This document shows, in pieces, positions 1-64,000 of a stretch of DNA of 64,000 nucleotides. Both the position numbers and the translations under genes were made by a program. The notes beneath the pieces were generated by a model that saw only the letters and a list, made by a program, of their open reading frames with translations, had not been told where the DNA came from and ran no database searches. Numbering within the stretch: the first letter of the stretch is position 1; the number at the start of each line of letters is the position of its first letter. Location: positions 4,051,001 to 4,115,000 of the forward strand of contig NZ_JAVDYB010000001.1 in NCBI RefSeq assembly GCF_031458235.1, in the 5' to 3' direction. The stretch is from Catenuloplanes atrovinosus (GTDB taxonomy: Bacteria > Actinomycetota > Actinomycetes > Mycobacteriales > Micromonosporaceae).

Positions 1-796
1 AGCCGGCCGCGGCCAGCCCGTACCGGATGGGTGACTGGAACGCGTTCTGGTAGATGTACTGGACCATGAGCGTGGTGGCGCCGATCGGGCCGCCGCCGGT
101 GAGCGTCCAGATGAAGTCGAAGGCCTGGAAGCCGGCGATCATGCTGAGGATGACCACGACCATGGTGGTGGGGCGCAGCAGCGGCAGCGTGATGTAGCGC
201 AGGCGCTGCCAGGCGGAGGCACCGTCGATCATGGCGGCGGCGTGGTGGTTCGGGTCGATGCCCTGGAGGCCGGCCAGGATGATCAGCGCGTAGAAGCCGA
301 GGTGCGTCCAGAGTCCGACGAAGACGACCGCGGCCATCGCGAGCCGGCCGTCCACCAGCCACGGGACGTCCGCGCCGAGCAGCGTGTTCGCCAGGCCGTT
401 GCGGCGGTCCAGGATCCAGCCCCAGATCAGGCCGACCACCACCGGGGAGAGCAGCACCGGCAGGAAGAAGATCGCCCGGAAGGCACCGCGGCCACGCAGC
501 CGCCGGTCGAGCAGCAGCGCCAGCCCGATCGCGCCGATCGTGCAGAGCACCACGAAGCAGACCGCGAAGATCGCGGTGGCGCGCGCCGCGGCCCAGAAGT
601 CCGCGCTGCGGACCAGCTCGGTGTAGTTGCTCGTGCCGGCGTAGGTGAACGTGCGGCCGTTGGTGCTGTCGTACGCGCTGATCGTGACGTTGTTGATCGC
701 AGGCCAGATGGTGAAGACCCCGAAGATCAGCATGTTCGGGAGGACGAACAGGTACGGCGCCACCCGGATGTTCCACGGCGTGCGGGCCGCGGTCAT
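1..796 (-). CDS. Sugar ABC transporter permease, MalF/UgpA type (3' end outside window)
   Basis: Integral membrane subunit of a carbohydrate ABC importer. The frame is open from an ATG at 796 to the window edge, so about 265 residues are seen and the C-terminus is missing. It starts in a proline/aromatic context leading into a first membrane segment (APYLFVLPNMLIF), followed by further hydrophobic segments. The cytoplasmic EAA loop, which docks on the ATPase, is visible near residues 183-205 (AAAMIDGASAW then LPLLRP). The ATG overlaps the stop of the binding-protein gene by four bases (ATGA), so the two are translationally coupled. A second permease probably follows outside the window; the ATPase may be a shared MsiK-type protein, which is inference. 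The substrate cannot be read from sequence. Confidence 0.9.
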   Translation of the reverse strand, partial: MTAARTPWNIRVAPYLFVLPNMLIFGVFTIWPAINNVTISAYDSTNGRTFTYAGTSNYTELVRSADFWAAARATAIFAVCFVVLCTIGAIGLALLLDRRLRGRGAFRAIFFLPVLLSPVVVGLIWGWILDRRNGLANTLLGADVPWLVDGRLAMAAVVFVGLWTHLGFYALIILAGLQGIDPNHHAAAMIDGASAWQRLRYITLPLLRPTTMVVVILSMIAGFQAFDFIWTLTGGGPIGATTLMVQYIYQNAFQSPIRYGLAAAG

Positions 797-2064
797 CGGG
801 GCACGGCCGCCTTCTGCGCCTCGTCACGGATCTCCTGCGCGGCCCGCTCCGGCGTCTGCGCGTCGGTCAGCACCTTGCCGAGCGCGGTGACGGCCGCGCG
901 CGCGGTGGCGTTGAACCCGGGGCTGTACGCGGCGGCGTAGGTGTCCGCGGGCGTGCGCTGGATCTCCTGGAGGAAGACGTTCATGTCCTCCGCCCGGGAC
1001 GGGTACTGGATACCGGAGTCGATCAGGTCCTTGCGGGTGGGCAGGAACGCGGCCTCCTGGCACAGCCGCCGCTGCGACTCGGCCGAGGTCATGAACGCGA
1101 TGAACTCCGCGGCCAGCGCCTGGTGCGCGCTCTGCCGGAACGACGCGAGGAACTTGCCGCCGGGGAAGCCGCCGCAGCGTTCGCCGCACGGGTTCGGCGC
1201 GGCCTGCCAGGCGAACGCCGCGGACTTCGCGAACGCGCTGACCTGCCAGTTGCCGCTGATGTAGACCGGGACCTGCTGGGCCAGGAAGATCTCGTTGGCC
1301 GCCTTGTACTTGGTGCCGGCCGACAGCCACAGGTCCGCCGGCATCGCGCCGGTCTCGTGCAGCCGGGCGAACTCGGTGATCGCGGCCGTGGCCTTGGCGG
1401 CGTCCAGCGTGACCGTCTCGCCGTTGAGGTACGTGGTGCCGTACTGGCTGAGCATGGTGGCGAACCGGTGCCCGGAGACGTCCATGGCGAGCGCGTACTC
1501 CGTGCCGTTGGCGCGCTGCACGGCCTGCGCCGCCTCGATCAGCTGGGGCCAGGTCCACGGCGCCGCCGGGTCGGGCAGCGGTACGCCGGCCGCGCGGAAC
1601 TGGTCGACGTTGATGATCGGCGCGTTCATGGTGAGGTCGCTGGGCACCGCGATCAGCTCGCCGTTCGGCCCGGTCGTCGCGGGCGTGGCGCCGTCGATGA
1701 ACCGGCCGGACAGCGCGTCCCGCTGGTGCGCGCCGAGGTCGAGCAGGTCGGCGCGGAACGGCGCCAGGTCGGTCAGCCGGGCCACGTCCGGCGCGTTGCC
1801 GCCGGAGAGCCGGGCCTGCAGCTGCTGCTCGAGATTCGCGTACGGCACGACCTGGAGGTTGACGGTGGCGCCACTGCGCCGCTCGAACTCCGCGATCAGC
1901 GCGCGGGTGACCGCCTCGTCCGGGCCGTCGGTGAAGTAGACGTACGTGAGGTTCCGGTCGGCGGCCTGGTCGGCCTCCCCCTCGCCGGAGCCGCCGGGTG
2001 CGCAGGCGGCCAGCGCCAGGACGGTGAGCAGGGACATCAGTCTGGTTCGAGCCGAGCGCGACAT
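793..2064 (-). CDS. Extracellular sugar-binding lipoprotein of ABC importer
   Basis: Solute-binding protein (family 1, about 423 aa) that captures a sugar outside the membrane and hands it to the permease encoded next. It has a type II signal peptide with lipobox LAAC, Cys21 being the lipidated residue, after a short basic start (MSRSARTRLM). The mature part shows the usual family pattern, with an N-terminal strand ending in YFTDGPDEA and a long mixed alpha/beta body. It is the first gene of the visible operon and its stop overlaps the permease start. The 185-bp divergent gap to the GH114-like gene holds a perfect palindrome at 2140-2159 that could control both. The sugar is unknown; the neighbouring GH114 gene suggests an oligosaccharide, but that is inference. 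Confidence 0.9.
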   Translation of the reverse strand: MSRSARTRLMSLLTVLALAACAPGGSGEGEADQAADRNLTYVYFTDGPDEAVTRALIAEFERRSGATVNLQVVPYANLEQQLQARLSGGNAPDVARLTDLAPFRADLLDLGAHQRDALSGRFIDGATPATTGPNGELIAVPSDLTMNAPIINVDQFRAAGVPLPDPAAPWTWPQLIEAAQAVQRANGTEYALAMDVSGHRFATMLSQYGTTYLNGETVTLDAAKATAAITEFARLHETGAMPADLWLSAGTKYKAANEIFLAQQVPVYISGNWQVSAFAKSAAFAWQAAPNPCGERCGGFPGGKFLASFRQSAHQALAAEFIAFMTSAESQRRLCQEAAFLPTRKDLIDSGIQYPSRAEDMNVFLQEIQRTPADTYAAAYSPGFNATARAAVTALGKVLTDAQTPERAAQEIRDEAQKAAVPR

Positions 2065-2139
2065 GCGTCACCGCCTGGTCGTCAGCGGGTTGGGAGCCCG
2101 CTGGGACCGTATCCATCGACGAGAGGACATGTCAACGCC

Positions 2140-2159
2140 CGGTAATCCCATGATTACCG
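2140..2159. promoter_or_regulatory. Perfect palindrome in divergent promoter, candidate operator
   Basis: CGGTAATC and GATTACCG form a perfect 8-bp inverted repeat around CCAT. It lies between the divergent sugar-binding lipoprotein gene and the GH114-like gene, about 75 bp from the first start and 90 bp from the second. It is followed by A residues on the + strand and has no T tract on either strand in the right place, so an operator fits better than a terminator. Confidence 0.45.
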
Positions 2160-2248
2160 AAAAAATTCTCAAATCGGTGGCAGCAGCGGGCGCGGGCCGG
2201 CGCGTTCAGGGGGTGGAGTTGTACAACGAGGCTCGAGGAGTGGCATCG

Positions 2249-3265
2249 ATGGCGTCCAAGCGCAGGCGGATCACAGTCGGGGTGGCGGTGACGGCGACCG
2301 TGGCCGTGCTCCTCGGCGTCGGCATCGGCACGGCGAACGCCGGGACCCGCAAGCCCTGGTGGGAGCGGTGGAACCCGAAGCCCCGGCCGGTCGCGAGCGC
2401 GTCCGCCACCCCGTCCCCGAGCGTCACCACGGCCGCGCCCACCGCGTCACCGCGCCCGTCGGCGCCGGCGTCGGCCGCGCCGTCCCCCTCCCGGCCCGCC
2501 ACGGCGCCGTCGCCGACGCCGTCGAAGACCACCTCGGCGGGCACCTGGGCGCCGCCGCCGGCGAACGCGGGCTTCGACTACCAGATCGGCGGGGCGTACG
2601 CGCCGCCGTCCGGCGTGACCGTGGTCAGCCGGGACAGCGAGGTCAGCCCGGCCGCCGGGATCTACAACATCTGCTACATCAACGCGTTCCAGGCCCAGCC
2701 CGGCGCCGAGTCGTGGTGGAAGAGCAACCACCCGGACCTGCTGCTCCGCGACAAGAACGGCGAACTGGTCGTGGACGAGGACTGGGATGAGCTGATGCTC
2801 GACTTCTCCACGCCGGCCAAGCGCACCGCGCTGACCACGATCGTCGGCGGCTGGATCGACCGGTGCGCGGCCAAGGGCTTCAAGGCGATCGAGCCGGACA
2901 ACCTGGATTCGTACACCCGCTCCAACGGGCTGCTGACCCAGGCGCAGGCGGTGGAGTACGCGGCGTCGCTCTCCGCCTACGCGCACGGCAAGGGCCTGGC
3001 CGTCGGCCAGAAGAACCTCGCGGAGCTGTCCACGGCCGCGGCGAAGAAGGCCGGATTCGACTTCGCGGTCGCGGAGGAGTGCGCGGTCTGGAACGAGTGC
3101 GGCGCGTACACCGCCACGTACGGTAACAACGTCATCGTGATCGAATACACTCAGAGCGGCTTCACGAAGGCGTGCACCGGGTTCGGTGGCAAGCTGTCGG
3201 TCGTGCTGCGCGACGTCGACGTGACCGCCCCCGGATCGCGTACGTACGTGTTCAAGGGCTGCTGA
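2249..3265 (+). CDS. Secreted GH114-like endo-alpha-1,4-polygalactosaminidase family protein
   Basis: Probable extracellular glycoside hydrolase, 338 aa. Residues 1-31 form a signal peptide (basic MASKRRR, hydrophobic stretch, ANAG cleavage region). Residues 45-105 are a Pro/Ser/Thr/Ala linker of the secreted-enzyme type. Residues 108-338 are a GH114-type TIM-barrel domain, with the strand CYINAF at 142-147, the acidic motif AIEPDNLDSY at 213-222, AVAEECAVWNEC at 273-284 and VIEYTQ at 297-302. Asp and Glu residues in these motifs are the likely catalytic ones. The start was set at 2249 because GAGGAG lies 8 bases upstream and the signal peptide begins there; the same frame is open further upstream. 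GH114 members cleave galactosaminogalactan-type polymers; the exact substrate here is inferred. Confidence 0.8.
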   Translation: MASKRRRITVGVAVTATVAVLLGVGIGTANAGTRKPWWERWNPKPRPVASASATPSPSVTTAAPTASPRPSAPASAAPSPSRPATAPSPTPSKTTSAGTWAPPPANAGFDYQIGGAYAPPSGVTVVSRDSEVSPAAGIYNICYINAFQAQPGAESWWKSNHPDLLLRDKNGELVVDEDWDELMLDFSTPAKRTALTTIVGGWIDRCAAKGFKAIEPDNLDSYTRSNGLLTQAQAVEYAASLSAYAHGKGLAVGQKNLAELSTAAAKKAGFDFAVAEECAVWNECGAYTATYGNNVIVIEYTQSGFTKACTGFGGKLSVVLRDVDVTAPGSRTYVFKGC

Positions 3266-3293
3266 GCCGCTGTCCCGATTCCGCTACGCCCCC

Positions 3294-3329
3294 GAGATCT
3301 CCGGTGCCCCGCGCGGGCCCGGAGATCTC
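3294..3329 (+). terminator. Hairpin after GH114-like gene
   Basis: GAGATCTCCGG (3294-3304) pairs perfectly with CCGGAGATCTC (3319-3329); GCCC/GGGC inside extends the stem with one bulged base. It lies 29 bases past the stop. There is no U tract, as is common in actinobacterial terminators. Confidence 0.6.
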
Positions 3330-3353
3330 CGGCGTCCAGGCGAACAGGCCACG

Positions 3354-3887
3354 ATGACCACCAACGAGCCGACCACGGCAGTCACCGGCCGTGCGGAGGA
3401 CTTCGACGACTTCGTGCACGGCCGCGGCCGGGCGCTGCTGCGGTTCGCCTACGTGCTGTCCGGCGACGCGCACCTCGCGGAGGACCTGGTGCAGGAGGTG
3501 CTCGCCCGGATGCACCGGCGCTGGCACAAGGTCACCGCGATGGACAGCCCGGAGGCGTACGTCCGGACCTCGATCGTCCGCCAGTTCATCTCCTGGCGCC
3601 GGCGGCGATCGTCCCGCGAGGCGGTCCTCGCCGAGCTGCCGGAACCGGCCGGCCCGGACGAGCCGCAGCAGCGCGTGCTGGCCCGCGACCAGATGTGGTC
3701 GCTGCTGGCCGGCCTGCCACGCGCGCAGCGCGCCGTGCTGGTGCTGCGCTTCTACTGCGACCTGCCGGACGACGAGATCGCCGCGCTGCTCGGCTGCGCG
3801 CAGTCCACGGTCCGGTCCCACGCGGCCCGCGCGCTCGCCCGGATGCGGACCATGTTGACCGAGAAAGGGGTGGGCGGCGATGGATGA
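3354..3887 (+). CDS. SigE-family (ECF) RNA polymerase sigma factor
   Basis: Extracytoplasmic-function sigma factor, 177 aa, of the actinobacterial SigE-family (SigE here names the protein family, not an orthologue). Region 2 covers about residues 17-85: FDDFVHGRGRALLRFAYVL, then the DLVQEVLARM helix and the -10-recognition helix around SPEAYVRTSI. Region 4 covers about 118-170 with LPRAQRAVLVLRFY and the helix-turn-helix DEIAALLGCAQSTVRSH. The gene ends 8 bases inside the next gene, which encodes a single-pass membrane protein, so the pair looks like a sigma factor with a membrane-bound partner. No target promoters can be assigned from the window. Confidence 0.9.
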   Translation: MTTNEPTTAVTGRAEDFDDFVHGRGRALLRFAYVLSGDAHLAEDLVQEVLARMHRRWHKVTAMDSPEAYVRTSIVRQFISWRRRRSSREAVLAELPEPAGPDEPQQRVLARDQMWSLLAGLPRAQRAVLVLRFYCDLPDDEIAALLGCAQSTVRSHAARALARMRTMLTEKGVGGDG

Positions 3888-4950
3888 GCTGGATCGGTTG
3901 CTCGCGGAGACGATGCACACCGCGGCCGGCCGCGCACCCTCCGACGACGGCCTGCTGCACACGGTGCACGAGCGGTCCCGCCGCTACCACCGGCGGCGCG
4001 TGATCACGAGCCTGTCCGCGGTCGCGGCCGTGGTGGCCGTCGGTGTCCCGTTCGTGTCCGTGCTGGCCACCCGCCCGAACTCGGAGCTGCCGCCGGCCGC
4101 CACCGCGCCGGCCGTACCGCCGTCCCGCACGGCGTCGGCCACGCCGTCGCCGTCACCGTCACCGTCGGTGCCGTCGAGCGCGCCGCCGTCGTCCCCCGCG
4201 TCACCGGCGCGCAGCGCGGACGCGCCCGGGGCCACCGCCGTGACGCTGGCCGAGGGCTGGACCGCGCCCGCGTTCCCGTACACGCTGGGTGACAACGACA
4301 ACCGGAACGCACCGGTCGCGTCGATGGACGGCGGCGACCTGATCGCGTTCTTCGAGACCACCGACCCGGAGCGGGACGCGGACATCACGGTCACGGTCTC
4401 CGCCGCGCGGCCGTCGTTCGGCACGGCCGGCTCCGAGGCCGCCACCCGGGTACGCGGCCGCGACGGCACGCTGCGGACCGTGGACGTGCAGCCGGCCCGG
4501 CAGCTCACGCTCTACTGGCAGGAGTCGCCGAGCCGGTGGATCACGCTGGCCACCGACGACACGTACACGCCGGAGGAGGTGGTCGCCTGGGCCGACGGCC
4601 TGGCCGACGCCGCGATCGCGGTGCGGGCGCCGTTCCAGCTCGGCCTCTCCCCCACCGGCCTGACCACCGAGACGGTCACCCGCTCCCGGATGGTCTTCGC
4701 CTCCCCCGGCACCGGCGGCATCAGCCTGGTGCTGCGCCAGCGCCGCACGCTCACCGGCGTGAACCAGAAGGTCAACGGCGACGACGCCGCCCTCACCCGG
4801 GACACCGCCGGCACCCGGCTCGCGATCGACGTCCGCGACTGGGACGCCACCCTGGAGATCACGGTCGGCGAGGGCCTCACCCTCACCGACGCCGATCTGC
4901 TGCGCCTCGCCACCAGCGTGCGCATCCTCACCTACTCCGACCCGGAGTAG
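3880..4950 (+). CDS. Single-pass membrane protein coupled to the sigma factor
   Basis: 356 aa, no confident family. Residues 1-38 are cytoplasmic (MDELDRLLAETMHTAAGR), residues 41-62 form one membrane helix (SLSAVAAVVAVGVPFVSVL), residues 68-110 are a Pro/Ser/Ala linker, and the rest is an extracellular beta-rich domain with ALTLYWQ-like strands. The start lies within the sigma gene (8-base overlap), implying coupled translation. By position and topology it may restrain or signal to the sigma factor, but the short N-terminus lacks a zinc-binding ZAS motif (no HxxxCxxC), so calling it an anti-sigma factor is only an inference. A hairpin follows the stop. Confidence 0.75.
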   Translation: MDELDRLLAETMHTAAGRAPSDDGLLHTVHERSRRYHRRRVITSLSAVAAVVAVGVPFVSVLATRPNSELPPAATAPAVPPSRTASATPSPSPSPSVPSSAPPSSPASPARSADAPGATAVTLAEGWTAPAFPYTLGDNDNRNAPVASMDGGDLIAFFETTDPERDADITVTVSAARPSFGTAGSEAATRVRGRDGTLRTVDVQPARQLTLYWQESPSRWITLATDDTYTPEEVVAWADGLADAAIAVRAPFQLGLSPTGLTTETVTRSRMVFASPGTGGISLVLRQRRTLTGVNQKVNGDDAALTRDTAGTRLAIDVRDWDATLEITVGEGLTLTDADLLRLATSVRILTYSDPE

Positions 4951-4955
4951 CACCG

Positions 4956-4993
4956 TCCCGCCCGCCCGCCGACTCAGCGGCTGGCGGGCGGGA
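4956..4993. terminator. Convergent hairpin between membrane protein and SARP-like gene
   Basis: TCCCGCCCGCC (4956-4966) pairs with GGCGGGCGGGA (4983-4993). The right arm overlaps the 3' end of the minus-strand gene, so it can serve both directions. Confidence 0.5.
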
Positions 4994-6851
4994 ACCGGCC
5001 GTAGTCCTCAACGATGGTGGCGCTCAGGGTCATCAGGTCCGGGTCCTCCCGCTGGAGGTCCGGGTCCTTGAAGCTGAACGCGAACAGGCCGCTCGAGACG
5101 AGGTCGCCGAGGATCGCGGGGGCGAAGGTGCGGTGCAGGTCGTCGAGGTAGACGTCGACGGGGTCCTCGTGCGGGCCGTAGTGGGCGACCATGACCGGGC
5201 CGTACCGGCCCAGCTCGTGGACCATCTGCACGATGTGCGTGGCGTTGCCCTCCGGGACGAACGCGCCGAAACTCTGGAAGTCGGACGCGCGCATCGGCTC
5301 CGCGAAGTACTGGAACATCGAGCGGCCGGCGCCCTCGGCCGGCTCGTCGTGCGAGGCGTTCCAGCCGTCCCAGTTCAGGCCGATCCGCAGGTTCGGTGCC
5401 GCCGCGCGCATGACGGCCATGACCTCGAAGTAGCGCTCCTTGAGCGCCAGGTAGTACGCCGTGGTCGCGGGGTCGTCGAGGTATCCGTTGTTCGCGCAGG
5501 CGAGCTTCTGCAGACCGCTGAACATCGACACGTAGAGCGGCGGGCCGTCCGCCGGGCCGGCGAACGCGGCGGCGAGCCGGCGCATGTCGGTCAGGAACTC
5601 CGATGACAGCGGGTACGGCTGGCCGCAGGCGCGACCGTACCGCGTCTCCAGCGACGTGCCCTTCTCCCAGGTGCCCACGACCACGTGCATGGCGCGGCCG
5701 GACGCGTAGGTCCGCGGGACCACGTCCGCGCGCCAGCCCTCGAACCGCTCCAGGTCCGTCTGCTTGTGGTACCACGTGGTGACCATGCCGATCCCGGCGC
5801 TCATCAGCGGTGACGCCTCCGCCCGCACCGGGTCGGGCCCGAGCCCGAACAGCAGCTTCGGCGCGGCCGGCAGGCCGCCCGCCTGGCCGCCGGCCGCCCG
5901 GAACAGCTGCTGTCCCGCCACGCTCGACCCGCCGGCCAGCACCAGCACGCCGGCCACGACCAGCGCGAGCAGCCCGGCCGGCACGCGCCGGCGCCGCAGG
6001 CCCCGGCCCGGCGGCGCCGGGCCGTCCGCGATCACCTCGACGACCGGCCCGGGTGGCGCGGGCGGGGACACCGGCGGGACGGTCTGCTCGGCCGTCTCCG
6101 ACAGCAGCGCCCGGTAGACCTCGCGCAGCCGGCTGCCCGGCTCCGCGCCGAACGTCTCCAGCAGCAGCACGCGCGCCCGCTCGTAGCTGGCCAGCGCGTC
6201 CACCTGCCAGCCGGCCGCGCGCTGGGCCAGCACCAGCCGCTCCCAGGCCGGCTCGCGCAGCCGGTCCTCGGTGAGCATCGCGCGGGCCAGCGCGATCGCC
6301 TCGCCCGGCTCGCCGGACGCGACCAGCGCGTCGGCCAGCGTGTACCGCGCGGTCCAGCGCAGCTCGTCGAGGTGCCGGGCGGCCACCGGGTCGAGCGCGT
6401 CCTCCTCCGGCGTGCCGCGCCACAGCGCCAGCGCCCGCTGCTGCGCGCGGACCGCCTCGGCCGGGTCGCCCCGGCCCAGCGCGTCCGCTCCGGCCTCCAC
6501 CAGGGCCTCGAACACGTCCGCGTCCAGCTCGCCGTGGGCGACCGTGAGCCGGTACGCCCCGCCACGGCCGGCCAGGCGCGCGGCTCCGTCCGAACCCGCC
6601 GGAAGGATCTTGCGCAGCTGGTGGACGTAGGTCTTGATGCTGCCGCTGATCGAGCTGGGGTAGTCGGTGCGCTCCCACAGCGCGGCCGCCAGCGTGTCGT
6701 TGTCCACCCAGCGGTTGCGGTGGCGCAGCAGCGCGGCGAGCAGCGTGCGGCGCCGGCCCGGCGGCAGCGGTGCGACGGTGCCGTCCGCGCCCGCCACGGC
6801 CAGCGGGCCCAGCACGGCGAACAGCGGCTCCTCCATTGGACGCACACGCAC
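4974..6851 (-). CDS. Transmembrane SARP/BTAD regulator fused to an extracellular glycosidase-like domain
   Basis: 625 aa with an unusual order of parts. Residues 8-105 are an OmpR-type winged helix as in SARPs (FAVLGPLAV, RTLLAALL, TLAAALW, SIKTYVHQLRKIL). Residues 108-250 are a bacterial transcriptional activation domain (ELDADVFEAL, ALALWRG, ASYERARVLLLETFG). A Pro-rich linker (255-283) and an RRRR stop-transfer stretch precede one membrane helix at about 291-310. Residues 330-625 look like a TIM-barrel sugar hydrolase (GIGMVTTWYHK, GLNWDGWN at 491-498, FSFKDPDLQ near the end). This resembles CadC-style one-component sensors, with a carbohydrate-binding or degraded enzyme domain outside. 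The gene is divergent from a secreted GH16 gene, its likely target. The start is GTG 6851 or ATG 6836; neither has an ideal Shine-Dalgarno sequence. Confidence 0.8.
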   Translation of the reverse strand: MRVRPMEEPLFAVLGPLAVAGADGTVAPLPPGRRRTLLAALLRHRNRWVDNDTLAAALWERTDYPSSISGSIKTYVHQLRKILPAGSDGAARLAGRGGAYRLTVAHGELDADVFEALVEAGADALGRGDPAEAVRAQQRALALWRGTPEEDALDPVAARHLDELRWTARYTLADALVASGEPGEAIALARAMLTEDRLREPAWERLVLAQRAAGWQVDALASYERARVLLLETFGAEPGSRLREVYRALLSETAEQTVPPVSPPAPPGPVVEVIADGPAPPGRGLRRRRVPAGLLALVVAGVLVLAGGSSVAGQQLFRAAGGQAGGLPAAPKLLFGLGPDPVRAEASPLMSAGIGMVTTWYHKQTDLERFEGWRADVVPRTYASGRAMHVVVGTWEKGTSLETRYGRACGQPYPLSSEFLTDMRRLAAAFAGPADGPPLYVSMFSGLQKLACANNGYLDDPATTAYYLALKERYFEVMAVMRAAAPNLRIGLNWDGWNASHDEPAEGAGRSMFQYFAEPMRASDFQSFGAFVPEGNATHIVQMVHELGRYGPVMVAHYGPHEDPVDVYLDDLHRTFAPAILGDLVSSGLFAFSFKDPDLQREDPDLMTLSATIVEDYGRFPPASR

Positions 6852-6923
6852 TCCCCAGGACGCGGAAATCGATGCCGACGCCTCAGCCTAGGGCAAGTGG
6901 CGCCCGCCACGTCACCCCGATGT

Positions 6924-6970
6924 AACCGCTCTGACCTGCGGTTTCACCATTTGCTCACCGCACTCTGACC
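6924..6970. promoter_or_regulatory. Inverted and direct repeats in the SARP/GH16 divergent promoter
   Basis: AACCGC (6924-6929) and GCGGTT (6938-6943) form an inverted repeat, and CTCTGACC occurs at 6929-6936 and again at 6963-6970. SARP proteins bind direct repeats next to promoters, so this is the best candidate site for the adjacent regulator. The assignment is inference. Confidence 0.35.
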
Positions 6971-7018
6971 GCGCGCGGGGCACTGTGGACGCATCCGCCA
7001 GTCCCTGATCGCGGGTCA

Positions 7019-7047
7019 TGACGCCCGGCCGGCCCCGTCCCTAGCGT
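7019..7047 (+). promoter_or_regulatory. Candidate promoter of the GH16 gene
   Basis: TGACGC (-35, 7019-7024) and TAGCGT (-10, 7042-7047) are 17 bases apart, about 40 bases before the GH16 start, which has GAGGAGG just upstream of its ATG. Confidence 0.4.
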
Positions 7048-7085
7048 GACCTCGCCGAGCATTACCACCTACGCGAGGAGGACCC

Positions 7086-8408
7086 ATGCGAATACAGCTG
7101 GCGGCCGCGGTCGCCGGGCTCGTGGTGATCACCGGAACCGGGATCACCGTGGCACACGCGGCGGCACCGGCCGCCGACGCCGGGCGCACCGGCTCGCGGG
7201 TGAACACCTGCGCCAACCCGGTCGTCGACCGGGACGTCACCGGCTGGGGCCGGCACGGCACCGGCGCGACCGGCGCCCGGGTCGCGGTCGGCGCGCACGT
7301 CGCGGCCGGGTACGCCTACCGGCAGCCGGCCGCGAACGGCGCGAACCCGGAGATGTACCTGCCGCAGAAGGACGTGGTCGCGGGCGAGCGCTGGTCGTTC
7401 GCGATGGACACCTGGGTCAGCGGCCCGGCCACCTCGGTGACCGCGCGGATGCAGGTCGACTGGTACAGCGCGGCGAGCATCTACCTCGGGCACACCAACG
7501 GCGGCGAGGTCGCGGTCACGCCGAACGCGGCCGAGACGTGGACGCGGGTCGCGGCCGAGTTCACCGCGCCGGCCGGCGCCACCCGGGCGAACGTGACCGC
7601 GCGGCTGGCCGCGCCGGCCGGCATGACCTGGTCCGCGACCGCCTGCGACTACCAGCCGGTCTCGCGGGCCACCCCGTCCCCCACGCCGACGACGCCGGCG
7701 CCGGGCGGGGACACGGCGGCGGGACGGCACAACTGGGGCACGCCGCTGCCCGCGTCCGACGAGTTCAACTACGGCAGCACGGCGGCGCCGGCCAAGCCGG
7801 ACGCGACCAAGTGGAAGCTGGCCGGCAGCGAGGCCACCGGCTGCTGGGCGGGGCACGACGGCAACGGCCGCCGATGCGAGGAGAACAGCCGGGTGCTCGG
7901 CGGGATACTGCGGATGACCGGCGACGCGGACGGCGACACCGGCCTGCTGGGCAGCCTGTACGACCAGCGGTACGGCCGGTGGGAGGTGCGCGCCCGCTCG
8001 CAGGCGACGTCGCCGGACAACGGCCGCCAGTACCACCCGGTGCTGCTGCTCTGGCCGCGCAGCGAGCAGTGGCCGCAGGGCGCGGAGTACGACTACCTGG
8101 AGAACAGCGCGCCGGGCGAGCAGTGCGCGGGCGCGTTCATGCACTACCCGAACCACCAGCCCAAGGAGCAGGAGCACGCGACCAGGTGCGACGTGGACCT
8201 GTCGCAGTGGCACAACTTCGGCTTCGAGTGGACGCCGCAGCACGTCAAGGGCTTCATCGACGGCGAGCAGTGGTTCGTGTTCGACCGGGACTGCATCCAG
8301 TGCGCGCCCGGCCCGATGTTCCAGACCATTCAGCTCGACAACTTCCACGGCGGTAACCTGCAGACCGCGGTGTTCGAGGTGGACTGGGCACGGGTCTACT
8401 CGCTCTGA
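7086..8408 (+). CDS. Secreted family 16 glycoside hydrolase (beta-glucanase/agarase fold)
   Basis: 440 aa extracellular enzyme. Residues 1-26 are a signal peptide ending in AHA. Residues 35-195 form a beta-rich domain like a carbohydrate-binding module (NPVVDRDVTGW, then VTARMQVDWYSA). A Thr/Pro linker at about 197-212 leads to the GH16 catalytic domain (215-440). The catalytic signature ExDxxE is intact: Glu334, Asp336, Glu339 in EYDYLE. GH16 enzymes cut beta-1,3/1,4-glucans or galactans by a retaining mechanism; the exact polymer cannot be read here. It is divergent from the transmembrane SARP-glycosidase protein, which suggests substrate-sensed induction. Its last 13 bases overlap the convergent LuxR gene. 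The start is supported by GAGGAGG 5-6 bases upstream. Confidence 0.9.
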   Translation: MRIQLAAAVAGLVVITGTGITVAHAAAPAADAGRTGSRVNTCANPVVDRDVTGWGRHGTGATGARVAVGAHVAAGYAYRQPAANGANPEMYLPQKDVVAGERWSFAMDTWVSGPATSVTARMQVDWYSAASIYLGHTNGGEVAVTPNAAETWTRVAAEFTAPAGATRANVTARLAAPAGMTWSATACDYQPVSRATPSPTPTTPAPGGDTAAGRHNWGTPLPASDEFNYGSTAAPAKPDATKWKLAGSEATGCWAGHDGNGRRCEENSRVLGGILRMTGDADGDTGLLGSLYDQRYGRWEVRARSQATSPDNGRQYHPVLLLWPRSEQWPQGAEYDYLENSAPGEQCAGAFMHYPNHQPKEQEHATRCDVDLSQWHNFGFEWTPQHVKGFIDGEQWFVFDRDCIQCAPGPMFQTIQLDNFHGGNLQTAVFEVDWARVYSL

Positions 8409-8971
8409 CCGGTCTCGTCCGCGGGGCCTCGCCGGTCGACGGCGAGGCCCTCCGGCGTGTAGAGCCCGTCCGCCACGGCCCGGACCAGCAGGTCCGCCTT
8501 TGTCGGCAGGTGGTGGCCCAGGTCCGCGTACTTCTGCCGGATGCGCTTGATGTACATCTCCACGGTGTGCGGCGAGATGCCCATCCGGCGCGCCACCGAC
8601 GCCTTGGTCAGCGACCCGAGCCACCAGCACAGCGCCGCGTGTTCGCGCGCGGACAGGTGCGGGACGGTTCTGGCGGCCGTGCCCCGCCCGTGTGGCACGG
8701 CCTCCAGCACCTCGGCGATCAGCTCCCGGCGATCACTGTCCACCGTGAACACGACCACCGGGCGGTCGTGCAGGCCGAGCACGCACGCGCCGGAGTCGCA
8801 CACCAGCACGTCCGGGTCGTCGGCCGCCTCGACCACCACCAGCCGCGGATCCTGCCGCAGCCACGACCGCACCCCTTCCGCCACGACCGGCCGCATCCCG
8901 GCCACGCTCACGCGGATCGTCTCCACATCCATGACCATCAAGCGTGGGTACGCGGGTGAGCGGCCGGTCAT
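8396..8971 (-). CDS. LuxR-type regulator with degenerate receiver
   Basis: 191 aa at most. The C-terminal half (about 105-180) is a LuxR/NarL helix-turn-helix (LSAREHAALCWWL, KASVARRMGISPHTVEMYIKRI). The N-terminal half resembles a response-regulator receiver (VSVAGMRPVVAEGVRSWL) but lacks the acidic pocket, the phospho-acceptor in a typical DhxMP context and the conserved Lys, so phosphorylation control looks lost. The DNA-binding half is clearly related to that of the response regulator at 47761-48402 (shared LS-REH, VARR, KYA, PTKA pattern). The start may be ATG 8938 or 8932 instead; no site has a good Shine-Dalgarno sequence. It overlaps the GH16 3' end by 13 bases. Confidence 0.75.
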   Translation of the reverse strand: MTGRSPAYPRLMVMDVETIRVSVAGMRPVVAEGVRSWLRQDPRLVVVEAADDPDVLVCDSGACVLGLHDRPVVVFTVDSDRRELIAEVLEAVPHGRGTAARTVPHLSAREHAALCWWLGSLTKASVARRMGISPHTVEMYIKRIRQKYADLGHHLPTKADLLVRAVADGLYTPEGLAVDRRGPADETGQSE

Positions 8972-8989
8972 GATCGGGTGATCCCGCGG

Positions 8990-9358
8990 TCAGCAGGACA
9001 CGCAGGCGAACCTGAACGTGGTCGCCCGGAATCCGATGTTGGCCGCGCTGTTCCTGGTCACCGGCTTGGCCCGGCCGGTGCAGCCGGCCGACTCGAAGAA
9101 GTAGCCCTCGATGGTGCTGTTGTTGCGGTACGACTGGTACGGGCCGAAGTTGAAGCCGCGGCAGCTGCCGAGTGCGCCCGCCGGCAGGCTGTACACCCCG
9201 CCGGACTCCCCGGCGCCCTGGTACATGCAGAACGTGTTCGCGGGACAGGGGGCCGCCGCGCTCGCGAGAGCCGGGGCCGGTGCGACCAGGGCGGCCGACG
9301 CGACGGCCGCCCCCAATACCGCTGTGACGGCCATCCGCCGTCGATTCGTGGTTGTCAT
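8990..9358 (-). CDS. Secreted peptidase inhibitor family I36-like protein
   Basis: 122 aa. The signal peptide is at about 1-33 (MTTTNRRRMAVTAVLG to ALASAAA). The mature part of about 88 residues has the I36/beta-gamma-crystallin-like pattern: CPANTFCMYQGAG, GGVYSLPAG, SCRGFNFGPYQSYRNNST, then a C-terminal FACVSC. Four or more cysteines could form disulfides outside the cell. Members related to SMI of Streptomyces inhibit metalloproteases, but many family members are untested, so inhibition is inference. The gene stands alone between the LuxR gene and GH65, both in the same direction. Confidence 0.75.
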   Translation of the reverse strand: MTTTNRRRMAVTAVLGAAVASAALVAPAPALASAAAPCPANTFCMYQGAGESGGVYSLPAGALGSCRGFNFGPYQSYRNNSTIEGYFFESAGCTGRAKPVTRNSAANIGFRATTFRFACVSC

Positions 9359-9429
9359 GGCCCCAGCCTGCGGCGCCCGGTCAGTGCCGGGTGAAGGTCC
9401 GGGTCACATCGGCGCCGGTGAATGATCGG

Positions 9430-11640
9430 TCATCGCGGTGACGGCGGGCGGGGCGACGGTGGCGCGGGCCGGTCCGCCACCGGCGCCAGCGGGAACGTGG
9501 CCGTGTCGCCGTCCGCGACCGTCACCTCCGTACCCTCGTGGTGGAACGTCGTGGCGTCGCCGCTCGCCTCGTAGCACACCTTGCCCGGCGTGACCGTCAC
9601 GGTCAGCCGTGCCCGCCGCCAGCGCACCCGGAACCGCAGCCGGGTCAGCCCCGGTGGCAGCCGCGGCGCGAAGGACAGCCGCCCGCCGGAGTCACGCAGC
9701 CCGCCGAAGCCCATCACCAGCGCCATCCACGCGCCCGCGCACGCGGCGATGTGCAGCCCGTCGCCGCCGGACTCGCCGCCGCCGCGCAGATCGAGCAGCG
9801 CGGCCTCGGCCAGGTACGCGTGCGCCAGCGACAGGTGCCCGACCTCGGCCGCGAGCACCGCCTGCACCGGCGCGGAGAGCGAGGAGTCCCGTACCGTCCG
9901 GGCCTCGTAGTAGTCGAAGTTCCGCCGCTTCTGCTCGGCCGTGAACGCGTCGCCGCGCATCAGCATGGCCAGCACCAGGTCCGCCTGCTTGACCACCTGG
10001 CGGCGGTAGAGGTTGAGGTACGGATGGTGCAGCATCAGCGGGAACCGGTCGCCCGGGAACGTCCACTCCTCCAGCCGGGTGAACCCGGCCGCCTGCTCGT
10101 GCACGCCGTGCCGCTCGTCGAACGGGATCGCGATCCGGTCGGCGATCTCCAGCGAGTGCTCGTCGAGCGCGGCGGCGCGCAGGTTCTGCTGCGCCATCAG
10201 GTTGGTGTAGACGTTGTCGTCCATCAGCGCGCTGTACTCGTCCGGCCCGGTGACGCCCGAGACGTGCGCCACGCCGTCCGCGTCCAGGTGGGACACGCTG
10301 ATCCACAGCCGCGCGGTCTCGTCGATCAGCTCGCGGCCGGCCTCGCGCATGAACGTCTCGTCGCCGGTGGCCGCGTGGTAGCGCAGCACCGCGCCCGCGA
10401 TGTCCGCGTTCACGTGCAGCCCCGCGGTGCCGGCCGGCCAGTAGCCGGAGCACTCCGGCCCGGTGATCGTCCGCCAGGCGAACGCGGCGCCGTCCAGGCC
10501 CAGCTCGCGGGCGCGGTCGCGGGCGTGGTCGAGCGTGTGGTGGCGCCAGCGCAGCGCGCGCTCCGCGTACTCCGGGTGGGTGTAGGTGAGCACCGGGAGC
10601 ACGTAGATCTCGGTGTCCCAGAGCGTGTGGCCGTCGTACCCGTTGCCGGTCAGGCCCTTCGCCGGCACCGGGCCCGGCACGGACAGCGCACCGGCCTGCA
10701 GCACGTGGAACAGCCCGAACCGGACCGCCTGCTGCACCTCCGGGTCGCCGTCGATCTCCACGTCCGCGCCGGACCAGAACTCCGCCAGGACCCGGCACTG
10801 CTCGTCCGCGAGCGCGTCGAAGCCGGCGGAGGCCGCCGCGTCCCGCTCCCGCAGCGCGGCGCCGCGGACGTCCTCGCCGCCGTCCCACCGGTACGCCACC
10901 ATCTTGTCGAAGCGCAGCTCGCCGTGGCCCTCCGCGGTCCACCGGAGCAGGTCCGGCTCCGCCTGGGCCGTGCCGTCCGCGCCGGTGTGCGCGACCGCGG
11001 CGGCCACCGTGATCCCGGAGCGGCGGGTGCGGTGGACCAGCACGTCGCGGTCGTGCGCGACCGGCTCGAACGGCGCCCGGATCACCGCGCTGGCCCGCGG
11101 ATCGTCGCGCGCCTCCGGCGGCTCCTCGTTGACGCGCAGGTCGGACTCGACCCGCAGCGGTGCGTCCGCGCGCACGGTCCAGCGGAACGCCGCGACGGAC
11201 GGCCGCGCGAACGACACCAGCCGCTCGCTGCGCAACCACACGTCCACGCCGGCCGGGGAGGTCCACTCGACCTCCCGGACCAGCGTGCCGCGCCGCAGGT
11301 CGAGCACGCGCTCGTGGCGGCGCACGGTGCCGGTCCGCACGTCGAACCGCTCACCGCCGACGGTCAGCGTGACCGGCTTCGCGTTCGGCGCGTCCACCAC
11401 GGTCTGGGTGCGCTCCGGGAACGCGTACCCAGCCTCGGGATAGCTGACGTCGCGCTCCTCGTACAGCGAGTTGAGGTAGGTGCCGGGCATGCCGCACAGC
11501 TCCGGCTCGTCCAGGTTGCCGCGCAGCCCGATGTGGCCGTTGGCCAGCGCGAACACGGACTCACGCTGGCGCAGCTCGTCGTCCTCCGGCACGCCGGTCT
11601 CCCGGATCGCCCACGGCTCGGCCGCCCCGATCTCAGACAT
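9430..11640 (-). CDS. Family 65 glycoside hydrolase (maltose/kojibiose/trehalose phosphorylase type)
   Basis: 736 aa cytoplasmic enzyme, no signal peptide. GH65 members cleave alpha-glucosidic disaccharides with phosphate, giving beta-glucose 1-phosphate. The N-terminal beta-sandwich begins with FALANGHIGLRGNLDEPE. The (alpha/alpha)6 barrel carries WDTEIYVLPVL and VTGPDEYSALMDDNVYTN; the Glu of GPDEY (about residue 468) is the catalytic acid in the family. The C-terminal beta-sheet domain ends in VTPGKVCYEASG. ATG 11640 is preferred because GGAG lies 7 bases upstream; an in-frame GTG two codons earlier has no spacing for it. No beta-phosphoglucomutase gene is adjacent, so the specific disaccharide is open. 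Confidence 0.9.
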   Translation of the reverse strand: MSEIGAAEPWAIRETGVPEDDELRQRESVFALANGHIGLRGNLDEPELCGMPGTYLNSLYEERDVSYPEAGYAFPERTQTVVDAPNAKPVTLTVGGERFDVRTGTVRRHERVLDLRRGTLVREVEWTSPAGVDVWLRSERLVSFARPSVAAFRWTVRADAPLRVESDLRVNEEPPEARDDPRASAVIRAPFEPVAHDRDVLVHRTRRSGITVAAAVAHTGADGTAQAEPDLLRWTAEGHGELRFDKMVAYRWDGGEDVRGAALRERDAAASAGFDALADEQCRVLAEFWSGADVEIDGDPEVQQAVRFGLFHVLQAGALSVPGPVPAKGLTGNGYDGHTLWDTEIYVLPVLTYTHPEYAERALRWRHHTLDHARDRARELGLDGAAFAWRTITGPECSGYWPAGTAGLHVNADIAGAVLRYHAATGDETFMREAGRELIDETARLWISVSHLDADGVAHVSGVTGPDEYSALMDDNVYTNLMAQQNLRAAALDEHSLEIADRIAIPFDERHGVHEQAAGFTRLEEWTFPGDRFPLMLHHPYLNLYRRQVVKQADLVLAMLMRGDAFTAEQKRRNFDYYEARTVRDSSLSAPVQAVLAAEVGHLSLAHAYLAEAALLDLRGGGESGGDGLHIAACAGAWMALVMGFGGLRDSGGRLSFAPRLPPGLTRLRFRVRWRRARLTVTVTPGKVCYEASGDATTFHHEGTEVTVADGDTATFPLAPVADRPAPPSPRPPSPR

Positions 11641-11733
11641 GGGCACGCTCCGGGCGGGGGTGTCGGGATATCAGCATGCGTTTCCCCTTACCCAGGTGCG
11701 ACCCTCCGATCAACGCGGCGCGCGTGATCTCGC

Positions 11734-13467
11734 TCAACCGGTGCCCGGCCGGCCGGCGAGCGCGTCGCCGTGCCAGTCGCCGTGCCAGGAGTGCCAGAGC
11801 TCCGCGTACGGGCCGCCGGCGGCCAGCAGGTCGTGGTGCGTGCCCAGCTCGATGATCCGCCCGGCGTGCATGACCGCGACCCGGTCCGCGTCGTGCGCGG
11901 TCTGCAGGCGGTGGGCGACCGCGATGACCGTGCGCTCGTGCAGCACGGCGGCGAGCGCGCGCTCCGCGGTGCGGGCCGCGGTCGGGTCGAGCAGCGCGGT
12001 GGCCTCGTCCAGGATGACCGTGTGCGGGTCGGCCAGCAGCACCCGGGCCAGCGCGAGCTGCTGCGCCCGCGCGCCGTCCAGCGGCTCCGCGCCGAGGTCA
12101 CGGTCCAGGTCGCCGGCCCAGTCCGCGCCGACCGTGCGCAGCGCGCGGCGCAGTTCCTCGTCCGGCGCGGGGCTCATCAGGTTGGCGCGCAGCGTGTCAC
12201 GGAAGACGTGGTGCTCCTGGGTGACCAGCACGACCTGGCGGCGCAGCAGGTCCGGGGGCAGGTCGGCGATGGGCACGCCGCCGACCGTGACGGTGCCGGC
12301 CGTGGGGCGGTCGACGCCGGCGATCAGGCGGCCGAGCGTGGACTTGCCCGCGCCGGAGAGCCCGACCACGGCCAGGCGCTCGCCGGGGCGCACCGTGAGG
12401 TCGACGTCGTGCAGCACGTCCGGGCCGGTGCCGTAGGCGTACCGGACGCCGGCGATCTCGATCCGGTCGCCGTCCGGCGCACGCGCCGCCACCGCGGGCC
12501 GCGTCGGGATGGTGGCCACGCCCTCGATCCGGGCGAACGCGGCGGCGCTGCTCTGCACCTGTTCGATGTAGATCAGGATGGTGTCCAGCGGGCCGACCAG
12601 CTGCCGCAGGTAGAGCACGGCGGCCGCGACCGTGCCGAGCGTGACCCGGCCGTTCGCGTAGAGCAGGCCGCCGAGCAACAGCACCAGTACCGCCGGGACC
12701 TCGTAGATGGTCTCCACCGACGGGTAGAAGACGCTGCGCAGCGCCAGCGAGGCCTCCCGGGTGCGGCGGGTCTCCGTCATCGCGGCCTGCCCGGCGTCGA
12801 GCCGGCGGCGGTGCAGCCCGAACGCCTCCACCGTGCGCGCACCGGTCGTGGTCGCGGCCAGCTCCTCCGCGAGCAGCGAGTTCGCCTGCCCCTCGGCCAG
12901 GTAGACGGCGCGGGCGCGGCGCAGGTAGTAGCGGGTGACGAACCAGATGCCGGAGAGGCCGAGCACGCCGCTGACGCCGAGCAGCGGGTCGAGCACGACC
13001 ACGGCCGCGACCAGGAACACCACCTGCACCGCGCCGACGAAGACGCCGGGCAGCACGTCGCGCAGCGTGGTGGCGACCGTGTCCACGTCGGTCGTGCCGC
13101 GCGCGACCAGGTCGCCGGTGGGCACCCGCTCCGCGACCGCGGCGGGCAGGCCGAGCACCCGGTGCAGGAACGTCTCCCGGATGCGCGCGGCCGTGCGCTC
13201 GCCGAACCGGTACGCGGTGCCCAGCGCGTACCGGCTGATCAGCGTCTGCGCGACCGCGCAGCCGACCACCGCGAGCGTGAGCCGGTCCACGTCCGCGACG
13301 CCGCCGCCCGCGGCGACCGTGTCGATGACGCGGCCGAGCAGGAACGGCGCGCCGAGCCCGGCGACCGCGGCGAGCGAGCCGAGCGCCAGCATCAGCGCCA
13401 CCGTCCGCCGGTCGGCCGCGATCAGCCGGGCCGCCGCGCGGAGCACGTGCCGCTGGTCCGCGATCAC
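11734..13467 (-). CDS. ABC exporter half-transporter with intact ATP site but degenerate signature
   Basis: 577 aa, type IV (MsbA-like) fusion of a six-helix membrane domain (1-310) and an ATPase domain (about 335-577). Walker A is intact (GLSGAGKST, Lys375), Walker B is intact (VILDEATALLD) and the H-loop His is present (VIAVAHRL). The ABC signature, normally LSGGQ, is replaced by LDGARAQ near residue 463. The GTG start overlaps the stop of the upstream half-transporter (GTGA), so the two are coupled and surely form a heterodimer. The substrate is unknown; such pairs export drugs, peptides or lipids. Confidence 0.9.
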   Translation of the reverse strand: MIADQRHVLRAAARLIAADRRTVALMLALGSLAAVAGLGAPFLLGRVIDTVAAGGGVADVDRLTLAVVGCAVAQTLISRYALGTAYRFGERTAARIRETFLHRVLGLPAAVAERVPTGDLVARGTTDVDTVATTLRDVLPGVFVGAVQVVFLVAAVVVLDPLLGVSGVLGLSGIWFVTRYYLRRARAVYLAEGQANSLLAEELAATTTGARTVEAFGLHRRRLDAGQAAMTETRRTREASLALRSVFYPSVETIYEVPAVLVLLLGGLLYANGRVTLGTVAAAVLYLRQLVGPLDTILIYIEQVQSSAAAFARIEGVATIPTRPAVAARAPDGDRIEIAGVRYAYGTGPDVLHDVDLTVRPGERLAVVGLSGAGKSTLGRLIAGVDRPTAGTVTVGGVPIADLPPDLLRRQVVLVTQEHHVFRDTLRANLMSPAPDEELRRALRTVGADWAGDLDRDLGAEPLDGARAQQLALARVLLADPHTVILDEATALLDPTAARTAERALAAVLHERTVIAVAHRLQTAHDADRVAVMHAGRIIELGTHHDLLAAGGPYAELWHSWHGDWHGDALAGRPGTG

Positions 13468-15122
13468 GCCGGGTCCCCGAACGCGCGGGTGACCAGCGCG
13501 CGGTAGCCGGGCGAGGACGCCAGCAGCGCGCGATGCGTGCCGGACCCGGCAACCCGGCCGTCGACCAGGTAGAACACGGTGTCGGCGCGGTCCAGCAGGG
13601 CCGGCGAGGTGGTCGCCACGACCGTGCCGCGGCCGGACCGCGCGGCGGTCAGCCGCTTCGCGATCGCGGCCTCGGTGTGCGCGTCCACGGCCGAGGTGGG
13701 CTCCACCGCGAGCAGCGTCTCCGGGTCGGCGTACAGCGCGCGGGCCAGCCGTACCCGCTGACGCTGGCCGCCGGAGAGGTTGCGCCCGCCCCAGTCGACC
13801 GGCCGGCCGGGGTCCTCGCCCACGTCGTGCGCCACGGCCGCGGTGATCGCGTCCCGTACCCGCCGGTCGTCCGGGTCGTACCGGCCGGCGATCACGTCGC
13901 GCAGCGCGCCCGCGAAGATCGCGGCGTCGTTCTCCGCGACCAGGATCCGATCTCGCACCTCGACCCGGTCCACACCGGACAGCGGCGCGCCGCCCCAGGT
14001 GACGTGCGACGGCGCGTACCGTCCGAGCCGGTCGATGATCTCGGCGGCGTCCGCGGGGCGGGAGCCGGCCAGCGCGGTCAGCCGCCCGGGCTCCGCGGTG
14101 ACGCCGGAGTCCGGATCGTGCAGCGGCGCCGGGCCGGCCGGTCCGGGCACGCCGGCCGGGTCCTCCACCGGCAGGCGCAGGAACGTGACCACCCGGCGCG
14201 CCGCGACCACGCCGTGCGTGAGATCCCGGCCGCAGAGGATCAGGATCTCGACCGGGATGCCGAGCATCGCGGTGTAGCCGTAGACCGCGACCAGTTGCCC
14301 GGGCGTGAGGTCACCGGCGACCGCGATCCGCGCGGCCAGCCAGATCACCACCGCGAGGAACACCACCGGCAGGCCGCCGCCGAGCGCGCCGATCCAGCTC
14401 GACGGCACGCCGACCCGGTAGCCCTGGTCGCGCAGGCGGGCGGAGTCCTCGTCGTACCGTCGCCGGTGGGTGTCCTTGCCGCCGAGTCCGTTGAGGACGC
14501 GCAGGCCGCCGACGATGTCGGTGAGCCGGGTGTTCAGCTCGCCCTGCCGTTCCCGGTAGCGGCCGCCGGCCTCGCGGGTGCGGGTCAGCAGCGGCACGAT
14601 CAGCAGCGCCAGCATCGGTACGCCGGCCAGCACGACCGCCGCGAGCAGCGGCGACATCCGGTACAGCAGCATCGCGATCACCAGGCAGGCCAGGGTGGAC
14701 GCCACGCCGACGCCGGCCACGTTCAGCGCCCGGCCGATCGCCCACACGTCGGAGATGCCGATCGTGACCACCTCGCCCGCGGTGATCCGGCGGGGCAGCG
14801 CGGCGCCGAGCCGGACCGACTGCCGCAGCACCAGGTCCGCGGTCTCCAGCGCCGCGGCCATCCGCATCCGGGTCATGGTGCGGTGCCGCATGATGCCGAG
14901 CCCGGCGCTGAGCACGCCGACCACGAGCAGCACCGCGGCCCAGGTGAACAGCGCGTCCGGGCGGCGCGCCGCGAGCCCGCGGTCGATCGCCTGGGAGATC
15001 AGGTACGGCGTGGCGGCCAGGCTCAGGAACCAGGCGGAGCCGAAGAACGCGCCGAGCGCCACCCGCCACGCCAGCCGGCGCGTGAGCCACCAGAGATATC
15101 GCCAGGGTCCGCGGGTGTCCAC
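13464..15122 (-). CDS. ABC exporter half-transporter with lost Walker A/B and H-loop
   Basis: 552 aa, membrane domain (1-320) plus ATPase domain. The Walker A position reads LAGSRPADA (about 347-355) with no GK[ST], Walker B reads LLAVEPTSAVD with Val in place of the Mg-binding Asp, and the H-loop reads VVATTSPAL with Thr for His. The signature LSGGQRQR is perfect. Combined with the partner gene's pattern, one composite ATP site is fully canonical and the other has lost every motif. It starts with GTG at 15122 (GTG GAC ACC), and GGAAGGATGCGT lies just upstream. Substrate unknown. Confidence 0.9.
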   Translation of the reverse strand: MDTRGPWRYLWWLTRRLAWRVALGAFFGSAWFLSLAATPYLISQAIDRGLAARRPDALFTWAAVLLVVGVLSAGLGIMRHRTMTRMRMAAALETADLVLRQSVRLGAALPRRITAGEVVTIGISDVWAIGRALNVAGVGVASTLACLVIAMLLYRMSPLLAAVVLAGVPMLALLIVPLLTRTREAGGRYRERQGELNTRLTDIVGGLRVLNGLGGKDTHRRRYDEDSARLRDQGYRVGVPSSWIGALGGGLPVVFLAVVIWLAARIAVAGDLTPGQLVAVYGYTAMLGIPVEILILCGRDLTHGVVAARRVVTFLRLPVEDPAGVPGPAGPAPLHDPDSGVTAEPGRLTALAGSRPADAAEIIDRLGRYAPSHVTWGGAPLSGVDRVEVRDRILVAENDAAIFAGALRDVIAGRYDPDDRRVRDAITAAVAHDVGEDPGRPVDWGGRNLSGGQRQRVRLARALYADPETLLAVEPTSAVDAHTEAAIAKRLTAARSGRGTVVATTSPALLDRADTVFYLVDGRVAGSGTHRALLASSPGYRALVTRAFGDPA

Positions 15123-15179
15123 CCACGCATCCTTCCGTACCGCTCCGGCCCGGTCCTCCCATTTACCGGATGCGATGCG

Positions 15180-16013
15180 TCACGCCCGGGCCATCAGCGG
15201 CCGGGCCAGCGCGGCGAACTCCGCCGGACGTTCCAGCTGTGGCATGTGGCCGGTGCCGGGGAACAGATGCGACTCCGCGTGCGGCAGCGCGGCGCACGCG
15301 GCCGTCAGGTGCGCGGCCGGCAGGATCAGGTCGCGCTCGCCCCAGACGATCAGCGTGGGCCGCGGGGTACGGGCCACGCGCGCCAGCAGCTCCGACCGCC
15401 ACGGCGCCGCGATCCCCCGGAACCCGCCCAACTCCCGCGCGATCTCCAGGTACACCGCGGCGAAGTCCGGCTGCCGGGCGATCCGCACGGCCGTGGCCAC
15501 GCGCTCGTCGGTGACCAGCGACCGGTCCGCGAAGATGGCGCGCTCGGCGCGGCGGGCGAACCGGGGCCGGAGGCCGCCGAGCATGCGGCGGCCGAGCCCG
15601 GGCACGGCCAGCAGCCGCATCGCGAACGTGACCTCGCTGCCGAATCCGGCGCTGTTGACCAGCGTCAGCGTCCGGACCCGGTCGGGGTCGCCGGTCAGCA
15701 TGCGCATGGCGACGGCGCCGCCCAGCGAGTTGCCCATCAGGTGGATCGGCCGGGTCTCGCCGAGCGCGTCCAGCACGGCCCACACGCCGCCGGCCAGCGA
15801 GCCGAGCGTGACCGGCTCCGGCAGCCGGCGGGACAACCCGAAGCCGGGCAGATCCATGCTGATCACCCGGTACGCGTCGTCGAGCAGCGGATGCTGCGGC
15901 GACCAGTCCTCCAGGCTGCGGCCGATGCCGTGCAGCAGCACCACCGGCGGCGCGTCCGGCGCGCCGGTGGCGTGGTACCGGATCCGGCTCCCGCGCACCT
16001 CCACCCACCTCAT
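15180..16013 (-). CDS. Alpha/beta hydrolase of the BVMO operon, probable esterase
   Basis: 277 aa cytoplasmic hydrolase. The oxyanion-hole motif HGIG is at 28-31, the nucleophile elbow GNSLGG places Ser96, the acid is Asp228 (WGERDLI) and the base His256 (GTGHMPQ). It is the last gene of a tightly coupled operon, its ATG overlapping the stop of the BVMO-SDR fusion (ATGA). In that context the likely job is to hydrolyse the ester or lactone made by the Baeyer-Villiger step; that role is inferred from the order of genes, not from the sequence of the enzyme. Confidence 0.85.
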   Translation of the reverse strand: MRWVEVRGSRIRYHATGAPDAPPVVLLHGIGRSLEDWSPQHPLLDDAYRVISMDLPGFGLSRRLPEPVTLGSLAGGVWAVLDALGETRPIHLMGNSLGGAVAMRMLTGDPDRVRTLTLVNSAGFGSEVTFAMRLLAVPGLGRRMLGGLRPRFARRAERAIFADRSLVTDERVATAVRIARQPDFAAVYLEIARELGGFRGIAAPWRSELLARVARTPRPTLIVWGERDLILPAAHLTAACAALPHAESHLFPGTGHMPQLERPAEFAALARPLMARA

Positions 16014-18355
16014 GCGCGGTGTCCGTGTGGCCGGCGCTGGGCCCTCGCGGCGGCGGCCGAGGTGAGGGCGTGCATGACCCGGGCGTGCCCGTTCGGCAGC
16101 AGCCGGGCCAGCAGGTCCGGCACCGCGGCGTCCGCGCCGATCAGCAGCCGGGCGCGGCGCCGCGCGACCGCGCGCAGGATGCGCTCCGCCGCCCTCTCCG
16201 GCGGGTAGCGCAGCAGCGCCGCGAACTGCCGGCGGCCCGCCTCGACCTCGTCGGCCGGCACGCCGCTGCCGATCAGCGCGCGCTCCGCGATCCGGGTGCG
16301 CACGCCGCCCGGGTGCGCGGTGGTCACGCCGACGCCCAGGTGCGCGAGCTCGCTGTGCAGCACCTGGCTGAGCCCGCGCAGCGCGAACTTGCTGGCCGCG
16401 TACGCGCTGTGCCCGGCCGGCGCGATCAGCCCGAACAGGCTGGAGACGTTGACCAGGTGGCCGCCCGGCTCCGCGGTGAGCGCGGGCAGCAGCGCGTGCG
16501 TGAGCAGCATCGGCGCGCGGAAGTTCACGTTCATCACGGTCTCGAACTCGGCCACGGTCACCTGGTCGAACCGGCCGCCGAGCGCGATGCCCGCATTGTT
16601 GATCAGCAGGCCGATCGCGGGGTGCTCGGCGCGCACGCGCGCGGCCACGCCGTCCACCGCGTCCCGGTCCGCGAGGTCCGCCACGATCGTCCGCACGGCC
16701 GGGCCGGGGAACTCCGCCCGGATGCGCTCCGCGAGCGCGGCGAGCCGGGCGTCGTCCACGTCGACCAGCACCAGGTGGCTGCCGCGCGCGGCCAGCCCGC
16801 GCGCGAGGTGCTCACCGATGCCGCCGGCCGCGCCGGTGAGCACGGCCGTGCGCCCCGCGAACCGGTACGGCCCCGGTCGTGGCCGGCGCCGAGCCGAGTG
16901 CTCGCTCATCGTTCGTCCCCTCTCCCGTGCCGGGCGGAAGGTCATCCGCTCGGTGACGTCCGCGCGCGGCACCGTGCGCGCGTCGCGCCGGTAGTCCTGC
17001 CCGACCCGCCACGGGTCCCGGTCGCCCTGCCGGGGGAACAGGTCGAGCGCGCGCCGCACGTACCCGGAGGACAGCTCGATCAGCGGGCGCGCGGCCTCGC
17101 CGGGGTCGTCCGGGATCGCGACCGCGAGGCCGTGCCGGTCCAGATGCTCCAGCAGCCGGCACACGTACCGGTGGCAGAGGTCGGCGCGCAGCGTCCAGGA
17201 CACGTTGACGTAGCCCATGCAGAACGCCAGGTTGGGCACGCCGCCGAGCATCATGCCGCGGTACGCGACCCGGTCCCCGATGGACACCGGCTCGCCGTCC
17301 ACGGTGAGCCGCACGCCGCCGATCGGCCGCAGCCGCAGCCCGGTCGCGGACACCACCACGTCCGCCTCGAGGACCTGCCCGGAGCGCAGCCGCACGCCCT
17401 CGGGCACGAACCGGTCGATATGCCCGGTGACCACGGACGCCCGCCCGGCCCGGATCTCCCGGTACAGGTCGCCGCCCGGGATCACGCAGAGCCGCTGGTC
17501 CCACGGGTCGTAGGCGGGCGTGAAGTGCGCGTCCACGGACGCCCGGTCGCGCAGGAACGCCACGGCCGCCGCGCGCAGCGCCGCCCGTGTGGCCCGCGGA
17601 TGCCGGCGCGCCGCCTCGTAGAGCCGCTGGGTCAGGCCCGCGTAGACGCCGTGCGACAGCCGGTCCGCCAGCGCCGCCGGCAGCACCCGGCGGGCCGGGC
17701 GGCCGATCAGGTCGCGGCGCGGCAGCGGCAGCAGGTAGCTCGGCGAGCGCTGCAGCATGGTGACGTGCGCGGCGTCGCGGGACATGGCCGGCACCAGCGT
17801 GACCGCGGTCGCACCGCTGCCGATCACCACCACGCGCCGGCCCCGGTGGTCCAGATCGGACGGCCAGGACTGCGGGTGGACCAGCCGGCCCGCGAAGTCG
17901 GCCACGCCGGCGAACTCGGGCTCGTGCCCGCGGTCGTAGGCGTAGTAGCCGGTGCAGGCGTAGAGGAAACCGCAGGTCAGCTCCGTGCCGTCGGCGAGCG
18001 ACACGGTCCACCGCGCGTCCGCGGAGGACCAGCTCGCCGCCGTCACCCGGGCGCGGAAGCGGATGTGCGGCGTGATGCCACCGTCGTCCGCGGTCCGGCG
18101 GATGTAGTCCCGGATCCGGTCGCCGGACGCGATCGACTCCGCGCCGCGCCACGGCCGGAACGGATAGCCCAGGGTGATCATGTCGGAGTCGGACCGCACG
18201 CCGGGGTAGCGGAACAGGTCCCAGGTGCCGCCGATCGCGTCCCGCGCCTCCAGGACCGCGAACGTCGTGCCGGGCAGCGCCTCGCGCAGCCGCCAGGCCG
18301 CGCCGATCCCGGACAGACCGGCACCGATGATCAGCACGTCGTAGTGGCCGGTCAC
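16010..18355 (-). CDS. Baeyer-Villiger monooxygenase fused to a short-chain dehydrogenase
   Basis: 781 aa bifunctional protein. Residues 1-480 are a class B flavoprotein monooxygenase: FAD-binding GAGLSG at 11-16, the type I BVMO fingerprint FAGRLVHPQSWP, and a second Rossmann GSGATAV for NADPH. Residues about 500-781 are a classical SDR: TGAAGGIG cofactor motif, NNAG, catalytic Ser in VNVSS and YAASK. The SDR would oxidise an alcohol to the ketone that the BVMO turns into an ester. GTG 18355 is chosen because it overlaps the upstream stop (GTGA) and the Rossmann motif starts at once. An in-frame ATG at 16909 with GAGAGGGGA upstream could also yield the SDR alone. Related mycobacterial genes (mymA, Rv3083, and SDR Rv3085) are separate. 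Confidence 0.88.
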   Translation of the reverse strand: MTGHYDVLIIGAGLSGIGAAWRLREALPGTTFAVLEARDAIGGTWDLFRYPGVRSDSDMITLGYPFRPWRGAESIASGDRIRDYIRRTADDGGITPHIRFRARVTAASWSSADARWTVSLADGTELTCGFLYACTGYYAYDRGHEPEFAGVADFAGRLVHPQSWPSDLDHRGRRVVVIGSGATAVTLVPAMSRDAAHVTMLQRSPSYLLPLPRRDLIGRPARRVLPAALADRLSHGVYAGLTQRLYEAARRHPRATRAALRAAAVAFLRDRASVDAHFTPAYDPWDQRLCVIPGGDLYREIRAGRASVVTGHIDRFVPEGVRLRSGQVLEADVVVSATGLRLRPIGGVRLTVDGEPVSIGDRVAYRGMMLGGVPNLAFCMGYVNVSWTLRADLCHRYVCRLLEHLDRHGLAVAIPDDPGEAARPLIELSSGYVRRALDLFPRQGDRDPWRVGQDYRRDARTVPRADVTERMTFRPARERGRTMSEHSARRRPRPGPYRFAGRTAVLTGAAGGIGEHLARGLAARGSHLVLVDVDDARLAALAERIRAEFPGPAVRTIVADLADRDAVDGVAARVRAEHPAIGLLINNAGIALGGRFDQVTVAEFETVMNVNFRAPMLLTHALLPALTAEPGGHLVNVSSLFGLIAPAGHSAYAASKFALRGLSQVLHSELAHLGVGVTTAHPGGVRTRIAERALIGSGVPADEVEAGRRQFAALLRYPPERAAERILRAVARRRARLLIGADAAVPDLLARLLPNGHARVMHALTSAAAARAQRRPHGHRA

Positions 18356-18657
18356 GATCCGGCCCGTCCCGCGTCGCCGTGCCAGGGCGGGGTGCCGGTA
18401 CCGGAGAGCCGCACGCCGCCCCACGGGTCGGGCTCGCTCAGCCGGACCGGGGCCGGGGGTGCGCCGCCGAGGTCGAGCCGTCCCTCGCGGAGCCCGCCGC
18501 TGACCAGCTCGCGCAGCCGGGCGTGCGGCGCGGTGCGCCCGGCCCAGCGGAACCGGCCCTCGACCGGCTCGAACCGGGCCGACAGCCGTACGTCGACCGG
18601 GTGCCGCTCACCGCCCGCGTGCACGGTGGCCGCACCCCGGTACTCCTGGTCGGTCAC
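18352..18657 (-). CDS. DUF4873-like small protein of the BVMO operon
   Basis: 101 aa, beta-rich, no signal peptide or membrane segment. The pattern YRGAATVHAGGERHPVDVRLSA... RFRWAGRT ... DPWGGVRLSGTGTPP fits the DUF4873 domain, which I recall as often attached to or beside flavin monooxygenases. It starts with GTG one base after the TetR gene, with GGAGGAG inside the TetR 3' end, and its stop overlaps the BVMO-SDR start. It may be an accessory or substrate-binding subunit of the monooxygenase; that is inference. Confidence 0.75.
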   Translation of the reverse strand: MTDQEYRGAATVHAGGERHPVDVRLSARFEPVEGRFRWAGRTAPHARLRELVSGGLREGRLDLGGAPPAPVRLSEPDPWGGVRLSGTGTPPWHGDAGRAGS

Positions 18658-18658
18658 G

Positions 18659-19333
18659 TCATGTCTCCTCCCGGAAGGCGGCCAGGCCGCCGGGGACGTC
18701 GGCGGCGTGCCGGATGCCGGCCACGCCGCCCCACAGGAACGTGGTCAGGTAGTCCGCGAGCGCCTCCCGGCTGATCGGCTGCTGCTGCCGCAGCCACCAG
18801 TCGCCGACCGCCTGCACGTAGCCGACCACGCCGTACGACCAGGGCAACGCGGCGCCGGAGTCGAGGCCACGGGCGCGCAGCCGGTCGCCGAAGATCCGGG
18901 CCAGGCCGCTGGCCACGGTGTCGATCACGTCGGTGACCACGTCGCGGCGGCGGGCGATGTCCGGCTGGTGCACCACGAACCGGTAGAGGTGCGTGTCCGC
19001 CGCGATGTGCGCCAGGTACGCGTCGATCGCGGCGCCGATCGCGGCCCGCTCCTCGCGCACCGCCGCGACCGCCGGGACGATCGCGTCCAGCACCAGCTCG
19101 GCGGCGCGCTGCCCGACCGCGAGCCACAGCTCGGACTTGTCCGCGAAGTAGCGGTAGAGCACCGGCTTGCTGACCCCGGCGTGCGCCGCGATCGCGTCCA
19201 TCCCGACCTCCGGGCCGAACTGCCGGATGGCGTCGATCGCGGCCTCGGTCAGCTCGGATCGTCGCTGCTCACGGTGTCCGGCCCAGCGTCCGCGCCGCCC
19301 GTCGGTATTGACCGGCGTCTCATCAGCGTGCAT
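18659..19333 (-). CDS. TetR-family repressor of the BVMO operon
   Basis: 224 aa. The N-terminal helix-turn-helix (about 20-65) reads LTEAAIDAIRQFG, MDAIAAHAGVSKPVLYRYFADKSELW. The C-terminal half is a ligand-binding helical domain ending in LTTFLWGGVAGIRHAA, of a type common next to oxygenases. ATG 19333 is chosen because upstream in-frame TTG would read through the operator repeats. It is the first gene of its operon and divergent from the diiron oxygenase, with the palindrome GTAACTGTTAC (19344-19354) and the 19-bp repeats between; it probably represses both directions and is relieved by a ketone, alcohol or fatty ligand. Confidence 0.88.
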   Translation of the reverse strand: MHADETPVNTDGRRGRWAGHREQRRSELTEAAIDAIRQFGPEVGMDAIAAHAGVSKPVLYRYFADKSELWLAVGQRAAELVLDAIVPAVAAVREERAAIGAAIDAYLAHIAADTHLYRFVVHQPDIARRRDVVTDVIDTVASGLARIFGDRLRARGLDSGAALPWSYGVVGYVQAVGDWWLRQQQPISREALADYLTTFLWGGVAGIRHAADVPGGLAAFREET

Positions 19334-19343
19334 GGTACTAGGA

Positions 19344-19408
19344 GTAACTGTTACTTCCGGTAACGTCAAGTACTTCCGGTAACGTCAAGTACTTCCGGTA
19401 ACGTCAAG
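19344..19408. repeat. Palindrome plus three tandem 19-bp repeats, TetR operator array
   Basis: GTAACTGTTAC (19344-19354) is a perfect inverted repeat about a central T. It runs into three exact copies of TACTTCCGGTAACGTCAAG at 19352-19370, 19371-19389 and 19390-19408. The first copy forms TTAC-N5-GTAA. The array ends 11 bases before the diiron oxygenase ATG and begins 11 bases from the TetR ATG, so bound repressor would cover both promoters. Each copy carries a TAACGT that could act as a -10 box. Confidence 0.75.
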
Positions 19409-19419
19409 TGGGGGCATCC

Positions 19420-20340
19420 ATGACGCCCGATCGCGAACGCACCGCCACCCGCCTGCTGCACTCCTCGGCCGCGCACTCGTACGATCCGGAGGTCGAGATC
19501 GACTGGGCCGCGCCGCTGGCGCCGGACACGTACTTCGTGCCACCGCACCGGTCCAGCCTCTACGGCACGGCGATCTGGGACCGGCTCACCGACGAGCAGC
19601 GGATCACGCTGACCCGGCACGAGGCGGCCAGCATCGCCGGGCTGGGCATCTGGTTCGAGACGATCCTCATGCAGCTGCTGGTGCGCGACTACTACCGGCA
19701 GGACCCGACCGCGGCGCACGCGCAGTACGCGCTCACCGAGATCGCGGACGAGTGTCGCCACTCCGTGATGTTCGGCCGGATGATCGAGCGGCTGGACACG
19801 CCGGTCTACCGCCCGGACGGGCTGAACGCACTGCTCGGCCGCTGGATCGGCGCCACCGGCACCGGTCCGCGGATGTTCGCCGCCATCCTCATCTGCGAGG
19901 AGATCCTGGACACGCTGCAGCGCGAGGCGATGGCCGACGAGCGGGTCCAGCCGCTGGTCCGGATGGTCTCCCGCATCCACGTGGTGGAGGAGGCCCGGCA
20001 CGTGCGCTACGCCCGCGAGGAGCTGGCCCGCCAGGTGCGGGCGGCCGGCCGGCGCCGGCTCGCGTTCGACCGGCTGGTGATCGGCCGCGCCGCCTACCTG
20101 TGCGGCACCCGTCTGGTCCACCCCGAGGTCTACCGCGCGATCGGCCTCGACCCGGCCGCCGGCCGCCGCGCCGCGTGGGCCAACCCGCACTTCCGGGAGA
20201 CGGTGCGCTGGGCGGGTGAGCGCGTGGTCGCGTACCTGGCCGACCTGGACCTGATCCGCGGCGCCGGCCTGCCGTTCTGGCGGCGCTCGGGCCTGCTCCC
20301 GGCATCGTTCGCCGGCGCCGGGGTAAGCGCATCCCCATGA
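19420..20340 (+). CDS. AurF-family diiron oxygenase
   Basis: 306 aa. The protein matches the AurF (p-aminobenzoate N-oxygenase) family of ferritin-like diiron enzymes: iron-ligand motifs are LTRHEAASIAG, ADECRHSVMFG and VVEEARHVRYA, each giving Glu/Asp and His ligands on separate helices. Some members oxidise amines, but this subfamily beside TetR and BVMO genes in actinobacteria probably oxidises lipids or other hydrophobic substrates; the substrate is not known. ATG 19420 is preferred (GGGGG 5 bases upstream); an in-frame GTG at 19408 lies in the last repeat. The stop overlaps the next gene (ATGA). Confidence 0.88.
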   Translation: MTPDRERTATRLLHSSAAHSYDPEVEIDWAAPLAPDTYFVPPHRSSLYGTAIWDRLTDEQRITLTRHEAASIAGLGIWFETILMQLLVRDYYRQDPTAAHAQYALTEIADECRHSVMFGRMIERLDTPVYRPDGLNALLGRWIGATGTGPRMFAAILICEEILDTLQREAMADERVQPLVRMVSRIHVVEEARHVRYAREELARQVRAAGRRRLAFDRLVIGRAAYLCGTRLVHPEVYRAIGLDPAAGRRAAWANPHFRETVRWAGERVVAYLADLDLIRGAGLPFWRRSGLLPASFAGAGVSASP

Positions 20341-21005
20341 CCTGGGGCGTGGACGGCATCTTCGGCGGGCTGGCGCGACTGCGCGGCGGCAAACCCATTC
20401 ACAAGCCCGGCCGGGTGTACGACGCCCGCCTGCTCCGCCGCGGCGGTGGCACCTGGGGCGTGCCGTGGCTGGACGAGCCGGGCGAGGACACCGGCGTGGT
20501 CCGCCTCTCCCGCGGCGCCGGCCTGCCCCGCCCGCTGCCGGACGTGCTTGGCCTCGCGTTCGGCTTCACCACCGCCGGCGGCGCCCGCCACGACCTGCTG
20601 CTCTCCACCGGCGGCACCGGCCGGTTCACCCGCCACCTGCTGGTCCCCCGCCGCGACCCGCTGCGCAGCGAGTACAGCACGCTGTTCCCGTACCGGTCCG
20701 GCGACCTGCGGGTGACGATCACCGCCCGGCCGCGCCCGGTCTGCCGCGGCGGCCCCCTGTTCCTGCTGCACGCCGCCGTCCCGGGCGGCACCGCCCGCGA
20801 GTTAGGCCTGCTGGTCCTGGACGCCGCCCGCGGCGACGAGCCGATCGCCTTCGACCCGGTGCTGCACCCCCTCCCCGGCCTCACGCTTCCGGGCCCGATC
20901 GCCGCGTTGCGCGCCGGCGCCTATCGCGGCGCCCGTGCCGCCCGTGGCCGCGCCCTGGACGAGGTGCCCGTGTCCGCGCCGACGCCGCCCTTGACCTTGC
21001 GGTAA
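20337..21005 (+). CDS. Conserved hypothetical protein, possibly catalase-fold-like
   Basis: 222 aa with no signal peptide. The layout GRVYDARLLRRGGG, VVRLSRGAGLPRPLPDVLGLAFGF, GARHDLLLSTGG and RSEYSTLFPY loosely recalls the beta-barrel of small catalase-related proteins, but no haem-ligand Tyr motif or catalytic His can be identified, so I do not assign an activity. It is coupled to the diiron oxygenase by a 4-base overlap and is thus probably part of the same function. Confidence 0.7.
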   Translation: MTWGVDGIFGGLARLRGGKPIHKPGRVYDARLLRRGGGTWGVPWLDEPGEDTGVVRLSRGAGLPRPLPDVLGLAFGFTTAGGARHDLLLSTGGTGRFTRHLLVPRRDPLRSEYSTLFPYRSGDLRVTITARPRPVCRGGPLFLLHAAVPGGTARELGLLVLDAARGDEPIAFDPVLHPLPGLTLPGPIAALRAGAYRGARAARGRALDEVPVSAPTPPLTLR

Positions 21006-21027
21006 CCACAGGGCCGACCATGAGGTC

Positions 21028-22317
21028 ATGTTGTCCATCAGCGAATTCAGCGCTTTGTGCCGGCTCACCCCGCAGGCGCTGCGGTTCTACCACGCCGAGG
21101 GTCTGCTCGTCCCGGCCGCGGTCGACGAGCGGACCGGCTACCGCTCGTACGAGCTGCGGCAGGTCGAGCGGGCCATGCTCATCGCGGTGCTGCGCGGCAC
21201 GGAGATGAGCGTCGCGCTCGTCCGGCAGGCCGTCGACGAGCCCGACGCGGCCGCCGGCCTGCTGGAGCAGCACGTCACGGAGGTGCGGCGCCGGCGGCGG
21301 CTGCAGGACGAGGCGATCGGCGACGCGCACGCGTTCCTCACCTCCTGGCCGGAGGTGCGCACGGTGCACGCGCCCGCGACGACCGCGGTGTCGGCGACGG
21401 TGCCCGGCGTGGCGTCCGGGGACGACGGGTACGAGTGGGCCGAGGCCGACGCCGCCTGCGCCGGCGCCGTGGCGGACCTGGTCCGTACCGTGACGGCGTG
21501 CGGTGCGGTCGTGTCCGGGACACCGTGGCGATCGTGGTCGATGGGGGTGCCCGACCTGCACACCGGGACCGGGTCCCCGGACTGGCCGCGGCTGCGGGTG
21601 ACGGTTCCGGTCACGGCCGGCGAGGAGTCACTGGCGGCGCTTCCGGACGATGTGGAGGCGTGGGTGTTCGAGGCCCGCGACGAGCTGTCCGTCCTGATCC
21701 CGGGGCGCGGCTCGACGGCGAAGTTCGGCACCGCGCTGTCCCGCCTGCTCGCGCATCCGCTCGAGGGCGCGGTCGCCGACCTCTCCCGCATGCGCCAGGT
21801 GCTGCACCCCGACGGCGTGGAGACGGCCGTGGCGATCGTCGCGGCGGCCCCCGGCGAGGTGGAGCGGGAGTTCCCGCGCCTGACCGGCCGCGCCCGCACG
21901 GTGCTGGGACTGGCCGTCGATCAGGCCCGGGCGGCGTCCTCCCCGACCGTGGGGACGGGACACCTGCTCGGCGGCATCATCGGCGAGGGCGCCAACCTGG
22001 CGCTCGCCGTGCTGCGCGCCGCCGGGATCGACCCGGAACAGGTGCGGCGGGAGCTGGCGGAGCGCACGGAGACCGAGCCGGGCGACTCGCCGGGAACGAC
22101 GTCGCCGCCGTTGAGCACCGCGGCGGCCCGGGCGTTCGCGTCGGCCGAGACCGAGGCGGCGGCGCTGGGCTCCACCTACGTCGGGTGCGAGCACCTGCTG
22201 CTCGGGCTGCTCGGCGACACCGCGGGCGCCGCCGGGCAGGTCCTGCGGGCGCTGGGCGCCGAGGTCAGCTCGGCCCGCCGGACCCTGACCGCGGCAGTGA
22301 CCGGCCACCGCCCGTGA
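21028..22317 (+). CDS. MerR-type regulator with C-terminal Clp N-domain repeats
   Basis: 429 aa. Residues 1-72 are a MerR winged helix (ISEFSALCRLTPQALRFYHAEGLL, TGYRSYELRQVE), followed by a short helical linker (to about 105). Residues 110-245 form a mixed domain similar in position to the GyrI-like effector domain of MerR proteins. Residues 270-429 hold two Clp R-type repeats (FPRLTGRARTVLGLAVDQARA then TGHLLGGIIGEG; and LSTAAARAFASAETEAAALGS then CEHLLLGLLGD), the fold that ClpA/ClpC uses to bind substrates and adaptors. No ATPase part is present. The combination suggests regulation through protein binding or substrate mimicry; that is inference. Confidence 0.85.
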   Translation: MLSISEFSALCRLTPQALRFYHAEGLLVPAAVDERTGYRSYELRQVERAMLIAVLRGTEMSVALVRQAVDEPDAAAGLLEQHVTEVRRRRRLQDEAIGDAHAFLTSWPEVRTVHAPATTAVSATVPGVASGDDGYEWAEADAACAGAVADLVRTVTACGAVVSGTPWRSWSMGVPDLHTGTGSPDWPRLRVTVPVTAGEESLAALPDDVEAWVFEARDELSVLIPGRGSTAKFGTALSRLLAHPLEGAVADLSRMRQVLHPDGVETAVAIVAAAPGEVEREFPRLTGRARTVLGLAVDQARAASSPTVGTGHLLGGIIGEGANLALAVLRAAGIDPEQVRRELAERTETEPGDSPGTTSPPLSTAAARAFASAETEAAALGSTYVGCEHLLLGLLGDTAGAAGQVLRALGAEVSSARRTLTAAVTGHRP

Positions 22318-22469
22318 CCCGGGGATCGCGGGGGGGCGTGCGGGGTCAGGTGGCGCAGGGCGCGGGACGCGGCGACCGTGACGGCCAGGGCGGTGGCGGT
22401 GGCCCCGGCGGCGGTGGCGATCACGGGGAACGCGACCACGGCGCCGAGGACGACGAGTTGGCGATGCAT
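22176..22469 (-). CDS. Small membrane protein with strong Shine-Dalgarno, 3' end antisense to MerR-ClpN gene
   Basis: 97 aa. The start has an ideal ribosome site (GGAAGGAGG, 7 bases before ATG 22469). Residues 4-38 are one long hydrophobic segment (LVVLGAVVAFPVIATAAGATATALAV), then a basic, low-complexity tail. The last 142 bases run antisense into the end of the MerR-ClpN gene, and the tail does not look like a folded domain. A real small membrane protein with a spurious-looking tail is possible; it could also be an over-extended or decayed gene. Confidence 0.5.
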   Translation of the reverse strand: MHRQLVVLGAVVAFPVIATAAGATATALAVTVAASRALRHLTPHAPPRSPGHGRWPVTAAVRVRRAELTSAPSARRTCPAAPAVSPSSPSSRCSHPT

Positions 22470-22649
22470 GACGTGCCTCCTTCCACACCCCGACGGTAGG
22501 AGCGCGGGCCGGCGGCGGGCAGAGGCGGACGGCCTGTCCCCCGTGGGAGCTACGGCCCGGTGCGCTCGCTGCGGTGACGATTCGGGCCCCGCGAATCCAT
22601 AGCGTTCTCCTTGTCACCGAGACATGGACGAACGAGAGGGACCTGGGTC

Positions 22650-23507
22650 ATGGCACGCAGCTCGTGGACGGTACGGCTTCGATTCCCGCTGATGCTGGTG
22701 GGAGTGTTCGTGATCCTGGGGGTCGCCCAGGGCACGACGGCCGCGCGGCAGGACGACATCACCTGGGCGGTGTCCGCCGGCTTCGCCACGGCGATCCTGG
22801 CCGTGGTCGGATACGGACTGCTCAGCAGGTGGATCGAGCGGCGCAGGCCGACGGAGGTCTCGGTCGGCGGCGCGGTCCGCTGGCTGATCCCGGGCACGGT
22901 CATCGGCGGCGGCGGGTTCGCGCTGGTCATGCTGGTCATCTGGCAGCTCGGCGGGTGGGGCACGATGACGCGCGGCACCTGGGAGGGGCTGGCCGCGATG
23001 GCCGGCATCATGGCCTGCGTCGCGGTCTGCGAGGAGTTGCTGTTCCGTGGCGTGCTGCTGCGGATCGTGGCGGAGCGGTTCGGCGGCTGGGTCGCGCTGC
23101 TCGTCTCCGCGCCGCTGTTCGGCGTGATGCACCTGATCAACGCGGGTGCCGACCCGGTCGGCGCGATCGCGATCACGGTCACCGGCGGGCTGCTGCTCGG
23201 CGCCGCCTACCTGGCCACCCGGTCGCTGTGGCTGCCGATCGGCATCCACTTCGGACTGAACGCGGTCCAGCACGCGGTCTTCGGCGTCACGACGGACGCC
23301 GACGTGCTGCCCGACTACTCGCTCTACAACACCACGCTGTCCGGCCCGGAGCTGCTCACCGGCGGCGGGAACGGGCCCGAGTCCAGCCTGGTCCTGATCC
23401 TGCTGCTGTCGGTGCCGACCGTGGCGCTGATCTGGTACGCGGCCGCGACCGGCCGGATGCGCCGCGTGACGGCGCCGTCCCCGCAGCCCGTGCCCGCGCG
23501 CGCCTGA
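22650..23507 (+). CDS. CPBP-family intramembrane glutamic endopeptidase
   Basis: 285 aa with about seven membrane helices. The three CPBP (Abi) motifs are present: EELLFRG (EExxxR), FGVMH (FxxxH) and HFGLN (HxxxN), which form the intramembrane active site. Family members process prenylated proteins in eukaryotes and have roles in bacteriocin self-protection or regulated proteolysis in bacteria. Start ATG 22650 has GAGAGGG 9 bases upstream. The two-component pair follows 13 bases downstream and may be co-transcribed. Confidence 0.88.
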   Translation: MARSSWTVRLRFPLMLVGVFVILGVAQGTTAARQDDITWAVSAGFATAILAVVGYGLLSRWIERRRPTEVSVGGAVRWLIPGTVIGGGGFALVMLVIWQLGGWGTMTRGTWEGLAAMAGIMACVAVCEELLFRGVLLRIVAERFGGWVALLVSAPLFGVMHLINAGADPVGAIAITVTGGLLLGAAYLATRSLWLPIGIHFGLNAVQHAVFGVTTDADVLPDYSLYNTTLSGPELLTGGGNGPESSLVLILLLSVPTVALIWYAAATGRMRRVTAPSPQPVPARA

Positions 23508-23520
23508 CTACGGTAGCGCC

Positions 23521-24651
23521 GTGCGACTCCTCACCCGGTGGCGTGGCTGGGACGTCACGATTCGTGATCTCCCGGCCGCGCTGCTGCTGTTCTTCCTGGC
23601 CCTGCCCGCACTGGGCAACACCGGCACGCAGCTCGGCACGCTGCCGACCCGGCCGCTCGACGCGTGGGGGCTGGCGGTGCTGGCGCTGGAGTGCCTGCCG
23701 CTGGCCATCCGGCGCAAGTGGCCGGTCACCGCGACCGCGCTGGCCGCGACCGGGTTCGCGCTCGACCAGCTGCTGTCGTACCACACGGTCGGCGGCACCG
23801 CGTTCGCGTTCGCGCTGATCAGCGCGGGGGCGCACGTGGCGTACCGGCGGCGGCTCGTGATGGTCCTGCTCACCGCCGCGTTCGTGGCGCTGGCCGCCGG
23901 GATGCACCTGCTCGGCGCGGCCGAGCCGCTGATCGACTGGCTGATGCTGTACGCGGTGATGGCCGCGCTGTGGGCCGCCGGGGGCTGGCTGCGCGCGAGC
24001 CGGGCGGCCGAGGCCGAGCGGCGGCGGCAGGTGGCCGAGGCGACCCGCGAGGCCGAGCGCACCCGCATCGCGCGGGAGCTGCACGACGTGGTGACGCACC
24101 ACGTGACCGCGATGGTGGTGCAGGCGGAGGCGGCCCGGTACCTGACCGCGGCGCCGGACCGGCTGGACGCGACGCTGACCGCGGTCACCGACACCGGCCG
24201 GCGGGCCATCACCGACCTGCGGCACCTGCTCGACCTGCTCAACCCCGAGCACGGCGCGATCCCGGCGGTGGGCGCGTTCGACACGCTGGTGGAGCGCACC
24301 CGCGACGCCGGGCAGCCGGTCGAGCTGGAGGAGCAGGGCACGCCGGCCGGCGTGGCGGGCAGCGCGGAGTTCGTGGCGTACCGGGTGGTGCAGGAGTCCT
24401 TGACCAACGCGCTCAAGTACGCGCACGGTAGCCCCACCGTGGTCCGGGTGCGGCACGGGGAGAGGACGATCAGCGTGGAGATCAGCACCGCGGGCACCGG
24501 CACCGGTAGCGGCACGTCGCCCGGCGGCAGCGGGCGCGGGCTGGCCGGGCTGCGCGAGCGCGTGGCCGTGCTCGGCGGCGAGTTCAGCGCCGGGCCGGAC
24601 GGCGGTGGTTTCCTGGTGCGCGCGGTCATCCCGCTGGGCGGCGCCGCGTGA
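23521..24651 (+). CDS. Two-component sensor histidine kinase, NarL-type partner
   Basis: 376 aa, starting with GTG. Residues 15-160 contain several membrane helices without an obvious sensor domain. The HisKA_3 dimerisation domain has His188 in ARELHDVVTHHVTAMV, and the HATPase follows with the N-box QESLTNALKYAHG and G-box GRGLAGLRERV. The stop overlaps the response regulator start (GTGA), so the two form one signalling unit. The signal is unknown. Confidence 0.93.
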   Translation: MRLLTRWRGWDVTIRDLPAALLLFFLALPALGNTGTQLGTLPTRPLDAWGLAVLALECLPLAIRRKWPVTATALAATGFALDQLLSYHTVGGTAFAFALISAGAHVAYRRRLVMVLLTAAFVALAAGMHLLGAAEPLIDWLMLYAVMAALWAAGGWLRASRAAEAERRRQVAEATREAERTRIARELHDVVTHHVTAMVVQAEAARYLTAAPDRLDATLTAVTDTGRRAITDLRHLLDLLNPEHGAIPAVGAFDTLVERTRDAGQPVELEEQGTPAGVAGSAEFVAYRVVQESLTNALKYAHGSPTVVRVRHGERTISVEISTAGTGTGSGTSPGGSGRGLAGLRERVAVLGGEFSAGPDGGGFLVRAVIPLGGAA

Positions 24652-25310
24652 GCGCGCCGGTGCGGGTGCTGATCGCCGACGACCAGATGCTGATCCGCAC
24701 CGGCCTGGCCACGATCATCGACGCGCAGCCGGACCTCGAGGTGGTCGGCGAGTGCGGCGACGGGCAGGCCGCGGTCGACCTGGCCGCCAAGCTGCGCCCG
24801 GACGTGGTGGTGATGGACGTGCGCATGCCGGTGCTGGACGGCATCGAGGCGACCCGCCGGCTCGCCGGCGCCGGCGTCCCCGACCCGGTCAAGGTGCTGG
24901 TGGTGACCACGTTCAACCTGGACCGGTACGTCTACGAGGCGCTGCGCGCCGGCGCCAGCGGCTTCCTGCTCAAGGACGCGCCGCCGGACCGGCTGCTGCA
25001 CGGCATCCGCACCGTGGCGATCGGCGCCGCGCTGCTCGATCCCGAGGTCACCCGCCAGCTGGTCGGCCGGTACGCGGCCCGGATCCGCCCGGCGGAGGCC
25101 ACGCCGCCGGACGACGTCCCGCTGACGCCGCGCGAGCTGGAGGTGTTGCGCCTGATCGCGAACGGCCTGTCCAACGCGGAGATCGCCGCCACGCTGGTGA
25201 TCAGCCACGAGACCGTGAAGACGTTCGTCTCCCGCATCCTCACCAAGCTCGGTCTCCGCGACCGCGTGCAGGCGGTCGTCTACGCGTACCGCAACGGCCT
25301 GGTGACCTGA
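24648..25310 (+). CDS. NarL/LuxR-family response regulator
   Basis: 220 aa. The receiver (5-125) has acidic DD at 11-12, phospho-acceptor Asp57 (VVVMDVRMP), Thr in VVTTFN and Lys in FLLKDAPP. The LuxR helix-turn-helix is at about 150-215 (LTPRELEVLRLIANGLSNAEIAATLVISHETVKTF). It is coupled by GTGA to the kinase at 23521-24651. Confidence 0.93.
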   Translation: MSAPVRVLIADDQMLIRTGLATIIDAQPDLEVVGECGDGQAAVDLAAKLRPDVVVMDVRMPVLDGIEATRRLAGAGVPDPVKVLVVTTFNLDRYVYEALRAGASGFLLKDAPPDRLLHGIRTVAIGAALLDPEVTRQLVGRYAARIRPAEATPPDDVPLTPRELEVLRLIANGLSNAEIAATLVISHETVKTFVSRILTKLGLRDRVQAVVYAYRNGLVT

Positions 25311-25316
25311 TCGCGC

Positions 25317-25360
25317 GTCAGCATGTGCTGACAGAACCGGGTCCGTCAGCCTATGCTGAC
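25317..25360 (+). promoter_or_regulatory. Twin palindromes over a leaderless promoter
   Basis: GTCAGCATGTGCTGAC (25317-25332) and GTCAGCCTATGCTGAC (25345-25360) are perfect GTCAGC-N4-GCTGAC inverted repeats, 28 bp centre to centre. They overlap a -35 (CTGACA, 25328-25333) and a -10 (TATGCT, 25352-25357) 18 bases apart. The expected transcript start falls at the ATG 25364, so the mRNA would be leaderless and any protein bound here would block it. Confidence 0.7.
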
Positions 25361-25363
25361 AGC

Positions 25364-25597
25364 ATGAGCCGAGAGAGCCTGACGTCGCTGGCCGCCGCGG
25401 CCGGCGCGGCCGACCCGGAGACCGGCCTGGCCGCGGTCGCGGCGCTGCGCCGACTGCTGGACGAGGTCGAGACCGCGCACGTGGCACGCGCCCGCGCGGC
25501 CGGCTGGTCCTGGGAGGCGATCGCCGCCGCGCTCGGCGTCCGCCGCCAGACCGCGCACCGCAAGCACGCCCACGCCACCCCGAAGGAGCGACCATGA
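25364..25597 (+). CDS. Small helix-turn-helix protein
   Basis: 77 aa. A helical N-terminal half (LAAAAGAADPETGLAAVAALRRLLDEVE) is followed by a helix-turn-helix at about 45-68 (WSWEAIAAALGVRRQTAHRKH). It starts as the first codon of the predicted transcript, right after twin palindromes that it probably binds itself. Its stop overlaps the start of the ClpN-domain gene (ATGA), forming a two-gene unit. Function is likely DNA binding in partnership with the ClpN-type protein. Confidence 0.8.
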   Translation: MSRESLTSLAAAAGAADPETGLAAVAALRRLLDEVETAHVARARAAGWSWEAIAAALGVRRQTAHRKHAHATPKERP

Positions 25598-26133
25598 GCA
25601 TGCTGGACCGGTTCGACGACGTCGCGCGCCGCGCGATCGTCCGCGCCGGGCTGCTGGCCCGGGAGGCCGGCCGCGACCGGCTCGACGACGAGACGCTGCT
25701 GGTCGCACTGGCCGCGTCCGCGCGCGTGGCGACCCGCCTGGGCGTGCCCGCGGACGCGGTACGCGACGCCTGCCCCGGCGCCGCGGCCGGACGGGACCGC
25801 GAGCTGCTGGCCGCGCTCGGCATCGACCTGGACGAGGTCCGCGACCGGCTGCCGGTCCGCATCGACGACCCGGCCCGGTGGCGGCTGCACCGGCCGATCC
25901 CGCTGCCGCTGCGGGTGCGGCTCACCGGCCCCGGCGTGTCGCTGGTGCTCACCGAGCCGGCCCGCAAGGCCGTGGAGGTGGCGCTCAACCTGCGCGGGTA
26001 CGGCACGCCGGTCACCGAGGACGGCCTGCTGCGCGGCGTGCTGGCCGACCGGCGCACGCCGTCGTTCCGCGCGCTGCGCCGGCTGCGGATCGACCTGCCC
26101 CGGCTGGCCACCTCGGTGTACGCGCGGGGCTGA
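25594..26133 (+). CDS. Clp N-terminal-domain protein without ATPase
   Basis: 179 aa. Residues 1-70 (LDRFDDVARRAIVRAGLLAREAGRDRLDDETLLVALA) and about 128-175 (EPARKAVEVALNLRGYGTPVTEDGLLRGVLAD) each match the Clp R-repeat helices, but no AAA+ domain follows. Such orphan ClpN proteins may act as adaptors, decoys or stress sensors. It is coupled to the small HTH gene, as seen widely in actinobacteria; with the HTH it may form a regulator and sensor pair. Confidence 0.8.
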   Translation: MSMLDRFDDVARRAIVRAGLLAREAGRDRLDDETLLVALAASARVATRLGVPADAVRDACPGAAAGRDRELLAALGIDLDEVRDRLPVRIDDPARWRLHRPIPLPLRVRLTGPGVSLVLTEPARKAVEVALNLRGYGTPVTEDGLLRGVLADRRTPSFRALRRLRIDLPRLATSVYARG

Positions 26134-26140
26134 GCCCGGG

Positions 26141-26213
26141 TAGGTTAGCCGTCAGGTGTGCCGGGAAGGCTGGTCGGCGAGGTCCTCACCCCGTCCTGCC
26201 CTGAGGGAGTCCG
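26141..26213 (+). promoter_or_regulatory. Promoter and conserved 5' leader of nhaA, candidate cis-regulatory RNA
   Basis: A -10-like TAGGTT (26141-26146) is followed six bases later by a 27-base core (26153-26179; starts CAGGTGTGCC, ends CTGGTCGGCG) almost identical to the leader of the ABC operon at 27551-27577. Downstream CCTCA (26184-26188) pairs with TGAGG (26202-26206), whose 3' arm overlaps the Shine-Dalgarno GAGGGAG; the loop holds CCGTCCTGC. This layout can hide or free the ribosome site. Confidence 0.6.
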
Positions 26214-27512
26214 ATGTCCGGTGCGCCGCCCCGATCCGCCCGTCAGTTGTTCGGCCGCGGGACCTGGCCGGAGGTCAGCCGGATCGCCGACATCCTGCGC
26301 ATGGAGACCGTCGGCGGCGTGCTCCTGCTGGTCGCGGCCGTGGCGGCGCTCGTCTGGGCGAACTCGCCGTGGGCCGCGGCCTACCGAAGCCTGAGCGAGC
26401 TGACCGTCGGGCCGCACGCGCTGCACCTGGACCTCACGCTGGCGCAGTGGGCGGCGGACGGCCTGCTGGCCGTGTTCTTCTTCGTGGCGGGCCTGGAGCT
26501 CAAGCGCGAGTTCGTCGCCGGTGACCTGCGCGACCCGCGGCGCGCCGCGATGCCGGTCGCGGCCGCGGTGGGCGGCATGGCCGTACCCGCGCTGATCTTC
26601 ACCGCGGTCAACGCCGGCCTGCCCGGCGGGTCGCTGGCCGGCTGGGCGGTGCCGACCGCGACCGACATCGCGTTCGCGCTGGCCGTGCTGGCGGTGATCA
26701 GCACCGATCTGCCGGCCGCGCTGCGCACGTTCCTGCTCACCCTCGCGGTCGTCGACGACCTGCTGGCGATCACCATCATCGCGGTCTTCTACACCGGTTC
26801 GCTCAGCCTGCTGCCGCTGCTGGCCGCGGCCGTACCACTGGGGCTGTTCGCCTTCCTGGTGCAGCGCCGGGTGCGCTCGTGGTGGCTGCTGCTCCCGCTG
26901 GCCGCGCTGACCTGGGGCCTGGTGCACGCGTCCGGCGTGCACGCCACCGTGGCGGGCGTGCTGCTCGGCTTCGCGGTCCCGGTGGTGCGCCGCGCCGCCG
27001 GCGACGGCCCCGGGCTGGCCGAGCACTTCGAGCACCGGTGGCGCCCGCTGTCCGCCGGGGTCGCGGTGCCGGTGTTCGCGTTCTTCGCCGCCGGGGTCTC
27101 GGTCGCCGGCGCGGGCGGCCTCGGCGAGAGCCTGCGCGACCCGGTCACCATCGGCATCATCGGCGGTCTGGTGCTCGGCAAGTGCGTGGGCGTGCTCGGC
27201 ACCACCTGGCTGGTGCAGCGCTTCACCCGCTCCGAGCTCGGCGACGAGCTGAGCTGGTGGGACGTGTTCGGCCTGTCGCTGCTGGCCGGCATCGGGTTCA
27301 CGGTGTCGCTGCTGATCGGCGAGCTGGCGTTCGGGTCCGGCAGCGAGCAGGACGACCACGCCCGGATCGGCATCCTGGCCGGCTCACTGATCGCCGCACT
27401 GCTGGCCACCGTGGTGCTGCGCATCCGCAACCACCACTACCGCCGCCTCCGCGAGATCGAGGAACGCGACGCCGACGCCGACGGCATCCCGGACGTGTAC
27501 CAGGAGCGGTAG
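26214..27512 (+). CDS. nhaA: Na+/H+ antiporter NhaA
   Basis: 432 aa, slightly longer than the usual 390-440. It has about 12 membrane helices. Family hallmarks are [13 protein letters not shown] (88-100), [17 protein letters not shown] (147-163) and the ion-binding Asp pair in [10 protein letters not shown] (Asp181, Asp182). It exports Na+ or Li+ in exchange for protons and supports pH and salt tolerance. The C-terminus is a charged tail ([13 protein letters not shown]). It is preceded by a structured leader shared with the following ABC operon. Confidence 0.95.
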
Positions 27513-27516
27513 GTCT

Positions 27517-27614
27517 TCCCGCCGGGCTCTGGCGGGAGTACCGTCAGCGACAGGTGTGCCGGGAAGTCTGGTCGGCGGTCATGATCCGTTCTGCGACCGG
27601 AAGGGCTCCCGGCG
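27517..27614 (+). promoter_or_regulatory. Second copy of the conserved leader, before the ABC operon
   Basis: TCCCGCC/GGCGGGA (27517-27523, 27531-27537) can end the nhaA transcript. A -10-like TACCGT (27539-27544) is again followed six bases later by the 27-base core (27551-27577). CGGTC (27576-27580) pairs with GACCG (27595-27599), replacing CCTCA/TGAGG of the nhaA copy; the loop keeps CCGTTCTGC. The Shine-Dalgarno AAGGG lies just after the 3' arm. Different bases but the same stem in both leaders is covariation. Confidence 0.6.
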
Positions 27615-28508
27615 ATGACCGATCCCGTGCTGCGCACGACCCACCTGACCAAACGGTACGGACGGCTCACGGCCGTCGACGACCTGACGCTCGACGTCCC
27701 GGCCGGCGAGGTGTTCGGCTTCCTCGGCCCGAACGGCGCCGGCAAGTCCACCACCATCCGCATGCTGCTCGGTCTCGCGCGCCCCACGGCCGGCCGCGCG
27801 TGGATCGCCGGGGTGGACGCCACCGACGTCGCCCGCGCGCACCGGCACCTGGCGTACGTACCGGCCGACGTGGCGCTCTGGCCCGGTCTGACCGGCGCGG
27901 AGATCCTGCACCTGCTGGCCCGCACCGGGCCGGGCACCGACCTCGCCTACCGCGACGAGCTGATCGGCCGCTTCGGCCTGGACCCCGCCAGGCCGGCCCG
28001 GACGTACTCCACCGGCAACCGCCAGAAGGTCGCGCTGATCGCCGCGTTCGCCACCCGCGCGCCGCTGCTGATCCTGGACGAGCCGACCAGCGGGCTCGAC
28101 CCGCTGATGGAGCGCGAGTTCCGGACCGCGGTCACGGCGGCGCGGGACCGCGGCCAGACGGTCTTCCTCAGCTCGCACCAGCTCGCCGAGGTGGAGGCGG
28201 TCTGCGACCGGGTCGGCATCCTGCGCGCGGGCCGGCTGGTCGAGGTGGCGTCCGTGCCGCGGCTGCGCGGGATGCACCGCGCCGAGGTCACGGTCGCCTA
28301 CACCGGCGCGCCGCCCGCGCTGGACGCGGTGCCCGGCGTCGAGGGCGTCTCCGGCACGGGCGACGGGCGGCTGCGGTTCGCGCTGACCGGCCCGCCCGCG
28401 CCCGCGCTCAAGGCGCTGGCCGAGGCGCAGGTGACCGCGTTCACGGTGCGCGAGCCCGGCCTGGAGGAGATCTTCCTGGACTACTACGGCACGGAGACGG
28501 CCCGATGA
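27615..28508 (+). CDS. ABC-2 type transporter ATP-binding protein
   Basis: 297 aa, DrrA/CcmA-like ATPase. Walker A GPNGAGKST is at 38-46. In place of the signature the protein has ARTYSTGNRQKVALIAAF, with YSTGNRQK as in DrrA-type ATPases, followed by Walker B LLILDEPTSGLDPLME and the H-loop SSHQLAE. A C-terminal domain (about 225-297) ends in FTVREPGLEEIFLDYYG, typical of this family. The stop overlaps the membrane subunit gene (ATGA). It powers export by that subunit; the substrate is unknown. Confidence 0.92.
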   Translation: MTDPVLRTTHLTKRYGRLTAVDDLTLDVPAGEVFGFLGPNGAGKSTTIRMLLGLARPTAGRAWIAGVDATDVARAHRHLAYVPADVALWPGLTGAEILHLLARTGPGTDLAYRDELIGRFGLDPARPARTYSTGNRQKVALIAAFATRAPLLILDEPTSGLDPLMEREFRTAVTAARDRGQTVFLSSHQLAEVEAVCDRVGILRAGRLVEVASVPRLRGMHRAEVTVAYTGAPPALDAVPGVEGVSGTGDGRLRFALTGPPAPALKALAEAQVTAFTVREPGLEEIFLDYYGTETAR

Positions 28509-30094
28509 GCGCCGCCGCGGCCGTCGGCGGGCTCGCGGCGCGCCAGATCCGCCGGGGCGGGCTGATCGTGCTCGGTTTCGCCGCCGCCATGCCCGCCCTC
28601 GTCGCCGCCACCTACGACACCGTCGCGGCCGATCCGGCCGCGATGGCGGGCCTGGAGACGATCGCCACGAACCCGGCGGTCCGCACGCTCTTCGGCGAGC
28701 CCGTCGCGCTCGACCGGGCCGGCGGCTTCACGGTCTGGCGGGTCGGCACCGCCCTCGCGGTCGTCGTCGGCGTCTGGTCGGTGCTGGCCACCACGCGCGT
28801 CACGCGCGGCGAGGAGGACGCCGGGCGCTGGGACGTGCTGCTCGCCGGCCGGGTGCCGGCGCGCGCCGTGCTCGCCCGGCATCTGGCCGTGGTCGCGCTG
28901 GTCCCGGTCGCGGTGGGCGCCGCCGTGACCGCGGTGCTGGCCGCCGCCGGCGGGCCGGACCGGGCGGGCGCGGCCGTGCACGGCGCCGGGCTCGCCGTGC
29001 TCGGCCTATTCGCCGTCGCGGTCGCCGCGCTGGCCGCACAGATCCTGCCCGCGCGCGCTCAGGCCACCGGGGCCGCGATCGCCGTGCTCGGCGCCGGCCT
29101 GCTGATGCGGATGGTCGGCGATGGCCTGGACGGCGTGGCGTGGTTGCGCTGGCTGTCCCCGTTCGGACTTCTCGCGCGCAGTGCGCCGTACGACCGGGAC
29201 GATCCCGTACCGCTGCTGATCCTGCTCGGCGCGGCCGTGCTGACCGGCGCGGCGGCGCTGGCCGTGGCCGGGCGCCGGGACGTCGGCGGCGGCCTGGTCG
29301 CCCCGGCCGGGCCGCGGCGCCCGCGCCCCGGCCTGCTCGGCGGGGTGGCGCCGTTCGCGGTCCGCCGCGCGCTGCCCGCGGTCGCCGCGTGGTCCGCCGG
29401 CATCGTCGCCTACTTCCTGCTCATCGGCCTGACCGTCACGTCGGTGGCCGAGTTCCTGGCGGCCAACGCAGCGTTCACCGGCACCGCCGCGGAGGCCGGT
29501 TTCGCCGGGCTGGACACGACCGGCGGCCTGACCGCCACGCTCTTCGCGGTGCTGGCGCTGCCGGTCGGCGCGTTCACCGGGGTACGCCTGGCCGCGTTCA
29601 CCGCCGCCGAGACCGACCGCCGCCTGGCCACACTCGCCGCCGGCCCGCTGAGCCGGCACCGGCTGCTCGGCGCCGAGGTCGCCGCCACCGTCGGCGGCGC
29701 GCTGGTGCTGCTCACCGCGGCCGCGGTCGCCACCTGGGCGGGCGTCGCCGCGGCCGGTGGCGCGCTGCCGCTGACCGCCGCGCTCGCCGGTACCTGGAAC
29801 ACGCTGCCGATCGTGCTGCTCAGCCTCGGTGCCGCGGTCCTGGCCGTCGGCGCCGCACCCCGCCTGACCGCGCTCGCCGCCGCCGTCCCGTCCACCGGCG
29901 GCTTCCTGCTCCAGGTGATCGCGGACAGCACCGGCGCCCCCGGCTGGGTCGCCGCGATGTCACCGTTCGCCCACCTGGCCCCGGTCCCCCTGCTCCCCGC
30001 GAACCTCCCCGCCGCCGCGACGACCACCGCGATCGCCGCGGCCCTCACCCTGCTCGGCGTTCTCGCCTACCGCCGCCGGGACCTGGCCTCATGA
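28505..30094 (+). CDS. ABC-2 type transporter membrane subunit
   Basis: 529 aa with about 12 membrane helices in two halves of six, as in fused ABC-2 exporter permeases. It starts at ATG 28505, overlapping the ATPase stop. Two extracytoplasmic or cytoplasmic linkers show as TYDTVAADPAAMAGLETIATNPAVRTLFG near the N-terminus and the AGRRDVGGGLVAPAGP stretch at the centre. It ends in the charged AYRRRDLAS. A perfect hairpin begins at the first base past the stop. Confidence 0.9.
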   Translation: MSAAAAVGGLAARQIRRGGLIVLGFAAAMPALVAATYDTVAADPAAMAGLETIATNPAVRTLFGEPVALDRAGGFTVWRVGTALAVVVGVWSVLATTRVTRGEEDAGRWDVLLAGRVPARAVLARHLAVVALVPVAVGAAVTAVLAAAGGPDRAGAAVHGAGLAVLGLFAVAVAALAAQILPARAQATGAAIAVLGAGLLMRMVGDGLDGVAWLRWLSPFGLLARSAPYDRDDPVPLLILLGAAVLTGAAALAVAGRRDVGGGLVAPAGPRRPRPGLLGGVAPFAVRRALPAVAAWSAGIVAYFLLIGLTVTSVAEFLAANAAFTGTAAEAGFAGLDTTGGLTATLFAVLALPVGAFTGVRLAAFTAAETDRRLATLAAGPLSRHRLLGAEVAATVGGALVLLTAAAVATWAGVAAAGGALPLTAALAGTWNTLPIVLLSLGAAVLAVGAAPRLTALAAAVPSTGGFLLQVIADSTGAPGWVAAMSPFAHLAPVPLLPANLPAAATTTAIAAALTLLGVLAYRRRDLAS

Positions 30095-30127
30095 TTCCGC
30101 CGCGCCGGGCGCTCCGGCGCGGCGGAA
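30095..30127 (+). terminator. Strong 12-bp hairpin after the ABC operon
   Basis: TTCCGCCGCGCC (30095-30106) and GGCGCGGCGGAA (30116-30127) are perfectly complementary with a 9-base loop. It starts immediately after the stop codon. Confidence 0.8.
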
Positions 30128-30185
30128 GTGAGACCCAGATCAACGGTGATCGGTGCCCCGGGCGCAGTACCGTGACGAGGTGCCG

Positions 30186-31173
30186 ATGACAGCCAATGTG
30201 ACCAGCGCAGACCTTCAGGAGATCCGGCAGTCCGTGCTGGGGGCCGCCGACCCGCTCGGCGTCGCCGCGGATCTGGCGGATGCCGTGGACGCCGGGCGGC
30301 TGGCCGACCCGGGTGATGCCGGGTACGCACTGATGCTCGCCGCCGAGATCGCGGAGAGCCGCAACAAGCTCGACGCCGCCCTGCGGTACGCGGACCGGGC
30401 CCTCGAGGCCTACGGAACGCGGGAGGACGGTGAGGTCGACTCCGCCCGCGCGATGCGGGCCCGAATCCTGTTCCGGGCCGGCCGCGACGACGAGGCGATG
30501 GCGGTGCTCGAGGCGCTGCGCCCGTCGCTGACCCGCTACCCGGACGCGGCGGCGTACGTGAGCGCGGCGCTGGCCGCGGGCAAGCGCCACAAGGTCGCGG
30601 AGGAGTGGCTGACCGAGGCGGTGCGGGCCGCGTTCGCCGAGCGCGGCGAGTCCGCGGAGCCGGCCAGCGCCGAGGACGCCGGGCTGCTGTTCTTCCTGCT
30701 GCAGCAGCGGCACCGGATCCGCCACGTGCTGGGCCTGCCGCACGACGGGCACGACAACCTCGCGGACCGGCTGGAGACCAGGCTGGCCAACGCGGGCGCC
30801 GCCGGTGCCGCCGCGGCCGAGGGCGACCTGCTGTTCTGGCCGGAGGCCGAGTTCGGCCGGGTGGTCGCGCAGTGGCCGGCGCTGTCCGAGGCGTACGGCA
30901 AGAGCTGGGACGAGCACCGCGCCCGCCTGGAGCGGGAGCTGGTCCGGCTGACCGCGGCCGGGCAGACCGGCCTGACGCTGCCGACCGGCACGGCCGACGG
31001 GCTGACCCGGTTCGCCGGCGAGGACGGCGACCCGGCCGACCCGCGCCGGGTACGCACGCCAGCAGTCCGCCCGCCCGGGGCTGATCGCCTGGCCGCCGGA
31101 GCGCAACGGTGCCTGCTGGTGCGGCTCCGGCCAGAAGTACAAGAAGTGCTGCCTGCCGCGGTCGCGCGGCTGA
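30186..31173 (+). pseudogene. SEC-C metal-binding domain protein with a one-base frameshift
   Basis: The first 288 residues or so (tetratricopeptide-like helices, e.g. ALRYADRALEAYG and AMRARILFRAGRDDEAMAVLEAL) are in one frame. The C-terminal SEC-C zinc motif CWCGSGQKYKKCC is in the next frame and ends at TGA 31171-31173. The switch maps to CCGGGTACGC, where one G too many sits in 31048-31050; removing it gives an unbroken protein of about 328 aa ending in KKCCLPRSRG. Without repair the first frame runs on to 31229 with an unrelated tail. Either a sequencing error, a real mutation, or recoding. SEC-C domains bind zinc and help proteins reach SecB/ribosomes; the role of this hybrid is unclear. 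Confidence 0.8.
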
Positions 31174-31176
31174 CCC

Positions 31177-31533
31177 CTACGGTTCCCAGTAGACCTCGAC
31201 CCGGTGCCCGTCCGGGTCGAGGCACTTGAACGCGGTGTAGTCCGGCCCGTCCTCGCGCTCGACGACCGGTACGCCGTCGCCGTCCATCCGGCGCAGCAGC
31301 GCGCGTACCCCGTCCGGGTCCGGCTGCCGGAATCCGAAGTGCAGGAACGCCGGCGCGGGCGCCACCGTCTCGACCGGGTGCAGCGCCAGGTCGAAGCCGC
31401 CGCCGTCGCGCACGATGACCGTGCCGTCCGGATAGCGCCGGGCCGTGGCCGGGTCGAAGCCGAAGTAGGCCGCGTAGAACTCGATGCTGCGCCGGGGCTC
31501 CCGCACCGGCAGCCCGAGGTGGTCGACTCCCAT
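31177..31533 (-). CDS. VOC-family (glyoxalase/dioxygenase fold) protein
   Basis: 118 aa from ATG 31533. It has the paired beta-alpha-beta-beta-beta units of the vicinal oxygen chelate fold: VDHLGLPV at the start, SIEFYAAYFGF, the His of LALHPVE, FLHFGF, and the terminal FKCLDPDGHRVEVYWEP with Glu as likely metal ligand. The frame is open to GTG 31596, but the domain begins at 31533, so the short form is preferred; a GGAGGG lies too close upstream for ideal spacing. Substrate unknown. Its 3' end lies 3 bases from the SEC-C frame stop on the other strand. Confidence 0.8.
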   Translation of the reverse strand: MGVDHLGLPVREPRRSIEFYAAYFGFDPATARRYPDGTVIVRDGGGFDLALHPVETVAPAPAFLHFGFRQPDPDGVRALLRRMDGDGVPVVEREDGPDYTAFKCLDPDGHRVEVYWEP

Positions 31534-31619
31534 CCCTCCAGCGAACCGTACCGCGTCAAGCGGCTCGGCCTGTGCGAACATCTCCCAGGGCGACACCGGC
31601 CCGCGAGGGGGGAACTTCG

Positions 31620-33002
31620 ATGACTCCGGACACCGAAAGCGGCGCCCGGCGGGACGTGGTGCCGTTCGGCCAGGCCGTCCGCGCCTGGTTCATGATCTCG
31701 TTGCAGACGTTCGGCGGCCCGGCCGGGCAGATCGCGGTCATGCAGCACCACCTGGTCGACGAGCGCCGCTGGATCGGCCAGAAGCGGTTCCTGCACGCGC
31801 TCAACTACTGCATGCTGCTGCCCGGCCCGGAGGCCCAGCAGCTCGCGATCTACGTCGGCTGGCTGCTCAACGGCCTGCGCGGCGGCCTGGTCGCGGGCAC
31901 GCTGTTCGTGCTGCCCGGCGTCGTGGCGCTGCTGGCGCTCTCCGGCATCTACGTGGCCTACGGCGACACCACCGTGGTCACCGCGCTGTTCGCCGGGCTC
32001 GGGCCGGCCGTCGTCGCGATCGTCGCCCAGGCCGTCTGGCGGGTCGGCGGCCGCGCGCTGACCAACCGGATTCTGCTCGGCTTCGCGGTCGCCGCGTTCG
32101 CCGCGCTCGCGCTGTTCGCCACGCCGTTCCCGATCGTCATCGCCGTCGCCGCGCTCGCCGGCTGGGCACTGCACCGGTGGCGGCCCCGCCTGGTCACCAC
32201 CGGCGGCGGCCACCAGGCCGGCCCGGACGGCCCGGAACCGCTGATCTCCGACGACGCCCTGCACCACGAACGGCCCTCCGCCCGCCGTACCGCGACGATC
32301 CTCACCGTCGGCCTGATCGCCTGGTTCGCGCCGGTCGCCGCGTTCGCCGTGGCCACCGGCGGCGACAGCGTCTACACACAGCAGGGGCTGTTCTTCTCCG
32401 GCACCGCGGTGGTCACGTTCGGCGGCGCCTACGCCGTGCTGGCGTTCGTCGCCCAGCGCGCCGTCGAGCACTACGGCTGGCTCACCGCCGGCGACATGGT
32501 GCGCGGCCTCGCGCTCGCCGAGAGCACGCCCGGACCGCTGATCATGGTGGTGCAGTTCGTGGCGTTCCTCGGCGCCTACCACGATCCCGGCCCGCTCGAC
32601 CCGTGGACCGCGGGCGTGGTCGCCTCGCTGCTCACCACGTGGGTGACGTTCGTGCCGTGCTTCCTGTTCGTGCTGCTCGGCGCGCCGTACATCGAGCGGC
32701 TGCGCGGCAACCAGGCCATCTCCGCCGCGCTCACCGGCATCACCGCGGCCGTGGTCGGCGTGATCGCGAACCTCGGCCTCTACTTCGCGCTGCACACGCT
32801 GTTCGGCCGCACCCGCGACGTCGACGCCGGCATCCTCCACCTCACGCTGCCCGAGCTGGGCACGGCCCGCCCGGTCCCGATCGCCATCACGGTCGTCGCG
32901 GTCGCGCTGATCTTCTGGCGCAAGTGGTCGGTGCTGCGGGTGCTGGCCGTCTGCGGCGCGCTCGGCCTGGCCGCCGGCCTCGCCGGCCTGCCCGGCGTCT
33001 GA
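31620..33002 (+). CDS. chrA: ChrA-type chromate/anion transporter
   Basis: 460 aa integral membrane protein with two homologous CHR halves. Each half starts with the family pattern: FGQAVRAWFMISLQTFGGPAGQIAVMQ then MLLPGPEAQQLAIYVGW in the first, and FFSGTAVVTFGGAYAVLAFV then LALAESTPGPLIMVVQF in the second. CHR proteins export chromate with protons; many relatives are untested. GAGGGGGG lies about 7 bases before ATG 31620. No chromate regulator (ChrB) is adjacent. Confidence 0.9.
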   Translation: MTPDTESGARRDVVPFGQAVRAWFMISLQTFGGPAGQIAVMQHHLVDERRWIGQKRFLHALNYCMLLPGPEAQQLAIYVGWLLNGLRGGLVAGTLFVLPGVVALLALSGIYVAYGDTTVVTALFAGLGPAVVAIVAQAVWRVGGRALTNRILLGFAVAAFAALALFATPFPIVIAVAALAGWALHRWRPRLVTTGGGHQAGPDGPEPLISDDALHHERPSARRTATILTVGLIAWFAPVAAFAVATGGDSVYTQQGLFFSGTAVVTFGGAYAVLAFVAQRAVEHYGWLTAGDMVRGLALAESTPGPLIMVVQFVAFLGAYHDPGPLDPWTAGVVASLLTTWVTFVPCFLFVLLGAPYIERLRGNQAISAALTGITAAVVGVIANLGLYFALHTLFGRTRDVDAGILHLTLPELGTARPVPIAITVVAVALIFWRKWSVLRVLAVCGALGLAAGLAGLPGV

Positions 33003-33020
33003 CCGCCGCCCCGGGTCAGA
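32998..33020. terminator. Short bidirectional hairpin holding both stop codons
   Basis: TCTGACC (32998-33004) pairs with GGTCAGA (33014-33020), so the stop codons of chrA and of the opposite response regulator sit in the same stem. Only seven pairs. Confidence 0.35.
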
Positions 33021-33648
33021 GCAGGCCGTGGTCCCTGGCGTGGATCGCGGCCTGGGTGCGGTCGCGGAGGCCGAGGCGGCTGAGGATGTGCGAGACGTGG
33101 TTCTTGACCGTGCCCTCGCTGACGAACAGGTGCGCCGCGATCTCCCGGTTGGTGGCGCCGCGGGCGATCAGCCGGAGGACCTCGATCTCGCGCGCGGTCA
33201 GCGGCAGCCGGCCCGGGGGCGCCGGGCGGTCCAGCGCGCCGGTCAGGTGGCGCAGCGCGGCGGCGTCGTGCTGGGCGACGCCCGCGTGCGCGAGCCGGAC
33301 GGCCTGCGCCAGGTCGCGCGCGGGCAGGTTCTTGAGCAGGTAGCCGCTGGTCCCGGCGTGCAGCGCGCCGAGCACGTACTCCTCGTCGTCGAACGTGGTG
33401 AGCATCAGCACCCGGCAGGACGGCAGTCGATCGCGCAGCAGTTCGGCGGCGCGCAGCCCGTCGAGCCCGGGCATGCGCACGTCCATCAGCACCACGTCCG
33501 GCGCGGTGCGCTCGGCCAGCTCGACGGCGGCGTGGCCGTCCGCGGCGGTGCCGACCACGGCGATGCCGGGCTCGAGGCCGAGCAGCGCGGCGATGCCCTC
33601 CCGGACCAGGGACTGGTCGTCGGCGACGAGCACGCGGACGTCGGTCAC
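33016..33648 (-). CDS. NarL/LuxR-family response regulator
   Basis: 210 aa from GTG 33648. The receiver has DD near residue 10, phospho-acceptor Asp in VVLMDVRMPGLDG (about 53), LTTFD and Lys in YLLKNLP. The helix-turn-helix is at about 143-205 (LTAREIEVLRLIARGATNREIAAHLFVSEGTVKNH). Its start overlaps the stop of the kinase gene (GTGA). Together they form a signal pair convergent to chrA. Confidence 0.93.
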   Translation of the reverse strand: MTDVRVLVADDQSLVREGIAALLGLEPGIAVVGTAADGHAAVELAERTAPDVVLMDVRMPGLDGLRAAELLRDRLPSCRVLMLTTFDDEEYVLGALHAGTSGYLLKNLPARDLAQAVRLAHAGVAQHDAAALRHLTGALDRPAPPGRLPLTAREIEVLRLIARGATNREIAAHLFVSEGTVKNHVSHILSRLGLRDRTQAAIHARDHGLL

Positions 33649-34760
33649 GCCGCACCGCCCACGCGCGCCACGACGCGGGTGCCGCGGCCGGGTGACGAGT
33701 CGATGTGGATCTCGCCGCCGAGCGCGGTCAGCCGTTCCCGCATGCCGCGCAGGCCGCCGCCCTCGGCCGTGCCGGCCGGAAATCCGCGCCCGTTGTCGGC
33801 CACCTCCACGCTCGCCGGCCCGGGGGCCTCGAAGCGGACCGTGATCCGGACCAGGTCGGCGCCGGCGTGGCGGCGCGCGTTGGTCAGCGCCTCCTGCGCC
33901 ACCCGGTAGAGGGCCTCCAGCCCGGGGCGCGGGTGGCCGGTCTCCTCGCCGGTGCGGGTGACCGCCACCCGGAAGCCGGGGTCGTCGAGCCCGCCGGCGA
34001 GCGCCTCGATCGCGGCCACCAGCGAGAACGGCTCGGCCCGCAGCGCGCCGACGGACTCGCGTACCTCCGCCAGCGCCCGGGCCGCCGCGGCGCGCGCGTC
34101 GGCGACGGCGCGGTCCGCCACGGCCGGGTCCCGGGGCCGGAAGGCCTCCGCCTTCTCCAGCTGGACGCCGACCGCGGTCAGGTGGTGGCCGACGCTGTCG
34201 TGGATGTCGCGGGCCAGCCGGTTGCGCTCGGCCGCCGCGCTCAGCTCCGCGACCTGCCGCTGTGCCGCGCGCAGCTCGCCGACCAGGCGTTCCGCGCGTT
34301 CCCGGCTGCGTCGCTGGCCGTCCGCGATGGCGGCGGTGACCAGCGTGAGCACCAGGCCGACCGCGAACATCAGCAGATCCGAGACGGTCTCCGGGTCGGT
34401 GTGCCAGCCGGGTGCGCGCGCCGCGGCGACGGTCGCGCCGAGCAGGCAGGCGGCGGCGAGCGCGAGCGCGGCGCGGCGGCCGAGCACCACGTAGGCGAAG
34501 AACGGCGCCAGGATGAACAGCGCCCGGCCGAAGCCGCCCGGGTCCGCGACAGCGACCACCGCGAACAGCGCGAGGCGCGCGCCCAGCAACGGGACGGCCC
34601 ACCGCCGGATCCGCTCGATGAACAGCAGCGCGGCGAGCGCGGCGACGAAGACGCCGAGCGCGGCCGGGGACCGGTCCGGCGCCAGGCCGGCCGCCGCCCA
34701 GTAGAGGCCGGTGGCGAGCACGGTGACGTAGAGGCCCGAGGCCATCGCGCCGACTGGCAT
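33645..34760 (-). CDS. Two-component sensor histidine kinase
   Basis: 371 aa from ATG 34760. Five or six membrane helices (about 10-150) are followed by a coiled-coil region (RSRERAERLVGELRAAQRQVAELSA), a HisKA_3 domain with the phospho-His in LARDIHDSVGHHLTAVG, and a HATPase with QEALTNARRHAGA (N-box) and GGGLRGMRERL (G-box). The frame is open 11 codons further upstream, so the start is uncertain within about 35 bases. GTGA-coupled to the regulator at 33016-33648. Confidence 0.9.
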   Translation of the reverse strand: MPVGAMASGLYVTVLATGLYWAAAGLAPDRSPAALGVFVAALAALLFIERIRRWAVPLLGARLALFAVVAVADPGGFGRALFILAPFFAYVVLGRRAALALAAACLLGATVAAARAPGWHTDPETVSDLLMFAVGLVLTLVTAAIADGQRRSRERAERLVGELRAAQRQVAELSAAAERNRLARDIHDSVGHHLTAVGVQLEKAEAFRPRDPAVADRAVADARAAAARALAEVRESVGALRAEPFSLVAAIEALAGGLDDPGFRVAVTRTGEETGHPRPGLEALYRVAQEALTNARRHAGADLVRITVRFEAPGPASVEVADNGRGFPAGTAEGGGLRGMRERLTALGGEIHIDSSPGRGTRVVARVGGAA

Positions 34761-34883
34761 GCCCGTCACCGTAGGACCACGCCGCCAGCCCACCGGGCCA
34801 GCCGGTCGTCATGTGTCCCCGCGGTGCGATCCTGGCCGGTCGGCACTGTCCGCCCCGGTGACCGTCCCGGCACGCTGGGCGGC

Positions 34884-35480
34884 ATGACCGACACCCTGCT
34901 GTACCGACTCGCCGCGCTCGCCGGGCTGACCGGCGGCGCGCTGACCGTCATCGCCGTGTGCCGCCGCGCCGGCCTGCTGCCCGACACCGGGCTGACCCAC
35001 GCGCTGGCGCCGCCCGCGACCGCGCTCCTGCTGTTCACGCTGACCGCGTTCTACCTGGTGCAGCGCCATGCGGCCGGGCGGTTGGGCCTGGCCGGGTTCG
35101 TGCTCAACCACCTGGGGCTGAGCGGCCTGTTCGCGATCGAGTTCCTCACCCACGCGGTGCTGCAGTACCAGGACGCGGCGGCGCGGGAGCAGGTGCTGAC
35201 CGGACCGGGGCAGCCGTACTTCCTGACCGTGGCCCTGATCTTCCTGGCCGGCGTGCTGGTCTTCGGCGTCGCGTCGTGGCGGGCCGGCGTGCTGCCGCGG
35301 TGGGCGCTGGCGCTCTACGTGGTCGGGCTGAGCGCGGCGGCGTTGCGTACCTCCGTGCCCGAATGGGTCTACCTGGGCGGCCTGCTGGCCGGCTCGGCGG
35401 GCGTGCTGTGGCTGTCGGCCGTGCTGCCCCGCCTGGCCGCCCGCGGCTCCGACCGGCGGGAGCCGCTGGCCGCCGCGTGA
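34884..35480 (+). CDS. Hypothetical six-helix membrane protein
   Basis: 198 aa, about six membrane helices (LAALAGLTGGALTVIAVC, ALLLFTLTAFYLVQ, VLNHLGLSGLFAIEFLTHAVLQY, YFLTVALIFLAGVLVFGV, WALALYVVGLSAAAL and a last one). I recognise no family or catalytic motif. It is 120 bases from the divergent kinase and 12 bases before the GlxA-type regulator, so it may be co-transcribed with the latter. Confidence 0.75.
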   Translation: MTDTLLYRLAALAGLTGGALTVIAVCRRAGLLPDTGLTHALAPPATALLLFTLTAFYLVQRHAAGRLGLAGFVLNHLGLSGLFAIEFLTHAVLQYQDAAAREQVLTGPGQPYFLTVALIFLAGVLVFGVASWRAGVLPRWALALYVVGLSAAALRTSVPEWVYLGGLLAGSAGVLWLSAVLPRLAARGSDRREPLAAA

Positions 35481-35492
35481 TAGAAACGCCGC

Positions 35493-36437
35493 ATGCACCG
35501 GATCGTGGTGCTCCTCGACGAGCACTCCAATCCGTTCGAGCTCGGCTGTGTGCTGGAGGTCTTCGGCCTGCACCGGCCGGAGCTGGGCGGGGCGCTCTAC
35601 GACGTGCGGCTGTGCGCGCCGGAGCCGGCCACCGTGATGCGCCAGGGCTTCTTCACGCTGTCCGGCGTCGGCGGGCTCGGCGAGGCGGACGGCGCGGACA
35701 CGCTGATCGTGCCGAATCGGCCGGACGTGGGCACGCCGGCCCGCCCGTCCGTGCTGGCCGCGATCCGGGCCGCCCACGCGCGCGGCGTCCGGCTGGTCAG
35801 CCTGTGCAGCGGCGCCTTTACGCTGGCCGAGGCCGGGGTGCTGGACGGGCGCCGGGCCACCACCCACTGGCAGCTCGCCGGCGCGTTCCGGGCCCGGTTC
35901 CCGGCCGTGCGGCTGGAGCCGGACGTGCTGTTCGTCGACGACGGCGACGTGCTGACCTCGGCCGGCAGCGCGGCCGCGCTGGACCTGGGCCTGCACGTGG
36001 TGCGGCGCGATCACGGCGCGGAGATCGCGGCCGCGGTCGGCCGCCGGCTGGTCTTCGCCACGCACCGCGACGGCGGGCAGCGGCAGTTCGTCGAGCGGCC
36101 GGTGCCGGACGCGCGGGACGAGTCGCTGGGCCCGCTGCTGGCCTGGGCGCAGCGCCGGCTGGACCGGCCGCTGACCGTGCGGGACCTGGCCGAGCACGCG
36201 GCGGTCAGCCCGGCCACGCTGCACCGGCGGTTCCGCGCCCAGCTCGGCACCACGCCGCTGGCCTGGCTGACCGGGGAGCGGCTGGCGCTGGCCTGCCGGC
36301 TGATCGAGCGCGGCGAGCGGCGGGTGGACGTGGTGGCGCGGGACAGCGGGCTGGGTACGGCCGCGAACCTGCGCATGGTGATGCGCCGCGATCTCGGGCT
36401 GACGCCGTCGGAGTACCGCCGCCGCTTCGCCGCCTGA
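35493..36437 (+). CDS. GlxA-family regulator, DJ-1/PfpI domain with AraC helix-turn-helix
   Basis: 314 aa. Residues 1-170 are a DJ-1/PfpI-like domain with the nucleophile elbow VSLCSGAFTLAEAG, and residues 205-310 the double helix-turn-helix of AraC proteins (LTVRDLAEHAAVSPATLHRRFRAQLGTTPLAWL and VARDSGLGTAANLRMVMRRDLGLTPSEYRRRF). This family often controls genes for detoxification or quaternary amine use. ATG 35493 is the annotated start (12 bases after the membrane-protein stop). Its target may be the downstream cupin or MarR region, an inference. Confidence 0.9.
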   Translation: MHRIVVLLDEHSNPFELGCVLEVFGLHRPELGGALYDVRLCAPEPATVMRQGFFTLSGVGGLGEADGADTLIVPNRPDVGTPARPSVLAAIRAAHARGVRLVSLCSGAFTLAEAGVLDGRRATTHWQLAGAFRARFPAVRLEPDVLFVDDGDVLTSAGSAAALDLGLHVVRRDHGAEIAAAVGRRLVFATHRDGGQRQFVERPVPDARDESLGPLLAWAQRRLDRPLTVRDLAEHAAVSPATLHRRFRAQLGTTPLAWLTGERLALACRLIERGERRVDVVARDSGLGTAANLRMVMRRDLGLTPSEYRRRFAA

Positions 36438-36506
36438 CACGATCCTTGCGAAAACCGCGATTCCCGCACCTCCCGCCGCGGCGGCGCGGTCCGGCACGAT
36501 CGAGCC

Positions 36507-36854
36507 ATGATCACGAAGACATCCGTGGGTACGGCCGCGCGGGCGCTCACCGAGTACTGGTCGCAGCGCGTCGTGGCGGAGGCGAACGGCAACCTGTTCA
36601 AGGTGGCGAAGGGCATCGGCTCCACCACCTGGCACGCCCACCAGGACCAGGAGGAGACGTTCCTGGTGCTGGACGGCGCGCTGACCGTGCGGCTGCGGGA
36701 CGGCGACGTGCGGCTGGAGGCCGGCGACCTGCTGGTCATCCCGCGTGGCGTGGAGCACTGCCCGGTCGCGGAGGAGGAGGTGCTGCTGCTCCTCGTCGGC
36801 CCGGACGTCACGTCCACCCCCGAGGGCGGCAAACCGGCCTGGAGCGCGACCTGA
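36507..36854 (+). CDS. Cupin-domain protein
   Basis: 115 aa single-domain cupin. Motif 1 is seen as WHAHQDQEETFLVLDGALTVRL (His, His, Glu metal ligands) and motif 2 as EAGDLLVIPRGVEHCPVAE (His). Such proteins bind a metal and often act as small isomerases or sensors; no specific activity can be named. It sits 45 bases before the MarR gene, whose promoter lies just after its stop. Confidence 0.85.
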   Translation: MITKTSVGTAARALTEYWSQRVVAEANGNLFKVAKGIGSTTWHAHQDQEETFLVLDGALTVRLRDGDVRLEAGDLLVIPRGVEHCPVAEEEVLLLLVGPDVTSTPEGGKPAWSAT

Positions 36855-36864
36855 CCCACATTAT

Positions 36865-36893
36865 TTCTGACTGCCAATTATGCGGACTACGCT
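36865..36893 (+). promoter_or_regulatory. marR promoter with TTGGCAGT-type operator half-site
   Basis: TTCTGA (36865-36870) and TACGCT (36888-36893) are 17 bases apart, with the expected start at ATG 36900, so the transcript would be leaderless. ACTGCCAA (36870-36877), the complement of TTGGCAGT, lies in the spacer, where a bound repressor would block polymerase. Confidence 0.5.
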
Positions 36894-36899
36894 GGATGG

Positions 36900-37499
36900 A
36901 TGAATGACGTTCCCGGTCCACCGCCGGAGAGTCAGCTGCTGGCCGGGCTCGCCCGGCTGGGGCAGGCGGTGCGCATGGAGGCGTGGCGCAACGCCGGCCC
37001 GCACAAGCTCTCGCCGCTGCAGGCGGACATCGTCGGGCTGATCCACGGCAGCCGGGCCGCGCTGCGCCAGGGTGACATCGTGGCCGCGCTGGCGTCCACG
37101 CCGCCCACGGTCTCGGACGCGGTGAAGGTGTTGCGCCGCAAGGAGTTGCTGGCGGCGACGCGCGATCCGGCGGACGCGCGGGCGGTGCTGCTCACGCTGA
37201 CCGAGACCGGGCGCGCGGAGGCCGAGCGGCTGAACGTCATGTCGGAGAGCCTGGGCAGCGCGGTCGCGACCCTGCCGGAGGGGGACTTCGCGGCGACGCT
37301 GCGCGGCATCGTCACGCTGATGCGCGAGTTGCAGGAGCGCCGGCTGATCCCGGTCTCGCAGATGTGCCTGACCTGCCGGTTCTACGTGCCGGACGCGCAC
37401 CCGCCGGAGACCGGCCGGCCGCACCACTGCAACTTCGTGGACGCGCCGTTCGGCGACGCGGAGCTGCGGGTCACCTGCCCGGACCACGAGCTGCCATGA
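36900..37499 (+). CDS. MarR-family regulator with C-terminal four-cysteine cluster
   Basis: 199 aa. The MarR winged helix covers about 20-125 (LSPLQADIVGLIHG, QGDIVAALASTPPTVSDAVKVLRRKELLAATRDPADARAVLLTLTETGR). Beyond the usual fold lies a 44-residue tail with Cys156, Cys159, Cys177 and Cys193 (CLTC, HHC, TCPDH), a likely metal, Fe-S or thiol site. Its probable operator TTGGCAGT recurs before the AhpD-like gene and before the amidotransferase gene, so it may control a redox-linked set. ATG 36900 is the first base of the predicted transcript. Confidence 0.88.
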   Translation: MNDVPGPPPESQLLAGLARLGQAVRMEAWRNAGPHKLSPLQADIVGLIHGSRAALRQGDIVAALASTPPTVSDAVKVLRRKELLAATRDPADARAVLLTLTETGRAEAERLNVMSESLGSAVATLPEGDFAATLRGIVTLMRELQERRLIPVSQMCLTCRFYVPDAHPPETGRPHHCNFVDAPFGDAELRVTCPDHELP

Positions 37500-37502
37500 C
37501 GC

Positions 37503-37535
37503 GACGAGGCGGGGCCCGCCGGGCCCCGCCTCGTC
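37503..37535. terminator. Bidirectional 15-bp hairpin between marR and the AhpD-like gene
   Basis: GACGAGGCGGGGCCC (37503-37517) pairs perfectly with GGGCCCCGCCTCGTC (37521-37535), with a 3-base loop. It lies between two convergent genes. Confidence 0.85.
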
Positions 37536-37548
37536 CGCACGGTGAGGC

Positions 37549-38079
37549 TCAGGCGACGGCCGGGAAGTCCAGCGTGGTCTGCCCGACCGAGTTGAAGTAG
37601 TTGGTGAACGTGTTGAGCGCGACCGCGGCCACGATCTCACCGATCTCACCGTCGGAGTAGCCGGCGTCGCGGACCGCCCGGAGGTCCTCGTCGGAGACGA
37701 AGCCCTTGGCGGCGATGACCGCCTTGGCGAACGTCAGCGCGGCCTGGACCTTGGCGTCGGACGCCCGCGCGCTGCGGCCCGCGACCAGGTCCTCCTCGCT
37801 GACGCCGGCCTTGGCGCCGAGCACGGTGTGCGCGGCCAGGCAGTAGTCGCAGTCGTTCTCGACCGCGGCGACCAGCGCGATCTGTTCCTGCACCCGGCCG
37901 GGCAGCAGGCCCTTCGACAGCGCGCCGCTGAACTGGAGGTACGCGTCCAGCACGGCCGGTGAGCTGGCCATCGCCCGCATCATGTTCGGCGTGGTGCCCA
38001 GGGCGCGCTCGACCCGGCCGAGCAGCGTGCGGGCCTGCGGCTCGGCGGTGGCGGGGTCGACGGTGGCGAGACGTGGCAT
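37549..38079 (-). CDS. AhpD/carboxymuconolactone-decarboxylase-like protein
   Basis: 176 aa. The AhpD-type active-site motif is at Cys77, Cys80 and His84 (CDYCLAAH), with the upstream GRVQEQIALVAAVEND helix of the family. Members reduce peroxiredoxin or act as alkyl hydroperoxidases. ATG 38079 has GAAGGG upstream, and the palindrome TTGGCAGTGCCAA lies about 23-35 bases before it, suggesting MarR control. Confidence 0.88.
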   Translation of the reverse strand: MPRLATVDPATAEPQARTLLGRVERALGTTPNMMRAMASSPAVLDAYLQFSGALSKGLLPGRVQEQIALVAAVENDCDYCLAAHTVLGAKAGVSEEDLVAGRSARASDAKVQAALTFAKAVIAAKGFVSDEDLRAVRDAGYSDGEIGEIVAAVALNTFTNYFNSVGQTTLDFPAVA

Positions 38080-38101
38080 GACTGTTTCCCTTCAACGTTT
38101 G

Positions 38102-38114
38102 TTGGCAGTGCCAA
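38102..38114. promoter_or_regulatory. Palindrome TTGGCAGTGCCAA, MarR-type operator
   Basis: Perfect inverted repeat TTGGCA-G-TGCCAA upstream of the AhpD-like gene. Its half-site TTGGCAGT also occurs at 36870-36877 (complement) and 38167-38174. Confidence 0.6.
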
Positions 38115-38166
38115 ACTTACCGCCCGGCGGCCACGACGCAACGTGATGAGCATTACCCACAGTTAG

Positions 38167-38186
38167 TTGGCAGTCCTATATATGCT
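38167..38186 (+). promoter_or_regulatory. TTGGCAGT half-site and -10 before the amidotransferase gene
   Basis: TTGGCAGT (38167-38174) lies seven bases before TATGCT (38181-38186), a -10 box placed seven bases from ATG 38194, which again suggests a leaderless transcript. No clear -35 was seen. Confidence 0.45.
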
Positions 38187-38193
38187 GACCCTC

Positions 38194-38862
38194 ATGCAGG
38201 TAGCAGTGCTTCAGCACGTTCCGTTCGAGGGGCCCGCACTGATCACACCGGCGCTGGCCGGGGCCGGCGCCGACGTGCGCGTGGTCCGCCTCGACCTCGG
38301 CGACCCGGTGCCGGACGCGGCCGAGGTCGGCGCGCTGGTGGTGCTGGGCGGCCCGATGGGCGCGCTCGACGACCACGACCACCCCCACCTGGCACGCGAA
38401 CGCGCGCTCATCGCCGACTGCGTGCGCCGCGATCGGCCCGTGCTCGGCGTCTGCCTCGGCGCCCAGCTGCTCGCCGCCGCGCTCGGCGCGGACGTGCGCC
38501 GCGGCCCGGCCGCCGAGTCCGGCACCGGCACCGTCACGCTGACCCCGGCCGGGCTGGACGACCCGGTGCTCGGCCCGGCCGGGCCACGGCCGCCGGTCGT
38601 GCACTGGCATCGGGACACGTTCGGCCTGCCGGCCGGCGCGGTGCTGCTGGCCGGCTCGGACACGTACCCGCACCAGGCGTTCCGCGCCGGGCGCTCGTAC
38701 GGCTTCCAGTTCCACGTCGAGTTCGACGGCGACGCGCTCGACCGGGCCGCGCCGCACCTGCCGGCCGGCACCGTCATCGACCCGGTCGCCATGCGCGCGG
38801 TGGAGACCGCCGGCGCACACATCCTCGCGCGCTGGGCGCGCACCCTTCCCGAAGGAGCCTGA
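38194..38862 (+). CDS. Class I glutamine amidotransferase-like protein
   Basis: 222 aa. The nucleophile elbow GVCLGAQ (Cys87) and the catalytic His/Glu pair in FQFHVEF are present, so the triad is complete. Similar single-domain proteins are annotated as GMP-synthase-like or gamma-glutamyl peptidases. The start is taken as ATG 38194 because the family begins at MQVAVLQHV; the frame also has upstream starts. It is followed one base later by a thioredoxin-fold gene and is preceded by a TTGGCAGT site. Confidence 0.85.
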   Translation: MQVAVLQHVPFEGPALITPALAGAGADVRVVRLDLGDPVPDAAEVGALVVLGGPMGALDDHDHPHLARERALIADCVRRDRPVLGVCLGAQLLAAALGADVRRGPAAESGTGTVTLTPAGLDDPVLGPAGPRPPVVHWHRDTFGLPAGAVLLAGSDTYPHQAFRAGRSYGFQFHVEFDGDALDRAAPHLPAGTVIDPVAMRAVETAGAHILARWARTLPEGA

Positions 38863-38863
38863 G

Positions 38864-39391
38864 ATGCACCCGTCCGCCCCCGCCTGGTCCACCACCCGCT
38901 GGTTCAACAGCGACCCGCTCACGCTCGGCGCGCTGCGGGGCCACGTCGTGGTCCTGGAGGCCTTCCAGATGCTCTGCCCCGGCTGCGTGAGCCAGGGCCT
39001 GCCGCAGGCGTCCCGGCTGGCCCGGGTGTTCGGCGACGACATCCGGGTGATCGGCCTGCACAGCGTGTTCGAGCATCACGCGGCGATGACGCCGGTCAGC
39101 CTGGAGGCGTTCCTGCACGAGTACAAGATCAGCTTCCCGGTCGGCGTGGACGCGCACGACGGCGACGACCCCACGCCGGTCACGTTCGCCCGGTACGGCA
39201 TGCGCGGCACCCCGACCACCGTGCTGATCGACCGGGACGGCGCGGTCCGCGCGCATCACTTCGGCGCGGTCGACGACCTGGCGCTCGGCGCGGCCGTCGC
39301 CCGGCTGGTGGCCGCCGCACCCACCCCGGCCCCGGCCCCGGCGGTCGCGGACGAGCCCTCGGTGTGCACGATCGACGGCGTCTGCTCGTGA
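38864..39391 (+). CDS. Thioredoxin-fold (TlpA/peroxiredoxin-like) protein
   Basis: 175 aa, no signal peptide. The active-site CPGC motif gives Cys38 and Cys41, and the cis-Pro loop reads GTPTT. The strand LIDRDGAVRAHHFG precedes a Pro/Ala linker and a C-terminal tail with two Cys (CTIDGVC, 168 and 174), which could form a second redox centre or metal site. It begins one base after the amidotransferase stop, with GGAG upstream. A thiol-disulfide reductase role is likely; substrate unknown. Confidence 0.85.
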   Translation: MHPSAPAWSTTRWFNSDPLTLGALRGHVVVLEAFQMLCPGCVSQGLPQASRLARVFGDDIRVIGLHSVFEHHAAMTPVSLEAFLHEYKISFPVGVDAHDGDDPTPVTFARYGMRGTPTTVLIDRDGAVRAHHFGAVDDLALGAAVARLVAAAPTPAPAPAVADEPSVCTIDGVCS

Positions 39392-39410
39392 CGGCACGCC
39401 GCCGTGGCTC

Positions 39411-39421
39411 CGGAAGTTTCG
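39411..39421. promoter_or_regulatory. CGAAANTTTCG-type site before the PQQ-propeller gene
   Basis: CGGAAGTTTCG differs by one base from the palindrome CGAAANTTTCG. It lies about 120 bases before the start of the gene and resembles the two sites near the xylanase gene. Confidence 0.35.
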
Positions 39422-39540
39422 GCGCTCGGCGGCCCGTACCGTTTCATATCGATGCACTTGAATGCCGCGATAGATGTCCGTAACGTCGGCCCGAGCGCCG
39501 GCGTCTCCGGTACGCCGGCCCGGCGACAGAGGAGAGCGGA

Positions 39541-41097
39541 ATGAGAACAGCGCGGTTCGCGGCGATGCTGGCGACGATCCTCCTGGCCACCACCGGCACG
39601 GCCACGGCGGCACCGGCCGGCGATTCCGGCACGGCGCGCGCACGATGGACGATGGGCGGGCACGACATCGGCAACAGCCGGTCCAACCCGGCCGAGCGGG
39701 TCCTCGGCCCGGCCACGGTGCCGCGGCTCGCCGTCGACTGGACCGCCACCACGGCCGGCGACGTCTCCGCCACGCCCGCGGTGGCCGGCGGCGCGGTCTA
39801 CGTCCCGGACTGGGGCGGCGCGTTCCACAAGCTCGACGCGCGCACCGGCGCGGTGATCTGGACCAGGTCGGTGGCCGAGTGGGCCGGGGTGGCGGGCACG
39901 TTCTCCCGGACCAGCCCGGTCGTGCACGGCGACACCGTCTACCTCGGCACGCAGGCCGGCGCGGTGCTGCTCGCGGTCGACACCCGCACCGGCGATCTGC
40001 GCTGGCGCGCCGCCATGGACCCGCACCCGCAGGCGATCCTGACCTCATCCCCGGTGATCCACGACGGCGTGCTCTACCAGGGCGTGTCGTCGCTGGAGTT
40101 CCTGCTCGCCGGCGACCCGGCCTACGACTGCTGCACGTTCCGCGGCAGCCTGGTCGCGGTGGACGCGCGCACCGGCGCGGTGCGGTGGAAGTCGCACACG
40201 CTGCCGGACCAGGGGCCGGGCGGGGACATCTTCAGCGGCGCCTCCGTGTGGGGCAGCACGCCCACCGTCGACCCGCGCAGCGGCACCGTGTTCGTCGGCA
40301 CCGGGCAGAACTACTCCGTGCCGGCCAGCGCACGGGAGTGCCAGGAGAACGGCGGTACGCCGCGCGACTGCCTGCCGTCGTGGAACGCCAAGGACTCGAT
40401 CGTCGCGTTCGACCTGCGCACCGGCCGGCTGAAGTGGTCCACCGGGCCGGAGCGCTTCGACGAGTGGAACCTCGCCTGCCTCCCCGGCTTCCCGCCGAAC
40501 AACTGCCCGAACCCCGGGCCGGACCACGACACCAGCGACGGTACGCACCTGTTCACGCTCCCCGGCAAGCACGGCAAGCCCCGGCTCGCGGTCGGCGCCG
40601 GGCAGAAGAGCGGCGAGTTCTGGATGCTGGACGCGGCCACCGGGGAGATCATCTGGAGCGCGTCGGTGGGCCCGGGCTCGGTGCTCGGCGGCATCGAGTG
40701 GGGCACCGCCACGGACGGCCGGCGCATCTACTTCGCGGAGACCAACATGGACCGGGTGCCGTACCAGCTGCCCGGCGGCGAGACGATCGACTACAGCTCG
40801 TTCGGCGCGCTGGACGTCGCCACCGGCCGGATCCTGTGGCAGGTGCCGGAGCCGCACGGCGGACAGGCGGTCGGCCCGGCCACCGTGGCGAACGGCGTCG
40901 CCTACTTCGGCGCGCTGAACGGCTGGATGTACGCGCTGGACGCGGCCACCGGCGAGGTGCTCTGGGAGCACCTCGGCGCGGGCGCCTCCAACGCCGGTCC
41001 GGCCATCGTGGACGGTCGGCTCTACTGGGGCAACGGCTACCAGCGGCTCGGCGCACCCAGCACCACGTTCTACTCGTTCGCGCTGCCGCGGCCGTGA
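39541..41097 (+). CDS. Secreted PQQ-dependent beta-propeller dehydrogenase-like protein
   Basis: 518 aa. Signal peptide 1-24 (MRTARFAAMLATILLATTGTATAAPA). The mature protein repeats the propeller motif YALDA(A/R)TG about seven times, e.g. KLDARTGAVIW, AVDTRTGDLRW, AFDLRTGRLKW, MLDAATGEIIW, ALDAATGEVLW. It is closest to polyvinyl alcohol dehydrogenases, but no cytochrome c CXXCH motif is present, so the electron acceptor would be elsewhere. AGAGGAG lies 8 bases before ATG. Alcohol or sugar oxidation is possible; PQQ biosynthesis genes are not in the window. Confidence 0.85.
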   Translation: MRTARFAAMLATILLATTGTATAAPAGDSGTARARWTMGGHDIGNSRSNPAERVLGPATVPRLAVDWTATTAGDVSATPAVAGGAVYVPDWGGAFHKLDARTGAVIWTRSVAEWAGVAGTFSRTSPVVHGDTVYLGTQAGAVLLAVDTRTGDLRWRAAMDPHPQAILTSSPVIHDGVLYQGVSSLEFLLAGDPAYDCCTFRGSLVAVDARTGAVRWKSHTLPDQGPGGDIFSGASVWGSTPTVDPRSGTVFVGTGQNYSVPASARECQENGGTPRDCLPSWNAKDSIVAFDLRTGRLKWSTGPERFDEWNLACLPGFPPNNCPNPGPDHDTSDGTHLFTLPGKHGKPRLAVGAGQKSGEFWMLDAATGEIIWSASVGPGSVLGGIEWGTATDGRRIYFAETNMDRVPYQLPGGETIDYSSFGALDVATGRILWQVPEPHGGQAVGPATVANGVAYFGALNGWMYALDAATGEVLWEHLGAGASNAGPAIVDGRLYWGNGYQRLGAPSTTFYSFALPRP

Positions 41098-41105
41098 GCG
41101 CGCGG

Positions 41106-41138
41106 GGTTCCGGGCCGCATGCGGGGCGGCCCGGAACC
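41106..41138. terminator. Bidirectional 13-bp hairpin between the PQQ-propeller and xylanase genes
   Basis: GGTTCCGGGCCGC (41106-41118) pairs perfectly with GCGGCCCGGAACC (41126-41138); the loop is ATGCGGG. Confidence 0.8.
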
Positions 41139-41143
41139 TCGGC

Positions 41144-42232
41144 TCACGCGTCCGCGAGCGTGTCGCGCAGCGCGTAGTAGGCGGGCTTGGGGCGCAGGTC
41201 GTCCCACATCACGGTGGCGGCACCCTCGGCCGGGAAGAAGTGCGGCACCCACGAGTACTTGTCCGTGACACCCCAGATGGTGAACGAGTTGCAGCCGTCC
41301 ACCGCCAGGCAGGCATCGAGCACGGTCGTGTAATAGTCGGCCTGCGTGGCCAACTGCTCCGCGGTCGGCACGCCGCCCTCGGGCAGGTCCATCCGCACGT
41401 CCAGCTCGGTCACCGCGGTGTGCAGACCCAGGTCGTCGAAGCGTTGCAGCACCGTGCGGAGCTGGTCCGGCTTGCCGTACCGCATGCTCAGGTGCGCCTG
41501 GGTGGCGAAACCGTGCACCGGCACGCCCTCGGCCAGCAACTGCCGGGCCAGCGCCTCGTACGCGTCCACCTTGGCACCCGGGAAGTCCACGCCGTAGTCG
41601 TTGAGGAACAACTGGGCGTGCGGGTCCGCGCGGTGCGCCCAGCGGAACGCGTCCGCCACGATGCCGGGGCCCAGCTCACGGATGAAGATGTTCTCCTGCC
41701 GGTAGGCGCCGTTCTCGTCCAGGATCTCGTTCGCCACGTCCCATTGGTGGATCTTCCCGCGGTAGTGCCCGACCACGGTGAAGATGTGCTCCTTGAGGAT
41801 CGCGCGCAGCTCGGCCTTGGTGAACGTGCCCTCGGTCAGCCACGCCGGGTTCTGGCTGTGCCAGAGCAGCGTGTGCCCGCGTACCGCCTGGCCGTTCTGC
41901 CGCGCGAAGCGGACGATCGCGTCGGCCGGGCCGAACCGGTACTCGTCCCGTTCCGGATGGATGAACTCCCACTTCATCTGGTTCTCCGGGCTGAGCGAGC
42001 TGAACTCGCGGGCCAGCACCCGCCGGTACGCCCGGTCGTTCGGGAACGGGTCCGGGTACTCCTGCTCCAGGTGGTGGCCGCCGCCCGCGACCGCGGTGCC
42101 GATCCGCAGGTCGTGCGGGGCCGCGCGGCGCAGCGTGAGCTCCCGCCCGCCGGCCTGGGCCGGCATCGCGCCGCCGGTGACGAGGACCGTCGCGACCGCG
42201 AGCGCGGCCACGACGGCTCGATGAGCCTTCAT
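41144..42232 (-). CDS. Secreted GH10 endo-1,4-beta-xylanase
   Basis: 362 aa. Signal peptide 1-27 (AQA). The GH10 barrel follows: ENQMKWEFIHPE, RGHTLLWHSQNPAWL, the acid/base Glu169 in WDVANE, LNDY, and the nucleophile Glu276 in TELDVR; ITDKYSWVP-type strand TDKYSWVPHFF near the end. It attacks the xylan backbone. ATG 42232 is chosen since GGGGAG lies 8 bases upstream and the signal peptide begins there; the frame itself is open to 42340. No cellulose-binding domain. Two CGAAAC-type sites lie upstream. Confidence 0.93.
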   Translation of the reverse strand: MKAHRAVVAALAVATVLVTGGAMPAQAGGRELTLRRAAPHDLRIGTAVAGGGHHLEQEYPDPFPNDRAYRRVLAREFSSLSPENQMKWEFIHPERDEYRFGPADAIVRFARQNGQAVRGHTLLWHSQNPAWLTEGTFTKAELRAILKEHIFTVVGHYRGKIHQWDVANEILDENGAYRQENIFIRELGPGIVADAFRWAHRADPHAQLFLNDYGVDFPGAKVDAYEALARQLLAEGVPVHGFATQAHLSMRYGKPDQLRTVLQRFDDLGLHTAVTELDVRMDLPEGGVPTAEQLATQADYYTTVLDACLAVDGCNSFTIWGVTDKYSWVPHFFPAEGAATVMWDDLRPKPAYYALRDTLADA

Positions 42233-42248
42233 CAGATCACTCCCCTGC

Positions 42249-42368
42249 CGAAACTTCCGGAAATCTGTCCGTGCATGTTCGTCTGGGACGCTAGGCACGA
42301 CAGTGGAGTTCGTCAATGACGGCTGCCCGCGATATCGCAATCCTCCCGATAAGCCTCCGAAACTTTCG
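42249..42368. promoter_or_regulatory. Two CGAAACTTTCG-type sites upstream of the xylanase gene
   Basis: CGAAACTTCCG (42249-42259, one mismatch) and CGAAACTTTCG (42358-42368, perfect palindrome within CCGAAACTTTCGG). LacI/ROK-type xylan regulators of streptomycetes bind this class of sequence. The first site lies 17 bases from the xylanase ATG. Confidence 0.55.
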
Positions 42369-42371
42369 GCA

Positions 42372-44432
42372 TTACCCCGCCGTCAGGTAGCGGTCGGCCA
42401 CCGCGGCGGGCCGCTCCAGAATCCGGCCCTCCGCCAGGTTGCGGGCCAGCCGCAGGTACTGCGCGTGCGTCCAGGCCAGCGGCGTCGCGGAGAACGTGGG
42501 CGTGCCCGGCGCGAAGCCGGGACGCCCGGCCGGCGGCGTGCGGTCCCAGACCTGCTCCGGCAGCATGCCGCCGGGCCCGGCCGCGGCGGCCATCGCGGCC
42601 AGCCGGGTCGCGGCCGCCCGCCGGTCGCCGGCCGCGATCTCGTACTCGCCGCGTTCGCCGCTGAGCAGCGGCCAGGCCCGGCCCCGGGAGACCAGCGAGC
42701 CCGGCGGCTCGTCGTACTCCCACTGGCTGCCGTCGAGTTGCTCGCCGAAGCCGTCGAACGAGGCCCGGTGCCAGAAGAAGCCGCGCGGGGTGGCCACGCC
42801 GAGCTGCGCGTCGACCACGGCCAGGGTGTTCACCACGTCCGGATCGGACGGCGGCAGGATGCCGAGGCGCACCAGGTCGAGGAAGCTCGGGTCGACGACG
42901 CGCCGCTGGTCCACACCGGTCGGCCCGCCGTCGCCGATGTCGTAGGTGGTGCCGGCGTCCGGGTCGCCGTCCTTGGTCAGGCGCAGGAAGTACGGCTTCG
43001 CCGAGTACGGCCCGGTGGTGGTCACGGTCCACGTCTTGACCCGGTCCCGCCAGGCGTCGGCCGTCGCCAGGTACCGGTCCGCCGAGGCGGCGTCGCCGCG
43101 GGAGCGCGCCAGGTCGGCGGCGCAGACCAGCCCGGCGATCGCGGTGGCGATGGTGTTCGGCGAGTACCCCGACTGGTTCTCCCAGCGCTCCTGCGGCGTG
43201 AACGGGGCGCCGGGATAGCCGGCGAGGAAGTCGGCCGCCCGCTTGACGCCCGGCCAGGCGTCCGCGCGGCCGAGCTGGTAGGCGAGCACGATCGGCAGCG
43301 CCACCTCGTCCAGTTGCAGGCCGCCCCACACCGGCGTGCCGTCCACCTGGGAGTTCTGCGGGAACGAGCCGTCCGGCCGCTGCTGCACCCGGAACAGGTA
43401 GTCGAGCGCGCGGTTCGCGCCGGCCCGGTCGCCGGCCGCGATCAGGCCGGTGGCGATCTGATAGAGATCACGAGACCACACCAGATGGTACGGGCCGGAG
43501 GGGTCGTCCGTGCCGAACGCCCACGGCGAGGCCGGCGCCGCCACGTACGCCCCCGGGTGGGTCTTGTCCTCCAGCGCCGCGAGGATCAGCGCGGACGTCT
43601 GCCAGAGCCGGCGGTCCGCCACCCGCGGCGGGGCGGTCAGACCCTTGAGGTGAGCGTTCCAGCCGTCCGCGTAGGAGCGCGCCACCGGCCCGAACCCGGC
43701 GCGCAGCGAGCGCCGCGCGGTGTCCAGCGCCGCCGCCTCCGTGCCGCCGAAGCCGAGCGCCAGCGTGGTCCGCCGGTCGCGCAGCGCCGCGGTCTGCACC
43801 AGGTTGCCGGCGCCGGCCGACGCGTACCGCCAGTCCATCCGGCCGTCGCGCAGGTCCGTCCGCCCGTCGCTGACCCCGGCGAATCCGCTGGACGTGGCCG
43901 CGAACGTGCCGGCCAGCGCGCTGGACACGCCGCCGTCCGTGGCCACCAGCGCGCCGTCCACGGTCCGGCCCGCGTCGCCACCGCGCGAGTTGCCCAGCGC
44001 CGGATCGTAGACCGCGTACAGCCGGTGCGTGCGCGGCGCGTCGAACGCCAGGTCGACCAGCACCGTGGACCGCGCCGGGTCGGTGACGTAGTCCGCGGTC
44101 AGCCGCCATCCCGCGCCGTCGAAGACCTGCCGGAAGCGCAGGCCGCCGAGCTGCTCCGTGCGTACCCGCGCGGTCTCCACGCCGTGCCGGCCGGTCACCG
44201 TGAAGGCCAGCGCGCGGGCGCTCGGCCCGCCGATCGTCGGGTAGAAGATCTCGCCGAGCCCGCCCTCCCGCTGCACGGTCGCCCACACCGGGCTCTCCCG
44301 CGTCCGCGACGTCACCAGCCCCGACTTGTCCGCCGGCAGGTACTGCTCATCGACGCCGGGCGCACCGGGCGCCGCCGGCCCCGGCGCGACCCCGATCGTG
44401 GCCACCATCAGCACGGGCAGCAGCGGTGTCAT
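42372..44432 (-). CDS. Secreted GH15 glucoamylase/glucodextranase-like enzyme
   Basis: 686 aa. A short hydrophobic signal (1-23, ending in the PGAP stretch) is followed by an N-terminal beta-sandwich domain (about 25-270) and an (alpha/alpha)6 barrel (about 280-680). Motifs of the family include WSRDLYQIATGL, WGGLQLDEVALP, RWENQSGYSPNT and MLPEQVWD; the Glu residues in the last two are the likely acid and base. It would release glucose from alpha-glucans or dextran outside the cell. GAGGAGG lies 6 bases before ATG 44432. Signal processing is less clear than for the xylanase. Confidence 0.9.
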   Translation of the reverse strand: MTPLLPVLMVATIGVAPGPAAPGAPGVDEQYLPADKSGLVTSRTRESPVWATVQREGGLGEIFYPTIGGPSARALAFTVTGRHGVETARVRTEQLGGLRFRQVFDGAGWRLTADYVTDPARSTVLVDLAFDAPRTHRLYAVYDPALGNSRGGDAGRTVDGALVATDGGVSSALAGTFAATSSGFAGVSDGRTDLRDGRMDWRYASAGAGNLVQTAALRDRRTTLALGFGGTEAAALDTARRSLRAGFGPVARSYADGWNAHLKGLTAPPRVADRRLWQTSALILAALEDKTHPGAYVAAPASPWAFGTDDPSGPYHLVWSRDLYQIATGLIAAGDRAGANRALDYLFRVQQRPDGSFPQNSQVDGTPVWGGLQLDEVALPIVLAYQLGRADAWPGVKRAADFLAGYPGAPFTPQERWENQSGYSPNTIATAIAGLVCAADLARSRGDAASADRYLATADAWRDRVKTWTVTTTGPYSAKPYFLRLTKDGDPDAGTTYDIGDGGPTGVDQRRVVDPSFLDLVRLGILPPSDPDVVNTLAVVDAQLGVATPRGFFWHRASFDGFGEQLDGSQWEYDEPPGSLVSRGRAWPLLSGERGEYEIAAGDRRAAATRLAAMAAAAGPGGMLPEQVWDRTPPAGRPGFAPGTPTFSATPLAWTHAQYLRLARNLAEGRILERPAAVADRYLTAG

Positions 44433-44667
44433 GTGGACCTCCTCGGGTCCGGTCTACCGCGCCCCTCCCTTGATCGCATCCCTACGCCGGGAACCCGTTC
44501 GCCCCGGTGCACACCGGCGCTCCGGTCCCGGGCCTACGGCCTTTCCGGCCGCTGGAGCGGGCACGTCAACGGCCTCACGGCCACCGCCGCACTCCTCGCC
44601 GCCGACCCTCTTCGAGGTCGTCGAGATCTTCTGGCCGGCGCCCCCGCGTCCGGCGCGTAGCGAACCG

Positions 44668-44838
44668 TCACGGGTTGTCGCCTGCGGCGCCGGGGGCGGG
44701 GCGGCGCCGCAGGTGTCCGGAGATGTGCAGGGTGACGCGGTGGTCGCGGTCGTCCAGCCGGATGAGGACGACGTCGCGGCCGTCGGGGTGCTGGGCGGGG
44801 CGGGGATCGCGGGTGCGCGTGTCGCCGTCGGGGGTCAC
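44668..44838 (-). CDS. Small hypothetical protein coupled to the coiled-coil membrane protein
   Basis: 56 aa from GTG 44838, which overlaps the upstream stop (GTGA). The sequence is hydrophilic (RDVVLIRLDDRDHRVTLHISGHL) with a basic, Pro-rich C-terminus, and has no recognised domain. The evidence is the coupled start and clean length; too short for strong statistics. Confidence 0.45.
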   Translation of the reverse strand: MTPDGDTRTRDPRPAQHPDGRDVVLIRLDDRDHRVTLHISGHLRRRPAPGAAGDNP

Positions 44839-45371
44839 GAGTCCACCACGTCCTCGGCCTTGGCGCAGGCGGCGTCGCCGAGTTCGAGCGCGGTCGCCAG
44901 CTTGTCGTCGTCGTCGCCGCGGAGCGCGTCGAAGATCTCCTGGGCCCGGCGCATGCAGGGCATGAGCACGTCGCGTTGCTCGGTGACGTCGGACAGCTCG
45001 TCCTCGGCCGCGGCGCGTGCGGCCTCCATGTCCTTGACGCGCCGCTCCGCCTCGGCGGCCTGTGCGTCGCGCTCCTGGAGCTGGGCGCGGGTGTCGCTGA
45101 CGGTGCCGCGCTCGTTGACGTAGAGGCCGAAGCCGGCGCCGGCGAGCACGAGCAGCAGGAAGCAGGCGACCGCGAGCAGCAGCGTGGTGATGCCCATCGG
45201 CGAGTCCGCGGGCGGCAGGCCGAACGGCGGCGGCCCGGAGGTCGGGGACAGGCCGAGCGGCGGCGGCGCCGAGGTCGGCGGCGGGACCGGGGCCGGCTGC
45301 GGATAGGCGGGCGCGGGGCCGGCCTGAGGCGGGTACGGGTTGCCCTCCGGTCCGTACGACGGGTACGACAT
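44835..45371 (-). CDS. Membrane protein with Pro-rich N-terminus and coiled coil
   Basis: 178 aa. Residues 1-60 are rich in Pro, Gly, Tyr (MSYPSYGPEG and repeats of PPPLGLSPTSGPPPFGLPP), residues 63-85 form one membrane helix (ITTLLLAVACFLLLVLAGAGFGLYV), and residues 90-130 are a heptad-like coil (DTRAQLQERDAQAAEAERRVKDMEAARAAAEDEL). The C-terminal 40 residues are acidic. No family recognised. AGGAG precedes the ATG. Confidence 0.8.
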   Translation of the reverse strand: MSYPSYGPEGNPYPPQAGPAPAYPQPAPVPPPTSAPPPLGLSPTSGPPPFGLPPADSPMGITTLLLAVACFLLLVLAGAGFGLYVNERGTVSDTRAQLQERDAQAAEAERRVKDMEAARAAAEDELSDVTEQRDVLMPCMRRAQEIFDALRGDDDDKLATALELGDAACAKAEDVVDS

Positions 45372-45517
45372 GGTTCTCCTGTTCTCGGTCAGCGGACGCG
45401 ACCCCTCAGGTGACTCGCTGCCTTCGGCTCGTCATGCAGCGTATTCACCTCGGTGACCGCGCGGTGATGGTCGTTCGACCACCATCGGGACCGACGATCC
45501 GCGCGCGCGGGGATACC

Positions 45518-47764
45518 ATGGCCCCCGTGCCGGGCGCGGTGGAGAAGAGACTTCTCGATCAGGGACTGCGATACGCGCTCGGGCTGCGCATCGTCGTGAC
45601 AGGACTGTCCAGTTCGGTCGCTCTCGCGCTCGCGGCGATGCCCGACCGGGCGGTGGCGGCCGTCGTGATCACCGCGTTCAACGCGTGGAGTCTGCTCTAC
45701 GCCGTCGTCATGGTGCGCGGGTCCGGGCGCGCCCGTCAATGGCTGCCGCTCGTGGACGTCGCGGCCGTGTGCGCGATCTGCCTGAGCATGACCTGGACCG
45801 TCACGCCGGACCCGCGCGGCGGCGCCACCTGGGTGCTCATCGCGCTGAACATGGCCGTCGTCACCTACCCGTGGCAGGTCGGCGGGCGGGCGCTGGCCGC
45901 GGCCACGCTGACCATCATCGGGTTCTACTACCTGGGCGCGACGCTGGCGGACCCGGGCGGCTGGCTCGCCGACCGGACGCTCGGGCCGTGGACCGCGGCG
46001 GAGGCGGCGCTGTCCTGGGGGCTGTACCGGTTCGTGCGGCGCGGCGCCCGCGCCTCCGACCGGCTGATCGCGCGCGGCGCGCAGTTGCGCCGGGCGGCGG
46101 AGATCGCGGCCGCGCGCCGGGCCGGCGAGCGAGAATACCTGGCGGCGCTGCACGACACCGCGGCCGCGACGCTGCTGATGGTCGGCGGCGGCGTCGCCGG
46201 CCGCGCCGAGCCGTGGCTGTCCGAGCAGGCCCGGCGCGACCTGCGCGAGCTCGGCCGGTCCGGCGACGCGGCGGACGGCGAGACCGATCTGGTCCCGATG
46301 CTGCGCGAGGCGGCCCGGCACACGCCGCTGCGCATCACCTGGCGTACCCCCGAGAGCCTGTTCCTGCCGGCCGCGGACGCGGTGTCGGTCAGCCGGGGCG
46401 TCCGGGAGGCGCTCGCCAACGTGACCCGGCACGCCGGCACCGACCGTGCCGAGATCCGGGTCCGCCAGGACGACGCGCGGGTGACGGTGGAGGTGGCCGA
46501 CGCCGGCCGCGGGTTCGACCCGTCCCGGATCGCCGACGACCGGTACGGCGTGACCCGCTCGCTGGTGGAGCGCATGATCCGCATCGGCGGCCGGGCCCGG
46601 ATCGACAGCGCGCCCGGCACCGGCACCACCGTCACGCTGACCTGCCCGCGCGCGCTGCCGGACGTCACCGGCGACCGCGAGGTGATCAGCGCGTCGTTCC
46701 AGCGCGGCCTGCGCTGGGCGGTGATCAGTATCAGCCTGGCGATCCTGCTGCTGCTCGACCTGCCCCGGCTGCTGGCCAGCGGCGCCGCGTACACCGCGCT
46801 CTGGCCGCAGGTGGCCACCTGGTGCGGCCTGGTCGCGGTGACGCTGACCGTGGCGGTCGCCACCTGGCGGGACCGCCCGCTCGGCCGGTGGCGGTGGCCG
46901 CTGGTCGCGCTGGTCCTCGCGCTGTCCGTGCTGGCGACCGCCGCCGTCCGCCCGGAGTACCTGCTGGGCGCCGCGCACTGGTCCGAGGGCGACGCCGGCT
47001 GGCCGGTCGTGCTGCTGCTGATGGAGGGCCGGATCGCCGTCCTGGTCGCGGTGCTGGCCGGCCAGTACCTGATCACATTCGGCCAGGCCGCCATCGCCGG
47101 GGAGGCCGCGCTCAGCGTGGCCGGCGCGATCAGCGCCACCTGGGCGGTGCTCTCCTACCAGCTCGCCACCGCGATGATCGCGGCCGTGCTGCGCGGCCTG
47201 GCCGCCACGTCCGCGCGCGAGCTGCACGCGGCCGAGCGGCTGCGCACCGCGGAGGAGGTGGCCCGGCACCTGCACGCGGACCGGACCGGGCGGATCGCGG
47301 CGCTGGCGGCCACGGCCGTGCCGCTGCTGGAGGGTCTGGCGTCCGGCGCGCTCGATCCGGGCGACGAGTCCGTCCGGCGCGCGTGCGCGGCCGAGGCCGC
47401 CCGGATGCGGCGGCTCATCGCGGACGACGCCACCCACGCGGACGCACTCGCCCACGAACTGCGCGCCTGCATCGAGCAGGCCGAGCGGGACGGGGTCACG
47501 GTCACGTTCGCGGAGCAGGGCGCCCGCCCGGAGCTGCCGCCGCGGGTGCGCCGCCGGCTGGTGGAGCCGGCCATCGCCGCGCTCGCCACCGCGCGCGGCC
47601 GGGCCCGGCTCACGGTCAGCGGCACCCGGGAGACCGTGACGGTCAGCGTCGTCGCCGCCTGCGAGCCTCCGCCGCCGGCACCGGACGGCGACGGGGTCCG
47701 GCGGTCCGTGCTGGCGGACGGCGACCGCCTCTGGATCCAAGCAGCCTGGCAGGGAGAAGCATGA
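45518..47764 (+). CDS. Double-module membrane histidine kinase
   Basis: 748 aa with two successive sensor-kinase modules. Module 1: membrane helices (about 20-165), H-box with His212 (LAALHDTAAATLL), HATPase with GVREALANVTRHAG and YGVTRSLVERM. Module 2: five or six further helices (about 410-560), an H-box-like HLHADRTGRIAALA with candidate His584/His586, then an HATPase-like remnant (AHELRACIEQAERDGVTVTF, RRLVEPAIAALATARG) without clear G-boxes. The second module is probably degenerate. Start ATG 45518 fits the first helix; the frame is open to 45410. It is ATGA-coupled to its response regulator. Confidence 0.85.
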   Translation: MAPVPGAVEKRLLDQGLRYALGLRIVVTGLSSSVALALAAMPDRAVAAVVITAFNAWSLLYAVVMVRGSGRARQWLPLVDVAAVCAICLSMTWTVTPDPRGGATWVLIALNMAVVTYPWQVGGRALAAATLTIIGFYYLGATLADPGGWLADRTLGPWTAAEAALSWGLYRFVRRGARASDRLIARGAQLRRAAEIAAARRAGEREYLAALHDTAAATLLMVGGGVAGRAEPWLSEQARRDLRELGRSGDAADGETDLVPMLREAARHTPLRITWRTPESLFLPAADAVSVSRGVREALANVTRHAGTDRAEIRVRQDDARVTVEVADAGRGFDPSRIADDRYGVTRSLVERMIRIGGRARIDSAPGTGTTVTLTCPRALPDVTGDREVISASFQRGLRWAVISISLAILLLLDLPRLLASGAAYTALWPQVATWCGLVAVTLTVAVATWRDRPLGRWRWPLVALVLALSVLATAAVRPEYLLGAAHWSEGDAGWPVVLLLMEGRIAVLVAVLAGQYLITFGQAAIAGEAALSVAGAISATWAVLSYQLATAMIAAVLRGLAATSARELHAAERLRTAEEVARHLHADRTGRIAALAATAVPLLEGLASGALDPGDESVRRACAAEAARMRRLIADDATHADALAHELRACIEQAERDGVTVTFAEQGARPELPPRVRRRLVEPAIAALATARGRARLTVSGTRETVTVSVVAACEPPPPAPDGDGVRRSVLADGDRLWIQAAWQGEA

Positions 47765-48402
47765 TCACTGCGGTCGTGGTGGACGATCATCCGGTCGTCA
47801 TCGCCGGCGTACGGTCCTGGTGCGCGCTCGCCGGTCCGCCGATCGACGTGGTGGCCGCCGGTCCCACGGTCGCGGTCGCCTGGACGGAGCCGGGCGACCG
47901 GGCCGACGTGGTGGTCCTCGATCTGCAGCTCGACGCCACCGGCCCCGCGTACGGCGATCTCAAGCGGCTGGTGGACGCGGGCCGCCAGGTCGTGGTCTAC
48001 AGCATGCGCGCCGACCGGGAGACCGCGCTGACCGCGCTCGACATCGGCGCGTTCACCTACCTGACCAAGGCGGAGGGCGAGGAGCACCTGGTCGCGGCGA
48101 TCACGGCGGCGGCGGCGAACGCGCCGTACACGCCGCCGACGCTGTCCGGCGCGTTCGGCACGGACGAGCGCCCGCACCGGCCGCGGCTGTCGCCGCGCGA
48201 GCATCAGATCCTGATCGAGTGGTTCCACTCCGAGTCCAAGGAGATGGTCGCCCGCCGCCTGGACGTCACGGTCCACCGGGTCAACTCCTGCCTGGAGCGG
48301 GTACGCGTGAAGTACGCCAACGTGGGCCGGGAGGCGCCGACGAAGGCCGCCCTGGTCGCCCGCGCGCTCCAGGACGGCCTGATCACCACGGACGAGCTGT
48401 GA
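47761..48402 (+). CDS. LuxR-type response regulator of the double-module kinase
   Basis: 213 aa. The receiver has VVVDDHPVV at 5-13, the phospho-acceptor Asp in VVVLDLQLD (about 60), Ser/Thr in YSMRAD and Lys in FTYLTKAEGE. The helix-turn-helix is at about 140-205 (LSPREHQILIEWFHSESKEMVARRLDVTVHRVNSCLERVRVKYANVG). It is related in its DNA-binding half to the degenerate regulator at 8396-8971. The start overlaps the kinase stop (ATGA). Confidence 0.92.
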   Translation: MITAVVVDDHPVVIAGVRSWCALAGPPIDVVAAGPTVAVAWTEPGDRADVVVLDLQLDATGPAYGDLKRLVDAGRQVVVYSMRADRETALTALDIGAFTYLTKAEGEEHLVAAITAAAANAPYTPPTLSGAFGTDERPHRPRLSPREHQILIEWFHSESKEMVARRLDVTVHRVNSCLERVRVKYANVGREAPTKAALVARALQDGLITTDEL

Positions 48403-48406
48403 GCCG

Positions 48407-50002
48407 TCAGTAGACGAAGCGGGACACCGAGGCCTGCAGCTCGTTCGACATCCGGGAGAGCTCGGCGGCGGAGCGCTGCGCGTCCGCCACCGACTCCGCG
48501 GTGGTCCGCGCGTTCTCCGCGACGCTGTCGATGCTGGCGCTGATCTGGCCGGTGGCGTTGGCGGCCTCGGTGACGTTGCGGTTCATCTCGGCGGTGGTGG
48601 CGGATTGTTCTTCGACGGCGGAGGCGATGGTGGTGGTGTAGTCGTTGATGCGGCCGATGACTTCGGCGATCTCCTGGATGGCGGTGACGGCCTGGTTGCT
48701 GTCGGCCTGGATGGCCTCGACGCGGCGGGAGATGTCCTCGGTGGCGCGGGCGGTCTCCTGGGCGAGGTCTTTGACCTCGGTGGCGACGACGGCGAAGCCT
48801 TTGCCGGCCTCGCCGGCGCGGGCGGCTTCGATGGTGGCGTTGAGGGCGAGCAGGTTGGTCTGTTCGGCGATGGCGGTGATGACCTTGATGACGTCGCCGA
48901 TCTGGCGGGAGGACTCGCCGAGCGTGGCGATGGTCTGGTTGGTCGACTCGGCCACGGCCACGGCCTGACCCGCGACCTCCGCGGCCGCGCCGGCGCTCTG
49001 CGCGATCTCACCGATCGCGGCGCCCATCTCCTCCGAGCCGGCCGCGACCGTGGTCACGCCCTGCGACACCTCCTCCGACGCGGCGGACACCAGGCGGGCC
49101 TGGGTGGAGGCCTCCTCCGCGTTCTTGGCGATCTGGTTCGCGATCGCCGAGGTCTCCTCCGCGGCAGCGGCGAGGCCGTGCGCGGCGCCGCCGACCGAGC
49201 CGATGACCTCGCGCAGCTGGGCCTGTGCGCGGGTGAGCATCCCCGCCATCCGGCCGACCTCGTCCCGGCTGGTCACGTCCGCCACGACCGTGAGGTCGCC
49301 GCGTTCCATCGCCTCCAGCGACGCCTGCACGTGGGCGAGCGGCCGGACGATCAGCCGGGCGACGTACAGCGCGAGCGCGATCGCCACGATCAGCCCGATC
49401 AGCAGCACGATGACGACCAGCCGCTGCGCCGTGGCGGCCACCGCGGAGTTGTCGTCCGCCTGCTTCCTGGCCTTCTCCGACTGGGCCGCGTTCTCCGCGT
49501 CCATCGCGTCCGCGGCGTCCGAGATCAGCGGCAGCACGTTGTCGCGGTACTCGGTGGCGAACCCGGCCGTGTCGCCGCGGTCGGCCAGCGGGATCAGCGT
49601 GTTCTGCGAGGCGTCCAGGAACCGCTGGAAGTTGTCGACGAACGCGTCGATCTGCGCCGGGTCCGCCGCGTACGGCCGGTACGCCTCGATGCCGTCGGTC
49701 ACCCGGGTCACCCGCTCGTCGATCTCCTGCTTGAGGTCGGCGCGGGTCGCGGTGGACGCCACGCCGTACTCCAGCACCCGGCCGCGGATGCCCTGGAACG
49801 GCTGGTAGATCGCGGCCAGTTGGACCAGCGGGTCGACGCTGTCGGTGTACAGCGCCCGGCTCTCCCGGTCCAGCGCCTGGATCCGCGTGAAACCGGTGTA
49901 GGCGATGGCCACCGCGGCCAGCGCCATCGCCACGACGATCGACAGGATCTTCGTGTTGACCCGCAGGTCGGCGAACCAGTTCCCGCTCTTGCCTGCCGGC
50001 AT
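48407..50002 (-). CDS. Methyl-accepting chemotaxis protein
   Basis: 531 aa. TM1 is at about 18-40, a four-helix-bundle sensor at 45-185 ([25 protein letters not shown]), TM2 at 190-212, HAMP at 212-265 ([20 protein letters not shown]), and the signalling domain at 275-531 with the hairpin tip [33 protein letters not shown] pattern ([20 protein letters not shown]). The start at 50002 has GAGGGGA 7 bases upstream; the frame runs open further but without a start signal. Its target may be flagella or another output; no che genes are in the window. Confidence 0.93.
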
Positions 50003-50084
50003 GGTCGTTCCCCTCACGTCACTGAGCCTGCCGAATCCCCATCGTCCGGCGGACGGCCCGGTTGAGGGATTTCCGCGCGGTGGC

Positions 50085-50330
50085 GGGCCTGGCGGGCGGC
50101 GAGGGGCCGCGGAGGCGGTCCGGGCGGTCGCGCCGCGGGTGTTCGACGCGATCGACGCGCACCCGTGGGCCGCCGCCCGGCTCGCCCGGGAACCGTGGCG
50201 GCCGGCGACGCCGCTGGTCTTCGAGGGCACCGGCGGTCCGGCGCCCGCGCGCAGGTCGCGGCGGGACTTCCCGGGCACGACGGCCGGGCGCGGTTCCTGG
50301 CCGGCATCGACGCCCGCCGGTGGCGCCACG
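50085..50330 (+). pseudogene. TetR-family ligand-domain remnant
   Basis: In one frame [27 protein letters not shown] is typical of the C-terminal domain of TetR proteins, and in the next frame [13 protein letters not shown] continues it. A frameshift lies between them, about 50265-50280, and no helix-turn-helix is seen upstream. The rest of the 375-base gap between the chemoreceptor and the PAP2 gene has no other feature I recognise. Confidence 0.5.
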
Positions 50331-50377
50331 GCCCGCGGGCGGCGATGGTCACCGTCCGCGGGCCGTGGCGGCGCACG

Positions 50378-52252
50378 TCAGTGCAGGCGGACCGTGACGG
50401 CGGTACGGCCGTGGTCCACGGTGACCCGGCGGCCGGCCGCGGAGACGACCCGGGCGAACCGGCCCCGCACGTGGCGGGCGCGCAGCACGGTCAGCTCGAT
50501 CGGGCGGCGGCCGGCGGCGGAGCGGTCGTCGACGGTGAGGACGCCGCCGAGGTCGGCCTCGTCGTCCACCGTGACGATCGCGCCGCGGCCGGCGCGCGCC
50601 GGCACGGTGAGCGTGCCGCCGCGCTGGACGAACTCGCCGCGCACCCGCAGCGCGCCCGCCACCCGCAGCTCGCCGCCGGTCACGGTCACGTCGCCGCGGC
50701 CGAGCGCGGACGCGGCAGCGGCGATCAGCGCGCCGGCCCGCAGGTGCGTACCGCCGCGGTAGTCGTTGTCGCCGGTCAGCGTGAGCGCGCCGGTGCCGGA
50801 CTTGACCAGGCCACCCCGGCCGCCGATGTCGTTGCGCCAGGCGTCCGCCGCGGCGAAGCCGCCGGCCGCCGCGTCCATGACCACCTCCACGGTACGGTCG
50901 AACGCGCCGTAGCCGTCCGCCGCCGCGAACAGGTTGAGCCGTCCCCAGAGCTCCGGGCCGTCCAGCAGCGGGTGGCCGGACTCGATCGCGGTGGTGCGCA
51001 GGACCTCGCGGCGCTGCTCCGCGGTCAGGTACGGCAGGCGCGTCTCCAGGAGCACCTCCGCGCCGGCGGGCACCACCATCGGCACGCCACGCACGCCGGT
51101 CCGGGGCAGGTCGTAGGTCAGCTTCGGCAGCGCGATCCGCGCGTTGGCGGCCCGGTCCGCGTACGGGTCGGTGGCGGTGGTGCCGCCGTGCGCGTACCCG
51201 TGCAGGTCCGCGCCGACGCGGGCGGTGAGGTAGGCGCGGGCCTGCTCGCGGGCCTGGGCCTTGAGCGCGGCGTTCGCCGGGTCGCCGAGGATGGCCGCGG
51301 CGAGCGCGGTGGCGAGGACGCGACCGCCGATCACGTCGAGCGGCGAGTGCATGCCGGAGACGATGCGGGTGTCGGCCAGGTCCAGCGCCGCGGTCACCAG
51401 TTCCTGGAAGCGCTCCGGGATCGCGTACGCGTAGGCGAGCGCGGCCAGGTGGAACGCGTTGGCGTGGCCGCTGGGCATGCCGCCGTCGTCGGCCGGCGTG
51501 GTGCTGCGCTGCCGGAGCAGCTGGGCGGCGACCGTGACCGGCGAGTCGTACACCGGGTAGCCCAGCTCGTCGACCTTGCCGGTGTCCACGACCTGGCCGG
51601 ACTCGGTCATTCGCCACGGGCGCGGGTACTGGTAGGCCGTCTTGCTCGGGTTGCCGGAGGAGAACGGGCCGCGCAGCGTGTTGACCAGCGTGACCACCTG
51701 GCCGAGGGCGGAGGACGGCGAGCCGGCGCCGAGCGCCGCACCGGCCGGCGCGCCCGCCGGGACCGCGTCGTCGATCTTGGTGGGCGGCGTGCCGTCCGGC
51801 GCGGACGTGATGCCGGTGACCGCGAGCGCGCCCTCCCGGTAGATCGGCGCGAGCGGGCCGAGGCCGGCGGTCGCGGCGTAGCTCTGGTGCTGCCGGTCCT
51901 GGATGAACGCGCGCGCGGCCTGCTCCGGCGTGCGAGCTCGGGTGATCTTGACGACGTGGCGCATGTTGGCGCGCTGCACCGCGTGGTCCAGCACCGTGCC
52001 GGTGTTCCAGGCGGTGCCGGTGCGCCACACCCGCTGCATGCCGGAGAGGATGCGCACCGCGGCGTTACCCGTCACGGTGAGGTCGGCGGCCACGTTGGTC
52101 CGGTAGGTGGCGATGAACGGCTCGACGCCGGGCAGCGTGGCGGCGGCCGAGGCCGGGGAGCCGGTCAGCAGACTCGCCGCGGTCGGCCCGGCGACGAGTC
52201 CGGCCGAGGTGACGGCGGTGGCGCGCAGCACCGCGCGACGGCTCACGTTCAT
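50378..52252 (-). CDS. Tat-exported PAP2/vanadium haloperoxidase-like protein with C-terminal PATR repeat
   Basis: 624 aa. The N-terminus carries a twin-arginine signal (NVSRRAVLRATAV), cut near residue 38. The PAP2 catalytic motifs are complete: KX6RP at Lys204-Pro212, PSGH at 260-263, and RX5HX3D at Arg296, His302, Asp306, so phosphatase or haloperoxidase chemistry outside the membrane is likely. From about 475 the protein changes to autotransporter-type beta-strand repeat (GLVKSGTGALTLTGDNDYRGGTHL) and a beta-rich end. Start ATG 52252 is the first of the frame with the signal peptide. Confidence 0.88.
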   Translation of the reverse strand: MNVSRRAVLRATAVTSAGLVAGPTAASLLTGSPASAAATLPGVEPFIATYRTNVAADLTVTGNAAVRILSGMQRVWRTGTAWNTGTVLDHAVQRANMRHVVKITRARTPEQAARAFIQDRQHQSYAATAGLGPLAPIYREGALAVTGITSAPDGTPPTKIDDAVPAGAPAGAALGAGSPSSALGQVVTLVNTLRGPFSSGNPSKTAYQYPRPWRMTESGQVVDTGKVDELGYPVYDSPVTVAAQLLRQRSTTPADDGGMPSGHANAFHLAALAYAYAIPERFQELVTAALDLADTRIVSGMHSPLDVIGGRVLATALAAAILGDPANAALKAQAREQARAYLTARVGADLHGYAHGGTTATDPYADRAANARIALPKLTYDLPRTGVRGVPMVVPAGAEVLLETRLPYLTAEQRREVLRTTAIESGHPLLDGPELWGRLNLFAAADGYGAFDRTVEVVMDAAAGGFAAADAWRNDIGGRGGLVKSGTGALTLTGDNDYRGGTHLRAGALIAAAASALGRGDVTVTGGELRVAGALRVRGEFVQRGGTLTVPARAGRGAIVTVDDEADLGGVLTVDDRSAAGRRPIELTVLRARHVRGRFARVVSAAGRRVTVDHGRTAVTVRLH

Positions 52253-52362
52253 GGGGTTTCTCCTGCTGAATGGCGATTCAGGTCGCCGTCATGCTGGTGC
52301 GGGCGGGCGTCCGGCGCGCGAACGCGATCTTGTCGCACCGTGAACTGTGGCCGCACCGCTGC

Positions 52363-53772
52363 TCAGCGCGGCGGCTCCGGCGCGGTCCCCACCGGCAGGA
52401 ACAGGCTCACCGTGGTGCCGTGGCCCACCTCGGACTCCACGGTCACCCGGCCGCCGTGCGCGCGCACGATGGCCTGGACGATCGCCAGGCCCAGGCCCGA
52501 GCCGCCGTACTCGCGGCTGCGGCTGGCCTCGGCGCGCCAGAAGCGGTCGAACAGCCGGGGCAGGTCGGCCGCGGGGATGCCGGAGCCGTCGTCGGCGACG
52601 TCCACCCGCAGGTCGTCGCCGTCGCGGCGGAGCGTGAGCCGTACCCGGGTGCCGGGCGGGTTGTGCTGGACCGCGTTGCCGACCAGGTTGCGCAGCACCT
52701 GTTGCAGGCGGGCCGCGTCGCCGCTGACCGGGGGCCGGTCCGGCGGTGCCGCCAGCGCGATGTCCAGCCCGGGGTGGATCACCTGGGCGTCCTCGACCAC
52801 GCTTCCGGCCAGCGCGGCCACGTCCAGCGGGCGGCTGTCCAGCGGCCGGCCGGTGTCCAGCCGGGCCAGCAGCCCCAGCTCGTCGACCAGCAGCCGGATC
52901 CGGCCCACCTCGTCCTCGATCCGGGCCACGGCCTGCTCGACGTCGTCGCCGCTGAGCCCGCCCTGCCGGTACAGCTCCAGCCAGCCGGAGACGGTGGCGA
53001 GCGGAGTACGCAGCTCGTGCGAGGCGTCCGCGGCGAACGTGCGCGCCCGGTCCTCCGCGCGCGCCTGCGCGTCGAAGGCCCGGTTCACGGCCGCGGCCAG
53101 CACGTCGGTCTCGGTGCCGTGGTCCGAGACCGGCAGCCGCTCGTCGCGGGACCCGTTCGCGATCGCGTCCGCGGCCTGCGCCATCTCGGCCAGCGGGCGC
53201 AGGCCGATGTGCAACACCACCATGGTCAGCGCCATCAGCACCACCACGGCGACCAGCGCGATCGCCGCCATGCTGCCGGCGAACCCGGCGATGGTCGCGC
53301 GGTCGACGCTCGCGTCGTTGACCAGGATCAGGTGCGCGACCTCGTCCGCGTTCCGGTCGGCGTGGACGATCCGCATGCCGGGCGTGTCGACCAGCACGGC
53401 CACGGCCGCGTCCTCGGTCACCAGGATGTCCCCGGGCGCGCCGGCGCCGGCGAGCCGGGCCAGTTCGTACTCCCGCCCGGCGCTGGTGCCGATCGCGAAC
53501 AGGATGCGGCCGCCGCCGTCCAGGCCCATGATGCCGAGCGGCGGGCCGAGCATGGTCTCGAACTGGTCCGCGTTCACCGTCTGCGGGCCGGACTCGACCA
53601 GCGTGGCGATCCGCCGTTCGTCGTCGCGCAGCTTGGCCACGGACCGCTCGAAGAGGTAGTCGTTGACCAGCACCGCAGTGATCACGGCGCTGACGCCGAG
53701 CGCGGCCACGAACAGCATCAGGAAGCCCGCGAGCAGCCGGCCGCGGATGCCGGCCCGCCAGCGGCGGCTCAT
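52363..53772 (-). CDS. OmpR-type partner sensor histidine kinase
   Basis: 469 aa. TM1 (about 15-35), extracytoplasmic sensor (40-160), TM2 (168-188), HAMP (190-240), HisKA with His252 in FAADASHELRTPLATV, and HATPase with N-box VLRNLVGNAVQHN and G-boxes ADDGSGIP and YGGSGLGLAIV. The start overlaps the response regulator stop (ATGA). The order regulator then kinase is usual for this family in actinobacteria. Confidence 0.94.
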   Translation of the reverse strand: MSRRWRAGIRGRLLAGFLMLFVAALGVSAVITAVLVNDYLFERSVAKLRDDERRIATLVESGPQTVNADQFETMLGPPLGIMGLDGGGRILFAIGTSAGREYELARLAGAGAPGDILVTEDAAVAVLVDTPGMRIVHADRNADEVAHLILVNDASVDRATIAGFAGSMAAIALVAVVVLMALTMVVLHIGLRPLAEMAQAADAIANGSRDERLPVSDHGTETDVLAAAVNRAFDAQARAEDRARTFAADASHELRTPLATVSGWLELYRQGGLSGDDVEQAVARIEDEVGRIRLLVDELGLLARLDTGRPLDSRPLDVAALAGSVVEDAQVIHPGLDIALAAPPDRPPVSGDAARLQQVLRNLVGNAVQHNPPGTRVRLTLRRDGDDLRVDVADDGSGIPAADLPRLFDRFWRAEASRSREYGGSGLGLAIVQAIVRAHGGRVTVESEVGHGTTVSLFLPVGTAPEPPR

Positions 53773-54470
53773 CGCGCGTGCCGGAGTGAGTAGCCGACGC
53801 CGCGTACCGTGTGGATCAGCGGTTCGTGCCCGTCGTCGACCTTGCGGCGCAGGTTGGAGATGAACCGCTCCACCACGACCGAGTCGCCGCCGAAGTCGTA
53901 CTGCCAGACCGCCTCGAGGATCTGCGCCTTGGACAGCACCTGCCCCGGGTGCGTGATGAGCAGGTGCAGCAGCTTGAACTCGGTCGGCGACAGGTGCACC
54001 GGGCGGTCGCCGCGGCGCACCTCGTGACGCTGCGGGTCCAGCGAGAGGTCGTGGAAGGTCAGGGCGGCACCGGCCGGCACCGCCGTGCCGCGCGAGCGGC
54101 GCAGCAGCGCCTCGATCCGCGCCCCGATCTCCACCACGCTGAACGGCTTGACCACGTAGTCGTCGCCGCCCAGCTGCAGGCCGCGCACCCGGTCCTCGAC
54201 CGCGTCCCGCGCGGTGAGGAACAGCACCGGCACCCCGATCGACCGCGACCGCAGCAGCGTGAGCACGTCGAAGCCGGTGCCGCCGGGCAGCATCACGTCG
54301 AGCACGATGACGTCGGGCAGGCCGGCCGCCACCCGCTCCAGTGCCTGCGGGATGTCGGCCGCGGTGTCCACGTCGTAGCCGGCGAACCGCAGCGCGGAGG
54401 TCAGCAGACCGCGGATGCCCGGGTCGTCGTCGACCACGAGCACGCGGTCCCGGTCACCGGTGTCAGCCAT
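53769..54470 (-). CDS. OmpR/PhoB-family response regulator
   Basis: 233 aa. The receiver has VVDDDPG, phospho-acceptor Asp58 (VIVLDVMLPG), LFLTARDA and Lys in YVVKPFS. The C-terminal winged helix covers about 135-230 (LTFHDLSLDPQRHEVRRG, LSPTEFKLLHLLI, VLSKAQILEAVW, VVVERFISNLRRKVDDG, IHTVRGVGYSLR). ATG 54470 is preferred since the domain starts there; the frame is open to 54521. Upstream direct repeats TTGACGG probably form its own binding site. Confidence 0.94.
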   Translation of the reverse strand: MADTGDRDRVLVVDDDPGIRGLLTSALRFAGYDVDTAADIPQALERVAAGLPDVIVLDVMLPGGTGFDVLTLLRSRSIGVPVLFLTARDAVEDRVRGLQLGGDDYVVKPFSVVEIGARIEALLRRSRGTAVPAGAALTFHDLSLDPQRHEVRRGDRPVHLSPTEFKLLHLLITHPGQVLSKAQILEAVWQYDFGGDSVVVERFISNLRRKVDDGHEPLIHTVRGVGYSLRHAR

Positions 54471-54522
54471 TCGCCGTCCTCCGTCTGCGTCCGCGTGGTC
54501 CCGCTCAGCCTCGCCGCCCACC

Positions 54523-54563
54523 TTGACGGCCGGCCCTCACCGATCTTGACGGTTCCTTGACGG
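54523..54563. promoter_or_regulatory. TTGACGG direct repeats in the response-regulator promoter
   Basis: TTGACGG occurs at 54523-54529, 54546-54552 and 54557-54563. The last two are spaced by 11 bases, one helical turn, as OmpR-family proteins bind; the first is 23 bases (about two turns) away. They lie 50-95 bases before the response-regulator start. Confidence 0.5.
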
Positions 54564-54599
54564 TCACCTGCCCGGGGGTCAGGAACCGGTGGCGTCACC

Positions 54600-54728
54600 G
54601 CGCCCTCCTTGCCCCGCGGCGAACGTGGCGATTCACCGTTCCCTGAATACAGCGGCGACCTGCTCGGGCTGGTCCTGGCCGTGGACCCGGCGGCCTGCCC
54701 GGACGCCGGCGCGGAGGGCTGCTGCTGA
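54600..54728 (+). pseudogene. ArsR-type metal sensor remnant before the CDF gene
   Basis: The frame ending at TGA 54726-54728 reads GDLLGLVLAVDPAACPDAGAEGCC at its end, which is the C-terminal metal-binding tail of CmtR-like ArsR proteins. The helix-turn-helix part is missing: the region upstream is the response-regulator promoter. Its stop overlaps the CDF ATG (TGATG), the normal coupling of a sensor gene and its efflux gene, so a deletion is likely. Confidence 0.5.
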
Positions 54729-55366
54729 TGACGACGCTGCCGCTGGCCCCGCGCCGTGCCACGCTCACCCGCCGCATCCGGCTGCTGGTCGCGGCCACCA
54801 TCGGCTACAACGTCGCCGAGGCCGTGATCGCGATCGGCGCGGGCTATGCGGCCGGGTCCACCGCGCTGATCGGCTTCGGCCTCGACTCGGTCATCGAGGT
54901 CTCCTCCGCCGCCGCGGTCGCCTGGCAGTTCGCCGGCCGCGACCCGCGGGCCCGGGAGCGGACGGCGCTGCGCGTCATCGCGGTCTCGTTCTTCGCGCTC
55001 GCGGCGTACGTCACCGTCGAGTCGGCCCGCGCGCTGCTCGGTGGCGCCGAGGCCGCGCACTCCACGGCCGGCCTGCTGCTCGCCGCGGCGTCGCTGGTGG
55101 TCATGCCGGGCCTGTCGTACGCGCAGCGCCGCGCCGGCCGCGAACTCGGCTCGCGCAGCGCGGTCGCCGACTCCAGGCAGACGCTGCTGTGCACGTACCT
55201 GTCCGCGGTCCTGCTCGCCGGTCTCGCGCTGAACAGCCTTCTCGGCTGGTCCTGGGCCGACCCGGTCGCCGCGCTGGTGATCGCGGCGGTCGCGGTCAAG
55301 GAGGGACGCGACGCCTGGCGCGGCGACGCCTGCTGCGCCGACGGGCACTGCGCGCCGGTCAGGTGA
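54728..55366 (+). CDS. Cation diffusion facilitator-type metal transporter
   Basis: 212 aa with six membrane helices. The family pattern is FGLDSVIEVSS in helix 2 and ADSRQTLLCTYLSAVLL in helix 5, with acidic and polar residues of the metal site, then WADPVAALVIA. The tail CCADGHC may bind metal. CDF members export Zn, Cd, Co or Fe in exchange for protons. The gene begins within the stop of the ArsR remnant and ends 8 bases inside the convergent serine-hydrolase gene. Confidence 0.85.
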   Translation: MTTLPLAPRRATLTRRIRLLVAATIGYNVAEAVIAIGAGYAAGSTALIGFGLDSVIEVSSAAAVAWQFAGRDPRARERTALRVIAVSFFALAAYVTVESARALLGGAEAAHSTAGLLLAAASLVVMPGLSYAQRRAGRELGSRSAVADSRQTLLCTYLSAVLLAGLALNSLLGWSWADPVAALVIAAVAVKEGRDAWRGDACCADGHCAPVR

Positions 55367-56333
55367 TGATCGCGCGGGCGACCGGCCAGGCGCCGTCCGA
55401 CCAGTTGCAGAGGACGGTCCAGGTGGTGGCCGTCGCCGGGTCGTGGACGGACCGGAATGACACGCCCGCGTCCTGGCCCTCCAGCTGGATCCGCCCGTCC
55501 GGGCGCAGCCAGAAACCGAGTCCGTACCCGAAGTCGCCGTCGGCCCGGGCGGTGTGCGGGCGGACCAGCTCGGCGACGGACGCCGGTGAGACCAGGACGC
55601 CGCCGAACAGCGCGCGCCAGAACGTGCTGATGTCCGCCGCCGTGCTGTACGCGCCGCCGTCCCCGTTGCCGCGCACCGGCAGGTGCAGCACGTTGCTGCG
55701 CGGGCCGTCCCGGTACAGGTAGCCGACCGCCGTGTTCGACGGCAGTTCGTCCGAGCGGAGGTACGCGGTGCCGGCCATCCCCGCCGGGCGGAACACGCGC
55801 GCGTCGATCAGGTCGTGGAACGGCACGCCGCTCGCGCGCTCCAGGATGAGCGCCAGCACCACGTATCCGCCGTTGCAGTACCGGAACCGCTCCCCCGCTC
55901 CGAACACGGTCGGGAGGCCGTCCAGCATGGGCAGGAACGCGTCGGTACGGTCCAGCCGGTGCACCGGCTCGCTCAGCACGTGCGCCGTGACGTCGTCGTT
56001 CTCGTTCTCGTACTCGTCGAGGTAGTCGCCGATGCCGGACCGGTGCGCCAGCAGGTGTTCCACCGTCACGTCGGCCGCGATCAGCGGCAGGTCCGCGCCC
56101 AGCAGCGACCGGGCCGTGGTGTCCCGCCGCAGCTCGCCGGACTCGATCAGGCTCAGCGCCGCGACCGCCACGAATCCCTTGGAGCCGCTGGCGATCGCGA
56201 AGCGGGTGTCCACCCGGTTCGGCCGCTCGTCCGCGCGGTTCGCCAGGCCGTAGGCCCGCCGCAGCGACGGCTCACCGGCCCGGTCCACCGAGACCACGCC
56301 GCTGAACTCCGCCGGCACCACCAGGTCGTCCAC
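55359..56333 (-). CDS. Serine hydrolase, beta-lactamase class C family
   Basis: About 324 aa. The SxxK motif reads SGSK (ASGSKGF), the Tyr motif YCNGG (YxN) and the C-terminal His/Gly region is GYGLGFWL. No signal peptide is seen, so it probably acts inside the cell as an esterase or D-amino acid peptidase, not as a secreted lactamase. The start is GTG 56333 or GTG 56369 (12 codons earlier); TACGCT, a -10-like box, lies seven bases before the former, which would make it leaderless. Confidence 0.8.
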   Translation of the reverse strand: MDDLVVPAEFSGVVSVDRAGEPSLRRAYGLANRADERPNRVDTRFAIASGSKGFVAVAALSLIESGELRRDTTARSLLGADLPLIAADVTVEHLLAHRSGIGDYLDEYENENDDVTAHVLSEPVHRLDRTDAFLPMLDGLPTVFGAGERFRYCNGGYVVLALILERASGVPFHDLIDARVFRPAGMAGTAYLRSDELPSNTAVGYLYRDGPRSNVLHLPVRGNGDGGAYSTAADISTFWRALFGGVLVSPASVAELVRPHTARADGDFGYGLGFWLRPDGRIQLEGQDAGVSFRSVHDPATATTWTVLCNWSDGAWPVARAIIT

Positions 56334-56386
56334 GTCACGCAGCGTACAAATGCGGACGCGGTGGCGCACCGCGTTTTCCGCCGGCG

Positions 56387-56422
56387 GCGGCCCGCCCCCC
56401 GGGGGGTACGGGAGCGGGCCGC
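56387..56422 (-). terminator. GC-rich hairpin downstream of the giant secreted protein gene
   Basis: GCGGCCCGC (56387-56395) pairs with GCGGGCCGC (56414-56422), and CCCCCC/GGGGGG lies inside. It is located just past the stop of the giant gene on the minus strand. Confidence 0.5.
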
Positions 56423-56429
56423 GATCACA

Positions 56430-59400
56430 TCAGGCCGGTTCGATCCAGATGTTGCGGTAGCGCACGTTCGCGCCGGGGTCGCCGTGGTCCTGGAGGCGGA
56501 TCGGCAGCGCGGCCGGGCTCTCCGCGGCGCCGGCGCCGGTCGGGCCGTCGATGGCGACGTTGTTGTGCACGGTGACGCCGTTCCACACCACGGTGACGCG
56601 GGCGTTCTCCGTCTTCGTGGTGCCGTTCCAGCGGGCCGCGCGGAACGTGATGTCGTAGGACTGCCACGTCTCCGGCGCGGTGGCGGCGTTGGCGGTGGGC
56701 ACCGCCTTCTGGTAGATGGCCGCGCAGTCGTCGTTGGCCGGCGACGCCTTCCCGTACGAGTCGAGCACCTGCACCTCGTACCGGTCCTGCAGATAGACGC
56801 CGCTGTTAGCGCGGGCCTGCCCGGTCACGGTGGCGGGCAGGTTCGGCAGCCAGAACTCGACGTGCAGCGTGAAGTCGCCGAACGTCTGCTTGGTCCGGAT
56901 GTCGCCGCCGAGCACCTCGGCCGAGCCGCCGGAGACCGGCCAGGTGACCGCGCTGCCGTCGGCGTTGCGGAACGCGTTCAGGCTCCCGCCGTCGAAGAGC
57001 GTGATCCGGCTCGGGCCGTTGTGCGTCCAGCGCTGCTGTGCCACGTTCGCCCAGGTCCACAGCTGCACCGGGGTGCCGTCCGCGCTCGACCCGCCGGCCG
57101 CGTCGAGCACCTTGCCGGACTGCGGGTTGACCAGCGCACCGTCGGCCCGGGCCTGCCACACCTGCGCGGCGCTGTTGTTGCAGGTGTAGAGCTGCACCCG
57201 GGTGCCGTCGGCGGTGCCGGAGTTGTCCACGTCCAGGCACTTGCCGAGCGCGCGCAGCGTGTCACCCTCCCGCGTCCAGCTCTGCGCGGTCGAGTTGTTG
57301 CAGGTGTGCAGCTGGACCTTGGCACCGTCCGCGATGTTCGCGTTCTCCACGTCAAGGCACTTGCCGCCGATCCCGGTGATCGTCCCGGTCCGGTTGCCGG
57401 GCGCGGCCGTGCCGCCGACGGTGAGGCTGTCCAGGTTGACGTGCCCGGAGTCGCCGGTGTCGACCCGGTAGGAGACCGCGTTGGCGCCCGCGCGCAACGT
57501 CACGGAGTCGGCCAGCGTCGCCCAGGTGTCCCAGTTCGCGGTGCTGGGCAGGCTGACCTGTTTCACCCGCGCCCCGTTGACGTACAGGCTGAGGGTCTTG
57601 GTCATCTGGGAGGGGTTGGGCCCGTTGCTGTAGCGCAGCGAGATCGGGTAGGCGCCCGCGGACGGCACGTTCACCGTGAACGTGGTCGCCGAGCCGGCCG
57701 CGCCGTGCCCCGCCGAGAAGCCGCTGCCGGTGTAGCCGGGGTGGTCGGTCGCGACGGCGGTGCTGCCGGTGAGCCCGGACCACTCCGCCTCCACCACGGA
57801 GGACTTGAGCGTGCTGCCGTCGGCCAGGCTGTTCAGCGTGTACCAGGCCTCGGTGCTCCACAGCGACTGGTTGGCGGTGGAGGTGAACGGGCGCGGCGAG
57901 CGCACGTGCACGACCCGGCCGGGCTTGAGGCCGGCCAGCTTGAGCGTGACCTTCAGGCGGTCGGCCGAGAGCGTGGCGGAGGCGACGGTGAGCGACTCCT
58001 CGTCGACCTTCGGGCCGCCGTAGTCCGGCGTCGGGACGTACCGCCACTGCTTGGCCCGGTAGCGGGAGGCCAGTTGCGCGGCGGTGGCGTCCGAGACCGG
58101 CTGGGTGTACTCCAGCTCGAAGCCGTCCGGGATCGCCCGCATCGCCTTGATGTCGAAGACGCTCGCGCCGTTCGGCGTCAGCTTCTGCAGGCCGTAGGTG
58201 AGCTTGCCCTCCTGGCCCCAGTTGCCGCCGGCGCCGAGCCCGCCGGCGTAGATCGCGCCGTCCGGCCCCTGGCTGATCCGCAGCACGCCCATCTCCAGGC
58301 CCTGGGTCAGGCGGAAGACCGCGCCCTGGTACTGACCGCCGACCTTCTCCAGGTAGGCGCGCTGCACGCCGCCGTAGGTGACGTCACCGAAGAGCAGCTG
58401 TCCCGCGTACGGCCCGGAGTTGAGCATCAGCGGCGTGCTCGGCGAGTTCGCGATCTCGTTCTGCGGCAGCCACAGCACCGGCTGGGTGACCGGCTGAAGG
58501 TCGAACGGCCCGTCCGGGTTGGTGTAGTGGCCGAAGAACCGGTCCTGCTTGACCTGCACCAGCTTCGACGACGGCAGCCAGCCGCCCTGGTTGTCCAGCA
58601 CGAAGATGTCGCCCTCCGGGCCGAAGTTCAACCCGTTGGGGGTACGCAGCCCGCCCGCGATGTACTGCACCGCGCCGGTGGATCTATTGATCTTGAGCGT
58701 GGTGCCGCGGTTCGGCGAGCCCTGCGGGTCGGTGGTCGCGCCGCCCAGGTTGATCGAGACGGACAGGTTCAGGTAGAAGAACCCGTCCTGGTAGAGCAGA
58801 CCGAACGCGAACTCGTGGAAGTTGCCGTCGAACGGCCAGGTGGCGACGCGCCGGTACTGGTCGATCGCGCCGTCGCCGTTGGTGTCGTTGAGCTCGGTCA
58901 GCTCGTGCTTCTGCGACACGTAGATCTTACCGTCGACGATCTTCAAGCCCATCGGCTCGCGCAGCCCGGTGGCGATCCTCCGGTAGGTGACCTGGCTCGG
59001 CGAGGTGTTCCCTGTGACGCCGCTGAGCACGTAGACCTCGCCGGCCGTGGTGTCGCTGCCGCCCCAGGTGGCGATGGCCAGGCGCCCGTCCGGGTACCAG
59101 TCCATCGCGCTCACCTGCGGGTTGAAGCCGGCCGGCCGCAGGTTGGTGAGCGTGTAGCCGGGGTGCACGCCGGTCAGCGGCAGGCCGTCGCCCGGGCTGT
59201 CCCCGGTGCTCTCGCACTCCTTGCGGCCCGGCGCGGTCACCCGCACCACGCCCGCGTCCGTGCTCAGCGCGCTCTCCGGGACGACCGTGAACGCGCCCGC
59301 GCCCGGCGGGCGCCACTCCAGCGTCAGCTGCTGGCCGCCGTCGCGCTCGAAGTAGTCGAGGTGCAGCGCGTGATAGCCGGTGGACAGCGTGATCGTGCCC

Positions 59401-59786
59401 TCCACCGGGGTCGGGCCGTGCGCGCCGTCGTTGTTGATCACGGTCGTGCCGTCGATCAGCAGCCGCGAGCCGTCGTCGCTGGTCAGGCGGAAGGCGTAGG
59501 CGCCCGCGGCGGTGACGTTGACGTTGCCGGTCACCTCGGACTGGAAGCGGTCCTCCAGTCCGAAGTCGGCGGCGGTGGTCCAGTTGATCGTCGGCAGTCG
59601 CTTGTCGACGTTCGGGGTCTGACCGGGCTTGAGCGTGCAGATCGAGTCGCGCGCGGTCTGCAGGTCGAACGTGCGGAGCGTGACGCCGGGCTCCTGCGGG
59701 GGAACGGCGGCAGCGGCGGCGGGGAGCGCGGGCAACAGGCCCGCGAGCGTGGTGACGGCGAGGAGCACGAGCGGTGTCTTCTTCAT
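56430..59786 (-). CDS. Giant secreted multidomain protein (PA14, sugar-dehydrogenase propeller, CBM35-like, ricin lectin, 3-keto-disaccharide hydrolase)
   Basis: 1118 aa. Signal peptide 1-26 (MKKTPLVLLAVTTLAGLLP ... AAA). Rough parts: PA14-like sugar-binding (40-170, GLEDRFQSEVTGNVNV, YHALHLDYFERDGGQQLTLEW); a sorbosone-dehydrogenase-like propeller (205-560, MDWYPDGRLAIATWGG, GLREPMGLKIVDGKIYVSQ, GGLRTPNGLNFGPEGDIFVLDN); a linker domain (560-680); a CBM35-like beta-sandwich (690-815); ricin-type lectin with three QxW-like repeats (818-945, GKCLDVENANIADGAKVQLHTCN, AQSWTR, GKCLDVDNSGTADGTRVQLYTCN); and a C-terminal DUF1080/3-keto-disaccharide hydrolase domain (945-1118, DYTLHVEFWLPN-like, GVYLQDRYEVQVLDSYG). 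It probably oxidises and cleaves polysaccharide outside the cell. A palindrome and AT-rich promoter lie upstream. Confidence 0.88.
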   Translation of the reverse strand: MKKTPLVLLAVTTLAGLLPALPAAAAAVPPQEPGVTLRTFDLQTARDSICTLKPGQTPNVDKRLPTINWTTAADFGLEDRFQSEVTGNVNVTAAGAYAFRLTSDDGSRLLIDGTTVINNDGAHGPTPVEGTITLSTGYHALHLDYFERDGGQQLTLEWRPPGAGAFTVVPESALSTDAGVVRVTAPGRKECESTGDSPGDGLPLTGVHPGYTLTNLRPAGFNPQVSAMDWYPDGRLAIATWGGSDTTAGEVYVLSGVTGNTSPSQVTYRRIATGLREPMGLKIVDGKIYVSQKHELTELNDTNGDGAIDQYRRVATWPFDGNFHEFAFGLLYQDGFFYLNLSVSINLGGATTDPQGSPNRGTTLKINRSTGAVQYIAGGLRTPNGLNFGPEGDIFVLDNQGGWLPSSKLVQVKQDRFFGHYTNPDGPFDLQPVTQPVLWLPQNEIANSPSTPLMLNSGPYAGQLLFGDVTYGGVQRAYLEKVGGQYQGAVFRLTQGLEMGVLRISQGPDGAIYAGGLGAGGNWGQEGKLTYGLQKLTPNGASVFDIKAMRAIPDGFELEYTQPVSDATAAQLASRYRAKQWRYVPTPDYGGPKVDEESLTVASATLSADRLKVTLKLAGLKPGRVVHVRSPRPFTSTANQSLWSTEAWYTLNSLADGSTLKSSVVEAEWSGLTGSTAVATDHPGYTGSGFSAGHGAAGSATTFTVNVPSAGAYPISLRYSNGPNPSQMTKTLSLYVNGARVKQVSLPSTANWDTWATLADSVTLRAGANAVSYRVDTGDSGHVNLDSLTVGGTAAPGNRTGTITGIGGKCLDVENANIADGAKVQLHTCNNSTAQSWTREGDTLRALGKCLDVDNSGTADGTRVQLYTCNNSAAQVWQARADGALVNPQSGKVLDAAGGSSADGTPVQLWTWANVAQQRWTHNGPSRITLFDGGSLNAFRNADGSAVTWPVSGGSAEVLGGDIRTKQTFGDFTLHVEFWLPNLPATVTGQARANSGVYLQDRYEVQVLDSYGKASPANDDCAAIYQKAVPTANAATAPETWQSYDITFRAARWNGTTKTENARVTVVWNGVTVHNNVAIDGPTGAGAAESPAALPIRLQDHGDPGANVRYRNIWIEPA

Positions 59787-59890
59787 CGGACCGTCCAGAC
59801 GTCGACAGAAATCGATGCCCGAGACGCTAGGACGCTTTTGCTCGCTCGTCCAGAACTTTCACACGATTATTTAAAAGTTTGTTTCCAGTA

Positions 59891-59920
59891 TTGACTCGCC
59901 GATTGAGTCAGTTGACTTAA
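59891..59920. promoter_or_regulatory. Palindromes in the divergent giant-protein/BVMO promoter
   Basis: TTGAGTCA (59903-59910) and TGACTTAA (59913-59920) form an inverted repeat with one mismatch, and TGACTC (59892-59897) pairs with GAGTCA (59905-59910). An AT-rich tract precedes it. No regulator gene is adjacent, so the binding protein is unknown. Confidence 0.4.
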
Positions 59921-59975
59921 ACCGGCGTGATCGGTTGGCTTGACGAACCCGGAGATCCGACGCGAAAGGCCACGA

Positions 59976-61745
59976 ATGACCCGCGATGATCTCGGTTTCG
60001 ACCCCGACGCGCTGCGTGCCAGGTACCGGCGCGAGCGCGATCGCCGGCTGCGGCCGGAGGGTGCCGGGCAGTATCGGCGGGCGGCCGGCGAGTTCGGCTA
60101 CTACGCCACCGACCCGTACACCCCGCGCGCCGACCGGGCCGCGGTGCACGACCGGGTGGACGCGGTGATCGTGGGCGCCGGGTTCGGCGGGCTGCTGACC
60201 GGCGCGGAACTGCGCCGGGCCGGCCTCGCCGGCATCCGCCTGATCGACGAGGCCGGCGACGTCGGCGGCACCTGGTACTGGAACCGCTACCCCGGCATCC
60301 ACTGCGACATCGAATCGTCGATCTACCTGCCGCTGCTGGAGGAGGTCGGTACCGTACCGGCCTGGCGCTACTCCCCCGGCGAGGAGATCCGCCGCCACGC
60401 GATCGCGCTCGCCGAGCACGCCGGCCTCTACCGCGACACGCTGTTCCACACCCGCGTCACCGAGCTGCGCTGGGACGCCGAGGCGGCGCAGTGGCAGGTG
60501 CGCACGGACCGCGGCGACGACTTCCGGGCCCGGTACGTGGTCGTCTCACCGGGCACGCTGACGCAGCCGAAGCTGCCGGGCATCCCCGGCATCGAGACCT
60601 TCCGCGGGCACACGTTCCACACCAGCCGCTGGGACTACGCCTACACCGGCGGCGACGCGAACGGCGGTCTGCGCGAGCTCGCCGGCAAGCGGGTCGGGGT
60701 GGTCGGCACCGGCGCGACCGGCATCCAGGTCATCCCGCACCTCGGCCGGGACGCGGGGCAGCTCTACGTCTTCCAGCGCACGCCGTCCTCGGTGGACGTG
60801 CGCGACAACCGGCCGCTGCCGCCGGACTGGACCGCGGGGCTGAAGCCGGGCTGGCAGCGCGAGCGGATGGACAACTTCCTCACCATCGTCAGCGGCGGGC
60901 ACACCGACACCGACCTCGTCGGTGACGGCTGGACCGGCACCGGCCACCTGCAAACCACCTACCTGACCGGTACGCGGGCCGCCATGACGGACGAGGAACT
61001 CGAACTGGCGGACTTCGTGAAGATGAACGCGATCCGCGCCCGGATCGAGGAGGTGGTCAGCGATCCGGTGGTCGCGGAGAAGCTCAAGCCCTGGTACCGG
61101 TACATGTGCAAGCGGCCGGGGTTCAGCGACACCTACCTGCCCACGTTCAACCGGCCCAACGTCACGCTGGTCGACACCGCGGACACCGGCGGGATCACCC
61201 GGATGACCGGGAACGCGGTCGTGGTCGGCGACACCGAGTTCGAGGTGGACTGCGTCATCTTCGCCACCGGCTTCGAGACCGGCGTCTCCGGCGTCGTCTC
61301 CGGCACCCTGCCGGTCCTCGGCCGCGACGGCGTACCGCTGCTGCGGGCCTGGGCGCGGGGACCGCGCACGCTGCACGGCTTCTACAGCCACGGCTATCCG
61401 AACCTGTTCCACCTGGGCGCGCTGCAGAACGCGAACTCCGTCAACTTCGTGCATCTGCTGCACGAGCAGGCGATCCACATCGGCGCGGTGGTCGCCGAGG
61501 CCGGCCGGCGCGGCGCGCGCCGGATCGAGCCGGCCGCGGAGGCGGAGGCGGCCTGGGTGGCCACCATCCGCCGGGTCGCGCCGGACACGGTCGCGTTCCA
61601 GGCCGCGTGCACGCCCGGGTACTACAACAACGAGGGCCGGCCGCGGCCGGTCAACGACTCCTACGGGCCCGGGCCGGTCGCGTTCCACGAGTTGCTGCGC
61701 CGCTGGCGCGCCGACGACCGCTTCGGCGAGGTGCTGGTGTCCTGA
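59976..61745 (+). CDS. Baeyer-Villiger monooxygenase (stand-alone)
   Basis: 589 aa. The N-terminal Rossmann motif is GAGFGG; the type I fingerprint reads FRGHTFHTSRWDY, and the second nucleotide motif is GTGATGI. Together these are hallmarks of NADPH-dependent class B BVMOs that insert oxygen into ketones to form esters or lactones. It lacks the SDR fusion of the enzyme at 16010-18355 and is only distantly related. ATG 59976 has GAAAGG 7 bases upstream; the frame also offers an earlier TTG. Substrate unknown. It is divergent from the giant secreted protein gene. Confidence 0.93.
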   Translation: MTRDDLGFDPDALRARYRRERDRRLRPEGAGQYRRAAGEFGYYATDPYTPRADRAAVHDRVDAVIVGAGFGGLLTGAELRRAGLAGIRLIDEAGDVGGTWYWNRYPGIHCDIESSIYLPLLEEVGTVPAWRYSPGEEIRRHAIALAEHAGLYRDTLFHTRVTELRWDAEAAQWQVRTDRGDDFRARYVVVSPGTLTQPKLPGIPGIETFRGHTFHTSRWDYAYTGGDANGGLRELAGKRVGVVGTGATGIQVIPHLGRDAGQLYVFQRTPSSVDVRDNRPLPPDWTAGLKPGWQRERMDNFLTIVSGGHTDTDLVGDGWTGTGHLQTTYLTGTRAAMTDEELELADFVKMNAIRARIEEVVSDPVVAEKLKPWYRYMCKRPGFSDTYLPTFNRPNVTLVDTADTGGITRMTGNAVVVGDTEFEVDCVIFATGFETGVSGVVSGTLPVLGRDGVPLLRAWARGPRTLHGFYSHGYPNLFHLGALQNANSVNFVHLLHEQAIHIGAVVAEAGRRGARRIEPAAEAEAAWVATIRRVAPDTVAFQAACTPGYYNNEGRPRPVNDSYGPGPVAFHELLRRWRADDRFGEVLVS

Positions 61746-61751
61746 CCATGG

Positions 61752-61787
61752 GCATGGCCCGGCGTGGGGGGATACGCCGGGCCATGC
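61752..61787. terminator. Bidirectional 14-bp hairpin between BVMO and peptidoglycan-binding gene
   Basis: GCATGGCCCGGCGT (61752-61765) pairs perfectly with ACGCCGGGCCATGC (61774-61787); the 8-base loop is G-rich. Confidence 0.85.
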
Positions 61788-61811
61788 GGTGTGGGGTGGG
61801 ATACGTGCGGG

Positions 61812-62795
61812 TCAGGTGCCGGCGATCAGGAGCTGCCAGACGGTCGGGTCGACCACGCCGTTCGCCGGGCGGTCGTGCGTGGACTGGAACGACGCGACGG
61901 CGGCCTGGGTGGCGGCTCCGAAGACGCCGTCGACGGTGAGGTTCGCGCCGGTGGCGTTCAGCGCGACCTGCGCGGCCCGGACCGCGCTGCCCTGGTCGCC
62001 GCGCTGCACCTGGCGGAGCAGCTTGGACCAGGTGACCATGCCGACGATCCCGTCCGGGGTGGCGCCGCGGGCGGACTGGAACGCGCGGACCGCGGTCTCG
62101 GTGGCCGGCCCGAATTCGCCGTCCACGGTCACGCTCTGCCCGGCCGCGTTCAGCAGGTGCTGCAGGACCCGCACGTCCGTACCGGTCGAGCCGCGCTCGG
62201 TCCGCGGCCAGGGCGCCGGCTGATCGGCCTGGGTCCACCAGGTCGTCTGCTTCGACGCGCCGGCCCGGCTGAAGCTGAAGTGCACGTGATCGGTGTGCGG
62301 GTTGCTGCCGGTGTAGGTGCGCCAGCCGTCCGCGGCCTGGTAGGAGCCCCAGATCCGGCCGTCGAAGATGATGTACATGACGCCGAGCCGCCGGGCGTTC
62401 GCGTGCCGGTTGCCGTGCGCGTCGGTGGCGAGCAGCCAGGCCAGGAACTCATCGGCCCGGGCGTGGTCCGCGCCGCTGGCCGCGTTGATCGTCCAGTCCC
62501 AGGCGCGGCCCTCCTTGTGCTCGGTCACCTCGCCGTCGGCGCAGGAGCGGACGATGCCGGAGTCACCGGTCGTCGGGTAGGTGCGCAGCGCCAGCTCGCG
62601 GAAGCCGAGCACGCCCGGCTTGGCGACCGGGTCGCAGGTGTTCTGCGGGTCGTAGGCCGCGTACGCGTCGATGGTCGTGCCGAAGACCGGTGTGACGGGT
62701 GGTACGGCGGCGGCCGGGCTCGCCGCGACCAGCACGGCCGCGGTCGCCGCGACGGCCGTGACCGCGCAACGGCGAAGGGTGGCTGCGAGGCGCAT
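61812..62795 (-). CDS. Secreted protein with VldE/M15-like domain and two peptidoglycan-binding repeats
   Basis: 327 aa from ATG 62795, with GGAGAG 8 bases upstream. Signal peptide 1-32 (MRLAATLRRCAVTAVAATAAVLVAASPAAA). Residues 35-185 form an ARB_07466/VldE-like domain, with GRAWDWTINAA, VMYIIFDGRIWGSY and HTDHVHFSFS (His/Asp/His, a likely zinc-peptidase-like site). Residues 195-327 are two PG_binding_1 repeats (DVRVLQHLLNAAGQSVTVDGEFGPATETAVRAFQ and AVRAAQVALNATGANLTVDGVFGAATQAAVASFQ). It likely binds or cuts the cell wall. The upstream region holds a cluster of GGGACG sites. Confidence 0.88.
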   Translation of the reverse strand: MRLAATLRRCAVTAVAATAAVLVAASPAAAVPPVTPVFGTTIDAYAAYDPQNTCDPVAKPGVLGFRELALRTYPTTGDSGIVRSCADGEVTEHKEGRAWDWTINAASGADHARADEFLAWLLATDAHGNRHANARRLGVMYIIFDGRIWGSYQAADGWRTYTGSNPHTDHVHFSFSRAGASKQTTWWTQADQPAPWPRTERGSTGTDVRVLQHLLNAAGQSVTVDGEFGPATETAVRAFQSARGATPDGIVGMVTWSKLLRQVQRGDQGSAVRAAQVALNATGANLTVDGVFGAATQAAVASFQSTHDRPANGVVDPTVWQLLIAGT

Positions 62796-62892
62796 CAATC
62801 TCTCCGGGGGTGTGCGGGCCTCGATCGGGAGACGGCCCGCGAAGGACTGTGCGCGGCGCGCGGGGCGACCGGCAACGGCCCGGCGCGTTTGT

Positions 62893-63057
62893 GGGACGGC
62901 GGGACGCCCGCGCGGCACGGACGTGCGCGGACCTCAGGCTCCTGGGACGGGCGTGGGACGCGCGCCCGGCACCCCGGCCGTCCCGGCGGATCCCAGGCGC
63001 GTCCCGGGCCGCGCGCCGCGCACCTCGTCGGCGCGGGTGACCGCGAACGGCCGTCCC
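62893..63057. repeat. Cluster of GGGACG/CGTCCC hexamers upstream of the peptidoglycan gene
   Basis: GGGACG at 62893, 62901, 62944 and 62955; CGTCCC at 62979, 63000 and 63052: seven occurrences in 165 bases, several spaced by 11 or 21. The 385-base gap 62796-63180 holds no gene I recognise; this cluster is the only pattern in it. Confidence 0.4.
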
Positions 63058-63180
63058 AGATCGATCACGGTCGTGGACCGGGACCCCGGACGGCTGGCAC
63101 GGTGGCTGGCGAGCCGGGCGGCGGCACCGGACAGCCGGAGGGGAGGACCCGTGACCGTTCCACCGTGCGTGTGCGCCGGC

Positions 63181-64000
63181 CTACCGCCCGGGCCCGGTCG
63201 CCTCGGCCGTCGGTGGCGTGGGGGTCGGCGTCGCGTTCAGCGCGGCCTCGCAGAAGGGCCACGAGCGGAAGTCCCGCGTGACGCTCCACAGCTGGCGCGC
63301 GGCGTTGATGTTCCACTCCGGATCGAACGCCTGCACCGGCGTACCCTCGAGCTTCTTGAGCGTGCTGTCGGAGATCTGGAAGACGCCCCAGTTGCGCGAG
63401 CCGTTGGTGTTCGGCGTGATGTGCAGCGGGTCGAGCCGGGACTGGCAGCGCGCGATCGCCACCGCGTGGTCCGGGTCCTCCGGGAAGACCTGCCGGATCC
63501 GGGCCTCCACCTGCTCGCGCGGCCAGGTCGCCATGCTCACCCGCTGCTCGTAGAGCGCGGCCTTGGTGGCGTCGTCGACCACCCCCCGGGGCGGCAACCC
63601 GGCCAGCACCTGGAACGCGGTGACCCGGCGCAGCGTCTCCGGGCCGAACGCGCCGTCGACGTCGAGCTTCCCGCCCGCCCGGGCCAGCAGCGTCTGCACC
63701 TCAAAGACACACTCGTCGTTCTGGCCCATGCTGACCGGGTCCTCGCACGCGCGGGAGAAGAGCATGCGGTCGTCGGCCGGGCCGGTGGCCGGCGGGTCCT
63801 GCGGGTTACGCAGCGCGTACAGCCCCGCGGCGGCGGCGAGGACCACGGCCACGCAGACGGCGGCGGCGAGCGCGATCAGACGGCGGCGGGGACGGCGCGG
63901 CGGCGCGGACTCGGACGGCTCCATCGCGATCACCGGCTCGGCCGCGGGCTGCTCGGCGGCGGGCTCCTCGGTGGCGGGCGGCTCGGGCTCCGCGCCCACC
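63181..64000 (-). CDS. Membrane-anchored peptidoglycan-binding, transglycosylase-like protein (5' end outside window)
   Basis: At least 272 residues seen; the N-terminus is missing or at the edge. Visible parts: an acidic, Pro/Glu-rich cytoplasmic segment, a membrane helix (LIALAAAVCVAVVLAAAAGLYAL), a PG_binding_1 domain (CVFEVQTLLARAGGKLDVDGAFGPETLRRVTAFQ) and a lysozyme-like domain (CQSRLDPLHITPNTNGSRNWGVFQISDSTL, with the Asn-Trp-Gly-Val-Phe-Gln-Ile-Ser pattern of SLT proteins). It ends in a Thr/Pro tail. It probably remodels peptidoglycan near the membrane. Together with the previous gene it forms a cell-wall pair. Confidence 0.85.
   Translation of the reverse strand, partial: VGAEPEPPATEEPAAEQPAAEPVIAMEPSESAPPRRPRRRLIALAAAVCVAVVLAAAAGLYALRNPQDPPATGPADDRMLFSRACEDPVSMGQNDECVFEVQTLLARAGGKLDVDGAFGPETLRRVTAFQVLAGLPPRGVVDDATKAALYEQRVSMATWPREQVEARIRQVFPEDPDHAVAIARCQSRLDPLHITPNTNGSRNWGVFQISDSTLKKLEGTPVQAFDPEWNINAARQLWSVTRDFRSWPFCEAALNATPTPTPPTAEATGPGR

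Follow-up and report, generated by a model that had tools for sequence, protein, structure and literature searches.

ToxR/CadC-type regulators place a winged helix inside the cell and a sensor outside. They hold a DNA-binding domain and a membrane region in one protein, and about 56% of them are single-pass (PMC10269533); BTAD, SARP, glycos- and hydrolase are all words absent from the main text of that survey. SARPs have mainly been studied as soluble activators of antibiotic clusters. In AfsR and other large SARPs a winged helix is followed by a BTAD; AfsR then carries NOD and TPR domains, and EmbR of Mycobacterium has an FHA domain next (PMC10936776). In DNA, the hallmark of SARPs is a set of direct repeats spaced by 11 or 22 bp, the 3' one lying some 8 bp away from the -10 element (PMC10936776). 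The nearest precedent for the protein described here is RsgI6 of Clostridium thermocellum, whose exported glycosidase domain has very low activity and still binds carbohydrate, and whose sigma factor governs glycosidase genes (PMC4711584).

Within the window, that is, the whole stretch of 64,000 nucleotides of Catenuloplanes atrovinosus DNA that was analysed, we found a SARP gene whose product appears to be a new form of transmembrane one-component regulator (Table 1). By Pfam and phmmer, its N-terminal half has the order of AfsR/EmbR-type SARPs, winged helix and then BTAD. Residues 11-251 align to EmbR, the best solved relative of this half (2fez, E 2.4e-27), and to AfsR (E 1e-14), and an NCBIfam scan of the protein matched the SARP half alone, with scores under the NCBIfam cut-offs. 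The initial annotation had read a winged helix (8-105), a BTAD (108-250), a membrane helix (291-310) and a C-terminal domain in one frame, and we recovered all four: Pfam gives 34-88 for the winged helix, where the AfsR/EmbR alignment begins at residue 11, and 109-250 for the BTAD, and a hydropathy segment at 294-312 lies close to the proposed helix.

The protein thus shares with the ToxR/CadC type the union of a DNA-binding domain and, by hydropathy, a membrane segment, but it adds a BTAD after the winged helix and has a TIM barrel as putative sensor. Membrane segment and barrel stand in place of the NOD and TPR domains of AfsR, and the FHA domain of EmbR has no counterpart in it. Like RsgI6, it is predicted to be a membrane regulator with a glycosidase-like exported domain; RsgI6, however, has as its output an anti-sigma domain that acts via a sigma factor instead of a DNA-binding head, and its sensor, a GH10 domain, falls into a known family, whereas the barrel matched no family in a Pfam scan of the SARP protein.

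Table 1. Features of the SARP-GH16-LuxR region (window coordinates)
Feature	Position	Strand	Remarks
Membrane SARP gene	4974..6851	(-)	625 aa; GTG start; translation may instead begin at the in-frame ATG of residue 6
OmpR-type winged helix, residues 34-88	6588..6752	(-)	PF00486 Trans_reg_C, E 1.6e-6
BTAD, residues 109-250	6102..6527	(-)	PF03704, E 3.7e-26
Single predicted membrane segment, residues 294-312	5916..5972	(-)	Hydropathy; mean Kyte-Doolittle 2.34
TIM-barrel domain, residues 332-625 (294 residues), putative extracytoplasmic sensor	4974..5858 incl. stop codon	(-)	AlphaFold
Gly446, just after strand beta4	5514..5516	(-)	Glu (once Asp) in non-SARP relatives
Three perfect 11-bp direct repeats, TSACC core	6943..6970	(+)	SARP-GH16 intergenic region
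CACTGT, candidate -10 element	6981..6986	(+)	8 bp past the last 8-bp repeat unit
Secreted GH16 gene	7086..8408	(+)	PF00722, E 5.9e-6; EYDYLE at residue 334
LuxR-type regulator gene	8396..8932	(-)	GerE, E 1.6e-7
Four 11-bp direct repeats	8955..8993	(-)	Directly upstream of the LuxR-type gene

Membrane segments were called by hydropathy plot rather than by a trained predictor, which taken alone is weak evidence because in several BTAD proteins the plot also flagged the region of the winged helix. All 11 SARP fusions nevertheless have one segment (hydropathy 1.89-2.97) between BTAD and barrel. In the window protein, five Lys/Arg residues lie in the 15 residues preceding the segment and one in the 15 following it, and Cys409 and Cys452 are invariant across 40/40 aligned barrel sequences, a pair that may form a disulphide outside the membrane. 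Both the charge bias and the two Cys fit a C-terminal barrel that is probably outside and a SARP half that is probably in the cytoplasm. The idea that a membrane-bound BTAD protein is unique was rejected, as L071 in the same genome is a second candidate. We infer that the SARP acts from the membrane, as CadC/ToxR-type regulators do, rather than after proteolytic release. That a protease frees the SARP head, as for RsgI anti-sigma factors, seems unlikely, although the linkers between BTAD and membrane segment vary in length and RseP cleaves RsgI of Clostridium thermocellum within the membrane helix (PMC12203970).

AlphaFold predicted the strand/helix order of a TIM barrel for the C-terminal part (pLDDT 93.1, pTM 0.92), the (beta/alpha)8 barrel of clan GH-A, and glycosidases were nearest to it in Foldseek, so that the fold bears out the earlier impression of an enzyme-like sensor. 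The TM-scores were only about 0.6, and pyruvate kinase and methionine synthase were also among the matches. Foldseek suggested GH26, which we dropped after comparison with 12 GH26 sequences (hhalign probability 0.2) and a scan that gave no PF02156 match. A glycosidase ancestry therefore rests on fold, given the missing GH26 profile relation, the modest TM-scores and the other TIM barrels matched. An hmmsearch match to designed TIM barrels consisted of repeated short matches and was set aside.

The residues do not bear out that impression. In clan GH-A, a Glu acid/base follows beta4 and a Glu nucleophile stands at beta7. At these two sites the window protein has Gly446 and His557. After beta4 we read Gly in 11/11 SARP fusions and Glu in 28/29 non-SARP rows, Asp being found in one; by form, Glu is present in 15/15 separate forms and 13/14 kinases. 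At beta7 the residue is His, Tyr, Asn, Ala or Ser and acidic in 0/40 rows. The 11 Gly residues belong to one branch and so do not count as 11 independent events. Although the tree is unrooted, the Glu was probably lost in the SARP lineage instead of gained elsewhere. The barrel might still work as an enzyme, by a mechanism so far unrecognised, and the SARP end might report turnover or be retained for some other reason. His389 and Asp524 are invariant in 40/40 rows and Asp502 nearly so, which would allow another active site, and the separate and kinase forms retain the beta4 Glu; set against the Gly of every SARP fusion and a beta7 site that is never acidic, we regard such an enzyme as improbable.

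The SARP-barrel fusion is present in 11 genomes of three families. A frame error or a strain-specific fusion, either of which would have undone the original proposal, is thus ruled out. The same barrel occurs on Ser/Thr protein kinases in 14 places, in 14/14 following a single membrane segment. Pkinase matched at E 5.1e-37 or better in 5/5 of the kinase forms that were Pfam-scanned; the others were called from the printed sequence, and L157, where just the end of the kinase domain is present, was retained as a kinase row. These relatives thus have the layout of Hanks-type kinase receptors, with Pkinase, membrane helix and predicted exported sensor. The external domain of PknB, a kinase of this type, is a PASTA domain (PMC4632501), whereas the relatives carry a TIM barrel; the window protein has no kinase. 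In separate-form barrel proteins, an N-terminal hydrophobic segment precedes the barrel in 7/7 inspected. Both the kinase and the separate forms speak for a sensor role of the barrel.

In a tree of 40 rows, the SARP, kinase and separate forms each fall on one side of a branch (SH-aLRT 97, 100 and 99, respectively); the tree was quick and unrooted, had SH-aLRT support only, and flagged L147 as a long branch. It left out six of the 19 separate-form places (L038, L044, L045, L046, L049 and L052), five of which read TE at the beta4 site; L045 is broken by a stop and was not counted. L176, a later find, has TE there too. The analysis did not use two matches that were weak and partial (L017, L054) or a fragment (L144), and the ORF starts of L020, L146 and L030, set mechanically, probably lie too far upstream. 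When 396 genomes sampled from across the phylum were searched, one further barrel place came up, a separate-form protein. Searches of plasmid, viral-contig and phage collections for a mobile origin gave no barrel relative at the sensitivities used.

The SARP gene was said to lie divergent from a secreted GH16 gene, and a PF00722 match identifies that gene. Its signal peptide was judged by eye, and its N-terminal region is weakly like a carbohydrate-binding module (CBM_4_9, E 0.096, under its cut-off). A GH16 gene adjoins 9/11 SARP fusions and is near 5/14 kinase forms, and ExDxxE is intact in all 14 of these GH16 genes. The orientation is not constant: GH16 is divergent at only 6 of the 11 SARP fusions and downstream on the same strand at 3, so the expectation of an always divergent gene failed. 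No GH16 was found within the fetched stretch at the remaining two (L018 and L145), at 9/14 kinases or at 15/15 separate-form loci. The kinase relatives retain the beta4 Glu, yet some of them are near GH16; absence of this Glu is therefore not required for the association. An ECF sigma/anti-sigma pair and GH114, which lie upstream, are kept in the loci of the genus; they were not found in the other loci compared and are therefore not counted as part of the core.

Among bacterial Ser/Thr kinases there are some that sense the cell wall. Where GH16 proteins occur near kinase forms, PL7-type lyase domains are fused to them or lie close by, and these domains could attack an acidic polymer that the cell itself makes. 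It is accordingly possible, though we lean away from it, that what is sensed is a glycan of the cell itself, its wall or exopolysaccharide, remodelled by GH16, and not an external nutrient. Among the eight window proteins Pfam-scanned around the SARP gene, none was a glycan-synthesis protein, which speaks against a self-made polymer.

Repeats had been noticed between the SARP and GH16 genes, and we located a triple array there, with units TTCACC/CTCACC/CTGACC at exact 11-bp spacing and weaker units at 6911, 6922 and 6931. A perfect triple precedes GH16 in 6/6 divergent loci. An array also precedes the LuxR-type gene, whose likely start, judging from relatives, is the ATG at 8932 and not 8971, in 6/7 loci in which that gene was found, five being exact and one having one mismatch. 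Besides the window, the exact ones are L029, L030, L019 and L018 and the mismatched one L031; L032 has no complete array there. Because the GH16 array of these loci was spotted by eye, independent tests come only from the arrays at the LuxR-type gene and from the counts over whole genomes. When 200-bp pieces around the sites served as models for first-order Markov sequences, <=1/3000 of these held an exact array. Across 8 genomes, 18 exact triples were found, 12 of them at the SARP locus, against 4 for the reversed pattern; the six elsewhere (2 each in G000, G073 and G745) are near that control and thus near chance. No TSACC array is present in the genome of S. dendranthemae.

At some of the promoters, the repeats and candidate -10 elements resemble the published AfsR arrangement of 11-bp direct repeats with a -10 element about 8 bp downstream. 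The CACTGT past the GH16 array has the same letters as the published -10 of afsS (PMC10936776). From array to CASNNT, the spacing is 8-9 bp in four GH16 promoters and 6-7 bp ahead of the LuxR-type gene; L019 and L032 have no CASNNT hexamer at the expected place after the GH16 array.

Of the conserved DNA contacts of AfsR (Q48, W74, P79, T88, R94 and K95; PMC10936776), 5/6 are retained in the SARP head as W59, P65, T74, R80 and K81. Q48 is replaced by Arg33, and R92 of AfsR, which contacts a base (PMC10936776), is replaced by Gln78, so the AfsR site is not transferable to this protein. The two changes would also suit arrays that serve a PhoP-like OmpR-type regulator or the LuxR-type protein, with the SARP targets elsewhere. 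The units, moreover, resemble PHO boxes (GTTCACC). We consider this quite unlikely. Exact triples occur at only 4 places in the organism's own genome, 2 of them at this locus, probably too few for a PhoP regulon. In G096, the draft genome of a genus member that lacks the barrel, there is neither a GH16 relative nor an array, whereas L018 keeps SARP, LuxR-type gene and array with no GH16 found nearby. The 11-bp spacing is itself the SARP hallmark.

Taken together, we favour, with a probability of roughly 0.6, a membrane-held SARP that detects carbohydrate and activates the GH16 and LuxR-type genes as a one-component regulator. The cytoplasmic winged helix and BTAD would be joined by one membrane-crossing helix to the exported barrel, which would serve as a carbohydrate receptor, GH-A-like in fold and lacking the beta4 Glu in the SARP lineage. 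The barrel, which we infer to bind sugar, may take up a glycan or glycan fragment, perhaps one released by the neighbouring GH16 enzyme. Binding would gather or re-orient the regulators, so that SARP heads dock side by side on the 11-bp repeats, the arrays that the protein presumably binds, and recruit RNA polymerase to the GH16 and LuxR-gene promoters; control would thus probably be activation. The initial proposal, that the protein senses a polysaccharide and drives the GH16 gene, has its GH16 link strengthened by the repeats and the 5/14 kinases, and needs widening, since from its array the LuxR-type gene is likely a candidate target as well. The odds seem about even that the barrel is a new, portable extracytoplasmic carbohydrate receptor of Actinomycetota, with SARP and kinase outputs and coupled to a GH16 enzyme that forms or uses up its ligand, and that it became a strict pseudoenzyme in the SARP lineage around a single fusion.

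What stimulates bacterial Ser/Thr kinases has been called an outstanding question (PMC6069109). Here, a so far unclassified receptor is common to kinase and regulator branches and has an enzyme gene beside members of each, which provides a testable guess at the ligand, and the conserved putative operators define a small candidate regulon of GH16 and the LuxR-type gene. If the proposal is true, a membrane SARP with a glycosidase-like receptor would give the SARP family direct sensing of extracellular polymers; if the pseudoenzyme reading is true, SARP regulators would have a direct line from a polysaccharide outside the cell to a promoter.

The SARP gene has 625 open codons and encodes a winged helix, a BTAD, one membrane segment and a C-terminal barrel in a single frame, as the initial annotation had read it; the order is borne out by Pfam, by a single hydrophobic segment at residues 294-312 preceded by five Lys/Arg residues, and by AlphaFold. 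The solved relatives of residues 11-251 are EmbR and AfsR, and among the positions of the AfsR contacts W74, P79, T88, R94 and K95 are kept while Q48 and R92 are changed. Overlapping TPR matches lie below their Pfam cut-offs. In one SARP fusion (L030) the linker between BTAD and membrane is enlarged by tandem Gly/Pro/Ser-rich units (GSDSGGAGVPGAVPA-like), and no such units were seen in the other SARP fusions whose sequences were inspected. The own genome also holds another probable membrane BTAD protein (L071), with a winged helix, a BTAD, three hydrophobic segments (326-398) and a helix-hairpin-helix match (PF12836, 461-508) barely above cut-off.

Features of the SARP locus, its relatives and the side observations (L numbers, loci outside the window; G000, own genome)
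Feature	Location	Remark
SARP gene	window 4974-6851(-)
Trans_reg_C	residues 34-88	Pfam
BTAD	residues 109-250	Pfam
GH16 gene	window 7086-8408(+)
LuxR-type regulator gene	window 8396-8932(-)
Array, GH16 promoter	window 6943-6970
Array, LuxR-type gene	window 8955-8993
GH114 gene, then ECF sigma factor, then probable membrane anti-sigma gene	window 1946-4950
905-aa protein	window 45685-48402(+)
PL7-type alginate lyase domain then GH16, one protein	L151:8865-10838(-)	convergent with barrel kinase gene
PL7-type alginate lyase domain then GH16, one protein	L159:6091-7971(+)	convergent with barrel kinase gene
PL7-type alginate lyase domain then GH16, one protein	L152:6535-8418(+)	convergent with barrel kinase gene
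PL7-type alginate lyase domain then GH16, one protein	L154:8967-10850(-)	convergent with barrel kinase gene
SARP fusion with enlarged linker	L030:7264-9501(+)
Probable membrane BTAD protein	L071:1830-3434(+)	near 6.342 Mb
Exact triple away from SARP locus	G000:C1:6308819-6308845 = L065 4820-4846	minus strand; own genome has two such places
Imperfect tandem copies of GGTGGGCTACGGC	L032, about 7150-7250	intergenic, between SARP gene start and array

The C-terminal 294 residues had no match in Pfam or NCBIfam. A confident AlphaFold model built from 40 sequences (pLDDT 93.1, pTM 0.92) is a barrel, and TIM-barrel glycosidases made up most of its best 50 solved matches listed in Foldseek, among them AlXyn26A (TM 0.60), GH53 and galactanases. 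The few others listed included TIM barrels that are not glycosidases, such as methionine synthase, and pyruvate kinases came up in another Foldseek search; the top listed match was 6zpl_C, a chain within a glycine-transporter structure, which we take to be a fused lichenase. Assignment to GH26 was rejected, as a comparison of the barrel profile with 12 GH26 sequences found nothing. Thus, of the proposed sugar-hydrolase-like sensor, the fold stands but a known GH family does not, and the modelled barrel is best described as an unclassified family with a glycosidase-like fold.

In clan GH-A enzymes the acid/base lies at the beta4 site and the nucleophile at the beta7 site. We placed these sites by the strand order of the AlphaFold model, in which residue 446 directly follows beta4 and residue 557 ends beta7. 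Across the 40-row alignment residue 446 is Gly in 11/11 SARP fusions, Glu in 13 of the 14 Ser/Thr kinase fusions (Asp in L156) and Glu in all 15 separate forms, while none of the 40 rows has an acidic residue at 557, the position being taken by His, Tyr, Asn, Ala or Ser. The catalytic Glu pair looked for in the barrel is therefore absent at these sites in the SARP forms, which by the usual GH-A rule are pseudoenzymes; the kinase and separate forms may or may not be active. His389, Asp524, Cys 409 and Cys 452 are invariant in all 40 rows.

We next consider where the barrel occurs. A pattern-based scan of genome contigs gave 11 loci, eight matching the SARP half only and three being SARP-barrel fusions (Nonomuraea guangzhouensis, Actinoplanes xinjiangensis and Saccharopolyspora dendranthemae). 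Among 354 genomes of the own family, nine had a barrel match: the own genome, three more of the genus, two SARP fusions in another genus (one of them A. xinjiangensis), two separate forms and one partial match of 55 residues. The barrel was found in 1/341 genomes of the N. guangzhouensis family, 15/390 of the S. dendranthemae family, 19/394 of a class sample (counting the own genome and a weak match) and 2/396 of a phylum sample (own genome counted). The domain is rare and patchy in distribution. The SARP fusion itself is present in 11 genomes (six Micromonosporaceae, one Streptosporangiaceae and four of the Pseudonocardiaceae set), so that neither a fusion artefact nor a peculiarity of one strain accounts for it.

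The putative sensor barrel is a module that occurs in several architectures. Besides its own locus, the S. dendranthemae family yielded 17 fetched places, three SARP fusions and 14 Ser/Thr kinases that carry the barrel behind one membrane segment; Pkinase was matched in all five kinase forms scanned with Pfam (E 5.1e-37 or better), and L157 retains just the end of the kinase domain. Thirteen separate forms came from one family of the class sample (f20), possibly Frankia-like, and a hydrophobic segment stands at the N-terminus in 7/7 separate forms looked at. One separate-form gene, in a draft genome (L045, G643), is broken by an in-frame TAA, possibly gene decay or a sequencing error. In a quick, unrooted tree of the 40 rows, the SARP, kinase and separate forms each fall on one side of a branch (SH-aLRT 97, 100 and 99), as if each arose once. 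Since the SARP forms make one branch, their 11 Gly residues at 446 may reflect a single event, loss and gain of Glu being indistinguishable in the unrooted tree. The Nonomuraea fusion groups among Micromonosporaceae proteins, which suggests transfer.

A GH gene is not always divergent from the SARP-barrel gene: a related GH16 gene is divergent in six of 11 loci (the window, L029, L030, L031, L019 and L032), downstream with the same orientation in three (L020, L146 and L147), and was not found near the fusion in two (L018 and L145). Since the own genome has just one other place resembling the window GH16 (33% over 294-439), a chance neighbourhood is unlikely. Near kinase forms, GH16 is immediately convergent in four loci (L151, L152, L154 and L159) and about 1.5 kb off with one gene between in L156; the fetched stretch held none at 9/14 kinase-form loci, nor was any found at the 15 separate-form loci examined (13 + 2; BLAST E 1e-4 and 1e-6). 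ExDxxE is intact in 14/14 GH16 partners. A PL7-type query from L151 matches the GH16 protein itself in four of the five GH16-bearing kinase loci and a separate neighbouring gene in L156; Pfam finds PF08787 in the L151 and L159 proteins, where an F5/8 type C domain also precedes GH16. These matches hint at an acidic polysaccharide in the kinase-form branch. Relatives of the window's GH114, ECF sigma and probable anti-sigma genes adjoin the SARP gene in L029, L030 and L031, and the search of the remaining loci compared found none.

The repeats claimed between the SARP and GH16 genes were confirmed as TTCACC, CTCACC and CTGACC at exactly 11 bp spacing, with weaker units upstream. A perfect TSACC triple is present in all six divergent loci, and in the two of the genus Actinoplanes it is kept though the letters between the cores differ. 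When the TSACC pattern was scanned for, five loci proved to have an exact array immediately ahead of the LuxR-type gene, L031 has one with a single mismatch, and L032 has none. Elsewhere in the window, the C-terminal part of a 905-aa protein is 32-37% similar to this LuxR-type gene. When the 200-bp surroundings of the GH16 and LuxR-gene array sites were simulated with a first-order Markov model, no more than 1 run in 3000 contained an exact array. Over eight genomes there were 18 exact-triple hits, 12 at the SARP locus and six elsewhere, the latter about chance level given that the reversed pattern gave four in the same genomes. The own genome has five hits (four places), three of them (two places) at the SARP locus; G095 and G097 have two hits each, one in the GH16 and one in the LuxR-gene promoter, G098 and G032 have a single hit each, before GH16, and G073 and N. 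guangzhouensis have 2/4 and 1/3 at the locus. One distant array (L065), which may be a chance match or an additional target, is close to the given start of an ORF on the minus strand and may precede the true start of that ORF. Neither array nor GH16 relative was found in G096, a draft genome of the genus without the barrel. The S. dendranthemae genome has no TSACC array; in its branch, different units of GGTNCA type, likewise spaced by 11 bp, precede the SARP gene and are shared by L020, L145, L146 and L147, with a spacing slip in L146.

According to an AfsR study, the direct repeats of SARP promoters are spaced by 11 or 22 bp, 8 bp lie between the last of them and the -10, and the afsS -10 is CACTGT (PMC10936776). 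In the window GH16 promoter 8 bp separate the last 8-bp unit from the same letters, CACTGT; three relatives have CACAGT after 8, 8 and 9 bp, and L019 and L032 have no clear -10-type match after the array. Closer to GH16 there is a second conserved stretch, which in the genus reads TCCCTAGCGTGACC and may represent another promoter, in which case the predicted start site may differ. At the LuxR-type gene a CASNNT-like hexamer, chosen by eye, lies 6-7 bp after the array; given how near the start codon is in most loci, the message is likely leaderless.

RsgI6 offers the closest precedent, as its exported GH10 domain binds its carbohydrate despite very low activity (PMC4711584). The main text of a survey of transmembrane transcription regulators mentions no BTAD, SARP or hydrolases (PMC10269533), and among the open-licence papers listed no title or abstract opening describes the SARP/BTAD-membrane-barrel architecture, which does not prove absence in print. 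The main mechanical rival is that the SARP head is set free by proteolysis rather than acting from the membrane, and RsgI signalling in Clostridium works by proteolytic release (PMC12203970). Most likely, however, the head acts from the membrane: glycan binding outside would alter how SARP heads are spaced or clustered there, and the heads would occupy adjacent 11-bp repeats side by side, as AfsR does, and recruit polymerase. GH16 would then be secreted, and the LuxR-type regulator would be raised to feed a second tier.
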